The translations under genes were made by a program, and so were the position numbers. Below, one piece after another: positions 1 to 64,000 of a stretch of DNA of 64,000 nt. The stretch is from Ctena decussata (Eukaryota; Mollusca; Bivalvia; Lucinida; Lucinidae): NCBI GenBank assembly GCA_963989385.1, contig OZ022503.1, positions 87,269,138-87,333,137 of the forward strand, written 5' to 3'. The notes below the pieces were generated by a model. That model made no database searches and was not told the DNA's origin. It was given only the letters and a program-made list of their open reading frames with translations. Numbering within the stretch: position 1 is the first letter of the stretch; every line of letters begins with the position of its first letter.

Positions 1-589
1 CGCGAATAAAGAAATCACAACAATGGAAATGATTGCCAGATTTTGGACCTGCAGGTTCGCTGGAATTTAAAATCTTATGGTGGCACGGTGAGTGCGCCTC
101 CATGTATTTCCGGCTGCCATTTCTACAAAGGGGAACGACTGCCATTTCTACAGAGGGGAACAACTTTATGGACTTCCACATAGTTTTCCTGTACCAGAAA
201 ATTCTTTAAAAAAAACACTTTGCATCCAAAGGAGCAAATGCTTTTCTAAAAGAGTTGACTCCCTTTGGAAAGGTAGGCATGATGAATCAAAATTGCCGAA
301 ATGCTTCCACATGAAGTGTGCCCAGTCTCCTTAAGCGCGCACATTTACGTGTACGCTCTCAATTTCTTTTCTGTTCATTCTTCATTTGTGTGCCAATTAG
401 AATTGTAGATATAACTGAAATTGTGTGGTCTTATCTTTCTTTGACTAGCAGTCCCAGGTATCTTAAAGGTCACCAGAAGATTTGATATTTTTGCATTCAC
501 AAATCTTCCTGAAGGCAAACGTAAAGGGCAATCCGGTACACTTTATGCTCAACTCTGGGTTTACTCTTCATACTCTGACACTGACAGTC
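1..589. other. No recognisable feature
   Basis: AT-rich sequence with no recognisable coding similarity. A near-duplicate of about 20 bp occurs near 120 and 142 (ccatttctacaaaggggaac versus a one-base variant). Nothing else is supported. Confidence 0.4.
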
Positions 590-715
590 GATTTCCGAAT
601 CGAATCGAATAACAGTTAAAACACATTTATTAGGCAGTGACAGGAATCGAGCCAGCGGCCTCCAGATTCGCATCTAACACTCTAAACTACCAAATGTGGT
701 GTAGTGTGGGAAGGT
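590..715 (-). repeat. Possible tRNA-derived SINE fragment
   Basis: On the minus strand the sequence resembles a degenerate tRNA: a box A-like 'tggtagtttagagtg' is followed about 35 nt later by a box B-like 'ggctcgattcc'. The flanks are not clear and no target-site duplication was found. It is weak and is included because the same architecture recurs elsewhere in the window. Confidence 0.3.
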
Positions 716-1370
716 TTTCACTTTTTTTTCTTATTTTATGAGGGTCAGAAAGTTTATGGGTGATAAGATGAACATCTTGCATTTGTGCATTCTAGTTTGG
801 ATTTTTGGTAGTAATTTTTATATTCATGCTCAGTTTGCTGTTGGTTGAATAAGTATATACAAAGTACGTGCGTAACTTAACAGTTCCACACACGTCTTCT
901 GTTTCAACTTTCAAGCAGACTGTTTAGGTCTTTTAACAATTATTCAAGGTATGGAGTTTGCTGAAGTTGAGCGATTCATATACAGTTTAAGTACAGTATT
1001 ATGGCTGCTTTTTGTGCCACGCGCCAAACGTCGGATGGCACGTACATGTAGCAAGCCTCCAAATTTCCCCACACGATCCCCCCTCGCCCACCCACTCACC
1101 CAGACACCCTTTTCAGGTTCATCGTAGAACTTCGTAGTCGCCAGACTATTTCAGAATGGAAAGGTATTCTTGCAAGCCAACCAGTCAATCAGGGTTTTGC
1201 TGTTCGCTTATATAAACAGCTAGTCGTCAGACTAAGCACGTTTTTGCTGTTGTCACATGAATGCAAAAAGAGTCCCTTTTAAAATTAAAAAAGAGTCTTA
1301 TTTGAAGATTCAAATGTTATGAATCTCAGTGTGTGTAACAACAATGTAGCCAAAACTCTTCTATTGAATT

Positions 1371-1373
<3 letters not shown>
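716..1373. other. No recognisable feature
   Basis: No coding similarity or clear repeat was seen in this stretch. Confidence 0.4.

Positions 1374-1401
<28 letters not shown>
1374..1401. repeat. (GA)n microsatellite
   Basis: Perfect dinucleotide GA run of 14 units. Confidence 0.95.
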
Positions 1402-1592
1402 CAACGACTGCTCAGTGTTCAAGTCATGTTTGGATGTTTGGTACCAAAACATCACTACAGGCGTCATTCTAGACTAAATTAATATTATACCAATGTATAA
1501 CAACACATCTTCGTCTCATTTGTAGATATATCTGTGAATAAATAGGAATTTGTTAGTCTAAATATGATGTAGTAAGTGCTGCTCGCCCCACG

Positions 1593-2000
1593 CCCCCCCC
1601 CCCCCCCCCCCCCCCCCCACTCCGCCCAACCTCCGTCCATCCCCGCTCGGCTTGTTTTTTGTTTCTTTCTCACTTAAGTATATACCACTGGTAATTGCTG
1701 AGCAAATTATAAAATCAGATTGTAAATTATTTCGAAAACTACGCCCCACCCCCCACCCGTCCAACCTCCTTCCATCCCCGCTCAGCTTGTTTCTTTCTCA
1801 CTTAAGTATATACCACTGGTAATTGTTGAGCAAATTATAAAATCAGATTGTAAATTATTTCAAAAACTACCCCCCCCCCCCCACAACCTCCTTCCATCCC
1901 CCCTTGGCTTGTTTCTTGTTTCTCTCTCACTTAAGTATATACCACTAATAATTGTTGAGCAAATTATAAAATCAGATTGTAAATTATTTCTAAAACTAGA
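1593..2000. repeat. Tandem repeat, about 130 bp x 3, with poly-C tracts
   Basis: Three tandem units each contain a C-rich head, 'ccatcccc', 'cttaagtatataccact' and 'aaattataaaatcagattg'. The unit spacing is about 125-136 bp. The first unit begins with 26 consecutive C (1593-1618), the second with shorter C blocks near 1745 and the third with a C14 block near 1870. Apparent proteins across it are only poly-Gly and poly-Pro artefacts of the C-run. Confidence 0.85.
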
Positions 2001-3426
2001 CAAACAAAATGACAAGAAAGAAAAGAAAAAAACTCTCTTACTTCGTACCGGGTTCTAATGAAATGTTTGACGTATTATATGTATACATGGCATGCCGGCT
2101 GCCTATAGTTCTAGGTAATATGAATACGTCATCATTTTCAACAATGACGTAACAACAAAGTGACCTAATAAATTATTTGAAAGATAACAGATGACTGTTT
2201 GAAAGATAAATAAAGTTTGAAAAGGATATTATTGTCATAAATTGGAGTGGCAGGTCAAATTTGTACAATGCTTAATCAGGCCAGCAGTAAGGTGAGCCCC
2301 CGGTGAGGTACGTTCTATCAGTTTGTAGTCTATTTTAGCTCACTAAACTCCGTACTTTTTCTCCTCTTCAAGTTTTTTAGCAATTTGAGCTCATGTTTGA
2401 CAAGCTGTCGACCTTAATTTTCTGTCTAAATTGTGGCTGTCTGGCAAGTATTGCTGGTGCTGATATCACGTGCAAGACCGTTTCTTGAGCGTTAAAACCA
2501 CTGATGCCATCTTTCATTTTGCAATTTAAAAATGTTCCAAAACGATATTGCTTGAAATTTCACATGCACAAAGAAGAAATAATAAAGTTTTCGATGGCAT
2601 GGGTGTGCGCATTGGAGAAAGTCCCAGCTCTCTGTAAATTATGTTTTATGTTGATGCAAGTTTTCAGAAGCACCAAGATAGTGTATTGTACTTCGACGAT
2701 GAATATTTTAGCATTTCGAGCTATTTTGGACCTCAAGTTTGTTGAGAAAGCCTGCTTAATACTTGTTAGCAAAGCAATTTTATGTGTTGAATCATTTTAA
2801 TATAGCCAATGCCTTTAAATACATTTGAGAATAATGGGAAATTTCGTCAAGAACCATGTTCGCCATTTTTAGGGCCTATTTTTTATGTGGAAGGCTCCAC
2901 CGTTGTAAATACAATCACCGCTTTTCGAGGGTTTGCGTTCCAACTGTTCACCATAACATTTTTTTTTCTTACTGCTGGTTGTTATTTCTCATTCCGCTTT
3001 GTGTCAGAATGGTACTCAATGTTGAATTTCGATGATGACTGACAAAGTGTTGTAACGATTCGACATAATCTCTGTTTAGTAAACTGTTTAAGCATAATTT
3101 CTGTAAATAAAGCAAGAAGAACTTAATAAGCAATATGCTTTCGTTCCAATCCTGAAACTATCACGTTGTATTGTATGTACATGTTGTAAAAAAATGAATC
3201 AAATATATTAAAACCAAATAAAGCAAGTGGATAAGTAAATTAAACTTTATTTCTAAATACAGCCGTTAGTAAGTCACTTCTTAAATGGTATATATTCTTG
3301 ATCTCGTTTGGCACTCTATCAACTTATATTCATACGTATTTCATTTAGCTCATCGAGAGGAAGCCTTTTTACTTTTGACTCCAGATAAAGAAAACATTTT
3401 CTTTTATACTTTTCAATGAATTATAG
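2001..3426. other. No recognisable feature
   Basis: AT-rich. Open frames of up to 98 codons (2504-2800) show no motif or domain I recognise and look like chance frames. Confidence 0.4.
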
Positions 3427-3437
3427 AGATTTCTCGG

Positions 3438-3712
3438 TTGGTTGGTTGGTTGATTTGATGCTTAACGTCCACGGTAAACAACTAAGGTCATGTCGGGACG
3501 GTCAGTTAACCTAACCACACTATTCCTGGGCAGGCTTAGACCTTCTTAGCGGTTAACCAGTACTAAGTGCACATACTTTCGCCAGTAACTGACAAATGCC
3601 CTTCTTGAATCAGCGGAAGGAGAAACGAAAGTATGTGGCCAGACCTGGATTCGAACCCAGGACCTCTGACTTACGAGTCAGGTGCCCTACCGATTGCGCT
3701 ACCCCGCCCGGC
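3438..3712 (-). mobile_element. tRNA-derived SINE with 11-bp target-site duplication
   Basis: On the minus strand the element starts at 3712 with a tRNA-like head (about 3712-3637) that has box A and box B-like sequences; 'ggttcgaatcc' is the T-arm signature. The body continues to a (TTGG)n-type tail at 3438. A perfect 11-bp direct repeat, agatttctcgg, lies at 3427-3437 and 3713-3723, which is the hallmark of LINE-mediated retroposition. The tRNA anticodon arm does not fold into a clean 7-nt loop, so this is a SINE head and not a functional tRNA gene. A second copy lies at 54705-54842. Confidence 0.88.
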
Positions 3713-3723
3713 AGATTTCTCGG

Positions 3724-5086
3724 TGAAATCGAACCTGATAATCTCACGGTTTCAATCAGTGAAATTATCACTTTCGATTTCACTGTTTCAGAAATAGGAT
3801 TTTTGTGAAATAGGCTCAATTTTTTTGTTGATTATCTGTCTAAATCTTATCTGGCTTGACAAAAATTACCCATGAAACTGATATAGTTTTTAGTGGGTCT
3901 TTAAATGAACTGTATACATGTACATATAATTGAGTCGACATATAGATATTTATTTCTTTAAAAGTTTTATTAATGGTGTGCAGATGTTTGGTTAAATGAC
4001 GTATAACTTTAATTTCAGAAAAACGTTGCTAAACCCAATTTCTAACCAACCACTTAATAAAATTAAATAATTACTTCAGTTTTGTTATTGATTTAAATGC
4101 AACTTTTAACGCATATCTTTATGATAGTCAAAATGTTCCATCCCTATATAGGCAACTTTGTAAGGCATATAGCATTACACTTTCTGAACTGGTTTTTTCT
4201 CTGTAAAATGTGAACAATGCCAAAAGCCCAAAATTGAAGTGCTCCGTTTAAAGTTGTTTTTTATGTGTGCCTACACTTTCAAATATGGTTAAGGTATTGT
4301 GGTATAGCAGAAAACGCCAATGATGATAAATCTGTTAACCATAATATAATCTACAGTGTCAGAAAAATTAAGCCACACAGATGCTAACACGGACCTCAGA
4401 TTGGGCCTGCTTTGATTCCTGTCATTATGATTTGGAATAGTTTTTAAGTCGTCCGCGCAATTCCTGAAATGAGCTTTAACGACAGGCCAAAAAACGGGTC
4501 TTACATGTAGCACTTCTTCCAACAGTAAAATTGATCGTCCAATCAATGGTGCAGTCTAGTTAAAGCATCAATTTTGCGCCTTTAGATGTCTCAATGTCCA
4601 AAATCGTTTTTTATATAATATATAAACAGGAAGATCTTTGACTAGCATTGTCGCTAAGTGCAATTTTCCATCTGCCAGCGCAAATAATGTATATCAGATA
4701 AGTAGCATCTTAGACAGTAAATAATCTTATAGACGACAAAACAAAAGTATAAATATTTCCGTTTTCTATTAGAACTTCTTGTGATTTACAGTCGACTTTA
4801 GACCAAAATGTCCTTAAGTGTCAGACGAAATTAGAGTCATGAAACATGAATGGTCAGTATGACCATCAGATGACGGTCAGTGTGGAGGCGGCGAAAGCTC
4901 ATTTGACCAATGTCGGTTAATATATGTGTACTAGAGAAGTACCATGAGTAAATCTGTTAAAGGCAATGGGTACACTTTCTAGGGAGGCATTTTTATCATA
5001 GTCATTTTCGCCCCTTTTGTCAACGGTGACCAACACTGATTGGTGAGAATTTGCCCCTGCACATCATGAAATTTTCCCCCATTGTA
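3724..5086. other. No recognisable feature
   Basis: AT-rich, with no coding similarity and no clear repeat. Short open frames are not convincing. Confidence 0.4.
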
Positions 5087-5237
5087 AACAAGAGGGCCAT
5101 GAATCCCTGAATTGCTCACTTAAGGGTCATCATCTGAAAAAAAAACTAAATAGTCTGTAACTGTCACAATGTAATGGTCAAAGTGACGTTGACCTCTGTT
5201 GTTTAACAATTTTCATGTACTCATTTATTTGACAGTA

Positions 5238-6519
5238 CGAGGGATGATTGAGAAGTTCTGAGCCTAGGACACTTCCAGTGAGTCTGCGCATACATGCTTA
5301 ACATGAACGGAATTATCTGTTTCACTAGCTGTGTATGGAAGTTTGAAATATTTCTGGCGAAAGGTTTCTTTTATGCAGCGCATTAAACACATATGGGATG
5401 GCGTATTTTCAAAGTAACATTTAGAATCTACTTGTCTTGCATTACTTTGAAAAATCATTCCTCATATTCTACAAGATTTAAATGGTTTTTGTTGTAGTGC
5501 ATGCAAATATGATGATTTGTCAATGGTTTCATGGAAACGCAAAATATTATGACACACGGTGGCTCTACCGTAAACCATTAAATTACGCAACCCTGAAATT
5601 TAGAGACCCATATTTTACTTTCGGTTTTGTAAGGAACATTGTGAGCAAACCTAAGCAATGTTTACACACAAATATTTACATTCTTAGTGTATTTACTGAA
5701 AAGCCCTATAGTAAACCATTAGAACGTAATGTAGTTTACATTCCAATAATTACATTGAGACACGAGACGTCAATGACGTCAAAATAACAATGTCTCTCTA
5801 CAACCTGATTGGACTTCAGCAACGTCATGACGTCATGCATGCCGTTCTGCTGTTAGCAGAAAGAACTGCGTGTACATGTTTTACTGCTTCAATTTTAGCG
5901 CTTGTATAAGATTTTTCATGAAAGATTTGATTGAAACGAATGTAAATATAAGCAATGAACTTAATTTTTCTGAGGTTTATCGAAGTGTAAACTGCATTGG
6001 GTCACTAGCAAAGTTTACATGAACCCCTTCGGGGTTCATTCACTTTGCACGTGACCCAATGTAGTTTACACTTCGATAAACCTCAGAAAAATGAAATTCA
6101 TTCCTTAAATAAACAAATGACATCTTACACAATTTTCGTCAAGAAAAGTATAAAAGATTCGTGCCCTATCTGCAGGAACTCTCAAAGTAGAAATTTCCTA
6201 ATTATTATATATTTTTTCTTTTAATTCTAAATATATGTTTGCATGCATCCTCACTTACAGGGATGCTGTATGACATATATTTGCTAAAACAGTTGTCAAA
6301 TTATTGACTCTGCTAAATTTTGGTCGGTCAAAGAGTTACGCAGTACACTCATGAGGGTAGCTGTAAAAAAAAAGAAGCATTATTCGATTGATACAGAAGA
6401 TAAATTCCTGAAGTTTGGTGATTCTTGCTCCGTACAATGGCCGTTTAAAATCAATAACTCAAATCTACTCTAAAGGTTTCAGAACATGGAGAGGCTCAGA
6501 ACTTTTCAATCGTCCCTCG
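5238..6519. mobile_element. Mariner-like TIR element, non-autonomous
   Basis: The termini are inverted repeats of about 29 bp beginning cgaggg and reading into 'aagttctgagcct', with about two mismatches. TA lies immediately outside each end (5236-5237 and 6520-6521). The length of 1.28 kb is typical of mariner, but no transposase reading frame with DDD/DDE features is visible. The interior contains a separate long palindrome (5964-6092). It sits inside the tandem-repeat element that begins at 5087. Confidence 0.7.
5964..6092. repeat. Long perfect-type palindrome (foldback)
   Basis: Two arms of about 45 nt ('ctgaggtttatcgaagtgta' and its reverse complement, then 'attgggtcac' and 'gtgacccaat') surround an inner hairpin 'gaacccc ttcg gggttc' with a TTCG loop. 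It is probably a small foldback MITE inserted in the mariner-like element. Confidence 0.8.
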
Positions 6520-7045
6520 TATATACTTCTACTTCAAAGTTTTCTACAAGTTCCATTAACTCTTATATTTACATTTAAGCATTTTCCCATATTAAAGCAC
6601 CAGAAAGCAAATTTTATCTTACCATAAAATATGTCAAGGTCAACACAAGGTCATTTGAACAATCTTGAGCCATTTTGTTAAACTTTCCATGAAATCTTAT
6701 GTTTTAGCATTTTCACATATTTCACCTTGCTCATTAAAAAGAACAATGTCAAGCCAAAGTCATAATTTGAGCAATCTTGGCAGTACTTGAGTACCCGATG
6801 CTACATACCAAGACTCAAGGCCATCGGTCAATTCTGGACAAGAAGACTTTTTTAACAATTTATTGTTATGAGGGCCATGTTGGTCATGTGACATGGACCA
6901 GTTAGAATAAATTTTTGTTCCCTTGGCCCCTGAAATCTTTATATGAAATCCGGTTACGATTGGCACAGTGGCTTTAGAGGAGATGTTCACAATATGAGAG
7001 TTCTGGGTCAAAGGTCAAAGAATGTCCATGACCGCTTATACTTAT

Positions 7046-7341
7046 AAAAGTAAAAAGTATGCAAAGACCAGGAACTGAAACAGTCAAAATCCAAATCCAG
7101 CCCTCAAACCATAGTTGGAAACAACTAAGATTACAAATAATCAAGATACAGAGAACATATGGCCAATCGAGTGAGCAGCTTGTTCCCAAAAGGTGGCCAC
7201 TCAGCAACCCAAACCAAACCAAAAATAATAATAACATACATAAGGTAAAACATCACAGAAACTCTGACACCAAAAACAGGCAACAAAGAACCACAACAGA
7301 ACTACCGCCTTGGAACGGTCAGTAATGAATTACTGGGGGGC
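7046..7341 (-). mobile_element. PLE (Naiad-type) 3' tail fragment
   Basis: An antisense copy of the 3' tail shared by all PLE copies here. The 3' terminus (plus-strand gtaaaaagtatgcaaag) is on the left and the 5' truncation is at the G-run near 7340. Flanking sequence on both sides belongs to the same tandem element, so the fragment is a clear insertion. It encodes nothing; frames within it are tail artefacts. Confidence 0.85.
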
Positions 7342-7548
7342 TTTAAACCTTCATGTACTAATTCAGACAACTGTTTATACCATTTTTAGGCTCAAATCTT
7401 CAAACCTTTTCATGAAAGTTTATGTTCTAGCATTTTCCAATATTTGACTTTGCCGTAAAAGTAGGTCAAATTCAACCAAAGGTCATCATTTAAATAATCC
7501 TTTTATTCAGTGCTACTTACCAAGTTTCGAGGCCATCGGTCAAGTGGT

Positions 7549-8036
7549 TCGGGAAGTTGGTTGGTTGATTGTTTTGGGTTTAAAGGCCCTTTGAGACAGC
7601 ACTTCAGTCTATATCGGGCCATCTCCCAGATAGAGGGAGAAAGAAGAGAGAGATGATAGACGAGAGAAAAAAAAATCAAACAAACCCCGCCCGCACCTAC
7701 TGCAAGCACAGTAGGCCCTTGCTTTACTTTTATCCAAATACATGTAAGCAGGACGCGCCGGTACTGGAAGTTAGAACAAGCACAATCGTCCTATCACCAT
7801 CCCCGGTTCTGAAGAGGAAGACTATTAAGGATTCTGGAATATTTCGAGCTGTCTTCCAGAATGAGGGAAAACGAAAAGGAACAGCTAGTATACACTGTAT
7901 ATGAGTGTAAACAACGCCATCCCGCACCTGCTGCAAGCACAGCCGATCTTTGCCCTAAAATTATCATAATCAGTACGATGCCCTGCCACTGAAAATTAAA
8001 CAGCACCATCGCCAGGCCCGACCACATCTACCTGGG
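7549..8036. repeat. Dispersed SINE-like repeat (family R2), with duplicated tail
   Basis: It starts with a (TTGG/TTGA)n simple stretch and then 'tttgggtttaaaggcc', 'tttgagacag' and 'cagtctatatcgggcc'. A purine-rich AGAGAGA block, 'cgcacctactgcaagcacag' and 'cactggaagtt...caccatc' follow. The second half of the unit is present twice here (near 7690 and near 7920). Other copies are at 23610, 32018, 45570/46146, 46987 (antisense) and 49590 (antisense). No coding content. Confidence 0.8.
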
Positions 8037-8710
8037 ATAGACTTTAAACACTGCAACAATTTCATTACATTTTTGTCGTTTAAACGATGCTTATTCTTCG
8101 TGAATATTACATATAGCTCCAAAAACACTTTTTCCTGCATTCACAAACTCGTCCGCTAATTGGCAGCAAGCATGTACACATGTATTCGCTTTTGAGTAAG
8201 TATCAGGCAAATAAAGCTACAACTTGTAGGAATATGAGGCTTCTTTTAATGTACAAAATTCAACTCTGCTGTGTAATTTATGTCAGCCATTTTCGTCACG
8301 ATCATATTAGTTTGCATTCGGTTTGAATTAATACCTTTAAGTGCAAGAAAGTCAGCAAGCTATGATATCTTTTTTTGCAGTGTCCGTGCGATTTTAGTTC
8401 ATTATCAATTACTAGCTACCTGCTGGCTTGAGAATCCTTCGTTTATTATGAGTAAGTCAGTAACAAGCGTCTTACCACAAACGTTTTATATTATTATTTA
8501 TCATATGACGTCGCGCCTGAGAGTGTAATAAAGCCATGCATTAAAAACGATAATCCACTAGTGGATTAAATATGCAAATTACGTCGTAACGTTATACGTT
8601 GACGTCCATAAAAACGTCGCGTTTTTAATCGCGAAATCGTGACGTTTTAGTGCAAATTTTGCTAATAAAATGCGATTTTAGTGTCATATGATAAATAGAA
8701 TCTTTTATTC

Positions 8711-8830
8711 GTGCTCCTGTTTTATTGAATTTATTAAACTCGTTGGGGAAAACCGATAAGATGCTCGGCAAAGCCTCGCATCTTATCTTTTTCCCCAACT
8801 CGTTTAATAAATTCAATAATACATGAGCAC
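8711..8830. repeat. Palindromic foldback element
   Basis: The arms run from 'gtgctc' through 'attgaatttattaaac' and 'gataagatgc' and return in reverse complement, ending at 'gagcac'. The central loop is near 'ggcaaagcc'. It resembles the other small foldback elements of the window. Confidence 0.8.
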
Positions 8831-8963
8831 TCATGTAAGATCCTCTATATAATATTATGCAACTGTATATGACTATTCAGAATAAAACTGTGTAAACAAA
8901 ATATGAATACTCTCTATTCTGCGAGTACATTGAATAGTCAACATGTTGCCGAAAGAAGATAAT

Positions 8964-9201
8964 TGAGCCGCGACACGAGAAAACCTTCAAAGTTATTGTG
9001 CGCCCAGCGCAGACTCAGATCAGCCTGTGCATCCGCCAAGTCTAATCAGAGTCTCCGCTGTCCTCATGAAGGTATTTTATACCCTTAGCTATCCTTTGAG
9101 CGCTTAGCGAAGAGTCCGATCACACTGAGTGGATATTCAGGCTGATATGTGTCTGCGCTGGTTGCAGAACCACTTTGGTGGTTTCCTCGCGTCGTGGCTC
9201 A
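8964..9201. mobile_element. Foldback MITE (GAGCCGCGACACGAG family), copy 1
   Basis: A nearly self-complementary element of 238 bp. It starts tgagccgcgacacgag, and its end is the approximate reverse complement. AAT lies directly outside each end (8961-8963 and 9202-9204), a 3-bp target duplication. It is non-coding. Confidence 0.85.
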
Positions 9202-9312
9202 AATGCAGAAAACTACATCACAAAGCATAACCGAAAAAAGCAAATAGGGATTCATGATATTCCCGTTTTGTAAACAGACAGAAAACTCAGAGGTTGGCAA
9301 GTCAATATAACA

Positions 9313-9538
9313 TAAGCCGCGACACGAGAAAACCAACAAAATGGTCGTGCGCCCATCGCAGACTCAGATCAGCTCGGGCATCCACCCAGTCTGATCAGAG
9401 TCTTCACTGTCCGCATGGAGGTAGCTTAGACCCTTAACTACCCTTTAAACGAGAGCGAAGACCCTGATCACATTTGGGCTGATCTGAGTCTTCACTGGCG
9501 CACATGCCACTTTGTATGTTTTCTCGTGTCTCGGCTCA
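9313..9538. mobile_element. Foldback MITE (GAGCCGCGACACGAG family), copy 2
   Basis: Same family as the copy at 8964, with mutated termini; the flanking triplets do not match. It lies 47 bp upstream of the LTR retrotransposon insertion site. Confidence 0.8.
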
Positions 9539-9588
9539 TATATAGTTGCTGCTGTATGTGTACTTTATATGAGGACTGGTAAACGTAT

Positions 9589-11172
9589 TGTAGTGACCCA
9601 GTTTTCTTAGCCTAAATCTGCTTGTGTATTGATCACCAAACACGTTGCTAAAATCAGCTGTTTTCATTGTTACCGATCTATACCTGTTTGCTCCTTTCAT
9701 TCTCATTTCACCCTACTGACAGGCATTGCATTTGTAAATAGTCAACCTACCTCACATTTTTGCACCTATGTTATTCCTGTAATCTTCAATAAGACGTTGT
9801 ATTTTTGTAAAATGTGTATGCGAGAAGAGTGTTTGTAGCTGGTGACCTCCATATTGGTGTGTATTGATTATGCGTCTGTTGAATTGTGGGCGTGTAAAGG
9901 TACACAGTCTGCGGTTACCTAGTTACTGTCAAAACAAACAACTGTCAAAGTTAGAAGTCCTCGTTTACAGTGGTCCTTCGCTCAGTACAGCTTTTCATAG
10001 GTTTTCTGGGTGTAAGAGTCAGTTAGTAAATTTAATGGGGAACATTTTCATATAAGTTTTATCATAAGTTTAATTTAAGGTTTTAGAGATATTTGCATTT
10101 AAAGTGGGCGACCCTCAGGTTTTCCGTTATAAAATCAATATGGCCGACGTCGCAACTTTCTTGCGGGAACGTCTTCCCACGTTCCTGCGTCTGCGGGATC
10201 ATGTGACCCCTCAGCATCTTCGGCCTGGGATGGGGGTATCATGCTTATTTTGTGTTGCGGGTTGTGGGATGCGGGACGGGGGAATATTTAAGCGAGCTCC
10301 CGCGTTTGAGGGAGAACTTCAGACTTTTGATTTCGTAGGGTGCAGTCACGTTTTACTGGTTCGCATTTATTTAGGCTTATTTTCCAAATTCTGATAAGTT
10401 TTAAGGTCTAGATTTAATTAGAAAAGTTTGCATTATCCTTAAGCATCAAAGATAGTTTTTTTCTCATCTTTACATAAGTTTTATTAGGTTTTGTTGCATT
10501 TTAAAGTACACATTTACGTGCAGACACACAGATTATGGAATTGCACTAGTAGTCATAATGTTGTAACTGGGAAGAATTATTATTCAAAGCAGTTCTCTGT
10601 TGTTTATATATTTTCATGAACATTTTATCATGTGCTGCTGTACTTGCGAGTGATCACTGCCGTTTTACCGTCTTGTCTGTTGTGTTTCGTCGCTTAAAGT
10701 CAGTCTAGTCATGTCTTATTAGTCTCTCGTCTTTTGTACACGTCTCGGTCAGTTAAATAGATATAAGAAAGTTGTTACAGTTTTTTTTTTCTAGTCATTT
10801 ATTTTCATTAAATTTTGTTTAGCATGACAATATCTCGGGTCTTGCTTTCTCTCCCTTATGTTGACAGCCTAAGGTTGTCTCATTAAAGCATTTTTTCGGT
10901 TTCTGAAGTTCACATTTTTCGTTTACAAAGCCTTAACCCAAGTGCTTTGTCACTGGGCAGTCTGACTAATCACCGTAAGCCAGTGACGATTCGGACTGCC
11001 GGTATATCCGGACACCAGAAAAGGGGCAATATCACAGACGTTCCCTGGGCTACCAGATCTTGCGCTGTAATACTTGGCAGTCAGAACCCTCACTGTGGGC
11101 CAGGGATAGTTCGGACTGCGAGGTATATGATCCTTGAAGAGAGTTTAAACTGCTGAACCTCGGCTCGTAACA
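9589..11172 (+). repeat. 5' LTR
   Basis: 1,584 bp, beginning TGTAGTGACC and ending CTCGTAACA (TG...CA). Compared by eye with the 3' LTR it differs at about 8 substitutions and one T-run length change. A TATA-like TATTTAA is at 10285-10291 and ATTAAA, a possible poly(A) signal, is at 10882-10887. Short frames within it (9629, 9864, 10104, 10947) recur identically in the 3' LTR and are not genes. The last about 200 bp contain two diverged copies of a 60-bp unit (ggcagtc...ggactgc). Confidence 0.97.
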
Positions 11173-11176
11173 TAAG

Positions 11177-11194
11177 TGGTGGCAAGGCGGTGCG
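11177..11194 (+). other. Candidate primer-binding site
   Basis: TGGTGGCAAGGCGG begins 4 nt after the 5' LTR. A PBS that starts with TGG complements the CCA end of a tRNA primer. I cannot name the tRNA without a search. Confidence 0.6.
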
Positions 11195-11238
11195 ATCTGT
11201 TTAATACTCTAACAGACCGAGTGATACGAACTTATAAA

Positions 11239-11949
11239 ATGAGCAGTGAGAACTCTCAGGTTAGCCACACCCCAGAACAAGGTGAAGGTAGCTACAACAC
11301 TTTACAAAGCAGGGAACCAGCAGGGGTGAATCAAAACATGACATCTGCAAGCAATGTTGGTACATCGCAGGCGGCAGAAATGAATATGCAACATGCAGCA
11401 GCGTCAACTTTAATGCAATTGCATGGTACCACGCATAATGACCAGCCCCAGGGTGATGTAACTAATGTAGGGTCCAAAAATGGCTCAGGTGAAGGCCACA
11501 CTAGTTGCCATGATGAATCAGTATATATACCTAATAGGGGTATGAGAAATTTTTCAGAAGATGATGAAAATTCAACTCGGAGTACTGGGTGGCAAAATCC
11601 CATGCTTTATTCACAAACAAACATGCAAAACGCAATATCGGGGCTTAGCAATGCAATTGGTTGTTTGCAACAGCAACAAGTTGATATACATAGGAGGCAA
11701 GACAATATAACTGGTACACTTGAACAGGTCTTAACGGCCCTGCAAGGTATAAGGGACAGAAACAGCCCTGCAACAATCAACCCAAGTAGTAGTAGTATGG
11801 TAAATGGGGGACCTGAACCATCGTTAGGGGCTAATGCCCATAGTTCCCACTTAAACGCAGATGAAACCTCTGTAGGAAACAACTTTATTTACAACAGCGA
11901 TACAAATAGAGGGTTAGGAGAAACTCGGGCATTTTCGGACGGTTTAAGC
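11239..11949 (+). pseudogene. gag: Gypsy gag, N-terminal part (interrupted)
   Basis: The structural Gag starts at the first ATG in frame (MSSENSQ, 11239); the frame is open from the end of the LTR. The visible stretch is low-complexity and rich in Asn, Gln, Ser and Gly. It has a Q-rich heptad-like segment (LQQQQVDIHRRQDNITGTLEQVL) near residues 140-165 that could form a short coiled coil. It ends with 'LGETRAFSDG', a motif that repeats after the insertion (LGENRTFSDS). A PLE fragment then enters the frame, and the remaining codons to the stop at 12066 belong to the PLE. Normally this would be one Gag with the part from 12824 to 14333; the insertion should abolish a full-length product. Confidence 0.85.
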
Positions 11950-12823
11950 CTATCGGAACCAGAATTTTATGGTGACTTAGTATACAAATTCAAAAAGATT
12001 AAGGGTAGCACTGGTTTTTCTGATCAATTCCGAAAAATAATAATACGTCACAAACGTATTGGCTAACGTATTGGCTATAATTTAAATGTTATGCGACAGT
12101 CTGCATGCTTAGTGATTAACCCAATCACGGTTGATAGCTTTGCTGCACTCTTTAATTGCACACCGGGGGATCGGTCGTCAGACTCTATGATGGCCCCGAC
12201 CTAAAGCTATATATTTTAGTTGGTTGGGACCGGAGCCTTTTTGTCTGTTGCTTGGTCCACCGGGGCTCAACTGGTGACCTTCTTTTGCTTCAGATTTCCA
12301 GTGGGGTTGTTTGGCAGGACAGGGATCTCCACCTGTCAGACGGCCCGTTGTATCTGTTGAGACCTCGTCTTTGCTTCTTCATGGTGTTGAAATTTGATTT
12401 ATGTGTTTACCGTGATGATTCATTGACGAGTTAGAGGGTTATCATGCGAACCGAACAACCAACTAAATGTTTTGTACCACTTCAGAAACTGAGGGTGAGG
12501 TTGGGCCTGTAAAATCGATTTAAGCCCCCCAGTAATTCATTACTGACCGTTCCAAGGCGGTAGTTCTGTTGTGGTTCTTTGTTGCCTGTTTTTGGTGTCA
12601 GAGTTTCTGTGATGTTTTACCTTATGTATGTTATTATTATTTTTGGTTCGGTTTGGGTTGCTGAGTGGCCACCTTTTGGGAACAAGCTGCTCACTCGGTT
12701 GGCCATATGTTCTCTGTATCTTGATTATTTGTAATCTTAGTTGTTTCCAACTATGGTTTGAGGGCTGGATTTGGATTTTGATTGTTTCAGTTCCTGGTCT
12801 TTGCATACTTTTTACTTTCAGTT
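11950..12823 (+). mobile_element. PLE fragment nested in gag
   Basis: Sense copy of the PLE from the last about 60 codons of the RT ORF to the 3' terminus (…gcatactttttacttt). Sequence from 'ggaaccagaattttatgg' onward matches 37845-38690 closely. A short frame break ('cgtattggctaacgtattggc') is a 10-11-bp duplication near 12055-12075. It contains the SECIS-like hairpin at 12187-12235. Both flanks are gag, so this is a nested insertion that postdates the Gypsy master sequence. Confidence 0.95.
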
Positions 12824-14333
12824 GCAACAAAGACACAGGGATGTTAGTACTTGTGGTGACAACCGGACATTTTCAGTGGGTCTGCAGCATCACTCAGGTA
12901 ATGTAGATGCCAGTACATTAGGGAGAGGTCAGATGATTTCGGACAGTGTCCGTAATTACCAGGGTAACACAGCTGACTCAACACTAGGGGAAAACCGGAC
13001 ATTTTCGGACAGTTTTCCGACCTACCAAAACTATCAGAACTATGCGCTACCAAGTACATTAGGGGAAAACCTAGCAAATTCAGACAGTTTTCAGAATCCT
13101 AACAATTCTGTAGTTACACAAGCAAGAAGAAATAGGCATCCCTCTAATTATGGGCCATACCATCAAACTAACACAGACATTAATGCACATGACTGCAATA
13201 ATGGAGTAGAAATTCAAGAAAGAAACACGCAGCGTGATAAAAGAGTGCAGTTTTCAGATACAATTAATAGTCCAGATGACGCTAGGAGCCAGAACTATCA
13301 GACACCTAACAGATGTAAGAGGCAATCGTCACCTGAATACTATGGGTCAAAGCTACCTCCATTTAACGGTAAGGAGGACTGGAAAGTTTGGATAAACCGA
13401 TTTGAGGCTATTGCGGAAAGAAGAAACTGGGGTGAGGAAACTAAGCTCGACAACCTCCTACCAAAACTGCAAGGGAAAGCTGGCGACTTCGTATTCACCC
13501 AGTTGTCAAGGAGTACACTAGCATGCTACAAGGAGCTGGTGAAAGAGCTTAACAGCAGGTTCAGGGTGGTCGAAACTCAGAAAACGTTTGCTGCTAAGTT
13601 TAGCCAGCGAGTGCAAAGAGCAGACGAGACAGCGGAAGAATTTGCAGCCGATTTAAAGCGGCTATATGCTAAAGCATACCAATTTAGGGATAACAAGACC
13701 AGGCAAGAAGACCTTGTCCGCAGATTCCTAGACGGGTTACGGGATAGCGAGGCAAGATTTGAAATAGAATTTCATAAAGAACCAGACGATATTGATGAGG
13801 CTGTATATCATGCTGTCAATTTTATACAAACAAGACGCAGGAGTTCTTACGAAACTTATGGAGAGAAGAAGGCTAAAAAGTATGCAAGAAGAACAAATTT
13901 CGAATATGAAGAACACAGTGACGTAGAAGAGTTATATGAGACAGATGAAGAGCTGGACAGAGCATATCATGTACCAGCAAGACCCGAAAAGCAACAGCCA
14001 AAAAAGACGCCACTCAAGTCAGAATCCCATACAGAGCAGAAACAACATACCGGTTCTTCAGGAGAATCAGACACTATGAAAGTCTTAAATGAAACAAAGG
14101 ATCTAATTCAAACCTTGGTCACACAAATGAAGGAACAGGTACAGCAAGACCCAGGTAAGAAGATGCAAAGCAACATTAGAAGAAGAGTAGTTTGTTATGG
14201 CTGTCAGCAGGTTGGCCATATCATAAGAGAATGTCCAAGCAAGAAACAGGAAGCTAAGGGCTCAATACGCGCAAATGACGTAGAGCAGCGTCAAAGCCAA
14301 CATGAAACTAGGGAAAAGGCTCATTTAAACTAG
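12824..14333 (+). pseudogene. gag: Gypsy gag, C-terminal part: capsid and zinc knuckle
   Basis: Continuation of Gag after the PLE insertion; the frame shown starts inside the PLE tail, so no genuine start exists here. An N-terminal repeat region contains several 'STLGxxxxxSDS' units (LGENRTFSDS, LGENLANSDS). The Gag capsid domain follows: 'PPFNGKEDWKVWINRFEAIA' then 'NLLPKLQGKAGDFVF', typical of Ty3/Gypsy Gag. The tail is acidic and rich in Lys and Gln. A single CCHC zinc knuckle, C-x2-C-x4-H-x4-C (CYGCQQVGHIIREC), is at 14193-14234. The stop at 14331-14333 directly follows a TTTAAAC slippery heptamer, so Gag-Pro is made by -1 frameshifting in functional relatives. Confidence 0.93.
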
Positions 14334-14367
14334 AGCAGGCTGTCTCTGGGGGCCACAGGGAAGCCTG
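14324..14367 (+). promoter_or_regulatory. -1 ribosomal frameshift signal at gag/protease junction
   Basis: Heptamer T TTA AAC at 14324-14330 in the gag frame, immediately followed by the gag stop TAG. After a 5-nt spacer a stem-loop can form: caggct (14336-14341) pairs with agcctg (14362-14367). An inner stem tctctg (14343-14348) pairs with cagggA-type sequence (14356-14361), and the loop is ggggcca. The protease frame is open from just upstream of this point (about 14312) and lies in the -1 frame. Confidence 0.85.
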
Positions 14368-14893
14368 GTCAAACATAAAAGGCCAAAGTTTACAAACAAA
14401 CATTCAAAGTGATAATGTCATAAAATCCATTAAGGTCACTAGGAAATTACCCGATGGGGTGTATATTCGGGGGGCAGTTCAAGACTATCCATTGTTATTT
14501 ACAACAGATACAGGGGCGTCAAAGACAATAATTTCAAGTCGCATTTTTGATGCTATGAAACCAGAAGACAGACCGGAACTGGCAAAAACATCAAAGCTTG
14601 TGGGCGCCAGCGGCAATACAATTAAAGAAAAGGGTAAGGGTCGATTCTCATTAAAACTGGGACCAGTACATCTCGACATAGAGGCTGTCGTGGCTGAAAT
14701 AGATGACGATGGGTTGCTAGGGGTAGACGTCCTGCAGAATGGAAATGATGGCCCCGCAGACTTGCTATTGAGTAAGGGCGTTCTTGTAATAGATAGACAA
14801 GAGGTGCCCATAATTCAAGTTGGTCTTGAAAATAGAATTCGTAAAGTCACTGCAGCAGACATTTTATTATTCCAGCCCAGAGCGAGTGCATAA
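14334..14893 (+). CDS. pro: Gypsy aspartic protease
   Basis: Retroviral-type pepsin-like protease, reached by -1 frameshift from gag; there is no own ATG at the start. The catalytic motif D-T-G-A is at 14507-14518, preceded by 'LLFTT'. The flap and C-terminal part include 'LVGASGNTIKEKGKG' and 'DGLLGVDVLQ', the hydrophobic-GxD motif of this family. The frame ends at 14893, but similarity to Gypsy Pol continues in another frame from about 14858, which points to a single-nucleotide lesion that separates protease from RT in this copy. The protease domain itself looks uninterrupted. Confidence 0.92.
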
Positions 14894-16218
14894 TAGATGC
14901 CTATATTGAAAGGAAGGAATACGATGACTTTACCACAGAAAGAGAGTATATCATAGAACCAACAGAACATTTCCGAAGAACTTATCCTTTACAGATGGCC
15001 TCCACATTGGTAGATATCAATAGAGCTTGCACATGCAAGATAAGAGTGCTAAATCCTTTCCCAACGGCAATGTCAATCAAGCAAGATGCAGTCATAGGTA
15101 AAGCAGAGCCAGTAGAAGGCACACCAAAAGTAGTAGTGGATCAGGAGGACGATGGACAAGCAAGAAATTATACAAGTGCGAGAAGGATCAATCTCCTGCC
15201 GCAGAATGAGAAGGATAGCATCATAGGAAAAGATACAATTAGGGCAATAGATGCAGATGTAAGAGCAGAGGAAATACCTAGCCATTTAAGAAAGCTATAT
15301 AATAAAGCCACTGAAGGATTGGAAGATGGACAAAAGGAAAGAGTTGCCCAGTTGCTCAGCAAGTACCAGGACACTTTCTCTAAAGATGAGTGGGATTTAG
15401 GTCTGACTAATTTGACAGAGCATGCCATTAAGACAGGAGATGCCCCTCCAATCAAACAGGCACCAAGGCGCGTCCCACTTGCTTATGCTAAGGATGAAAA
15501 GAAGGCCATTGAAGACCTTAAGGCAAAGGGGGTCATAAGAGAAAGTGTCTCACCATGGGATAGTCCCATTGTTTTAGTCTCTAAGAAGGATGGCGGCATT
15601 CGACCCTGTGTAGATTACCGCAAAGTCAATGAGCTGGTAAAGCCAGATGGCTTTCCGTTACCAAGGATACAAGACTGCTTAGATGCCGTAGCAGGTTCGA
15701 GTCTCTTTAGCACATTCGACCTAACGAGGGGATATTTCCAAATTCCACTCAAGGAAGAAGATATCCCAAAGAGTGCATTCGTATGCAAATACGGGCACTT
15801 CGAAATGACCCGTATGCCCTTCGGTCTCAATAACTCCGCGTCTAAATTTCAGAGAACAATGGAAATGGCCCTGCAAGGCCTGCAATGGGTCACATGCCTT
15901 ATATATATTGATGACGTTATTGTTTTTGGGAGGCACTTTGATGAGCATCTGATTAGAGTAGAAGAAGTCCTAGATAGAATTCAGGCAGCAGGTCTCAAAT
16001 TGAAACCTGACAAATGTATGATGTTGCAAGAAGAGGTGACTTTTCTTGGGCATGTCGTGTCAGGGGTAGGTGTAAAACCAAGCCCCACCAATATAGAAAA
16101 GATTATAAACTGGCCAAGGCCAAGGACAGCCAGACAAGTAAAACAATTTGTAGCAATGTGGTCATATTATCGGCGTTACGTCAAAGGTTTTGCAAGCATA
16201 GTTAGACCCAATAGTTAG
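14845..16218 (+). pseudogene. pol: Gypsy reverse transcriptase (pol, first part)
   Basis: RT of the Ty3/Gypsy type. The frame is open from 14845, before the first ATG at 14995, and its first codons (…SECIIDAYIE) continue the protease-RT linker. This places a 1-nt frame change near 14858. RT motifs in order: 'LKAKGVIRESVSPWDSPIVLVSKKDG' (fingers), 'RPCVDYRKVNE', 'FSTFDLTRGYFQIPL' (motif A Asp), 'MPFGLNNSASKFQ' (motif B) and 'YIDDVIVF' with the catalytic YIDD at 15904-15915. 'FLGHVVS' and the connection 'SYYRRYVKGFA' follow. The canonical 'MPFGLxNAPxxFQ' reads LNNSASKFQ here. The frame ends at 16218 because of a 13-bp tandem duplication (16198-16210 repeated at 16211-16223). Confidence 0.94.
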
Positions 16219-18499
16219 ACCCATGGTAGATCTCACAAAAAAGGGTAAAAGGTTTGTATGGACAGCCGAGTGTGGTAATTCTTTTGATAAGTTAAAGCAG
16301 GCACTAGTTAGCTCAGAAATAATGGGGTATCCTCTAAATGAGGCAGGGTGCTTCATTTTAGACGTGGACGCCTCAGATGTTGGCATTGGTGGTGTATTAC
16401 ATCAAGAGCAGAATGGAAAAGAGAAGGTAATAGCCTATGCCAGTAGGGCTCTAAACCAGGCTGAGAAGAATTATTGTATTACAGAGAAAGAACTCTTAGC
16501 AGTTCGCTACTTTATTGAGTATTTCAGGCAGTACCTTCTAGGTAGAAGATTTCTAGTGAGAAGCGACCATCAAGCCTTAGTTTGGATTTTCAGGTTAAAA
16601 GAGCCACGTGGCAAGGTAGCCAGATGGCTGGAAATTCTAAGCCAGTATGATTTCGCAGTGGAGTACAGACCAGGTAAGAAGCAGGGGCACTGCGATGCTC
16701 TGTCTCGATGTGAAAACCCGAAGGATTGTGACTGTCCTGGACAAGACACCAGTGAGCCCTTGAAGTGTGGTCCATGCCGCAAGTGTATCAAAAGGGCACA
16801 GGAGATGTTACACAAAACATGGTCTTTCGAGACTCCTTCAGTTTCAGGTGAAGACGAGGTAAATCTGAGTAATGAGAAGACTGACCCTTTGGAATTACGA
16901 GAGAAGCAAGAGATGCAGGTGCCAACAGAACTTGAGACTCCTGGTGGACCCAAGGAAAGTATGGCGGAAACAGTAGGAATGAAAACGAATCAGACTATTG
17001 TTACAGCTGCAAGAGGGGTGAATGAGAACTCTGAACCAGAGCCAGGACCTTCAAGTCAAGGCCAAGACAAACCAAAAGTTCGTCAAGACCCTGCGACTTC
17101 TGCTTTAGCCGGAACTGGTGATAAATCAATTGAGGAATTGCAAAGGCTCCAGAATGCAGACCTTGATATAGGTCCCATCTTAAGGGCCAAGGTCGAGGGG
17201 AACAGACCAAGTGGTAAAGAGATGGTCAGTATGAGCCCAGCTTGCAGACATTACTGGCTATTGTGGGACTCTCTAGTCATAGAAAAGGGTTTGCTTTTTA
17301 AGAAATTCATTAAAAGAGATGGAACTGGTGAGTATCTGCAATTCATAGTGCCAAAAGCCATGAAACAAGAGGTTCTTTTCCAAATGCACAGTTCAATTCT
17401 ATCCGGTCATCTAGGGTGCAAGAAGACGAAAGAAAAGACCCTTCAGAGGTATTATTGGTATGCCCTTAAAGAAGAAATATACCTACACATTAGAAAATGT
17501 GATGTTTGTGCTGCGGACAAAAAACCTGTTAAAACACCAAGAGCTCCGATGGGATCTCTCATAGCAGGGGCTCCAGGCGATTGTATAGCAACCGACTATC
17601 TGGGCCCATTTCCGGTGACAGACAGGGAAAACAGGTACATTCTCCTTTTGACAGACCATTTCTCTAAGTATGTGGAGATATTGGCTGTGCCGGACATGAC
17701 TGCAGAAGTGTGCGCTGCAAAGATAGTCAATGAATTCATTGCACGTTGGGGATGTCCATTAGCCATACACAGTGATCAAGGCAGAACATTTGAGAGCAAG
17801 ATTTTTAGAGAAATGTGCAGGATGCTGGAGGTAAGAAAAACCCGGACAAGTCCAAGAAAGCCACAGTGCAACGGACAGTCGGAAAGGTTCAACAGGACTC
17901 TTTTACGCATGATAAAAGCATACTTGTGCGGAGAGCAGCGAGACTGGGACCTTCACTTAGGCTGCCTAGCAGGGGCTTATAGAGCGAGTCCCAATGAGTC
18001 TACAAGACTAACTCCGAATCTTCTAACTATGGGAAGAGAAGTTCGACTTCCTGCTGAGCTTGTCTTTGGGAGTTCAGCACCTTCGGATAATGATGAGATA
18101 ACCTCGTACGGTGATTATGTAGACCAGCTCAGATCCAGGATGCAGCACGCACATGAAGTTGCAAGGAAATATCTGTCATCAGCAGCAAAGAGAAGTAAAG
18201 AAATGTATGATGTTAAGAAGGCTGTGAACAGGTATGAGCAGGGCGATCTTGTGTGGTGCCTAAATGAAACCAGAAAGGTTGGAGTCATGCCAAAGCTAGA
18301 AAATGCATATGATGGACCTTTCCTAGTGAAGAGAAAGATATCAGACATAGATTTCTTGTTACAGCTGAACCAAGGTGGTGATGAGAAACTAGTTCACCAA
18401 AACAAACTAAAGCCATATGAGGGCGATAGCCCGCCGTTCTGGCTCAAAAGGGCAAGGAAGAAACTACTACGGTGTCCAAATCAGGAAGATCTGCAGTAG
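16211..18499 (+). pseudogene. pol: Gypsy RNase H and integrase (pol, second part)
   Basis: Downstream half of Pol, shifted by the 13-bp duplication at 16198-16223. RNase H is at about 16350-16720: 'LDVDASDVGIGGVL', 'ITEKELLAV', 'RSDHQALVW', and 'HCDALSR' at its end. A linker of about 190 residues follows with a small Cys cluster (CDCPG…CGPCRKC). The integrase has an HHCC zinc-binding domain (H…H, C-D-V-C near 17500) and a catalytic core with D at 17594, D at 17774 and E at 17882. The spacing of 60 residues and 35 intervening residues makes a DD35E core. The C-terminal module has 'YDGPFLVKRKISD', the GPY/F-like motif; no chromodomain is seen. Apart from the frame break at its start the frame is open to the stop at 18497. 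Confidence 0.95.
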
Positions 18500-19248
18500 A
18501 CAGCCATACAATTTTATTTCTTTCAGTGATCATTTTATTTATAAATGAACCATGTTATATGTGTTTTTCATTAATAAAAGGAGTACAGTTATGAATTTGC
18601 ACAGTTCTTTATTTTTAGTATGTATGATAAAAAGGATGGGGTGGACGTTCTGGAACGTGGTTTATATAGGGCCCCTGTTCTGGAGAACTTCGTGATGCGA
18701 CGGCGTGTAGGCAAAGTCAGAAGACTCGTGCGTGAAGCCGTGAAGTAGTTATCGTGGAGTAGAGTAGTCTAAGGGTCCGTTGGAGTTCTTGGTCTAAGCT
18801 TTTATGATGCTTTGGTTATTACCGCAGTCGAGGTCATGCGTTCGGTGAAGCGTTAAGCTGTGAAGGAAGCAGTTCGGATATAGTACTGAAAAAGGCATAG
18901 AATTTGGATTATGCGTTCGGTGTTTAGTAGAATGATCAGAAACATGGCGAAGAGTGCGAATATTATCAGGTAGAAAAACGGACATGACCGGTGCCAGACT
19001 AGAGTAATGTGTAAGAATATACAAGATATCGGACCTTAGGTTTCCTTACGCGAACTGAACTCCTAAAGGATGACGAAATATAGGCGCTCCGTGATGGGAA
19101 AAGTTCCTCGAAGCTCAAGCGCAATCGAGTTATTCTAATGACAGAAACGTTAGCGATGGCAGTGATCACTAGCTTGTACATATATTAGGTCGGAAGTTTT
19201 TGCATAGGCAGTAAAATAGGGGTACCATTTTTATACTTTCAGAGGAAA
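18500..19248 (+). other. Non-coding interval between pol and accessory ORF
   Basis: About 750 bp without a convincing frame. It contains a TATA-like 'tttatatagg' (18661-18670) and, at its end, a pyrimidine-rich tract followed by AG (19227-19242), a good candidate 3' splice acceptor 7 nt before the ATG of the accessory ORF. It is likely the control region for separate expression of that ORF; this is inferred from position and motifs only. Confidence 0.55.
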
Positions 19249-20100
19249 ATGATGCAGCCAGAAGACGCAAGTGCCATGGTATACAACCCTGAGGCTATCA
19301 CCAGAGCCAAGCACAAGGGGCGGGCCTACCAGTGTATGCCGTGTTACCATAAAGAGGGGAAAGAGACGATTGATGTTAAAGGGAGGAAGGAAGAGCACAT
19401 TCTGAAGAATCATGTCAGCTTGGACGAGGTGCCATACTACTGCCGTTTGTGTTTGTTTCGGTGCCAGCGCCACGACCAACTCATACAGCATGTTACCAGT
19501 TACGCAAGACACAGGGAGATGGCTGCCAAGAGGAGGGTGACAGAGCACGCGCAGTTCCTCGTTACCAGTCCAAACCCCCATCAGTTTACAGAGATGGACT
19601 ATATCAAGTTGTCGGCAGAGGCAAGCCTTAGCTACTTCCTGCAGCATCAAGCAGTCCCAGTAACCAGCCCAGTCACAGCAGCCGTTCAGCGCATGGAGTC
19701 TGGTGAGCTCATGGACGATATTTCAACATCAACCATGGAAGCTGGATTCATATCCTGCACAGCACCAGCAACAGTTCCACCCCAGCCAACAGCAGAACAG
19801 ACATCTGTAGAACAAGCTGGACAGCAGATCCAACTATGTGAGTTGCAGACTTCAATTGTGCAGTCCCTACTGAGTTTACTGGCAGGAACCTCGACGCAAC
19901 TGACAGCTTCTGTAACAGCGACCAACCAGGTCGACGAGGCCTGCCATAATGTAGCTGGCGCAGCGGAAACGGCGAGTACCAACTTATTTGCGGGTCCTGT
20001 CTACGTCCCGACTCCAAAGACACTCCTTCCCAAACTAGAGGGTAACAAAAGAAAGCCGAAGAATCACCAGTGCAGCAGGTTCACGAACAGCCGAACTTAG
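19249..20100 (+). pseudogene. Accessory zinc-finger ORF, N-terminal part
   Basis: It occupies the env position of the Gypsy element but has no signal peptide or membrane segment, so it is not an envelope protein. The start ATG at 19249 follows a splice-acceptor-like site. Two zinc-finger-like modules lie near the N terminus: C-x2-C-x17-H-x4-H (residues about 29-55) and C-x2-C-x12-H-x6-H (about 66-88), the second close to classical C2H2 spacing. A Thr/Ser/Gln/Ala-rich linker follows. At about 20046-20100 the frame gives way to the -1 frame, which continues as the C-terminal part without loss of character. That is consistent with one protein of about 660 residues broken by a 1-nt lesion; programmed frameshifting is less likely because I see no canonical slippery heptamer. 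Nucleic-acid binding is the probable role; the target is unknown. Confidence 0.75.
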
Positions 20101-21227
20101 AGAAAGTGCCAGAAACTTCCCAGCAGTTGCAGGACACCAGTGCAAAGGCGAACGAGGAAGACAAGCCTCTTGATCTAAGTGGAAAGCCAGCTGCTACCGA
20201 GACGTTGCACCCGCCAAGTCACCAAGAGGACCGAGTTCCTGGACAGCCTCCCTCGGAGTCTGAAGCCTCACAGCAGCCACAGAACACTGGCAGAACGTCT
20301 GATGATGAGGACCAACCTCTGAACCTAAGTGTGAAATCAGCTAGCTCTGAGAAGTTGAACCCGGCGAGCCACCAAGGGCAACAGCATAGCTCCACAGCAG
20401 GCGATGTTGCAGACCATCTGTCTGGGGAAGTGCCTCGGGAAACCAGCAATGTCACAGACACTCGCTTGGTGGTGCTGATTTCGGATCCTATGGTAGATAA
20501 TTCTCCAAGGAAGGTCTCTAAACCCGGTGCCCGTTTGCCAGAAGGATCAGACTCTACGCAGGGAGATCAGGTGACACTTGACGACGCCGAGGAGAGCGAA
20601 GAGGAAGAGCCTGTGCCGAGCCGTGCATGTCAGCCAGAAGATCCTAAGGCAACTACTGACGAAACAGTCATGAACAAGGGCCAGGAAGAAAATATTCTTT
20701 CTCAGATTCTAGCACCTGAGCCCATGGAACTTTCCTCATCTTATAAGCGGCCCTCACCTGACGTGGATGCTCCTGTCGTTAAGAGAAGGAAAGGTGACGC
20801 AGAAGAACCCAGTGTCAACATTAGTCTTGTAGCGATCAACAGCTTGGTTACTGTTTTACAAGATCTCAGAGAGAACGAAAGGCAGAGGATAAAATCTGAG
20901 GAAAAGATAACAAAGGCCTTGACGGAGAACACCACAGCAATGCAGAAGTTGACGGGTGTAGTCCTGAGGTTAGAGGAGACGATAAAGAATAACGAAAAGG
21001 GTGAAAGAAGGAGAGAGGAACGGCGGCAGGAACTTGAGCAGGCGAGACAGGATGAAAGAAGACGTCAGAAGGAGGAGGAAAGGAAGTTGGAGGAGAAGAG
21101 ATGGGAGATGGACAGAATTGCTAGGGGCGAGCGGAGAAGAGCAGAGGAGAAGCAGAAAGGAAAACCGTCATTACCATCTGTGCTTGCAAATAAGGAGAAC
21201 CACTCAAGAAAGAGCAAGAAGGATTAA
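20046..21227 (+). pseudogene. Accessory ORF, C-terminal part: PLDLS/PLNLS repeats, NLS, coiled coil
   Basis: Continuation of the accessory protein in the -1 frame, opening after a TAA at 20043-20045. Two copies of a unit of about 40 residues each carry a CtBP-type motif: PLDLS at 20166-20180 (context EEDKPLDLSGKP) and PLNLS at 20316-20330 (context DEDQPLNLSVKS). An acidic segment (DDAEESEEEEP) follows, then a bipartite nuclear-localisation pattern KR-x10-KRRK (20747-20794 region). The C terminus is a highly charged Glu/Arg/Lys helix of more than 100 residues, predicted coiled coil. Nothing resembles envelope, dUTPase or integrase. Nuclear localisation and recruitment of a corepressor are inferences from short motifs. 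I do not recognise a named family. Confidence 0.72.
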
Positions 21228-21927
21228 ACATCAACAACATCATCTAAGAAATAAATTGTGAAAATTGAAAAGGGAAAGAAAGAGTGAGTGAGCTGGCGTG
21301 AGAGTGTGAGGTCACTGGAGAATGATGAGTGTCTGAGTGAGAGTTTTAGGCTGCATAAAGTTAAACGAGCAAATAATGTTTCTATGAATCAATGTTTTGA
21401 TGATCATAATGTCTTCCTTAGTAATGTAATGGCCTGATTGAAGGTGATGAGTAAAGTTTCAAAGAGATTTTTTTTTTCAAGCTGAAATATTTCATATTGT
21501 AATGATATTTGAATTGTATGAACATAAACGTGTGAGACATATCATCATACTCATCCTTAAGTCTTTCATCTGGAGTTACAGGCATATGATCTTTAAAGAT
21601 AATTGCACATTCATGTTTCGCGGTATAATTGTATTATGAATTTGTTTGTTGTATATTCATGTTTAATATTGCAAACTACAGGACTGTGATGAGCACCAGG
21701 TTCCCGGTGAGAACCTAGAGATCCTCAACTTAGCTGTTTTCATGTTTAAAGCATTGTATTTACAAATGTATGTGTATGTGTTTATTTCATTTAGTGTTGC
21801 ATACCTAAAAGTTTGGTGCCGTTACCAGGATGTATTGACTGATTCTACAGATTTAGATATGTCCACTGAGAAAACTGTTCACTTCTAGCCATCATTTTGG
21901 GTCGCTGGATGGAACTTTAGCGACCCT
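21228..21927 (+). other. 3' untranslated interval of the LTR element
   Basis: AT-rich, without a coding frame. It leads to the polypurine tract. Confidence 0.6.
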
Positions 21928-21937
21928 GGAGGGGGGG
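21928..21937 (+). other. Polypurine tract
   Basis: GGAGGGGGGG ends 3 nt before the 3' LTR, the expected primer site for plus-strand DNA synthesis. Confidence 0.85.
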
Positions 21938-21940
21938 TAG

Positions 21941-23523
21941 TGTAGTGACCCAGTTTTCTTGGCCTAAATCTGCTTGTGTATTGATCACCAAACACGTTGC
22001 TAAAATCAGCTGTTTTCATTGTTACCGATCTATACCTGTTTGCTCCTTTCATTCTCATTTCACCCTACTGACAGGCATTGCATTTGTAAATAGTCAACCT
22101 ACCTCACATTTTTGCACCTATGTTATTCCTGTAATCTTCAATAAGACGTTGTATTTTTGTAAAATGTGTATGCGAGAAGAGTGTTTGTAGCTGGTGACCT
22201 CCATATTGGTGTGTATTGATTATGCGTCTGTTGAATTGTGGGAGTGTAAAGGTACACAGTCTGCGGTTACCTAGTTACTGTCAAAACAAACAACTGTCAA
22301 AGTTAGAAGTCCTCGTTTACAGTGGTCCTTCGCTCAGTACAGCTTTTCATAGGTTTTCTGGGTGTAAGAGTCAGTTAGTAAATTTAATGGGGAACATTTT
22401 CATATAAGTTTTATCATAAGTTAAATTTAAGGTTTTAGAGATATTTGCATTTAAAGTGGGCGACCCTCAGGTTTTCCGTTATAAAATCAATATGGCCGAC
22501 GTCGCAACTTTCTTGCGGGAACGTCTTCCCACGTTCCTGCGTCTGCGGGATCATGTGACCCCTCAGCATCTTCGGCTTGGGATGGGGGAATCATGCTTAT
22601 TTTGTGTTGCGGGTTGTGGGATGCGGGACGGGGGAATATTTAAGCGAGCTCCCGCGTTTGAGGGAGAACTTCAGACTTTTGATTTCGTAGGGTGCAGTCA
22701 CGTTTTACTGGTTCGCATTTATTTAGGCTTATTTTCCAAATTCTGATAAGTTTTAAGGTCTAGATTTAATTAGAAAAGTTTGCATTATCCTCAAGCATCA
22801 AAGATAGTTTTTTCTCATCTTTACATAAGTTTTATTAGGTTTTGTTGCATTTTAAAGTACACATTTACGTGCAGACACACAGATTATGGAATTGCACTAG
22901 TAGTCATAATGTTGTAACTGGGAAGAATTATTATTCAAAGCAGTTCTCTGTTGTTTATATATTTTCATGAACATTTTATCATATGCTGCTGTACTTGCGA
23001 GTGATCACTGCCGTTTTACCGTCTTGTCTGTTGTGTTTCGTCGCTTAAAGTCAGTCTAGTCATGTCTTATTAGTCTCTCGTCTTTTGTACACGTCTCGGT
23101 CAGTTAAATAGATATAAGAAAGTTGTTACAGTTTTTTTTTTCTAGTCATTTATTTTCATTAAATTTTGTTTAGCATGACAATATTTCGGGTCTTGCTTTC
23201 TCTCCCTTATGTTGACAGCCTAAGGTTGTCTCATTAAAGCATTTTTTCGGTTTCTGAAGTTCACATTTTTCGTTTACAAAGCCTTAACCCAAGTGCTTTG
23301 TCACTGGGCAGTCTGACTAATCACCGTAAGCCAGTGACGATTCGGACTGCCGGTATATCCGGACACCAGAAAAGGGGCAATATCACAGACGTTCCCTGGG
23401 CTACCAGATCTTGCGCTGTAATACTTGGCAGTCAGAACCCTCACTGTGGGCCAGGGATAGTTCGGACTGCGAGGTATATGATCCTTGAAGAGAGTTTAAA
23501 CTGCTGAACCTCGGCTCGTAACA
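21941..23523 (+). repeat. 3' LTR
   Basis: 1,583 bp, TG...CA. About 99.5% identical to the 5' LTR by visual alignment (about 8 substitutions, one single-base indel). GTAT follows at 23524-23527. Confidence 0.97.
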
Positions 23524-23609
23524 GTATCCACGTACATTATACTCGTGAAGTTTATGTTTAACGATTTCTGTCGGATCATAGAACCCATTTATTTCAGATC
23601 GCTACTAGA

Positions 23610-23855
23610 TTGATTGATTGATTGCTTTGGGTTTAACGGCCCTTTGAGACAGTATTTAAGTCTATATCAGGCCGTCTCCCAGAGAGGGAGAAAGAGGAGA
23701 AATGACAGACGAGAGAAAAATATCCAAACAACCTCCACCCGCACTTACTGCAAGCACTGTAGGCCCTTGCCCTACAATGTTCCAAATCAGTAGGACGCCC
23801 CGGCACTGGAAGTTACACAGAACACCATCGCACCAACCGACCGCCCCTATATCCT
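23610..23855 (+). repeat. Dispersed SINE-like repeat R2, copy
   Basis: Starts with (TGAT)n, then 'gctttgggtttaacggcc', 'tttgagacag', 'tctatatcaggccgtctccc', a purine block, 'cttactgcaagcact', and ends near 'accatcgcacc'. About 245 bp, non-coding. Confidence 0.8.
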
Positions 23856-25160
23856 CTGATCTCAAAGGAAAAACTAAAAATATAATCTGCTCTATGGATG
23901 ATGTACGGGAGACATTTTACGGCCGCCACAGTCTTCTGATTTTTCCAGACCATTATTTTATAGATATGGATCATAACTTGGGTAACCGTTTATCTGAAGA
24001 TAAAAAAAATCAGCATCAACGTCGGGGCGACATTTATTTCATAGTCTAGAGACAATGCCCTATTCATAAAAGAGTAGGTAGGACAACCTATTTGATAGAA
24101 CTGTTATGATTTACTCTAAAAACAAAATATTGGTCACCCAGTATGCAGGTCGAAGTGACATTTTCTCTACAGGAAAAATACTACCACTGATTACGAGCAA
24201 TATAAGGGTCAAAGTGATTTCTACTTATTGTCAAATTATTCTGACATATTTATATATCCGAAAATACTAAATGGATTTATATAATAAGGAGAACAGTTCA
24301 GTCGGAGACTATGACCGAAAACATACAACAAGTGATATTAAGAAACGTGTAGCTCGTGCGAAATAATTTTGTTACATACTCTTTAACGCATCATGCATGA
24401 GCTTATTCTTCAGTATGACACTAAGGCTGACCAAATACCAGATATTGGCTATGGTGACCTGTAGTTCATGCATTTTAAAGGGGTCAAAGACCTGATATTC
24501 AGCCAACCACTAAGCCCAGTAATAAACACATACCCTCCAATTTATCCATGTTCAATAAATGACTGATTTTCGCCGAGTGGTTGCTGACGAAACTAGTGTA
24601 TCGAAGTTTTATAGCTCATTGACGTTAAATCAGAAAAAAACACAACAGTCCATGTTGTCTGAAGCAGATGCTTGCACGAGAGTTACACAAACGAGGAATG
24701 CTGCAATTTTATCGACATGATCGCCACTGTGAGACGCCCCAGCAAGGTTAACAGTACGCGTTGCAAATTCAATGCTTAATTTCACGGAGTTAAAAGCGTT
24801 AGGGTTACACTAAGCTGCGTTACATATTGTTTCAACTAAATCATTTTTACAGGTCATGAAATCGATTTTTGCAGATGTGTCATGAGTAAGGCATTGTTTA
24901 TGCACGCAAAACCACTGATTCGAGTAGAGGTATTTAAGCAGTTCTCTTAGGCTGTATGAATTAATTTTCTTTAATGGTAAATCATTTAAAGATAAAGAAG
25001 CTTTATCTAACGTCGCATCTTAGAAACAGACAACATAAGCTCTGTAGAGCTTTTATTGCGACAAACAAGGTATCCAGTAACAGTTTATACTTACCTCATG
25101 ACTTAACTTTATCTTCCTAGGACTACCCTTTTTAGGCGAGCGTCAGCCAAGGGAGCTCCT
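23856..25160. other. No recognisable feature
   Basis: AT-rich with no coding similarity. Confidence 0.4.
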
Positions 25161-25262
25161 AGTACCATTTATAACGCCTTTGGTATGGCGCGGCTGGGAT
25201 CCGAACACACGACCGCCCGTTCCCGAAGCGGATGCTCTTCCACTGAGCTATCGGGGCCGGTA
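25161..25262 (-). repeat. tRNA-like SINE head
   Basis: On the minus strand 'gatagctcagtggaagagc' is a strong tRNA box A, and 'gtgtgttcggatccc' is a box B/T-arm. The acceptor ends do not pair cleanly and no CCA or intact flanks are seen, so a SINE or tRNA relic is more likely than a tRNA gene. Confidence 0.6.
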
Positions 25263-25409
25263 AAAACATTTGAATCATGAATCATCCCAAGACCAAAGAC
25301 CTTATTTAACCCAAGTTTAGGGTCTTGCCCCTCAGTGAAGTCAAAGATGCAAACTAAAAAATAAACTGTGGATAGCATTTGAGACAGGCTTTTTTGTGAC
25401 AATTTTTCC

Positions 25410-25510
25410 GTGTGTGTGTGTGTGTGTACTTCTTTCCTACTGGTTTTGAGGGCGGGATGTGGTATTTGCTTGTATTAATTCCTGATCATTGCCTATCTTT
25501 TTACTTAGCA
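25410..25510 (+). repeat. (GT)n microsatellite and diverged PLE tail
   Basis: A GT run at 25410-25428 is followed by an old copy of the PLE terminal about 75 bp ('ggttttgagggcgggatgtgg … cctgatcattgcctatctttttactt'). Relatives are at 39885-39960 (antisense), 41331-41383 and 47340-47407. They define an older PLE subfamily with the same 3' end logic. Confidence 0.65.
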
Positions 25511-26164
25511 TACAATTGATAAATGTCTTCAAGTCCATTTATCAATTTCGGTATGTTAAAACTGTTTGCCTTCAGTTTAAACTATATGTTCATTTATGGA
25601 TGTTCTGATTTTTTGTATACTTATACTCTAGCTTTCGTCACCAGATATTGTCGGGGTCACTGATGAGGCTTGAGTAGCCGAAACTTCAGTATGGTCCATG
25701 TTCCTTCTTTTTTACTTTCTTGAAAGAGCTCTTTAAGATTTTTTTTTACTAAATACAGATTTATAAGAAGAGCATCAGAAAGTTAGAGTGATTGTTCTTC
25801 TGTTGACTCTAATCAGGGCAGAAAACAAATAACCCAACTGTCTCCTATGACATGCTCACCTTTTGCATAATCCAGACAGTTGAAAATGAGGTGATGTAAA
25901 TACAAATGATTGCCTTGTGTAGACAATGATGATAAATGGACTTTAAGACAGATGCTTGAGTATGTTTTTGCATGTCTTTCTAGAATCATTCATTTTCCAG
26001 CCAAATTGTGGGAGTTACGACACTACATTATATTGCAGCATTATGAATAATGTGATTTGTCTCAGACTCTTTGATTTATGTAATTATGTCTCACTAAATA
26101 AAGACATTCTTGTTATTTACAACATGACATCGAATATGCACTATCGTTTTAAGGCTTTACACAT

Positions 26165-27260
26165 ATGTTCGAATTTATCTTGCATCTGCTGCAAAATTCC
26201 ACCTGACAACAGAGTTGTGATAACATAATGTGATATCATGTCATTTTAGAACTGCGCTTGCGCGAATGATATCAGGCACTGCCTTAAAAAGGGATCGCTA
26301 TATACTGACATTGGTCGTGATATCTGCGTTCGATTACTTAGATTACGTCACCGACCTACTTCATCACGCAATCGCGACGTCAGCAATTTCGATATAGGAA
26401 AGAATTTCTTTTCGGGGGGTTTGTCGATGTGTAAATGCCGGCGAATAACTCACAAACTGAATAAAAGCCCGAAGTGTGTACGTTAGGTTTGTGAGGAATT
26501 CGCCGGCGTTTACATATCGATAAAATCACCAAAAAAGGAAAAATTATCCTTATACTTCCAACTTGGTCCATCCTTAATTTCTTTCTCTTTCCTTCTATTT
26601 TCGGTCTACTACCGTGTACGATTTGGCAGCGTGTGACATAAGTGCGCCAGCGTATTCCATCTGAAATGATAACTGCTTTTGTCATGCTGCTCCATTTTCA
26701 ATTTGTTTCTTTGTCTAAAAAGTCGGGAACATTCCAAAATAGTCAATCTTTCAAACAAAAATACTGTGAAGGGCGCCGCCATTTTGGAAACGTTACCAAC
26801 TTACTCTTGAAATGACGTTGACATCAAATCATCATTAACGTAATTCACGTGCTTGCTTTAGTTGTCTCAGGTAAAAAGTTTGCGTTTCAATCTGAATTTC
26901 AGTTAAAACTTGCAAAAAAGTGATTGCACATTCGTCTATAAAAAGTCGGAAGACAGAGTCGCGTACGAATACAACGTCAACAGGATTAATAGAAGTATAA
27001 AATCCTGTCTGATATGCCCTCATCAAATTATTTGCTCTGAAACTGCAATTAAAATGGGCTGTTGAAATTATTCAAAAGTACGTTTGCTTTTCATTCGTTT
27101 GACGCTCTATGCACCCAAAATCTTCTAATGATGCGTGAAAAGTAAAAAAGCATGTCAGTGTCTTTTGATATCAAGTTCATCGAGCTCGACCAGAAACACG
27201 TCGGAATGGCTCGGCAAGCCTTGCCATTCCTAAGTTCTTTCTGGTCTAGCCCGATAAAAC
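26165..27260. repeat. Dispersed repeat with inverted segments (family A/B)
   Basis: Segment A (26190-26345; 'aactgcgcttgcgcgaatgatatcag', 'tacgtcaccgac') recurs at 49915-50110 and in reverse at 44400-44590. Segment B (26715-26960; 'gggcgccgccattttgg', 'tctgaatttcagtt') recurs at 43975-44180 and in part, reversed, at 28640-28760. A short palindrome with 'aatggctcggcaagccttgccatt' lies at about 27190-27255. It looks like an inverted-repeat transposon without coding capacity. Confidence 0.55.
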
Positions 27261-27320
27261 ACTTTTTGACCATTGGACTTGTTCCAGTTTATGGGTTTTC
27301 TGGTGAATGTTTTCACTTTT

Positions 27321-28400
27321 ATTGTCCCCCGCCTTTTCGAAAAAAAGCGGAGGGACATAGTTTTTGGCATTCCGTCCTTCCGTCCGTCCGTCCTTCCGTC
27401 CATCCGTCCTTATTTCCGTCCTTCCGTCCCCCTAATGTAGTAGGTACCTTGTGTGCGCAACTCCTCCTAAAGTTTTATGCCGATTCTTTTGAAACTTTAC
27501 AGATGTTTTTGTCATGGTCTGAAAATATGCATGTGGTTTGGATATAATCCTGAGATTATTTTTTGTCACTGTTTCCACAAGTTGAACTTAGTAATTTTTT
27601 AGGCATTTTTACTATCAAAGTGACTAGATAGTGGGTACCTTGTGTGTGCAACTTCTCCAACAGTTTTATGCTGATTCCTTTGAAACTTCACAGGTGTTTT
27701 GGTCATGGTCTGAAGATACGCATGTGGTTTGGATATATTCCTGAGATAATTTTTGTCACTTTTTCCACAAGTTGAACTTAGTAATTTTTTAGGCGTTTTT
27801 ACTATCATAGTGACTAGATAGTAGGTACCTTGTGTGCGCAACTCCTCATACAGTTTTATGCCGATGCCTTTTAAACTTCACAAGTGTTTTAGTCATGGTC
27901 TGAAGATACGCATGTGGTTTGGATATTTTTTTTGTCACTTTTTCCACAAGTTGAACTTAGTAATTTTTTAGGCGTTTTTACTATCATAGTAACTAGACAG
28001 TGGGTACCTTGTGTGCGCAACTCCTCATACAGTTTTATGCCGATTCCTTTGAAACTTCACAGGTGTTTTGGTCATGGTCTGAAGATACGCATGTGGTTTG
28101 GATATAATCCTGAAATTATTTTTTATTACTTTTTTCGCAAATTGAACTTAGCCATTTTTCATACATTGTTACTATCAAAGTGAATAGATAGTTTGTACCT
28201 TGTGTGTGCAACTCCTCCTACGGTTTTATGCCAATTCCTTTGAAACTACACAGGCGTTTTGATCATGGTCTGAAGATATGCATGTGGTTCGATATAATCC
28301 TCACATTATTTTTTTTATTACTTTTTCACATTTTTAACTTAGCCGCTTTTCCAGCTCAAACACTTAAGTGTATATACAGTGGAGACCTAGTTTCCAAGGC
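27321..28400 (+). repeat. Microsatellite-headed tandem array, about 185 bp x 5
   Basis: A conserved head (attgtcccccgccttttcg, 27321) and a CTTCCGTC-type microsatellite (27371-27432) precede five diverged units. The units begin 'taccttgtgtgcgcaactcctc' near 27447, 27640, 27828, 28007 and 28197, and each contains 'ttatgccgattcctttgaaac', 'catggtctgaagatacgcatgtgg' and 'gaacttag'. A second, older member is at 58003-59110. The architecture resembles bivalve pearl-type repeats (microsatellite plus tandem core), but the family assignment is only by analogy. Confidence 0.8.
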
Positions 28401-29329
28401 GGAGGACATAAATTCGTCGAATTTGCTTGTTGTATTTTGTATAGACAATTCTCTAAGCTAACAGTGTTTCCTTTACCAGACGTTGCGTTAAGCGGCACCT
28501 GAACTGGGTCTGCCCTGTTTGCTCGTCTCCAAAAAACTGGTTAACATTCTAAAACGGACTAACATCGTTTTTGCGATGCAAGCGACTGAAACGATATTTG
28601 TTGATGACCGGCAACGTAAATTTTTCCTACTTTCTATGGATGGATATGCAATCGAGTTTTGCAAGTTTTAACTGAAATTCAGATTTAAACGCAAACTTTC
28701 TACCTGAGACAACTAAAGCAAGCACGTGCTTTACGTTAATGATGATGTGATGTCAATAAGACGGAATTGCCTATATCTGCCATTCGAGTCTAAGATCTGA
28801 ACTAAATAAAATAGTATAAAGGTTGCTATTGGAAATAGCACGGAACTTATAGTAGCCGTTTAATATCCTTCTCATGACAACAAAGTTGTTTGCAAGGCTA
28901 TAGAGGTGACTGTGATAGGTTCGATGATGCAAAGGACCATAAAAATAAAATCTGCACTATGATGAAGACCGTCGAAACTATTTCAGCCGTCACACAACAC
29001 TTCACTTAACACCGGCCGCATTGACGTCAAATGAAAATATAAAAAAAATGTCTACTTATTTTCAACAAATTGATTTAAGGGACGACACACAAACAAAAAA
29101 AGAGGGGAGGGGGTATTGTACGAAGTTCTTACATCCTTACTTCCATAAAACCTACTAGCTCCTTTATTTAATTTCGGATCAAGAAACATTTTCCCAACCA
29201 AAATTTGAAAATACATGTAACATAATATACAATAGCTAAAATTGAAAAAAAATTGGAACGGTAATGAATCTAATTATAAGCATCACAGTATAATATTATG
29301 AGTCAAATATCGCCTATTTGCCCCGGTTT
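28401..29329. other. Mostly unassigned; segment B relic near 28640-28760
   Basis: Apart from the reversed segment B relic, no recognisable feature. Confidence 0.4.
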
Positions 29330-29785
29330 GCTACATTTGAGGAAATGCTCCAAAAGCTCCGACCGAGACTCGAATCAAGGGCCTCTCGTTCATCGTGCGA
29401 GCACTTTGTCAACTTAGCTACCAAACCACATAGTCGACCTTTGATATCCACCTTGCTTACAAACATTTGTTCCCGAATCTGCTAGGAATCATGCAGGAAC
29501 CAACAAAATATACTCATATTGATACTTGCGACCCAAGCCGTGGACCCTCACATTTGCCATCAAATATCACAGGGGAGGCCAATCGTGGCCCGACCGAGGC
29601 TGGCAACTAGCACCCCTCGCGAGACAACTGAGCTGTTGATACAAAAAGTCGATCTTTGACACTAAAACGTCCCAAGGGATGAAGTCGTGGCTCGACCAGG
29701 GTTCGAAACAACGGCCGCCTTCTAACCGTCAGACAACTAAGCTATTGGACCATAGAGTCGACTTTCCAAACCATCGCCCTCTGCT
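29330..29785 (-). repeat. Three degenerate tRNA-like modules in tandem
   Basis: On the minus strand three modules, roughly 170-190 bp apart, carry box B-like sequences ('gattcgagtctcggtcgg', 'gccagcctcggtcggg', 'ggttcgaaccctgg' in degraded form). Their common flanks are of the type 'tcgacttt' and 'gtcgacc'. The likely origin is SINE copies or a tandem SINE; they are not functional tRNA genes. Confidence 0.5.
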
Positions 29786-29789
29786 TCTG

Positions 29790-30460
29790 CAGTGATTTGA
29801 ACATTTAGTTAGCTGGTTGTTCCGCGTTAAGGTTTCTTAACCCGTCAATGAATCATCACAGGAAACCAACAAATCAACCTACGATACATTACACATGAAG
29901 ACCGATAGAACCAGCGTATTGCGACACGTAAAGACACCGAAAGATCCCTCTGTTGTGTTCATATCTTATCCCTGCTGTAAGCCATGAATGTGTCTTTATT
30001 GGAAATAAAATATGTTTACACTAACCATCCTTGTGGTGTCAAACAACAACTTTGAAGTATCGGAGCAAAACAAAAGCTCCAGTTGAACCCCGACTGACCT
30101 AGCAACAGACAAGACAAGCTTCGACCCCAACAATCTAAAATAAATAGCATTATGTCGGGTCCATCATTAAGTCTGATGCTCAACCAACGGGCAAGCAATT
30201 AAAGAGGGAAGCAAAGGTATTAACCATAACTGGGTTAAGCACTTAACATGCAGACTGCAGCATTACATTTATGTTAAATCTAATACGTTTGTAACATACG
30301 ATAATTTTCTGAACTGATCAAACCCATCAGTCCTACTGATGATTTTTTTTAATATATAGACTTAATCACCTTAAAATTCTGGTACCAACAGGCCCTGTTG
30401 CAACAAGTTTTTATCCGACTTTAAGTTCAGAAACCAAATCATAGTGTCGGAGATAGAAAT
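29790..30460 (-). pseudogene. Old PLE copy: RT C terminus and 3' region
   Basis: An antisense, strongly diverged copy aligning to the RT C-terminal coding region (30190-30455) and the start of the 3' tail (29790-30190). Conserved blocks include 'gactgatgggttt…aattttaaggtgattaagt', 'aatgctgcagtctgcatg' and 'aattgcttgcc'. In this copy the frame meets TGA just after the conserved N-C-x-P. The SECIS-like hairpin then follows (30127-30160 on the plus strand). The copy is useful as an outgroup for the young copies. Confidence 0.75.
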
Positions 30461-30539
30461 TTGAAAGTTTTTTTCCAAGTTTATGATACTGATAACCCTA
30501 TTGAAAAAGTTTAGCAGTTAAAATTTTATTACGGGCATG

Positions 30540-31790
30540 GAATTCAGTCACATAACTAGCATTTTTGTATATTTGACACGCCGTAAAAAGGTCATGATCA
30601 ATCCAAGGTCATTATTTTAACAATGTCGGCAGTACTCGAGTACCCGATGCTACATACAAGTTTCAATGCCATCGGTTAATGGGTCTTGGAGAAGAAAAAA
30701 AAATTAAAGGTTTATACCATATATTGGCATGGCAGCCATGTTGTGGTCATGTGTTTTGGACCATTTGAACAAATTTTTGTTCCCTCAGCCCCTACATGCT
30801 CTATATGATATTTGGTTACAATTTGCCAATTGGCTTTTGAGATTTTTGAAATTTTCTAAAGTAAGAGCTTATAGGATCAAAGGTCAAAACCTTGACCTTG
30901 ACTGCTTGTACTCATATATCTTCATTTACTCAAAAAGACGACTGTTTATACCAATTTTAAGGCCAAAAGCTTCAAAACTTTCAAGGAATTCTTATGTTCT
31001 AGCATTTTCTAATATTTGACCGTGCCATAAAAAGGTCAAGGTCAACAAAGGTCATCATAGAACAATCTTGGTAGTACTGTAGTACCCGCTGCTACATACC
31101 AGGTTTCAATGCGATCGGTCAATTAGTTTTGGAGAAGAAGATTTTTGAAGGTTTCTACCATATATGGGCGTGGCGGCCATGTTGGTTATGTGACCTGGAC
31201 CGTTTGAACAAATTTTGTTCCCTTAATCCCTGGAGGCTCTATATGAAATTTGGTTACAATGGGATTAGTGGCTTTTGAGATGTTTGAATTTTTCGAAATA
31301 TGAGAAACCAGGATCAGAAGTCAAAGAATGAATTTGACCTCTTGTACTCATAAATCTTTATGTACTCATTAAGATGGCTGTATATACCAATGTTTTTGGC
31401 AATATCTTCAACATTTACGACGAAATCTTGTGTTCTAGCATTTTCCCATATCGAAGCACCAGAAAGAAAATTTGACCTTACCTGTAAAAAAGGTCAAGGC
31501 TAACCCAAGGTCATAATTTGAACAATCTCGGTAGCACTCGCGTTTCAAGGCCATCGGCCCATTGGTTCTGGAGATGATTTTATAGGTTTTTACCATATAT
31601 GTGCATGGTGGTCATGTTGGACATCTGACCAGGACCGTTTGAAAAACATTTCGTTCCCATGAGCCCTGAAGGCTATATATGAAATTTGGTTACAATCTCT
31701 CCAGCAGTTTCAGAGGAGAAGTCGTTTGAAACAAGGACGGACCGACGACGGAGCCGTCTCATTATATTAGCTCCCTTGGTGAGCTAAAAA
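30540..31790. repeat. Long tandem-repeat element, about 440 bp x 2.7
   Basis: Units start near 30591, 31033 and 31490 ('aaggtcat…aacaatctcggtagtactcgagtacccg'). Each contains 'tttaccatatatgggcatggcggccatgttgg' in variant form, 'ctctatatgaaatttggttacaat' and 'tatgttctagcattttc'. It ends with 'ggacggaccgacgacgg' and a short hairpin tagctc-ccttggt-gagcta (31768-31786). Same family as the 5087-7548 element. No coding content. Confidence 0.75.
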
Positions 31791-32017
31791 TCAGAATTTG
31801 ACAAAGCAGTGAGGCAAGAGGTAAATAATTTGGAAAGTTCAGTAGCTGTTTTTTTTTTTTTTTTTTTGCTGTTTTTTAATGAAGCCTAGGTAACCAACAC
31901 ATCGTATACACTTTGTCTTGGCGTTCCTTAACTATTAGAGGTAAATGACTGCAATGATCGATACCTACAGAATGCCCTTCTGCAGATGTCTGTTTTGTAG
32001 GCCCTAGTACCGCTAAG
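31791..32017. other. Spacer with poly-T run
   Basis: A T-run of about 19 nt lies near 31850-31868; nothing else is seen. Confidence 0.4.
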
Positions 32018-32275
32018 TTGGTTGGTTGGTTGCTTGCTTGCTTTGGGTTTAACGGCTCTTTGAGACAATATTTTAGTCTATATCGGGACGTCTCTCAAAT
32101 AGTATGAGAACGAAGAGAGATATGAAGGACGAGAGAAAAAAAATGTCCAAACTAACCCTTCAGCACCTACTGCAAGCACAGTATGACCTTGCTCTACTAT
32201 TACCCAAATCAGTAGACCGCCCCAGCACTGGAAGGTATACCCAGCACCATTGACCCACCAACCACCCTAGTACCG
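32018..32275 (+). repeat. Dispersed SINE-like repeat R2, copy
   Basis: (TTGG)n/(TTGC)n start, 'tttgggtttaacggctctttgagac', 'tctatatcgggacgtctc', purine block, 'cacctactgcaagcacag', ending near 'caccattgaccc'. Confidence 0.8.
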
Positions 32276-32636
32276 CTAAGCTCCTAACTGAGTCTGTTTA
32301 TGTAGTATTGCCGTCAATTAACAATAACGTTGTTTACGGCATTATTTGCTCGAATCAAAACATACTTTCTAGGAAATTCTTGGATACCCTGCTGCTAACT
32401 GTCGAAAAGTAGATTTAACAGAGTCTCAAATCATTTGAGACTGTCTCAAATGAAGTGAATGTAGCAATGAATGTAGCTTTGTCAGAGATGTATTATGCAG
32501 TTAACTGTAAGCTAGTGATGTATTTTATTCATGCTTGCTGAGTATCCACATTATTTTCTTCTAGTAAAGAATTTGTTCATTCACAGGACCTCGGTCTTAT
32601 ACTGATACATGTGTAACAACATATTGATTGTATAAA

Positions 32637-33186
32637 AGTAAAAAGTATGCAAAGACCAGGAACTGAAACAATCAAAATCCAAATCCAGCCCTCAAACCAT
32701 AGTTGGAAACAACTAAGATTACAAATAATCAAGATACAGAGAACATATGGCCAACCGAGTGAGCAGCTTGTTCCCGAAAGGTGGCCACTCAGCAACCCAA
32801 ACCGAACCAAACATAATAATAACATACATAAGGTAAAACATCACAGAAACTCTGACACCAAAAACAGGCAACAAAGAACCACAACAGAACTACCGCCTTG
32901 GAACGGTCAGTAATGAATTACTGGGGGGCTTAAATCGATTTTACAGGCCCAACCTCACCCTCAGTTTCTGAAGTGGTACGAAACATTTAGTTGGTTGTTC
33001 GGTTCGCATGATAACCCTCTAACTCGTCAATGAATCATCACGGTAAACACATAAATCAAATTTCAACACCATGAAGAAGCAAAGACGAGGACTCAACAGA
33101 TACAACGGGCCGTCTGACAGGTGGATATCCCTGTCCTGCCAAACAACCCCACTGGAAATCTGAAGCAAAAGAAGGTCACCAGTAAA
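32637..33186 (-). mobile_element. PLE 3' tail, antisense
   Basis: About 550 bp of the young PLE tail with its terminus at 32637 (gtaaaaagtatgc) and a 5' truncation at about 33186. It covers the non-coding tail only. The 6-G run at about 32922 is intact. Confidence 0.92.
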
Positions 33187-34353
33187 CAGTTAGGAGATAG
33201 GTAAAGCAGGATGTATCACAAGTATTGCCCTTTCTTATGTCGCCTTACGGTAAAGCTAATGTCACTTAATTTGGAACTTTCAAGACTTTCAAATGATATA
33301 AGCCTCTGTTATCTAGGTTTAGGGGCTTATGTTTTTGTGAATAGATTTTAAAAGGTTTATCTTCTATTTTGAAAATGCTTTCTTTCCATGCCTTAAGGAA
33401 TAAAGTTCAACATACTATCCTTTACACCATCGATCCCCAAAATCATTTTATACAGCTACTGTTTCTTCCTTACAATCTTGAAAATCTGTATTTAAGACCA
33501 TTGGAAACTATGTAACATTTTTTTAATCTAAAATGATTTTCGAATTTCCAATTATAATATGACCAGCTGCAGGACAAATGATTTAGAGTCTTTACAGTCT
33601 CATGAGTCAGGGGTGTTTGCATTGAAATTAAATACATCTATAGTGTTTCTTATGGGCTTGTTATATTTATAACGCATTAATGGTTGTTCAGCATTTTAGA
33701 AATAAGTAGGTATGAATGGAATTCCGGATCTACGTAAGTCAAAAAAATCAATTTCTTTATTTATAAAAGGAGCTTCTGTGAAGTGTCTTTTGTAATTTGC
33801 TTCAGATTCGATTAATGAAGGAAGAACATGTTGGTTATAACATCAAAGCGAAAAAGCCTAGCATCATACAATTGATGATTTCTATCGTAGAAAATGTTTT
33901 CAACAAATCTTAGGTGAAATAATTATTCTTTTTTCGTGGGTTATTTCCCTTTTGCCTTAATCTATGAGATGTAGATTTACGTTTTTGAAATTCCACAAGG
34001 AAAAACACAACAGAATCAGGCTACTTGAAACTATTACCTTCATGGTAAATATAATCATTGAATCCCAGTGGAAAAGAGTTTGCGATAATTCTATCAATTC
34101 AGGCATGTCCTTTTCTGGTTTTGAATCGTTACAATAGGTTATTCTAATGTACTTACATATGTAACGCGACGTCTGATTGGATAACGTCAAAAATTTGCGA
34201 CAATAAATCCTGCGATACACTGTCGGAAACCCGACGTCATTATGTAACGGCACTTCTCATTGGTTGACGTCCGGTTTTAAGTCGCTGAAAGCGTTTGTTT
34301 TGGGTGCAAAGTAGCACACTTTTCAGGTGAAAATGTGAAAAGTGCATTTGAAT
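33187..34353. other. No recognisable feature
   Basis: AT-rich with no coding similarity. The open frame at 33957-34253 has no recognisable motif. Confidence 0.4.
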
Positions 34354-34491
34354 GGGGATAACTGTATTTAAATTGTCATTTGGGGAGATAAACCGTCGGT
34401 TTTATGGTCGCAAATTGCATAAAACGAAATTTCCGACCATAAAACCGACGATTTACCTCCCCAAATGACAATTTTAAGTACAGTTATCCCC
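34354..34491. repeat. Palindromic foldback element
   Basis: The arms are 'ggggataactgta…attgtcatttgggga' and its reverse complement, continuing into 'accgtcggttttatggtcg', with a loop of about 25 nt. Total 138 bp. Confidence 0.85.
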
Positions 34492-34611
34492 TTAATTTCT
34501 CCACTGGTTGCACTGAACTTGTTGCACTGAACCTGAAGTGGTTGCACTAAACCTGTCAGGAAGTAGACACATAATATTTCAATAACATATAAAGGCGTTG
34601 CCACTAGATAT

Positions 34612-34886
34612 ACTGACCGTTCCAAGGCGGTAGTTCTGTTGTGGTTCTCTGTTGCCTGTTTTTGGTGTCAGAGTTTCTGTGATGTTTTACCTTATGTATG
34701 TTCTTATTATTTTTGGTTCGGTTTGGGTTGCTGAGTGGCCACCTTTTGGGAACAAGCTGCTCACTCGGTTGGCCATATGTTCTCTGTATCTTGATTATTT
34801 GTAATCTTAGTTGTTTCCAACTATGGTTTGAGGGCTGGATTTGGATTTTGATTGTTTCAGTTCCTGGTCTTTGCATACTTTTTACT
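34612..34886 (+). mobile_element. PLE 3' tail upstream of full copy
   Basis: Sense-oriented tail from 'actgaccgttccaagg' to '…ctttttact'. It lies less than 200 bp upstream of the coding PLE copy in the same orientation, which is compatible with a pseudo-LTR (partial head-to-tail tandem) arrangement typical of PLEs. Confidence 0.8.
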
Positions 34887-35060
34887 CTTATTATCAGAGT
34901 TCTTGTGGTTGTGCTGTGTGGCGGCCCCAAAAAGTCTCCCCGCACATCCATTTAATGCTCTTATTCTTCCAATCCTCAGGGGTTGTTTGCAATCATTTTC
35001 CATTATTCATGTCCCTTAATACCATTCCATTTCGATACTGAATTGGAGGTCATTAATTGA
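34887..35060 (+). other. Interval between PLE tail and PLE coding region
   Basis: Possible PLE 5' leader. A block of about 60 nt (34906-34975; 'ccaaaaagtctcc', 'catttaatg') has a diverged inverted match at about 47675-47765. Confidence 0.35.
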
Positions 35061-36217
35061 CCGATATTCGCACCCCGTTGTATAACTAATTCTTACGTTT
35101 CTGTCTGTGGACTTGTATTAGACATAGATTTGAGATGTGGGTCTTTGTTATACCATTCCTTTTCAGAGGGAGTTTGCTTTAACAAAATTATGTCTGTTTT
35201 ATTTAATAACCGGTGTGAATGTCGCGCTTTTCTTGACGGTATCAACCCACTATACACAAATATGACTATTACAAACAGATTAAGAATTACAATATCTCCC
35301 CTAAGGTTACATGCTGCGTCTTCTGTACGGATTCCCAATTCTACTCAAAGCTTTCGAGCTTTATTACCTACAGTTAGAATGAGACCTCTAAATTTGTTTT
35401 CGGCATCATCTGTCGATCTACATGGAGCATCAAATGCTAACACTTTTCGCAACAATCTACGAGTAAGGTTGTCCCCAATTAAATCACCAGTTTTACGTAA
35501 ATACCCTAATCCGTTCAAAAGACCTAGTATGTATCCTAGCATTTCTAAGTGCAATGCCAAGAGTTGCAACTGTTGTGAACATTTATGTACCGACTCTACT
35601 ATCACTTCATCTGTGAATGGTAGGACTTTTTCAGTAATTAACGATTCTGATTTGGATTGAAAATCAGAGAATGTGATATATGTTTTAACTTGAAACACAC
35701 AGACCTGTAATATGCAATATGTTGGACAAACTTGTCGTAAGCTGAAGACTAGATTTGGTGAGCACTATCGTAAGATTTTAAAGGCTAAAAAGATAGATAC
35801 TTTTCTATACCAACATTTTTAAGCGTACTGGTCATTCTCCTGATAATGTTTCAGTACAAATATCTGAGAAGTTATCATATGATCATAATTTTTCTGCTCG
35901 ATTCAATAACATAAAAAGATTCGAAACTGAATTAAAATGGATAAAATTATTGCAATCAGCTTCTCCACTTGGTTTTAACGATAACATCTACCATGAGGGA
36001 AATATCTCTAAAATGCCAGATTTTGATGTGTTTTCTCTTTTAGAAATTCGAAAACGTAAATCCAGATCTCATGGTATAAGACAAAAAGGAAATGATAAAC
36101 GTAAAAGATGTGCTGCCAAAAAATCTAACACTTCTCTTAATGATTTATCAACAAAATTATTGGAACATGGCCGACATACTATGCTTTCAATTCTTAGATC
36201 ATTTGAAGATCATCCCG
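35061..36217 (+). pseudogene. Naiad-type PLE: N-terminal Cys-rich and GIY-YIG endonuclease
   Basis: First half of the retroelement polyprotein. It encodes a GIY-YIG homing-type endonuclease that nicks target DNA for reverse transcription. The frame is open from 35061, and the first plausible ATG is at 35190. A Cys cluster (C-x4-C-x-C-C-x3-C, 35550-35589 region) precedes the nuclease. The nuclease has 'VIY' at 35673-35681, 'YVG' at 35718-35726, Arg at 35751, His at 35763 and a downstream 'TELKWIKLL…P' typical of the GIY-YIG catalytic Glu region. Two in-frame TGA codons occur (35658-35660 and 35691-35693). The second lies where the family has the first Cys of its CCHH zinc motif, with Cys 35706 as its partner. 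Single-base frame changes near 35816 (T-run) and 36216 (G-run) break the frame. The TGAs may encode selenocysteine; the frame changes suggest that this copy is dead. Confidence 0.82.
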
Positions 36218-38077
36218 GATTCTAGAATTCGTAACATTGTTTCTAAGGGTCCTAAGTATAGATTCCCTTCCCATATCGATTTCAACAGATGTAGGGAAGA
36301 AATTGCATCTGCATTAAATGATTTTGGTAATCGTTGGTGTAAACGAGAGGGTGTTGAGAGTAACGCTTTAAAGAAATGGAAACTAAGTATCTTTAATATT
36401 GTGGATAAACGTATAAAGTTTTATTCACACAATACTAATCTTTTACCTCCTAAGCCTAAATCTTCCTTTAGATATTTGAAGCAGGGTATCCAGGATTTTC
36501 ATAGGAAGTATGTTTTGGTTCCTGGTGACAAGGCCGCAAACAACATTGTTGTTGTTTGTCGGATGCACTATATTAACACTTTGAAGCAGGAACTTAACGG
36601 CACCACGGCTTACGAAGAGACTTTTACAGATGAGAAGACTGTCATCAATAGCCACTCAAATAATTTGCCTTTAAAATTTGCTGTAAACGTTAAGGAACGC
36701 CAAGACAGACTTCCTACGATGTATTGGTTACCTAAGCTTCACAAAAAACCGTATAAAGCTAGATTCATTGCCAACTCTAGCTCTTGTACTACTACAGAAT
36801 TATCTAAATTATTAACTTCTTGCCTCACTGCTGTGAAATCTCGTGTCATTTGGTACTATGAGACAGTGTATGAGAGGTCAGGGAAAAATATGTTTTGGTC
36901 TATAAAAAATTCTGGTGAGGTGCTTAATAAACTGAAGTCAAGAGGGTTCCGTGCGACTAGTTTGTCCACTTATGATTTTTCTACTCTTTATACCACATTA
37001 CCCCATAATTTAATAAAGGAAAAACTTGTTGATTTGATTGAGAGGGCCTTCAAAAAGTTCTCCAAAAATGAAGATACCCTTTATATTGCCTGTAACGATA
37101 AGAAAGCGTTTTTCACTTCTACTGACCGTAAAATATATAGAGGATATAGTCTTTGGTCATGTCAGAATGTATGTGACGCCTTATCATATCTCTTAGATAA
37201 TATTTACATCAGATTTGGTAATAAGTTATACAGACAAATTGTTGGTATTCCGATGGGTACAAATTGTGCTCCTCTTGTGGCCGATTTGTTTTTATTTTGT
37301 TATGAAAGAGATTTCATGACTTCTCTTTCTGTTGATAATCAAGCTGATATCATTGAGGCATTTAACTCAACCTCTAGATATTTAGACGATTTTCTGAATA
37401 TTGATAATCCTTATTTTGAAAGCATGGTTAACCAAATTTACCCACCTGAACTTAAATTGAATAAAGCTAATACTTCAGATACCGAGGCCCCCTTTTTGGA
37501 TTTACATCTATCTATTTCTAACGGTTTTGTATCTTCTAAAATTTATGATAAACGTGATGACTTTGACTTTGATATATTTAATTTTCCATTTTTGGATGGT
37601 GACGTTCCACGTCGTCCCTCTTATGGAGTGTATATTTCTCAACTTATAAGATTTGCTAGAGTGTGTAGTCATGTAGATGACTTTAATGCTCGTAATAAAT
37701 GTTTAACTGCTAAACTTCTTCAACAGGGCTATCGGTATCATAAGCTTAGAAAGGCTTTTTCTAAATTCTATCGCAGACACCATGAATTGGTTTCAAAATT
37801 TGATGTCGGATTAAAATTTCTTTTACACAAAGGCCTATTGGAACCAGAATTTTATGGTGACTTAGTATACAAATTCAAAAAGATTAAGGGTAGGACTGAT
37901 TTTTCTGATCAATTCCGAAAAATAATAATACGTCACAAACGTATTGGCTATAATTTAAATGTTATGCGACAGTCTGCATGCTTAGTGATTAACCCAATCA
38001 CGGTTGATAACTTTGCTGCACTCTTTAATTGCACACCGGGGGATCGGTCGTCAGACTCTATGATGGCCCCGACCTAA
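36218..38077 (+). CDS. Naiad-type PLE reverse transcriptase domain
   Basis: Long frame with PLE/telomerase-related RT signatures. In order: 'VVVCRMHYINTL', 'LPTMYWLPKLHKKPYKARFIANSS', motif A 'YDFSTLYTTLPHNLIKE', motif B 'GIPMGTNCAPLVADLFLF' and motif C 'YLDD' at 37379-37390. 'FLDLHLSISNGFVSSKIYDKRDDF' and the C-terminal 'GYRYHKLRKAFSKFYRRHHEL' (thumb region) follow. The frame is unbroken from about 36218, after a frame change from the endonuclease, to the stop at 38075-38077. The stop lies inside a conserved hairpin; in an older copy the stop is slightly upstream. RT C-terminal to GIY-YIG identifies the permuted N-terminal-EN PLE group (Naiad) and not canonical Penelope. Extent and frame count are read directly; activity is doubtful because the upstream part is broken. 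Confidence 0.92.
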   Translation, partial: DSRIRNIVSKGPKYRFPSHIDFNRCREEIASALNDFGNRWCKREGVESNALKKWKLSIFNIVDKRIKFYSHNTNLLPPKPKSSFRYLKQGIQDFHRKYVLVPGDKAANNIVVVCRMHYINTLKQELNGTTAYEETFTDEKTVINSHSNNLPLKFAVNVKERQDRLPTMYWLPKLHKKPYKARFIANSSSCTTTELSKLLTSCLTAVKSRVIWYYETVYERSGKNMFWSIKNSGEVLNKLKSRGFRATSLSTYDFSTLYTTLPHNLIKEKLVDLIERAFKKFSKNEDTLYIACNDKKAFFTSTDRKIYRGYSLWSCQNVCDALSYLLDNIYIRFGNKLYRQIVGIPMGTNCAPLVADLFLFCYERDFMTSLSVDNQADIIEAFNSTSRYLDDFLNIDNPYFESMVNQIYPPELKLNKANTSDTEAPFLDLHLSISNGFVSSKIYDKRDDFDFDIFNFPFLDGDVPRRPSYGVYISQLIRFARVCSHVDDFNARNKCLTAKLLQQGYRYHKLRKAFSKFYRRHHELVSKFDVGLKFLLHKGLLEPEFYGDLVYKFKKIKGRTDFSDQFRKIIIRHKRIGYNLNVMRQSACLVINPITVDNFAALFNCTPGDRSSDSMMAPT

Positions 38078-38108
38078 AGCTATATATTTTAGTTGGCTGG
38101 GACCGGAG
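38060..38108 (+). promoter_or_regulatory. SECIS-like hairpin in PLE 3' region
   Basis: ATGA at 38060-38063, then a helix of about 10 bp (38065-38074 with 38095-38104, two mismatches). The 5' side of the apical loop has AAA 12 nt after ATGA, and the 3' side of the helix is followed by gGAg, giving potential tandem G.A/A.G pairs. The same structure is at 12187-12235 and in antisense copies at 63620-63680 and about 30120-30165. The sequence pattern matches a eukaryotic SECIS; this is a reading by eye, not a computed fold. Confidence 0.6.
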
Positions 38109-38690
38109 CCTTTTTGTCTGTTGCTTGGTCCACCGGGGCTCAACTGGTGACCTTCTGTTGCTTCAGATTTCCAGTGGGGTCGTTTGGCAGGACAGGGATC
38201 TCCACCTGTCAGACGGCCCGTTGTATCTGTTGAGTCCTCGTCTGTGCTTCTTCATGGTGTTGAAATTTGATTTATGTGTTTACCGTGATGATTCATTGAC
38301 GAGTTAGAGGGTTATCATGCGAACCGAACAACCAACTAAATGTTTTGTACCACTTCAGAAACTGAGGGTGAGGTTGGGCCTGTAAAATCGATTTAAGCCC
38401 CCCAGTAATTCATTACTGACCGTTCCAAGGCGGTAGTTCTGTTGTGGTTCTCTGTTGCCTGTTTTTGGTGTCAGAGTTTCTGTGATGTTTTACCTTATGT
38501 ATGTTCTTATTATTTTTGGTTCGGTTTGGGTTGCTGAGTGGCCACCTTTTGGGAACAAGCTGCTCACTCGGTTGGCCATATGTTCTCTGTATCTTGATTA
38601 TTTGTAATCTTAGTTGTTTCCAACTATGGTTTGAGGGCTGGATTTGGATTTTGATTGTTTCAGTTCCTGGTCTTTGCATACTTTTTACTT
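38078..38690 (+). mobile_element. PLE 3' tail of full copy
   Basis: Non-coding tail shared by all young copies, ending '…gcatactttttactttt'. It includes the 6-G/C run 'aagccccccag' at about 38396. It is followed by two diverged direct repeats of 'ggtatctga' type in the flank. Confidence 0.9.
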
Positions 38691-39019
38691 TTGGTATCTG
38701 ATACTGAGAGATGCATTATTTCCTATATACAGATTTGGTATCTGAGACCGGCAGGTGAACTATTTCCTGTTGAGGAATGGAATAAGTGACTTATTATCGT
38801 TGTTTTTATTTCTTTATCTGGTGACCACTCAAACATATAAAATAAGCTGATACTGTTTTGTTGTCAATATTATACACCAATGTATTGGATTGGATCCTGA
38901 ATTCTAACATTTCATAATGATTAGTGGCTTTGCATTTGAGACAGGCCTAAGCATTCTATTATGTATGAGACTCGAATAAAGATTATATATATGACTTGTA
39001 TTTTAGTTTTTATAACTTT
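38691..39019. other. No recognisable feature
   Basis: AT-rich flank with a short direct repeat (38690-38780). Confidence 0.4.
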
Positions 39020-39032
39020 ATCCGTCATAAAA

Positions 39033-39093
39033 GTAAAAAGTATGCAAAGACCAGGAACTGAAACAATCAAAATCCAAATCCAGCCCTCAAACC
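39033..39093 (-). mobile_element. 61-bp PLE tail insertion with 13-bp TSD
   Basis: Only the last 61 bp of the PLE tail, antisense, flanked by perfect copies of atccgtcataaaa at 39020-39032 and 39094-39106. It is an extremely 5'-truncated retrotransposition event. Confidence 0.93.
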
Positions 39094-39140
39094 ATCCGTC
39101 ATAAAAACTAAAACGGATAAGGTCATAAAAACTAGATATC

Positions 39141-39581
39141 AACATATCTCTTGGATCAAAGGTGAAACTTGTGTGCTCCCTTGTCATTTCCATATTTCTG
39201 TATGCCTGTGAAACTTGGACCTTGACGGCAGAGTTAGAGAAAAGAACGCAGACCTTTGAGATGAGATGCTACCGAAGGTTACTGAACATTTCGTACAAGG
39301 ACCATATCACCAATGAGAAGGTTCGCAGGAAGATCCAAGCAGCCATTGGAGAATATGATGAACTCCTGACGCTGGTCAAGAACCGGAAACTAAGGTGGTT
39401 TGGCCACATCTCAAGGTCTTCTGGTTTAGCAAAGACAATTCTTCAGGGCACAGTGAAAGGAAAAAGAAGAGGTAGACAGAAAAAGAGGTGAGAAGACATT
39501 ATCAAGGAGTGGACAGGAATGGATTTTGCCAGCTCAGCTAGGGCAGCTGAAGACAGGACAAAGTGGAAAGGGATTGTTTAG
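39141..39581 (+). pseudogene. LINE (non-LTR retrotransposon) ORF2 C-terminal fragment
   Basis: The protein 'KLVCSLVISIFLYACETWTL…RCYRRLLNISYKDHITNEKVRRKI…RKLRWFGHISR' is the conserved C-terminal region of many invertebrate non-LTR reverse transcriptases (after the RT core). The conserved 'RWEDxIKEW' reads R-stop-E-D-I-I-K-E-W because of TGA at 39489-39491. The frame then continues to 39581. The upstream RT core and endonuclease are missing (5' truncation). Confidence 0.88.
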
Positions 39582-39626
39582 AGTCATCTGTGGTGCCCCA
39601 ACGACCTAGTAAGGTTATGGGATAGA

Positions 39627-39672
39627 ATAGAATAGAATAGAATAGAACAGAAAAGAATAGAATAGAATAGAC
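39627..39672 (+). repeat. (AGAAT)n microsatellite at LINE 3' end
   Basis: Pentanucleotide AGAAT/TAGAA array with two interruptions, shortly after the LINE 3' end. It fits the simple-repeat tail of some LINE clades. Confidence 0.85.
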
Positions 39673-39884
39673 TTTATCCGATGAAACATCGGCTACATGC
39701 AGTTCATTGCAAATAATATACTGAACAAAAAAAGAAACGTTAGATACATTTACGCCTAAAATGAACGACGTCACGGGATGCAAGAATCTTTAACAAACTT
39801 AAAACTGTTAGTGTGTCTGCACCTGTCTGTATTTGTAGAGAATATCTAGCAAAGTTTAAGCCTGTGTTAAACTTTAAAATTTGA

Positions 39885-39960
39885 ATAAAGTAAAAAGATA
39901 GGCAATTATCAGGAATTAATACAATCAAATTCCACATCCTGCTGTCAAAACCAATAGAGA
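39885..39960 (-). repeat. Old PLE tail, antisense
   Basis: 'aaagtaaaaagataggcaa…caattccacatcctgctgtcaaaacca' in variant form matches the reverse of the older tail at 25429 and 47340. Confidence 0.6.
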
Positions 39961-40046
39961 AAGAGGCACACACACGCGGAAAAAAATGACACAAGTTCAC
40001 GAAAGACACGCACGGTAAACCGAATGAGCGGTTTAATACTAATATA

Positions 40047-41230
40047 TACTCAAAAGCAAAAATAACGCATATTTTTCTTTTGGGTATTTTCATGTCAAAA
40101 TAAAAATCTGCTGAAATTGGCAAAACAGGGAAGACATTATCAATGCATGGAGTACACTTCGTCGCAAACTTATTGAAATTTTATTTGTTTATTCATGCGT
40201 AACGAAAGCGTAAACAATCAAGGGGTCAATCTCAAAATTCACAAATACTGATCAGTTAAATCAGTGTCCTGAACTGACTTGTGCCTGGCTGCAAACTAAT
40301 GCCCTCTTTATCTAGGACGCTACAATGTCTCACAAATATCATCAAATATTTTCAGCATTGGTTACTTGTTACAAACAAAGTTATGCCCCTTTCTGCAAAA
40401 CCCTTAAAGTAGGCAAGTTTTACGATAGCAAAAAACAATTTTGTGGATTTTTCAGCAAACCGAATTGGAATCCATTTCCAATTCGGGTTAAATAAACGGG
40501 TAAGTGATCACACTCAAATGGAGTATGTAACAAAGGGAAGTAACTCTGTACGTCCTCCCAGTAATGCAACAACAGATTGAAATTTTGGGCGCTGGATCCT
40601 TGAAACCACTGGACAAAATTAAATGAAAATCATACAGCATCTTTATCATTAAGGGCAGTCTACGGTAAGCGATTCGGAAGACAAGATTTTTTCCAGGAAA
40701 CCATTTTTATCGGCTTTTACATTTCGTAACTCAAACCGGAAGTTAGCAAAATACGTGCTCATTTCAAACCAAAATTCGTTTTAAATGGGTTCTTTACCCA
40801 TAGCCTTACTCATCGTGAATACCAAATTACCAGATTTTTTTAATAATTTGATGATTCAGACGATTTAAAAAACTCCGAAAAGAATTGGAAAAATGCAGAT
40901 TTTTGCAGATGCAATTTAACTGTATAAGAATCAATTTTTTAAAAGTTTTATAACGTTTTCCAGTTGGTTACATCATGCTGAACTCACATGCAGCAAATTT
41001 GTATTGATAATTTATTTTTTGCCACTATGAGATAGAATGTTTTGTGATTTTTGTCTTTTTGACAAAAATCTTCATATTTTTTTCGAAGAATTGCACTGTG
41101 ACAAGAAACTGCAGCAGAACTTATGGCCACGTTAAGGCAAATCCCAGTATTAAGTTTAAAGTAAAATATCATTACGTTTAATGAGGCAAAACAAGACACT
41201 AAAAATATGCGTTTCTTTTGCTGTTGAGTA
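40047..41230. mobile_element. TIR element flanked by TA, 1.18 kb
   Basis: Inverted ends of about 30 bp (tactcaaaagcaaaaataac against tactcaacagcaaaagaaac, both continuing into gcatattttt). TA lies outside each end (40045-40046 and 41231-41232). Tc1/mariner-type termini, without a recognisable transposase frame. Confidence 0.7.
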
Positions 41231-41330
41231 TATGTGTAAAAAGAGTAGAAGTAACAGGTTGTTTTGTAATTATAACTTTTTTTTGCTTCGTAACAGCTCT
41301 TTTATTTCGTTTCGTAACACCCTTGAAAAC

Positions 41331-41383
41331 ATAGTTAACCAGGTGTGGTATTAGTTCTTGATCATTGCCTGTCTTTTGACCTT
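41331..41383 (+). repeat. Old PLE tail fragment
   Basis: 'ccaggtgtggtattagttc…tgatcattgcctgtctttt' resembles the older PLE terminus at 25440-25505. Confidence 0.45.
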
Positions 41384-41764
41384 ACCCGTCAAACCCCGGT
41401 TGGTAGTAAAATCCCTTGTATAATGCTTACAGCAGAATTATGCTTAATTATAAGATGGCCGTATATGGTTAAAGCTGACCAATAGTCGTAATTCAGATTG
41501 ACACAATTGTAATGAAAGGCCTGCAGTGATATCTTACGATATAAAGAATATTACTGGAACAGCAATTTCGCCTCTCAGATTTACATCTACGCGTAGCAAT
41601 ATGTAAACATTTAGCAAAAGTAACTGAATAAGGAATATTGTGTATATCGTTTCAACTGCACCCATTTCCTGCAAGACACCTTTATCCTCTTTCGACCATT
41701 TCTACAAAAGAGAACAATTTTTGTGACTTCTGTTTTCTTACCAGGAAGAGGGAGCCCTGGCCCC

Positions 41765-41995
41765 GAGGTTATAAAACTTTTTTCGTGCTCAACTCAGCTG
41801 AGCATTAAATTTTCTATGCTGATAAATATGAAAATGCCAACTAATGTTGGCATTTTCATATTCATAAGCAGAGAAAATTTCATACTCAGCCAAACTGAGC
41901 ACGAAAACAACCGTACTTATCAGTAATTTGCTATTTATTAGCAGGTAAAATTTCATGCTCAACTCAGCTGAGTATGAAAAAAGTTTTATAACCTC
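41765..41995. mobile_element. Foldback MITE with GAGGTTATAAAACTT ends, type 1
   Basis: 231 bp. Termini gaggttataaaactttttt and the reverse complement; subterminal 'gctcaactcagctgag' palindromes; central palindrome 'tgaaaatgccaac taatgt tggcattttca' (near 41829-41864). Confidence 0.85.
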
Positions 41996-42453
41996 GAGCC
42001 CAGGAGGAGCAAGTGTTTTCCTTAAGAGTTGACACCCATTGTGAAGATAGACGAAAATTGGCATGGCAGAGTTATTACTGAAGGTGTAACCAATCAACTT
42101 TACTGCAGCAATTTCCTTCAATCCATGTTTCCAACATGCAAGGTATATACAAAAAATCCCAGTCGTATTCACATATCATCATAACCTTGAATCTGTGCGA
42201 GAAAAGCAAGACAAACATGCGTGACTCAGACAAGTTATTCAATACTTGATATGTTGCTAACTCCTCTGAGGCATCTCGGTATTACAAGGTCAATGCTGAT
42301 TTATTCGTTGGTTGGAAATCTGTCGACACATCATTTAAACTCAATCATTTTTCTACAGGAACACAGTTATTCAGAAGACAAATGCAATTATGTGAAAGCA
42401 CAGTCATGAATTATGTAAATCTATGCGCTAATATATTTAAGACAAACTATAAT

Positions 42454-42684
42454 TGAGCATCGACACGAAAAAACCAACAAAGTGATTATGCGCCCAGCGC
42501 ACTCAGATCAGCCTTGGGCTTCCGCCCAGTCTGGTCAGACTCTTTGCTGAGCGCTTAAAGTGTAGCTAAGGGTCTTAACTACCTTCATGCGGACAGCGAA
42601 GACTCTGATCAGACTGGATGGATGCCAAGGCTGATCTTCGCAGGGCGCACAACCACTTTGTTGGTTTTCTCGTGTCGCGGCTCA
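42454..42684. mobile_element. Foldback MITE (GAGCCGCGACACGAG family), copy 3
   Basis: Same family as 8964-9201. AAT flanks both ends (42451-42453 and 42685-42687). Confidence 0.87.
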
Positions 42685-43379
42685 AATGACAGAGACAAAG
42701 TTTCCCATACAAAAAAATTAAAAAGCATAAAAGCTCCTAAGTGCAGATTATATTACATAATGCAGATAATATCTTATTTTTGTTCTTTGAGATCAGAGGA
42801 TATGCTGGAGAAATCAGATTTTTAATTGATTTAGACTCATATTCTAGATCAACGCTTTTTAATCGTTTAGACCCTTTTTGATACTTATCAGTCTTTGAAT
42901 CGAGAGTGTGCAATTATCTGGCTTTCGCCACCAGATCATGTTGGGGTCACTTACTATGCTATAGTAGCCGAAACTTCGAAGTTTGACTAATGTTCCTTCT
43001 TCTCAATATGTTCTCTACTCTTGAATGACTTCTTTAAAATTTCAGTTCTATACGAACTGGTCTTCGTTCGGTCTCGTGAACATAACGATATGAGCCAGAG
43101 AAAACCAGAGAAAAGGGGCAATAAAATTATAGTCACGGCTTACGTTATTGCGAGTTGTATGTTACCGCGGCATTGACAGTTCTCGCAAATATTCAAATTG
43201 AACATCCTTGGTAAATACAGTTTAACATCGCTATTGCTGCATAGTAAATTGTAAAAGAGCATTCAAAGCTGATAAGTAAACGTATAAAAACCTATCTAGC
43301 AGGAGAAACGTTTTGTGAAAATACTGTATAAACTACGTTTGAGCTTCCTAACATTCACATGGAAAATCCTTTTCTTAGC
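42685..43379. other. No recognisable feature
   Basis: AT-rich, no coding similarity. Confidence 0.4.
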
Positions 43380-43384
43380 GTTTT

Positions 43385-43631
43385 CACAGGGTATAATCGA
43401 TTCCGCTAATTTTCGCTTCCTGCAGAGACTGTACATCATATTTGGCTTCCGCCGAGACTGGCAGCGATCTCTTGCTTCCTACCGATTCACGCGGACAGTC
43501 TCGGCAGGAAGCCATTTTACGAGGACAGTCTCTGCAGGAAGCAAGAGTTCGCGGACAGTCTCGGCGGAAGCCAAATATGACGGACAGTCTCTGCAGGAAG
43601 CGAAAATTGGCGGAATCGATTATACCCTGTG
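43385..43631. mobile_element. Foldback element built from a palindromic repeat array
   Basis: The ends are cacagggtataatcgattcc and its inverse, and GTTTT flanks both sides (43380-43384 and 43632-43636). The interior is an array of about 23-nt motifs (gcttcctgcngagactgtcc) separated by short 8-14-nt spacers, forward in the left half and inverted in the right half. The left and right spacers also pair (for example 'catcatatttgg' with 'ccaaatatga'). Open frames across it are artefacts. Confidence 0.88.
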
Positions 43632-43969
43632 GTTTTATTAACCGAAGTAGATGCAACAGACACAAACAGTTACATTTATTCCGTTTTTTACCGCCAGGTT
43701 AAGCAAACCAAGTTCAAGTCAGTGCGTTACCTGTTTCTATTGTGCATTTCATCGGGACACAATATCGTCAATGTCAGAGCTAAAAATTAAATTAAAGTAA
43801 AGTTTTTTTAGATTACTGTCTTGTGTAGTTCGTATGGTACAAAATCTCATGGGGAAAAATAACATATTACATCAGTCTCTTTTTTCGATTTTATAAATCC
43901 AGAGGTCTTTCAAATCACCAAAATTAGGTACAACGATAAATTATTTTTTTTCTATTTTTAACCTGTTTC

Positions 43970-44600
43970 TATGCTAGAAAGTTGGGAACACCCGTCAATA
44001 GTCAATGATTCAAACAAAGACACTATCAAGGGCGCCGCCATTTTGAAAACCTTGCCAGCTGACGTGTGATTTGACGCTGACGTTACGTCATAAATAACGA
44101 CATATACGCGCTTGCTATAGTCGTTTCAAGATAGGTTTTGTTCTTCAATCTGAATTTCAGTTAGAAATTTCTAAATTGCTGTGATTCGTTATGGAATAAG
44201 ATGAAGAAACTTAGGCGCAAGAGAATGTCGCATATGGATACAAAGAGACAACAGGATTTATCAATGTATAAACTCCTCTCTGCAGCTGCTGTCATCCAAT
44301 CATTTGTCTGGAACTGGTGCTAAAGAGAGTCTGTTGGAATTATAACGACATAAAGAGCGTCAGGCAACTGAAAAGCGAACGCATTTTTGTTCGAACTTGC
44401 TGGCGTCACGAATGCGTTGTGACGTGAGTTGGTGACATCATTAAATAATCGGAACGTTATTTTCACGGCCAACGTCGTTATGTAACCAATCGTCTTCAGA
44501 GATTGCGCCTAAAGGCACTGCCAGATATCATTCGCGCAAACGCAGTTCTAAAGTCACATGATATCACATTATATTATCAAACCCCTGTTATCTGGTGGAA
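43970..44600. repeat. Dispersed inverted-segment repeat (family A/B), copy
   Basis: Segment B ('gggcgccgccattttg', 'tctgaatttcagtt') is at 43975-44180 and reversed segment A ('atatcattcgcgcaaacgcagttct') is at 44400-44590. The order B then inverted A, against A then B at 26165, suggests an element with inverted A termini. Confidence 0.6.
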
Positions 44601-44622
44601 TTTTGCAGCGAATGCATGTTAA

Positions 44623-45101
44623 AGGCCCCATTGCTCTATCAGCATGAACAATTTTATCATGAGGTGTCGCTGCAAGCTTCTCACTATAGTTTCGCCTTTG
44701 TAAATGACCTTGATTCGCCAGCTTTAAACAAATAAAACATCCTTGAGTGTCGCATAAAAACATTTTGAAATCTTATTTGGGTCATTTAAATTGGCAACTA
44801 AAATGACCTACTTTCGATTTCATTAAGTTATATAGAATGGTAAAAATACAACGTACAGGGATGGAGTCCCAATCACTATCCCGCCTTTGTTTATATAGCA
44901 TTGCTAGAGGGGAACCAGAGCAGGAAATTCTATTTTTTGGAGCGATTTGTTATTTTTCAAAAACTTGTTTTCTCTCCTTTTTGCCAGTTATACGACTCAA
45001 TACACATCAACTCACATTTTATTACCAAAAGTGAACGTTGAACCGCTTTTTACAATGATTTGAATCTAGACGTTTTTACCACTTATAGGACTATGGAGAC
45101 T
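44623..45101 (+). mobile_element. TTAA-flanked non-autonomous element, copy 1 (diverged)
   Basis: Starts aggccccattgctctatcag and ends 'ggactatggagact'. TTAA lies outside both ends (44619-44622 and 45102-45105). It is inserted in the family A/B repeat. Non-coding. Confidence 0.8.
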
Positions 45102-45569
45102 TTAAAATCTATAATCTATCATTTTACAATACTTCAATAAAAAAAAAGAAATACTGACAGATACTTGATCATTACTGTTGTCATTTTACATTGAATCTCC
45201 ACCATGTTATTATTTGGTGCCATCCTGTTTTCCAGCACACTTTTGTAACTACAGCCTTAAGTCATATTTACGTCATATATTACATAGAGTCGCAAAATTC
45301 ATTTTGGTGCGACCAAGTAGATCTATATTGATTTATGGATATTTTTTAATTAACAGTACCTTCCCCATGTTTCCCCACCGCATTATGGTAACTAAAGCTG
45401 TAAACGTGAGTAAACCTAATAAAGATCACATTATAAACTCTAAATATAACTGGAGAGAATCTTCCTTAATGGAAATCTTTAGTATTTCCATACTTCGAAC
45501 CAATCATCATCAGACAGATACACGGTAACCTGTCATTTAGCCTTGAAAGTGCTAAGTAGCCTTACGCTA
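45102..45569. other. No recognisable feature
   Basis: The frame at 45178-45528 (116 codons) has no recognisable motif and looks like chance. Confidence 0.4.
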
Positions 45570-45593
45570 GTTAGTTTGTTGTTTTGAGTTTAA

Positions 45594-46141
45594 AGGCCCC
45601 ATTGCTCTATCAGCATGAAATATTTTATCGTGAGGTATCGCTGCAAACTTCCCACTACAGTTTCGCCACTGATTATTATCGTGATTGGCCGGCTTTTAAA
45701 AATCAAAACGTCCTTGAGTTTACCATAAAATAGATTTGAAAAAATAACTAGGTTATTTTAGTTGCGAACCAAAATGACCTACTTTCGATTTCACAAGCTT
45801 TATTTCATGATAAAAATACAACGTACAGGCGGTAAAAATATAAGGTACAGGCGTTTAACAGGTGATAAAAGTACAATGTACAAAAAGAATTAGGCAAGGA
45901 TCCCATTGATTGTGCCGCTGTTGCATCATTGCATTGCTTAACGGGGAACCAGCGACGAAACCCGTGTTTTTATGGAGAGACTTATCATTTTTTCAAAATA
46001 CCTTGTTCCTTCTTTTTTGCCAGTTATATGCTACAAAAAAAGCACATCAACCGACATATTTTCATCAATTCTGAAGGTTGTACAGGTTTCATAATGATTT
46101 GTAATTTGACGGTTTTTACCTTTGATAGGACTATGGACACT
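45594..46141 (+). mobile_element. TTAA-flanked non-autonomous element, copy 2
   Basis: 548 bp, same ends as copy 1. TTAA at 45590-45593 and 46142-46145. It interrupts an R2 repeat whose two halves (45570-45589 and 46146-46400) rejoin at the TTAA. Confidence 0.9.
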
Positions 46142-46145
46142 TTAA

Positions 46146-46400
46146 CTGTCCTTTGAGACAGCATTTCAGTCTATATCGAGCTAATTCAAAAGTGGCAGAT
46201 TTAAAATATATATACATATACAATATATACAGATTAGCAAGCAGGCGCTTAAAACTCTGAGCTACAGGACACCTTGGTAGATAGGTTTGGCAGATAAACA
46301 AAATCCGAACAACTCATCCTGCGCGTGCTACAAGCACATTCTGCACTTGCCTTATCTTTCGTAGGACGCCCCGACAGTGAAACTTACCCAGTTACATCGT
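46146..46400 (+). repeat. Dispersed repeat R2, distal part split by TTAA element
   Basis: 'tcctttgagacagcatttcag', 'tctatatcgag', 'gtgctacaagcaca', 'gtaggacgccccgacagtgaa' are R2 blocks. An AT microsatellite (near 46205-46230) sits inside. Confidence 0.7.
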
Positions 46401-46417
46401 TCCCCGAAATAGTGTCT

Positions 46418-47407
46418 CGTCTGTTGCTTGGCTATTCGTTGTTAAAGGGGTGTTGGTTTGTTTGGCTCCAATATTCAGAGGTAATGTTTGACAGCCCTGG
46501 GATCTCCCGGTGACGCAGTACTTTGTATCTGTCAAGTCCTTTGCTTTGAAGTCAGTATAGGTTTATACGTAATTTATTTGTTTCCTGAGATGACTCATTG
46601 ATGGGGTAGGAAACCTTTATGAAGCTTACTAAACATTTCGAACCTCTGTAGAAACGGAAGGCAAAACAAGTATAAGCCCCCCTCATCATCCCCAGTGATC
46701 TATTACTGACCGTTCCAAGGTTCCATTACTGTTGTTGTTCCTTGATGTTACGTGTTCTTATGTCTGCTTGACTAGGGTTTTCTAACAATATGGTAACCTG
46801 TATAACCGCACACTTTGCTTTTTTGTTTGTAATACAATATATAAAATAAATGTTACTGTTGTTTTCTTTCAGTTGTGGTAGTTCAATGACCACCCGTCTG
46901 GGAAAGAGCTGTTCATTCTTCAGTTTACAGTGAGTATGTGTTCGTAAACTGTCGCAATTTTATGTATTTTCGTCTTTCTCATTTGGAGGTTGTGGCCGAA
47001 CGATGGTGCTGGTTATAATTCCCACTGCTGGGGCGTCCTACTTATTTGGATAAAAATAGGGCAAGGATCTACTGTGCTTGCAGCAGGTGCGGGCGGGGTT
47101 GTTTTGATATTTTTTCTCTCATCTATCATTTCTCTTTCTTTCTCCCCCTCTCTGGGAAACGGCCCGATACAAACTGAAATACTGTCTCAGGGAGCCGTTT
47201 AACCCAAATTAACCAAGAGACCAACTACAATTAAACATTAGGATTAATGGGTCAACTATTATCTTTCACGCCGTATTGTCACAATATTAACGGTGACAGA
47301 TTAACCAGATGCTGCTAAACCCACCAAATCTTTCCCATTTGGTTTTGAGGGCGGGATGTGGGATGTGATTGTATAAGTTACTGATCATTAACTTGTTTTT
47401 ACTTTCC
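46418..47407 (+). mobile_element. Old PLE 3' tail, split by an R2 copy
   Basis: A diverged sense tail: 'tctgttgcttgg', 'ccctgggatctccc', 'ctgtcaagtcctttgctt', 'tattactgaccgttccaagg', then 'ttcaatgaccacccgtctgggaa' and the terminal 'ggttttgagggcgggatgtgg…tgtttttacttt'. An antisense R2 copy interrupts it at 46987-47331. Confidence 0.78.
46987..47331 (-). repeat. R2 repeat, antisense, with 13-bp TSD
   Basis: R2 blocks in reverse ('ccactgctggggcgtcctac', 'gcttgcagcaggtgcggg', 'tgatat…ctgtctc' type). It is flanked by ctttctcatttgg (46974-46986) and ctttcccatttgg (47332-47344), a 13-bp duplication with one mismatch. Confidence 0.75.
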
Positions 47408-47537
47408 ATGAAATTAGAACTATGGAACAAATGAAAGACGTACTATATACATAATCTGAACAATGAACAACTTTGGAGCAAGCTCGAAATGGCATGTAGA
47501 TATATAGTTCTGACAATAAGACGATCTGGTTACTCGA

Positions 47538-47975
47538 AAAAAGTTAATAGAAGGGTCTAAGGTATGCCACAATCACAAACCGCAGCTAACCCACGGCACC
47601 AAGAGGAAGACAAATTGATATTCAAGGGAAGGGAAGCGAATATTGATTGTAATGTGCATATCCTGGCACTTGAAATAATAACACCATTAAATGAATGTAC
47701 AAGGAGACTTTTTAGGTTCCCTTTTCAGTTTTCCACATTGCACAAACACAACAGGTGCGAGTTGCAAAAAAGTTAATAGAAAGGCCCAGGGTATGCAAAA
47801 ATCAAGAACAGCAGCCAACCTACGACACCAAGAGGAAGACAAGGTGATATTCAAGGGAAGGGAATGCAAAAAAATGAATGTAAAGTGCGTGCATATCCTG
47901 GCTCTTGAAATAAATACAATATTAAATGAATGTACGAAGAGTCCTTTTATTAGGGTCCTTTTTCAGGTTTTCTGT
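47538..47975. repeat. 225-bp tandem duplication
   Basis: Two units starting at 'aaaaaagttaatagaa' (47538 and 47763). Both contain 'caccaagaggaagacaa', 'atattcaagggaaggga', 'gcatatcctggc' and 'ttaaatgaatgtac'. Part of the unit matches, in reverse, 34906-34975 upstream of the PLE. Confidence 0.75.
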
Positions 47976-48069
47976 GTCTTTGTATCTGAGTTCAGATCAT
48001 TTATGCCTAGACTTTTTAACAACAATGCCTGGACCGTTGCAACAGTAAAGTAATGACAGATCCGGGTTC

Positions 48070-48204
48070 GAGGTTATAAAACTTGAGATTATCTCAAACT
48101 CAAAATAAAGCACACTGATTGGCTGCTTCCGAGCACTCGCTCGGAAGCAGCCAATCGGTGTGCTTTATTTTGAGTTTGAGAATGTATTCAAGTTTTATAA
48201 CCTC
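48070..48204. mobile_element. Foldback MITE with GAGGTTATAAAACTT ends, type 2
   Basis: 135 bp. It has the same 15-bp termini as 41765-41995 but an unrelated interior: a near-perfect hairpin with 'tcaaactcaaaataaagcac', 'gattggctgcttccgag' and loop 'cactc'. Confidence 0.87.
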
Positions 48205-48382
48205 TGGGCGTGGATTTGACCTTTCCCTATAACAGATAATTCAAAATCATGATACTCGAACTACTGGCTAATAGCCTCGAAATTCGCTAAACACATAAAA
48301 TAAGTGCTCCAGATAAGAAAGAGTAACATAGATAATTCGGGAATAACTTTCGTTAGCTTTTTTGTTTAGTTTTCCACACAAA

Positions 48383-48583
48383 AATGGATGGATGACTGGT
48401 TATTTTACGTCCTTTTCAACAGTATTTCAGCTATATGAGGCCGATGGGCGGATGATAATGAAAGGCTGTGTGCAATGGAACCCCGTTTACGGTAGGAAAG
48501 ATTCTCGCCTCATGTAGGATTCGAACCTAGTCCGCTAGATCAGTAGGCCAGCACTTAACCCACTAAGCTACCGGGGCTCCTCT
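48383..48583 (-). repeat. tRNA-derived SINE
   Basis: On the minus strand the tRNA-like head (48583-48510) has 'ggtagcttagtgggtta' (box A) and 'aggttcgaatcctac' (box B). The body runs to 48383 and ends in a (GGAT)n-like tail. It is a different SINE family from 3438-3712. No clean target duplication was found. Confidence 0.7.
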
Positions 48584-49030
48584 TTCCACACAAACATACG
48601 TTGTGATCCCTCATTGAAATCGTCTCGTCGAAACAGTTTTAATGAGGAGTCACGACAGGTTTTGACAACAAAATAAGAAAAACTATCTCTTATGTATCCC
48701 TATTACCCCTCCTTACATTGAGCTCTGTTTACTAAATACATTTCTTGCCTTCCATAAGCTGGATTTTGGCTAACAATGAAATTCACAGTTCAATTTCAGA
48801 AAAGGCGGTATTTACCGACTCTGAGGTACAATCCGACAAGGACGAACGTCCAAGTGTTGACATATTAGACAAAAAACAAAGTCTGCCAAGGACAATAGTA
48901 CGCATGTCATGTATTTATAACTCGATTTACAGCCTAATCTAATTGTTATAGCTGTGCCATCTTTCATAATTGTTGTTAATGTATAATACTGTATGACTAG
49001 TATCCCGTAATCATCCCGTAATCATATCAA
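48584..49030. other. No recognisable feature
   Basis: AT-rich, nothing supported. Confidence 0.4.
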
Positions 49031-49032
49031 TT

Positions 49033-49271
49033 TGAGCCGCGACACGAAAAAAACCAACAATAGTGGTTTGCGGCCAGCGCAGACTCAGATCAGCCTCGGC
49101 ATCCGCCAAGTCTGCTCAGAGTCTTCGCTGTCCGTATGGAGGTAATTGAGACCCTTAGCTGCCCTTAAAGCGCTAAGCATAGAGTTTAATGAGACTTGGT
49201 GGGTACCTAGGCTGATCTGAGTCTGCGCTGGGCGCATAGCCACAGTGTAGGTTTGCTCGTGTCGCGGCTCA
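49033..49271. mobile_element. Foldback MITE (GAGCCGCGACACGAG family), copy 4
   Basis: Same family; ATT flanks both ends (49030-49032 and 49272-49274). Confidence 0.87.
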
Positions 49272-49589
49272 ATTCTCATTAAAGAGCTCAAGCTGTTGAG
49301 TTTTTATTTAAACCAAAATTTCTTATATTTACGCAAGTAATGCTGGTGATAGACTTATTAAAGCGATTTCAGTTACTTTCTCTTTTAAACAGCGTTGGGT
49401 ATGGCACTTACCACGCCTCCATGGTTCCCGTATTTGAACAACTTCCGCTTTAAATATGAACGTTGTTTTCACCCGAACACGCCATAACGTAACTTAGGAC
49501 AGCATTTGGAAAATCGAACATTGTCAGAGACAATCTGACAACACTTTGATCAAGAAGCGAAAATGTCATCCATATATACTCATATATTG

Positions 49590-49835
49590 GTAATCATCGC
49601 ACATCGGGTGCGATGGTGCTGTGTGTAACTTCCAGTGCCGGGGCGTCTTACTGATTTGGATAATAGTAGGGTAAGGGCCTACTGTGCAGTAGGTGCGGGT
49701 GGGGGTTGTTTGGACATTTTTCTCTCGTCAATCAGTTCTCTTCTTTCTCCCTCCCTGGGAGACGGCCTGATATAGACTGAAATACTGTCTGAAAGGGCCG
49801 TTAGACCTTAATCAATCAATCAATCATTGCACATC
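49590..49835 (-). repeat. Dispersed repeat R2, antisense
   Basis: Reverse R2 blocks ('ggtgcgatggtgctgtgtg', 'cttccagtgccggggcgtc', 'ctgatatagactgaa', 'agggccgtta') ending in (AATC)n. The second 'tgc-aag' part is shortened. Confidence 0.8.
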
Positions 49836-49889
49836 CGAGGACAAACTTGCCTTACCGCACTAAAATACCATTTTTTACATGTATCATGC

Positions 49890-50330
49890 ACCTGCTGAAA
49901 ATCTACCTAATAACAGGAGTATGATAAGGTAATATGATATCACGTCAGTTCAAAACTGCGCTTGCGCGAATAATACCAGTCAGTGCTTTCGTAAGCGATC
50001 TCTGAAGGCGACTGACTTCTCATTTGAACGTGATAACAACGTTCGATTGGTCAAATGACGTCACCGACTCACGTCATCAGGCATATCTGTGCGTCGGCAA
50101 GTTCGGACAAAATTGTGTTTCTTTTACGTTTGTATGATACATTTAAACGTGTTGAAGCCTTTTCAATGATGCCAGATAAACAGAAAACCATGTTAGGGTC
50201 CGTTGATATCAAGTTTGTCAAGCGAGACCAGAAACAGCGTAGGAAGGGCAATAACATCATATTCTCTATTTATAAAAACAAAGCAAAGACTGCGATTCGA
50301 CTGCACAGAGGCTTAAACTGAAAATTCGTA
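49890..50330. repeat. Family A/B repeat, A-end copy
   Basis: Contains 'gtaatatgatatcacgtca', 'aactgcgcttgcgcgaat', 'gttcgattggtcaaatgacgtcaccgac' in the order seen at 26190-26345, then 'gatatcaagtttgtcaagcgagaccagaaa', also present at 27165. Confidence 0.65.
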
Positions 50331-51440
50331 CCTGTAAGGGGACTCTCTCTCTTTTCTTCGTGGAAAGTACTCAAGCACGAGATTTCTAGGTTCTTTTAAG
50401 CGGTAAAGTGGCCTTGTATGTTGTTTACAATGATTTTGTCTGATTCGCAGCAGGTTCCTGTAAGGTAATACTTGCACATATCGTTGTGATCAACTGAATA
50501 TAATTGAAAAGCGCAGACAAATTGAAACGAATGGAGGAATCAAGTCTGAATTCCCAAGAGTAGTGTTGTAATGGAACAAAAAAGTTTCTAAACGCCACAC
50601 CATTGTCTGAGTTATTGTATGCATTGAATCTATAGCCAGACGAGCGAGTTTCTGATTTTTTCCACACCTACTTCGATGTCACTAAGGGTGTATATATACT
50701 GAACAAAAGTGAAAACGCTACCAGTGATTTGTCTTCAAATTTTCTTTTATGTGGAACCAGAAACGATCCATGAATAAGTACGCATTTTAAAGTTATATGC
50801 ATGTGTAAAGCCATAATACCAGTAGATACACTGGCGCTCACGTATTTGTACACCAAAAACGCGTTCGTACCGCGTTGCATGCGCGTGCTGCGTGCGTATC
50901 ACCTAGAACCGCGCATCAGACGCGTCTAGACGCGCCCTGACGCGTCTCGACGCGGGAGACGCAAACGTTGGTAACATGAATATTCATGACTTGTTCAATA
51001 CGCGTACAACCGCAGATTGTACGTTGGCCTAATTAAAATAGTTTTAAGATAGCTTAAAACAATATAAGTTACTAAGTTAATTAAATATTGTCTCGATCTC
51101 TCTACAGGGAATGTGACCGAATCGATGCGCAGAAGACGGGAACCATAAAGTCGTCCCGCATTATCTGGGTCAATTTTTACATAACAACTCGTAACGTCTC
51201 GATTTCTGAATTCAATGGGACTCATTAACTACTATTTAGACTAACTCTATAATAGAACTTCTAGGCTAAGAAACTATACATAACTTCTATTTTTCTTAAC
51301 TTCTAAGCCCAGAAAACAAACAAACGGAAAAAAGTCACAACTTATCTGGGTCAGAACACACACGGTAATCTAATCCTCGCTAAGAATTAAACTGACCAGT
51401 GAAATTTGGACCCAGACTATTATATTGAGTTAAACAATAC

Positions 51441-51876
51441 CACAGGGTATAATCGATTCCTCTAATTTTCGCTTCCTGCAGAGACTGTACATCATATTTG
51501 GCTTCCGCCGAGACTGTCCGCGAGTTCTTGCTTCCTGCCGAGACTTCTGTACATGATAAATGGCTTCCTGCAGAGACTGTCCGCGTGATTCTGCTTCCTG
51601 TCGAGCCTCACGGCAGGAAGCAGAGTCACGCGGACAGTCTCGGCAGGAAGCCAATTATCATGTACACAAGTCTCTGCAGGAAGCAAGAACTCGCGGACAG
51701 TCTCGGCGGACTTCACATCATATTTGGCTTCTGCCGAGACTGTCCGCGATCTCTTGCTTCCTGCAGAGACTTCTGTCCTCGAAAATTGGCTTCCTACCGA
51801 GACTGTCCACATGACTCTGCTTCCTGCCGAGATCCTCGGCAGGAAGCAGAATCACTCGGACAGTCTCTGCAGGAAG
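51441..51876. repeat. Palindromic repeat-array foldback, second locus (compound)
   Basis: The left end is the same as at 43385 (cacagggtataatcgattcc). Two consecutive foldback units, with centres near 51605 and 51833, are made of the same gcttcctgc-gagactgtcc motif. The right terminus is missing; it ends abruptly at 'tctctgcaggaag'. Confidence 0.85.
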
Positions 51877-52603
51877 GTTGGTGGTATTCTTCAGGTACTC
51901 CAGTTTTCTCCACAACCAAGGCCACAAATAAGCAATTATCCTTGCCTTTGAGACAATGTAAAAACATTCGCATGCCTGAATTTCCAATACTTCAATAATC
52001 CTGTTAAGACTAGAGTTTAAATCAGAATCGAATCAGAATTTGCTTTGAATTAAATGTTTAGACTAGCAAATCTTATTCGAATTAAAAACTAATTCGAAGT
52101 AATTAAACTAATCCTACAGAGTACCTTGGATCGAATCCGAATTAACTTTTACTTCGGATTAAAAGCCCTGTCTAAACAGCAAACCGAAGCAAAGCCGCAT
52201 TAAAATTTATTTTTGAACTGACCTCGGGCATGTTTAGGTCATGTTAACATTTGAGCAGGCTGCATTTACTTTACTGCAAAATAACTTGCACCCAATCAAA
52301 AACATTATTTTACTACGAAGTAACTTGCATTAAATTGGAAATGGTATTGTCTGAACAGACACGTGGGTTCTCTTCGGATTACCTTATTGCAGAGCAATCT
52401 GTGCCGAATCGAAACAGATATCCTCTACACAGAGAAAACCGTAGCTTAATTCTGTTGGGAGGGAGGTAGGTAGGGTAAAAATTCCTTTTGGGACCTAGGA
52501 CTGTAGCATTTGTTCTAAACCTTATCTTGGTTGAGTTGGTTCCAAACTATATTGCATATTTAAAGTTTTAGGGTCCTGTATTTTCATGGGAGTTTTTTAG
52601 TGT

Positions 52604-53990
52604 TCTAATATTTTGGGAAATGGAGAATATTATTTGTCAACAACAGGACTGTAGCTAATTTCTTATTGTGGATTGTTGGGAGGAGAGAGCAGTTTCTTTT
52701 TGCTGTTTCTAGGGAGCAAATGTGATGAACCTTATAATGGTTCAGTTGGTTTCCAGGTAACTAAGCCTGGGTATGAGATTAAGGAGGTTGGATACACATT
52801 ATTTTTTGGAGGGGAAATGGAGAATATTATTAATAGACACGGGGACAGTAACTTATTTCTTATTGCGGGTTGTTCAAAAAGAACGGCGGTTTGTTTCGGC
52901 TGTTTCTAGGGAGCAAATGTGATGAACCTTATAATGGTTCAGTTGGTTTCCAGGTAACTAAGCCTGGGTATGAGATTAAGGAGGTTGGATACACATTATT
53001 TTTTGGAGGGGAAATGGAGAATAATATTAATAGACACGGGGACAGTAGCTTATTTCTTATTGCGGGTTGTTCAAAAAGGAGGGCGTTTTCTTTTGGCTGT
53101 TTCTAGGGAGCAAATTTGATGAACCTTATAATGATTCAGTTGGTTTCCAGGTAACTAAGCCTGGGTATGAGATTAAGGAGGTTGGATACACATTATTTTT
53201 TGGAGGGGAAATGGAGAATATTATTAATAGACACGGGGACAGTAGCTTATTTCTTATTGCGGGTTGTTCAAAAAGGACGGCGGTTTCTTTTGGCTGTTTC
53301 TAGGGAGCAAATGTGATGATTCTTATAATGGTTTAGTTGGTTTCCAGGTAACTAAGCCTGGGTATGAGTTTAAGGAGGTTGGATACACATTATTTTTTGG
53401 AGGGGAAATGGAGAATATTATTAATAGACACGGGGACAGTAGCTTATTTCTTATTGCGGGTTGTTCAAAAAGCACGGCGGTTTCTTTTGGCTGTTTCTAG
53501 GGAGCAAATGTGATGAACCTTATAATGGTTCAGTTGGTTTCCAGGTAACTAAGCCTGGGTATGAGATTAAGGAGGTTGGATACACATTATTTTTTGGAGG
53601 GGAAATGGAGAATATTATTAATAGACACGGGGACAGTAGCTTATTTCTTATTGCGGGTTGTTCAAAAAGGAGGGCGGTTTCTTTTGGCTGTTTCTAGGGA
53701 GCAAATGAGTTGAACTTTATAATGGTTTATTTAGTTTCCATGTAACTAAGCCTGGGTATGAGATTAAGGAGGTTGGATACACATTAATTTAGGGGTGGGG
53801 AAGAAATGGAGAGTATTATTAATGGACCAGAGGACTATAGCTTATTTCTTATTGCGGATTGACGGGAAAAGAGGGCAGTTTCTTTTGGCTGTTTCTAGGG
53901 AGCAAATGTGCTGAACCTTATTATGGTTTATTTAGTTTCCAGGTAACTTAGCCTGGGTGTGAGGTTAAGGAGGTTGGATACACATTAATT
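52604..53990 (+). repeat. 197-bp satellite, about 7 units
   Basis: Five nearly identical units with starts at 52711, 52908, 53105, 53302 and 53499 ('agggagcaaatgtgatgaacc'), preceded and followed by diverged units. Each unit supports an open frame of 78 codons that runs about 40 bp into the next unit. Because 197 is not a multiple of 3, the frames are separate and not one long protein. Coding function is unlikely. Confidence 0.95.
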
Positions 53991-54389
53991 TTAGCCTTTA
54001 TTGTCAATAGACAAAAGTTATTTATACAAACGTAGGGAAAGTCAGATTGTAGTCGTACAGATGGGTTCTGGGGCTTTTACTGGGTAATGGGAGTTTTTGT
54101 CATGAGCATTGCACTTAGTAGGGTATTAATGTGGATCCAGGGATTTTGGGAAATGGGCTTGGTAGGTGGTTAGCAACAGGGGCTCGAATTAGAGAAAATT
54201 AGGGGGATTTTTTTCCCTATTGTATTGGAATCTATCTATATCCTGGCAATGATATTGGTTTTGTCTAGGTATTCAAAGACTGCCTTCTGTATTGTATTTG
54301 CATGTTTCTTTGGGGGAGACAGGAGCAGTCTCAGGTCTATTGTGTGATAGCCTAACTTGAATATGGTGGATTCTATGGTCTCGCCTTTG

Positions 54390-55745
54390 ATTGTTATGGG
54401 GCCACACAGTCAAAGAAGATATGGTTGAGATCTTCTGCATCATTGCAGTGGGGGCATAGGGCGGACTGGTTACTGTAGTGAAGGCAGCCCTGCCCGCTGT
54501 GTCCTAGCCTTAGTCCGGAATAGGCTATGTCGAAACGTCTATTGAGACTATATACGTCACATTGAAGTTTAACCTTTGGTTTGACGAAATGGAAGGTGTG
54601 GCCCTTGTTGCTATTGGTCCATTGGGATTGCCATTTTTCGGTTACTGCTTCATTTATTAGGGGATAAACGTCCAGTTTTGTGGGCTTGGTATGGTTGTAA
54701 GTGCCGGTAGTCAATAATTGACAACTGCCTTTCTTGAATCAGCGGAAGGAGAAATGAAGTATGTGGTCCAACCGGGCTCTCGAACCCAAGACCTCTGGCA
54801 TGAGTCAGGTGCCCTATCGATTGCGCTACGCAGCCCGGCACCTTCAGCTGTAGGAGTTTAATTCCATATTCAATTTCTAAAGCATTAATAGGGGCGGAGT
54901 GGTATGCCCTCGTAGCCATACGGAGTAAGTTGTTTTGGATGAGGTCTTGAGCTTTGAGAGTAGATGTTTGGGTGCCGAGTTATAAGCTTGCGCACCATAA
55001 TCGACTTTTACTGAGGATTAGGGCCTTATATAATGTCAATAGGATTTTTTTTATCTGCTTCATAGGAGGTGCCTGAAACCATCCTCATGAGGTTTAGGTC
55101 TTTATTACATTTTTCAATCAGATTTTTAATATGCTGACCCCATGTTAGTTTGCTATCTAGGATCATACCCAGGAAGGTGATATGGTCACTAAATTCTATT
55201 TCTGTCCCAAAAAAGGGAGAGTTTTTGAAGTGATTCAATATTAAGTATTTTTTTTATAGTGAAAATTATAGCCTTTGTCTTAATAGTGGGGATTTTGAAG
55301 CCCCAGAGCTTGGACCATATCTTGATTGTCTGGAGAACTGATTGGAGTTTTACGAGAGCATGTTTGGGAGAGGAGTGCTAGGTCCAGATGGCATTGTCAT
55401 CTGCAAACTGAGAAAGAGAGAGGTTTGGGTCCCCCCCCCCAGGGCATCATCAAGGGTAAATTATTACAATGAATAGGACAGGGCTGAGGCCACTGCCCTG
55501 GAGCCATTTCCAAGTCATGTTGATCAGAGGTTTTTATCCCCCACCCCGACTTGAATTCTTTTGCCGTTTAAGGAGTTATGAATGAAGCGGAACATATTTC
55601 CATTGATGCCGAATTCGTTTAGCTTGAAGAGGGTCCCTGAAGTCCAATGAGGTCAAATGCCTTTTTAAGATTCAAAGTGACTGCTGCCTGGCACTTGTTT
55701 TCCATAAAGGCCTTATTAATTTCAGATTCCACGATTTTATTTTCT
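54390..55745 (-). pseudogene. Decayed LINE reverse transcriptase (antisense)
   Basis: Reading from 55745 downwards in several frames: 'AVTLNLKKAFDLIGL' (motif A region), 'LNEFGINGNMFRFIHNSL', a damaged 'GSxxGSxLSPxLF' (motif B), 'QFADDNAIW' (motif C, near 55400) and 'HITFLGMILDSKLTWGQHI' (55150-55190). The C-terminal 'RLGHSGQGCLHYSNQSALCPHCNDAEDLNHIFFDC' (54400-54500) is typical of Jockey-like non-LTR elements. Many frameshifts and stops are present, and a SINE sits at 54705-54842. A (C)n tract at about 55432 disrupts it further. Confidence 0.85.
54705..54842 (-). mobile_element. tRNA-derived SINE, 5' part, inserted in LINE
   Basis: Matches the head half of the SINE at 3438-3712 ('gccgggctgcgtagcgcaatcg' in variant form and 'cttcttgaatcagcggaagg'). 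It is truncated after about 130 bp. Confidence 0.8.
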
Positions 55746-56279
55746 GGTACGAAAGGAATTTATGGCTGAAGAGTGCGATTTATTTCCACTTCAATCATAG
55801 GTCACTGCTTCAATGGCGAAGTGTCATGGGACTGTCCCAGTCGCATTTAGTTTTGAGTTGCCGGTCGAGTTTCTAGGCTTCTTTTTTTTCTTTCTTTCCC
55901 GTTATGGTTTAAGTAAGACCAAATGAGCATTCGACATCAAGCTTGATGTAGACTAATGGCACTTTCTTTCACATCATTTACTTAAAGTTGACCTCATTAA
56001 AATGCGCATTCAATACGCGATTTTGATTGGTTCCCGTACGCGCGCGTTGAGACGCAAAGGACTACGTCACTACCCGTATCATGTGCGCAATTTTGATTGG
56101 GTCCATAAAATTTGCATAAAATGCGCGTTGCACGCGTCGCTTCGCGGTATACGCAAATATGAGAACGAATTTTCATTGGCTACTAAAATATTCGCGTCCA
56201 TAATTACCGCGTATCCCGCGCGCATCAACTGCGTCCCCGACGCGTTTTGAATGTGTACAAATACGTGAGCGCCAGTGTA

Positions 56280-58002
56280 GCTGTAAAAGCCGTTTCAGAT
56301 AAAACGATCACATTTCGAAGTGAACAGGGGTCCGATTTTCTGCTGTGCAAATCCGAAACAGTCGATCAGGTGCTTTTAACTTGATTTAAAAAAGGACTTA
56401 ATGATACAATTGTCCTTATTTTGCATTAGGTCAACAATTAGTGTACCATACATATCGCAAGAGAAAGTACGCATCAATATGTGTTTGCATGTCTTTGAAA
56501 AATAGTGTTGAAATATTGTTGTTTCTTCGAAAACACAATAAGAATCCGTGAACAATGGAAATTCGCATAAGACATTTTAAAATTTGTGGTTTCCTCACAT
56601 ATTGTCACAATTTTGCTTGAAATTACCAATGAGTAAAGTGTATGATTAATTGCACTACAAGAACTAGAAAAAAGTTGCATAGAAAGTTGATAAACCGAGG
56701 AATAATCGACAGTTGAAATTTACTATGGTTTTAATGCAAAGGGAGATAATTTTTAATTTTAAAAAATAAAGCCTCAGTTTCCAGGATTTCCAAAAATCAT
56801 TTGTGATTCATTTGTTGCTTTTTCTATCACGCTGGATGTGGTGTTCCAAACCAGCTAAGAAATGTGCATCTGCGCATGCGCATATTTAGTGTTTTACAAA
56901 ACATGCTAAAATTGAATAAAGTAAGATAACTCTGTTATGAAGAGTATCAGATTCTGAATTTTATAGACATTCTCTTGCTGAGTGTCTTGCATGACTAAAA
57001 CGTAGATATCCAGGCAAAATGGTATCATTGGGTTAGCTACAAACTGCTTTCTATAATGTAGCGTTTCCACTGAACAGTCTATGGATGCACAGTTATATCT
57101 AATATTTTTTATTCCTAATTATGACAAACCGATATGTATTTTTCGTACACAGTTATAATTGAAGTTAGGCCAAGTATTCCTCTTTGATGATGGATATTTA
57201 AGTTTGCAATTCCACATCCTTTTCGACACTATTTTGATCATTCAAGGGCAATAGTTAGGCGATTATGAAATGCTCTGTGCAGTAAAGCTCTGTTGTTCGA
57301 AAATTTCGCCTTAAGCGGGACTGGCACCCGTTACACATCGGGAACACCAACCACTCAGCTCCACAAACGCGTGTAACAGTATGTTGATGCGTAATGAGAA
57401 AAATAATACTTGTAGCACGTACAATTAATATCAGTCGTTTTATTTCATTTATCATTATTTTTTGTAATTGTTTTTACTATATTTATTTATTCATTTATTT
57501 ATTTATTTATTTATTGTGGTTGATATATGATTAAAGTAAGTAATTTTAAAAGTGCACGTTAGTTCATCAATGTGTTTGTATTGTGTACAATGGTACATTT
57601 TAATATCAACATTGCAGGGACAATGCTGAATATAGATTGGCGGAATATATGTATGAGAATTAATCAAATATTTTGTCTTATAATTAAATCACACAAGCCG
57701 ACAGACACGAAGACATTGGATGTAAGTGTAACCATTAAACTATCGAAGACATCTAATTTAGACAGACTAAGAGGTGGTCGTAGACTCAAACATAATACTT
57801 ATTTTCCGAAAAAAACTGGCACTAATCATATTATTCTTGCATCTTTGAAAATGTAATGTGTCTGGTCATTTCCCTCATATTATAATAGAATAAGAAAATA
57901 TGAATATTAAGTTCATATGTTTTGGCCGTGCCTGAAGACACAGCCGGTGCAGTATGTTCGAATATCGCCCTCTCAGCTGTATTTCGACATGACCGTTTTA
58001 TC
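56280..58002. other. No recognisable feature apart from a TTTA microsatellite
   Basis: A (TTTA)n tract lies at about 57480-57516. Open frames such as 57572-57856 (94 codons) have no motif I recognise. Confidence 0.4.
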
Positions 58003-59110
58003 ATTGTCTCCCGTCTTTTCGAAAAACAGCGAGGGTACATACATCTTCGGCTTTCCGTGGTTCCATACTTCCGTAACTCTGTCCTTCCGTACTTCCGTCC
58101 CCCTTAACAGTAGGTATCTTGTTTGCGCAACTCCTCCTACATTTTTTCCTGAATCATTCTAAAACTTTGCAGGCTTCTTGTTCATGGTATGTAGATGTGC
58201 ATGTGCATTTGCGGTTATTGTCAAATAATTTTTACCACTTTTTTTTTCCAATATTCGAACTTAGTTGTTTTTCAGCATCAAAAGAATCTTTGAGTACATA
58301 CCTTGTGTGCGCAACTCCTCCCAGTTTTTCGTGAATCATTCTGAAACTTTGCAGGCTTCCTTCTCATGGTATGTAGATGTGCATGCGCGTTAGTGGTTAT
58401 CATAAAAAAAATTACTACTTTTTCCGCTCTGCGAATTGTGTCATTTATCAGCATCAGAAGACCTTTTGAGCACATGCCCTGTGGGCGCAACTCCTCTTAC
58501 AGTTTTCCATGAATCATTCTAAAACTATGCAGGCTTTTGGTTTGTCATGGACTGTAGATATGCATGTGCCTCAGGGGGTATCATCAAATATATTCACCTC
58601 TTTTTTGCTTTGCAAACTTAGTCATTTTTCAGCATCAGAAGACCTTTTGGGTGTATAACTTGTGTGCGCAACTCATCATACAACTTTTCATGAATCATTT
58701 GAATCTTTGCAGGCTTCTTCCCCATGGTCTGTAGATATGACTGGGACTCAGGGGTTATGGCTGCATAATAATTCACCACTACTTTCTTTATATGAGTTTC
58801 GTTGTTTTACCACATCTGAAGACCTAGTAGTTTTGCCACATCTGAAGAACTATTGACCGTATATACCTTGTGCGCACAACTTTTTGTAAGTATTTGGAAA
58901 CCTTGCAGGCTTCTTATTTATTGTCTTTAGATGTGCATGAGACTTTAAGATTACAGGCTGATAATGTTTGTCATTTATTTCTTGTTTCGAACTTATGCCA
59001 AAATACGAACAAAAAGTATAGACAGTGCCTGGATACCCTTTGTGTGCAGCTCCTCATCGGAATTTGAACCAATCAAAATTGAAACTGTGAAGGTGTTTTA
59101 AACATGGTCT
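58003..59110 (+). repeat. Microsatellite-headed tandem array, second copy (older)
   Basis: Head 'attgtctcccgtcttttcg', a short CTTCCGT microsatellite (58055-58105), then six diverged units starting 'cttgtgtgcgcaactcctc' near 58118, 58303, 58478, 58659, 58867 and 59039. Same family as 27321-28400 with different unit sequence drift. Confidence 0.75.
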
Positions 59111-61049
59111 GAGAGCTCGCATGTGGTTTATGAAGAATCTCCAGAAGCAGTGACAAGAAAGAATCTATCATCTTGTGACGGCAATGGTAACTGATATGAG
59201 CTCCAAATACATGTTAACAAGGAAGCGTCACCAGTAATTATGTATAGTTAACACTGTCGCTAAAGGCGTCAAAATAATGTAATAAAACACTAGAACATGT
59301 TATTTGGAAATAAAAAAAATTCTCGGTCTACTAGCAGGTATGCCAGCTTTAAGACTGTGCTGATTCTTTACTACTACCATTATTTAACCGATTCATCATC
59401 TGAGGAGAGCAGCAGGTATCAATTCAATTCATTTAACATAGAGATTCAGCACGAACGGCGCGGCATGTGGTGGAGTCTCCTGTCAGTTAAATGCTGATTT
59501 TATCTAAATCTCTTAGTACTTAGTAACAGTCTTGCCAGCCAGAAAATAATGCAAGCTAACAAAGAAATTGCACGTTGTAAAGTTTTTTTCAATTGATTAA
59601 AGGTTGGCATTTTATGAATATGCAAAGATAATAGATAGCATTAGTCATTTAATATGTGTCATGTACAAGAAAATAAATTCTAGATGCACCACATGAACTG
59701 ACACACCATATTAGCAATGTCTTAGCTAATTTCAAGAATATTATAAGCGCTAAAAGGTGATAAAACAATTATGTCATTATGTCTAAACTATACTATGCAA
59801 AATATATTTAGCAAATTTTTATATTTTGCAATTTTTCTCATTACTGAAGTGCAACATTGAGCGAAATTAAATTGAATTGAACCGTATTTGGGGCTTAAGA
59901 TACCATGGGATTACAGAAGCCATCTTTAAAAACGATATTGGGGAAAAGCGATAGGCGCGGAAGGGGTCATTAGCCGAAATTCGCACCCATTGAAAAGCAA
60001 CATAAAAATGGTAAGCATGTAATTTTTTGTACGGTATTTCTCAATATTTTCATGCGCAGTCTTCTTGTCAAAGCTATTGATTGTGTTAAAGATATGGTTA
60101 AGCTTAACAACTGACGAATCTTAGCATGCGCCATTGACGTTAAAACGTGTTAATTCGGTCCAATGTGCAATGATTCACGGATGAATCAAAACCCGAGAAA
60201 AACGATAGGCTAAAATTAAAAGTCACACCATGATTAATTTAACTGTGAAGTTTCTTCATTGAAGTAAACCGTAACTGTGAGAAAACGATGACGTTAGTCT
60301 GAGACTTTTGACTTATGCTCAGTAACCGGGAAGAATTTTTTTTCTTAATTGTTTACATTATCATATTGGTAGCTACCAAACAATCATACACTCAAAAGGG
60401 ATTCAAGAAATACCGATTAGAAACAATTTTTTAAGACGATAACGTAAAAAGAAGGGAAAACGTCAAATTTTCGAACTTTGTAAACCTCATACTCGTAGCA
60501 TATTCAAATGTTTTAGAGCGTTTTCCTTCTTTTTAACAGCAAACCAGCCGCCTCATTATGGTTGTGGCTTTTGTACATGATCATAAATGTCGTTCAGATA
60601 CAATGGTCATTAAAACTGACGTCACAATAGTTCAATCGCTACAACTGAGCAATCTTGATTCTTTTACCTGCCAGTTCATCTCGAATGATCGGCTTTTATA
60701 TCTTTATGCAGTAAAGTGACAATAAAATACTAATATGGTGGATCTGACACGTACAAAAAATTGCTATATTTACTGTGCATAGTATATAATCATCCGAATT
60801 AAAGCAAGTACTTTATCCATTTTTTAAAAGCTTAAATGCCTATTTCATAAGAATATTGTTACAATGTACCAAGTGTCCGTTATTTTTCTTCGGAAATATT
60901 GTTTAATGTCCAAGAAATTCATTTCGATAAATACAATGGTTCTCGCTTGATCAAGCGACCTTTGGAGTTACATTGTGCATGTACCAAATGTTCAAAGCCT
61001 CATTAAGTGGTACATTTACTGAGGATCTACAGTTTTGGTTGGTATAAAA
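59111..61049. other. No recognisable feature
   Basis: AT-rich with no coding similarity or clear repeat. Confidence 0.4.
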
Positions 61050-61299
61050 ACATTTCCATTATTATCTGTAAGTGTTTCTTAGACTTGCTGACGCCACAGG
61101 GATCTCCTGGTGTCTCAACACGTTTTGGCTGTCGAGTCCTCATCCTTGCTTCATCACGGTCTTTTCTTGATCTTAATTGTTGACCGTGATGACTCTCTGA
61201 TGAGTTAGGGGACCTCCATACGAACCGAACTACCAACTAATTGTGTGCACCGCAGCGGAGGGTGAGGGTGAAGGTTTGGGCCCAGTAAAACCGGTTTAA
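61050..61299 (+). repeat. Old PLE tail fragment
   Basis: A diverged sense copy of the middle of the tail: 'cagggatctcctggtg', 'gtcgagtcctcatccttgcttc', 'gtgatgactctctgatgagtta', 'gaaccgaactaccaacta', 'gggtgagggtgaaggtttgggcc'. It is cut by the TTAA element at 61300. Confidence 0.75.
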
Positions 61300-61845
61300 A
61301 GGCCCCATTGCTCTATCAGCATGAAATATTTTATCGTGAGGTTTCGCTGCAAACTTCTTACAAAAGTTTCGCCATTGATTATTATCGTGATTGGCCGGCT
61401 TTAAAAGATCAAAACGTCATTGAGTTTACCATAAAATAGATTTGAAAAAATAACTAGGTCATTTTAGTTGCCAACCAAAATGACCTACTTTCGATTTCAC
61501 AAGTTTTATTTCATGATATAAATACAAGGTACAGGCGGTAAAAATATAAGGTACAGGCGTTCAACAGGTGATAAAAATACAATGTACAAAAAATTTAGGC
61601 AAGGATCCCATTGATTTTGCCGCTGTTGCACTATTTGATTACTTAACGGGGAACCAGAGACGAAACCCGTATTTTTACGGAGAGACTTATCATATTTTCA
61701 AAATACCTTGTTCCTTCTTTTTTGCCAGTTATATGCTTCGAAAAAGCACATCAACCGACATATTTTCATCAATTCAAAAGGCTGTACAGGTTTCATAATG
61801 ATTTGTATTTTGACGGTTTTTACCTTTGATAGGACTATGGAAACT
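61300..61845 (+). mobile_element. TTAA-flanked non-autonomous element, copy 3
   Basis: 546 bp, very similar to 45594-46141; TTAA at 61296-61299 and 61846-61849. It is inserted in the old PLE tail at its 'tttaa'. Confidence 0.9.
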
Positions 61846-61849
61846 TTAA

Positions 61850-63032
61850 GTTGGAGCCATACTTGGAATACTTCCCCGTATTAAACGCATATCAAGTAAA
61901 ATTGAAGAAATGTCTGTCCAAAGTATTGGCGTATCTGAAAAAGAATATTACGTCGTGGGAACTACTGCTAAATCGTTGGGACTACCCCGATAGCATGGTA
62001 ACTACCTCAGTGATCTTGGAACTACCACACCTGAAAAACGGGGCCTGACTCTTTTACGAGTTAACACGTGATTTTTATTTTCGATCTAGGAACGTTTAGG
62101 AAGGGCCTTTGTATCATTTTCATCAGCGAATGCTTTCAAATGTCAGCTCAAATCGACGGAGACAGGCTAAATTCTTCGCACTGAAAAAATACTCGGAGAA
62201 AAGTGGTCCGGAGCTCAGTGCGGGTAGAAAGATTTGAAGAAGGCAAATGACTTTTCGGATAACATTTGGGTCCATAGAGGAAGCTGAGACATATTTGCAT
62301 GGTACCACATTGCCCGATTTCCCCATAATTCCTTCGTCGTGGTAAAATGAAATAAAAATAAAATTGACACCAACCTTTGTTTGTCTATTTTATGACGTTG
62401 GCATTACCCCGCTATGTCCCGTATGTGGCGTGGGAACGAAATTACGTTAATACAATTTAGTGGTAGTTCCTAGTTTTACAACCTGTGTAATGGGGACCTT
62501 CAATGTATGTTTTCATAGAATTGTTATCACCTAATTGTTATCGTCAAAATTGTACTTCCTCTTGTCTGTAACTCCGCATCCTCTCAATTATCATTATTTG
62601 ATAACTTCTCATCTCAATTATTGACTCTTCAAAAATAATTGGCAACTGGTGAATGGCGCAGCATATTTACATTTGTTATTGTTATATATTTTAGTTAATA
62701 TCGTTATTGTTTAAGGGGGATAACCCATGTAGATACATAATTTTCAGCCAATGTATTTCATTGTTTTCCTACAGAATGCATTATAATGCCTTGGCCCAGA
62801 AGAATATGGATACATTGTTTTTTCCAAAGCCATTTCATTACTATCCTTCAGAAAGTGGATTCACCTCTGTAAAGGAATATTATTTACATATTTGGCCATG
62901 AACAAGGAAGAAATTCTTTCCTTTCAGGGAAAACCTCTCATTGGTAACCTTTGTTTCTTAGGAGCCTACTCTAATAAAGAATGATGGTTAACTGTGGTAA
63001 ATTCAAACGGAATAAATCGCATTTATGGACAC
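61850..63032. other. No recognisable feature
   Basis: AT-rich, no coding similarity. Confidence 0.4.
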
Positions 63033-63036
63033 ATGA

Positions 63037-64000
63037 AAGTAAAAAGTATGCAAAGACCAGGAACTGAAACAATCAAAATCCAAATCCAGCCCTCAAACCA
63101 TAGTTGGAAACAACTAAGATTACAAATAATCAAGATACAGAGAACATATGGCCAACCGAGTGAGCAGCTTGTTCCCAAAAGGTGGCCACTCAGCAACCCA
63201 AACCGAACCAAAAATAATAAGAACATAAGGTAAAACATCACAGAAACTCTGACACCAAAAACAGGAAACAGAGAACCACAACAGAACTACCGCCTTGGAA
63301 CGGTCAGTAATGAATTACTGGGGGGGGGGGGGGGCTTAAATCGATTTTACAGGCCCAACCTCACCCTCAGTTTCTGAAGTGGTACAAAACATTTAGTCGG
63401 TTGTTCGGTTCGCATGATTACCCTCTAACTCGTCAATGAATCATCACGGTAAACACATAAATCAAATTTCAACACCATGAAGAAGCAAAGACGTGGACTC
63501 AACAGATAAAACGGGCCGTCTGACAGGTGGAGATCCCTGGCCTGCCAAACAACCCCACTGGAAATCTGAAGCAAAAGAAGGTCACCAGTTGAGCCCCGGT
63601 GGACCAAGCAACAGACAAAAAGGCTCCGGTCCAAACCAATTAAAATATATAGCTTTAGGTCGGGGCCATCATAGAGTCTGACGCCCGGTGTGCAATTAAA
63701 GAGTGCAGCAAAGTTATCAACCGTGATTGGGTTAATCACTAAGCATGCAGACTGTCGCATAACATTTAAATTATAGCCAATACGTCTGTGACGTATTATT
63801 ATTTTTCGGAATTGATCAGAAAAATCAGTCCTACCCTTAATCTTTTTGAATTTGTATACTAAGTCACCATAAAATTCTGGTTCCGATAGGCCTTGGTGTA
63901 AAAGAAATTTTAATCCGACATCAGATTTTGAAACCAATTCATGGTGTCTGCGATAGAATTTAGAAAAAGCCTTTCTAAGCTTATGATACCGATAGCCCTG
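63037..64000 (-). pseudogene. PLE copy, antisense, running off the window
   Basis: The 3' terminus is at 63037 (gtaaaaagtatgc), then the full tail, then the RT C terminus from about 63690 to the window end ('GLSEPEFYGDLVYKFKKIKGRTDFSDQFRKIIIRH'). An 8-nt deletion near 63683 relative to other copies fuses the RT frame into the tail, giving a longer frame down to 63425. The tail G-run is expanded to 15 G (63320-63334). The SECIS-like hairpin is present with a few changes (63620-63680). The upstream part lies beyond the window. Confidence 0.92.

Follow-up and report, generated by a model that had tools for sequence, protein, structure and literature searches.

In-frame TGA codons and a candidate SECIS element in a decayed Penelope-like retrotransposon of Ctena decussata

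Introduction

Are two TGA codons that interrupt the endonuclease frame of a retrotransposon mere scars of a dead copy, or do they encode selenocysteine (Sec, U) in the family to which this copy belongs? The question arises from a 64,000-nt stretch of Ctena decussata DNA (the window), in which a sequence-only reading had recognized a candidate selenocysteine-encoding Penelope-like element while keeping simple decay as the alternative. In clams and spiders, Craig et al. (2021, Mol Biol Evol 38:5005) reportedly described Penelope-like elements, the Naiads, that encode several selenocysteines. Retroelements that need Sec couple the activity of jumping genes to the selenium metabolism of their host, and Sec in place of a zinc-ligand cysteine in a nuclease would be chemically unusual. 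Gene callers also split such elements at each UGA, and here the relatives of the endonuclease are seen only as fragments.

We conclude, with a probability of roughly 0.88, that the locus is a decayed Naiad-order Penelope-like retrotransposon, composed of an endonuclease (EN), a CxC linker and a reverse transcriptase (RT), whose working members would insert Sec at UGA codons through a single 3' SECIS element. The selenocysteine proposal is upheld by a first stop that recurs in homologues, by cysteine or tryptophan at the second, and by SECIS matches, and it is well supported at the level of the family. The main copy itself is inactive. As a copy it is new, but its kind has already been reported.

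Results and Discussion

Layout of the element and its surroundings

The main element lies on the forward strand between two 288-nt direct repeats that are 99% identical (34611-34898 and 38414-38701), which we treat as pseudo-LTRs. Upstream, on the reverse strand, a truncated 3' fragment of the same family (32632-33183) forms a 550-nt inverted repeat, 98% identical, and begins after the stretch that holds the SECIS match. Direct repeats accompanied by an inverted truncated fragment are the arrangement expected of Penelope-like elements, and this pattern of pseudo-LTRs with inverted/tandem insertion is what we find. Between the repeats, an EN frame of 210 codons when TGA is read as Sec (35190-35819) precedes an intact RT frame of 665 codons (36080-38077) containing the motifs DFSTLYTTLP, GIPMGTNCAP and YLDD. 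By these motifs we take the frame to be an RT, and by motifs and layout we presume the whole to be a Penelope element. The RT frame has 1874 protein homologues at E up to 0.001; in Pfam it matched no family, RT domain included, and its predicted structure (pLDDT 39.0) is too poor for use. Two of the best 120 of the 1874 homologues carry names from bins of 'Candidatus Thiodiazotropha', the symbionts of lucinid clams, which makes bivalve host DNA the likely origin.

The Naiads of clams and spiders reportedly combine an N-terminal GIY-YIG EN, a CxC linker, a C-terminal RT, pseudo-LTRs and several Sec codons, an architecture that the present family would share; our main copy lacks the CxC segment. 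The canonical EN+ Penelope elements (Penelope/Poseidon, Neptune), in which Sec is not known to occur, share the GIY-YIG endonuclease, the RT and the pseudo-LTRs. They differ in the position of the EN, which excerpts of PMC11167929 place at the C terminus and which is N-terminal here. The hammerhead ribozyme family was absent from Rfam matches at E up to 10, both in the main element and in the whole window, as expected of a Naiad-type element.

A related element, present as an older and interrupted copy, occupies 29710-34128 on the reverse strand, where blastn pieces are 64-75% identical and tblastn pieces cover the end of the EN, the linker and the RT. Inside it, a unit of about 436 bp is repeated in tandem, in three diverged copies (30744-31696), and an imperfect 50-nt palindrome, 92% complementary, is found between it and the main element (34367-34477). 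Downstream of the main element, an open frame on the forward strand (39129-39491; RKLRWFGHISRSSGLAKTILQGTVKGKRRGRQ) resembles the C terminus of an RT from a non-LTR retrotransposon.

Two TGA codons in one endonuclease frame, and the damage beyond them

From the ATG at 35190 to the TAA at 35820, the EN frame contains two TGA codons and neither TAA nor TAG, in line with the sequence-only reading, in which both stops were TGA; 45 of the best 120 of 387 EN homologues start instead at the point of an alternative ATG (35262). The two candidate Sec codons are residue 157 (35658-35660) and residue 168 (35691-35693). Read through, the peptide is DLD-U-KSENVIYVLT-U-NTQTCNMQYVGQT...RFGEH...YQH. After the second U it continues NTQT-C-NMQYVGQTC..RFGEHY..YQHF, so that four residues, and not the five noted earlier, separate this U from the next cysteine. 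We presume that U168, C173, H191 and H209 are the ligands of the EN CCHH zinc motif. That the second TGA falls on the first cysteine of this motif agrees with the cysteine found at residue 168 in some relatives (P0153, P0165, P0173). The assignment of a GIY-YIG module is borne out in part: Pfam detects it above its cut-off in the relatives P0165 (25.1 bits) and P0173 (24.2 bits) and below it in P0128 and P0153, but it finds no match in the window's own EN pieces, in the read-through frame P0121 or in P0142. The predicted EN structure (pLDDT 46.1) is too poor to check the zinc ligands.

Beyond these codons the copy is damaged, although not quite as first described. Of two supposed single-base frame changes, the one near 35800 is indeed a one-base shift: the C-terminal part of the EN and the start of the linker continue in another frame, open for 142 codons (35797-36225), and homology to P0142 resumes from 35818. 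The break near 36200 is instead the join of an internal deletion. At the junction (36195-36209), residues 64 and 206 of P0058 and residues 94 and 243 of P0117 become neighbours, and residues 65-205 of the former and 95-242 of the latter, some 141-148 codons, have no counterpart in the main copy. The lost segment holds the linker CxC motif, and comparison with these relatives indicates that the deletion probably took out a third recoding site. Since it has suffered one frame change and the loss of about 140 codons, the main copy is dead and cannot make the enzyme.

The stop at residue 157 recurs among homologues

Damage of this kind invites the view that both TGA codons are nonsense mutations that arose at random in a dead element. 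Two TGA codons by chance would not be rare in themselves, given that 34 of 88 single changes in the EN frame lead to TGA. What speaks against simple decay is the behavior of the same codons elsewhere. We searched with TGA translated as U and examined the best 120 of 387 EN homologues found at E up to 10. These were compared as proteins, not as DNA, so that we infer the kind of stop in other copies and see TGA itself only in the window. Residue 157 was informative in 105 of them, with a stop in 80 (78 exact and two deduced after a mismatch at the end), tryptophan in 21, arginine in two, leucine in two and cysteine in none; the 15 uninformative rows comprise one gap and 14 others. The 78 exact cases end, without any tail, one codon before the first TGA, whereas every other end point inside the EN frame is shared by at most three homologues, and 14 run past residue 210. 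The stop at the first TGA codon thus recurs across the relatives, and decay by itself is unlikely to account for the TGA codons of this copy.

The phylogenetic spread of the stop points in the same direction. A tree of 115 rows, built on residues 25-156 after removal of rows that lack more than 30 columns, leaves many forks unresolved. Its supported clades, four in number, hold 3, 13, 44 and 54 rows, P0223 standing apart, and stop or tryptophan is found at residue 157 in each. The stop at 156/157 is spread across three of the four clades, while the clade of three reads tryptophan. With the first stop at the same codon across divergent clades and other ends scattered, we regard random nonsense mutation as a very improbable origin of the two codons.

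The second TGA codon tells a complementary story. Among the same best 120 of 387, residue 168 was informative in 24 rows, with 19 tryptophans, four cysteines and one stop (96 uninformative), and residue 173 reads cysteine in 18, tryptophan in three, tyrosine in one and leucine in one (97 uninformative). Cysteine at 168 occurs in P0153, P0165, P0173 and P0176, though the alignment of the last, gapped at 157, is doubtful. One homologue, P0206, in which 157 is arginine, terminates immediately before 168. Cysteine is thus seen in relatives at residue 168, but none of these homologues shows it at residue 157, a position that we assume to be normally cysteine. Judged from these alignments, the first TGA appears to be as family-wide as the second.

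The tryptophans need an explanation of their own, and the straightforward one would be that TGG is ancestral and that TGA arose from it repeatedly by single transitions. The frequency of tryptophan, at 157 in 21 of 105 and at 168 in 19 of 24 informative homologues of the best 120, is what such a history would leave. Yet at 168/173, as at the first cysteine of the CxC linker motif discussed below, tryptophan alternates with a zinc-ligand cysteine: C168 is paired with W173 in P0153 and P0165, and 17 rows show the reverse pairing of W168 and C173, including one that has arginine at 157. A tryptophan replacement is not expected at such positions. Moreover, the tryptophan of the ELKWIKLL motif is intact in the window and in the relatives compared, and an ancestral TGG would leave the SECIS unexplained. 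Within the clade of 44, rows with tryptophan and rows with a stop are mixed and sometimes neighbours (P0128/P0241, P0142/P0228), and tryptophan at 157 is accompanied by tryptophan at 168 in 18 of 21 rows. This mixing and this pairing are better explained by gene calls that take TGA as Trp than by paired TGG codons. Most simply, then, tryptophan at these sites would be TGA translated under a TGA=Trp code by gene callers, and we find repeated loss of an ancestral TGG scarcely credible. We also looked for full-length proteins (530-1683 aa) that contain this EN, scoring residues 112-210; none of eight candidates matched at E up to 10.

A third candidate site in the linker

The CxC linker motif that the main copy has lost can be followed in its relatives. 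Its first position is tryptophan in P0011, P0013, P0014 and P0058 and cysteine in P0117 (SCDC). In the older copy of the window, tblastn alignment to relatives places an in-frame TGA at precisely this position (33600-33602, reverse strand; NTPDS-TGA-DCKDS), so that the motif is deleted in the main copy, TGA-x-C in the older one and W-x-C in four relatives. The window thereby holds TGA at all three sites, and at the second and third the relatives have cysteine or tryptophan.

Where the older copy aligns to P0058 and P0142, its pieces contain seven further in-frame stops, all of them TAA or TAG, which at first offers a clean contrast with the TGA of the linker. We dropped this contrast, as the 24 in-frame stops in all 28 aligned pieces comprise nine TAA, eight TGA (that of the linker included) and seven TAG; ten queries were given, eight of them produced pieces, and six of the 24 stops occur only in pieces aligned to P0011. 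Decay of the older copy has therefore also yielded TGA elsewhere, a point in favor of nonsense mutation, and the weight of the third site lies in its exact place and in the tryptophan and cysteine of relatives, not in the type of stop. Taken alone, the TGA of the older copy's linker could be a product of chance. That residue 168 and the first CxC position are both cysteine in some relatives still runs against decay.

A SECIS match at the same place in three young copies

If Sec is inserted in this family, a SECIS element would be expected in the 3' region. We find a match to the Rfam family SECIS_1, a eukaryotic SECIS model, at 38052-38120 (28.3 bits). It overlaps the last part of the RT frame, and its AUGA core starts at 38060; its E value is 0.014 in a search of 4.3 kb against 4227 families and 0.22 over the whole window. 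Both other young copies that hold this stretch match at the same position: one on the forward strand (3' copy 11948-12818, match 12179-12247) with 34.6 bits and E 0.0039, and one on the reverse strand (3' copy 63036-64000, match 63612-63680) with 22.2 bits and E 9.9, which by score alone is at chance level. All three scores are below the gathering score of 35, and with E values up to 10 allowed, SECIS_1 matches the window nowhere beyond this position in the three young copies. Decay offers no reason why three young copies should share the position of a SECIS match.

The structure that minimum-energy folding gives for the strand differs from that of a SECIS, as commonly happens with SECIS elements. 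In the corresponding region of the older copy, every pair of helix I is kept and helix II shows one two-sided change (C-G to A-U), the core G is lost, and Rfam finds no match. This region is 80% conserved against 75% and 70% in its flanks, a difference that is not significant (p = 0.37), and covariation over four sequences is weak, being equalled in 121 of 500 shuffles. About 2,400 nt separate the UGA codons from the SECIS in the main copy; PMC3737529, on the distance between UGA and SECIS, cites 51 nt as the reported minimum for insertion of Sec.

The SECIS match also bears on the possibility that UGA is read by a near-cognate tRNA, without Sec, producing a small amount of EN-RT fusion. Such readthrough equally predicts a conserved stop inside a conserved domain. 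It would, however, require up to three serial readthrough events, it does not call for cysteine in relatives at two of the three sites, and it gives no role to the SECIS match. The codons that follow the two TGAs are AAA and AAC, and not the CUA of a strong readthrough context. We therefore hold Sec-free readthrough to be highly unlikely.

Among the other Rfam matches of the window are tRNA-like sequences on the reverse strand at 3636-3708, 25186-25258 and 48506-48577, the last two also found by ARAGORN, which are possibly SINE heads. A match to mir-4650 on the forward strand (51568-51646, 43.3 bits) is well under its gathering score.

The terminal stop lies inside the candidate SECIS

One feature is less expected: the final stop of the frame lies within the SECIS. 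The AUGA core starts at 38060, and the terminal TAA (38075-38077) coincides with UAAA in the alignment to the model. The core would thus be encoded by the last codons, SMM.PT, while the unpaired adenosines would come from the UAA stop. Of the best 120 of 1874 RT homologues looked at, 74 have a readable tail; 65 of these end at the same codon, and 58 share a tail of MM (ATGATG), two residues and threonine, alanine or serine. P0117, which has the lowest identity among the best 120 and cysteine in its CxC motif, ends before the MM tail.

The nearest parallel that we encountered is the glutathione peroxidase of fowlpox virus, whose SECIS is located in the coding sequence; excerpts of PMC8310308 state this and place all cellular counterparts in 3' UTRs. 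Excerpts of PMC7409322 agree on the fowlpox case and add a predicted coding-region SECIS in a ciliate, as well as others in an intron and a 5' UTR, in genes that lack Sec. The viral and the present SECIS are both of eukaryotic type and at least partly translated, but the former belongs to a host enzyme captured by a virus and is within the coding sequence, whereas ours straddles the stop. A SECIS straddling the stop of a retroelement was not found in the literature searched, which did not cover Craig et al. (2021), and we make no claim of priority.

The proposed selenocysteine mechanism would work as follows. Working members would produce a single EN-linker-RT protein with Sec inserted at UGA codons, namely at residue 157 before the GIY motif, at residue 168 as the first cysteine of CCHH, and at the first cysteine of CxC, with one SECIS, at the frame's 3' end, directing all three. 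Ribosomes that fail at the first UGA would release a short cysteine-rich N-terminal protein, and the amount of full enzyme would be limited by the supply of selenium and by the efficiency of recoding. More tentatively, and on balance we doubt it, a frame that ends in its own SECIS might have its terminating ribosomes melt the recoding signal and, together with Sec swapping between two zinc-ligand positions, constitute a self-limiting, selenium-dependent switch of retrotransposition. If general, the layout provides a natural test of SECIS function under oncoming ribosomes.

Searches for other copies

Sequence searches in the PDB gave nothing useful, tblastn of P0142 against phages found no match, and a degenerate EN pattern found nothing in viral contigs; in the window the same pattern recovers only the EN of the main element, with 0 expected. 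A pattern for the SECIS tail hit 22 viral stretches that have no RT homology, and we discarded them as chance. Sequence and alignment searches with the RT in viral and genome contigs, and with an EN alignment in viral contigs, returned a single weak RT fragment, L001, with neither an EN match nor a SECIS match. The bin that contains this Penelope-like RT fragment (L001:4786-5170) carries the name of a Bathymodiolus symbiont, so the fragment is probably DNA of the host that entered a bacterial genome record.
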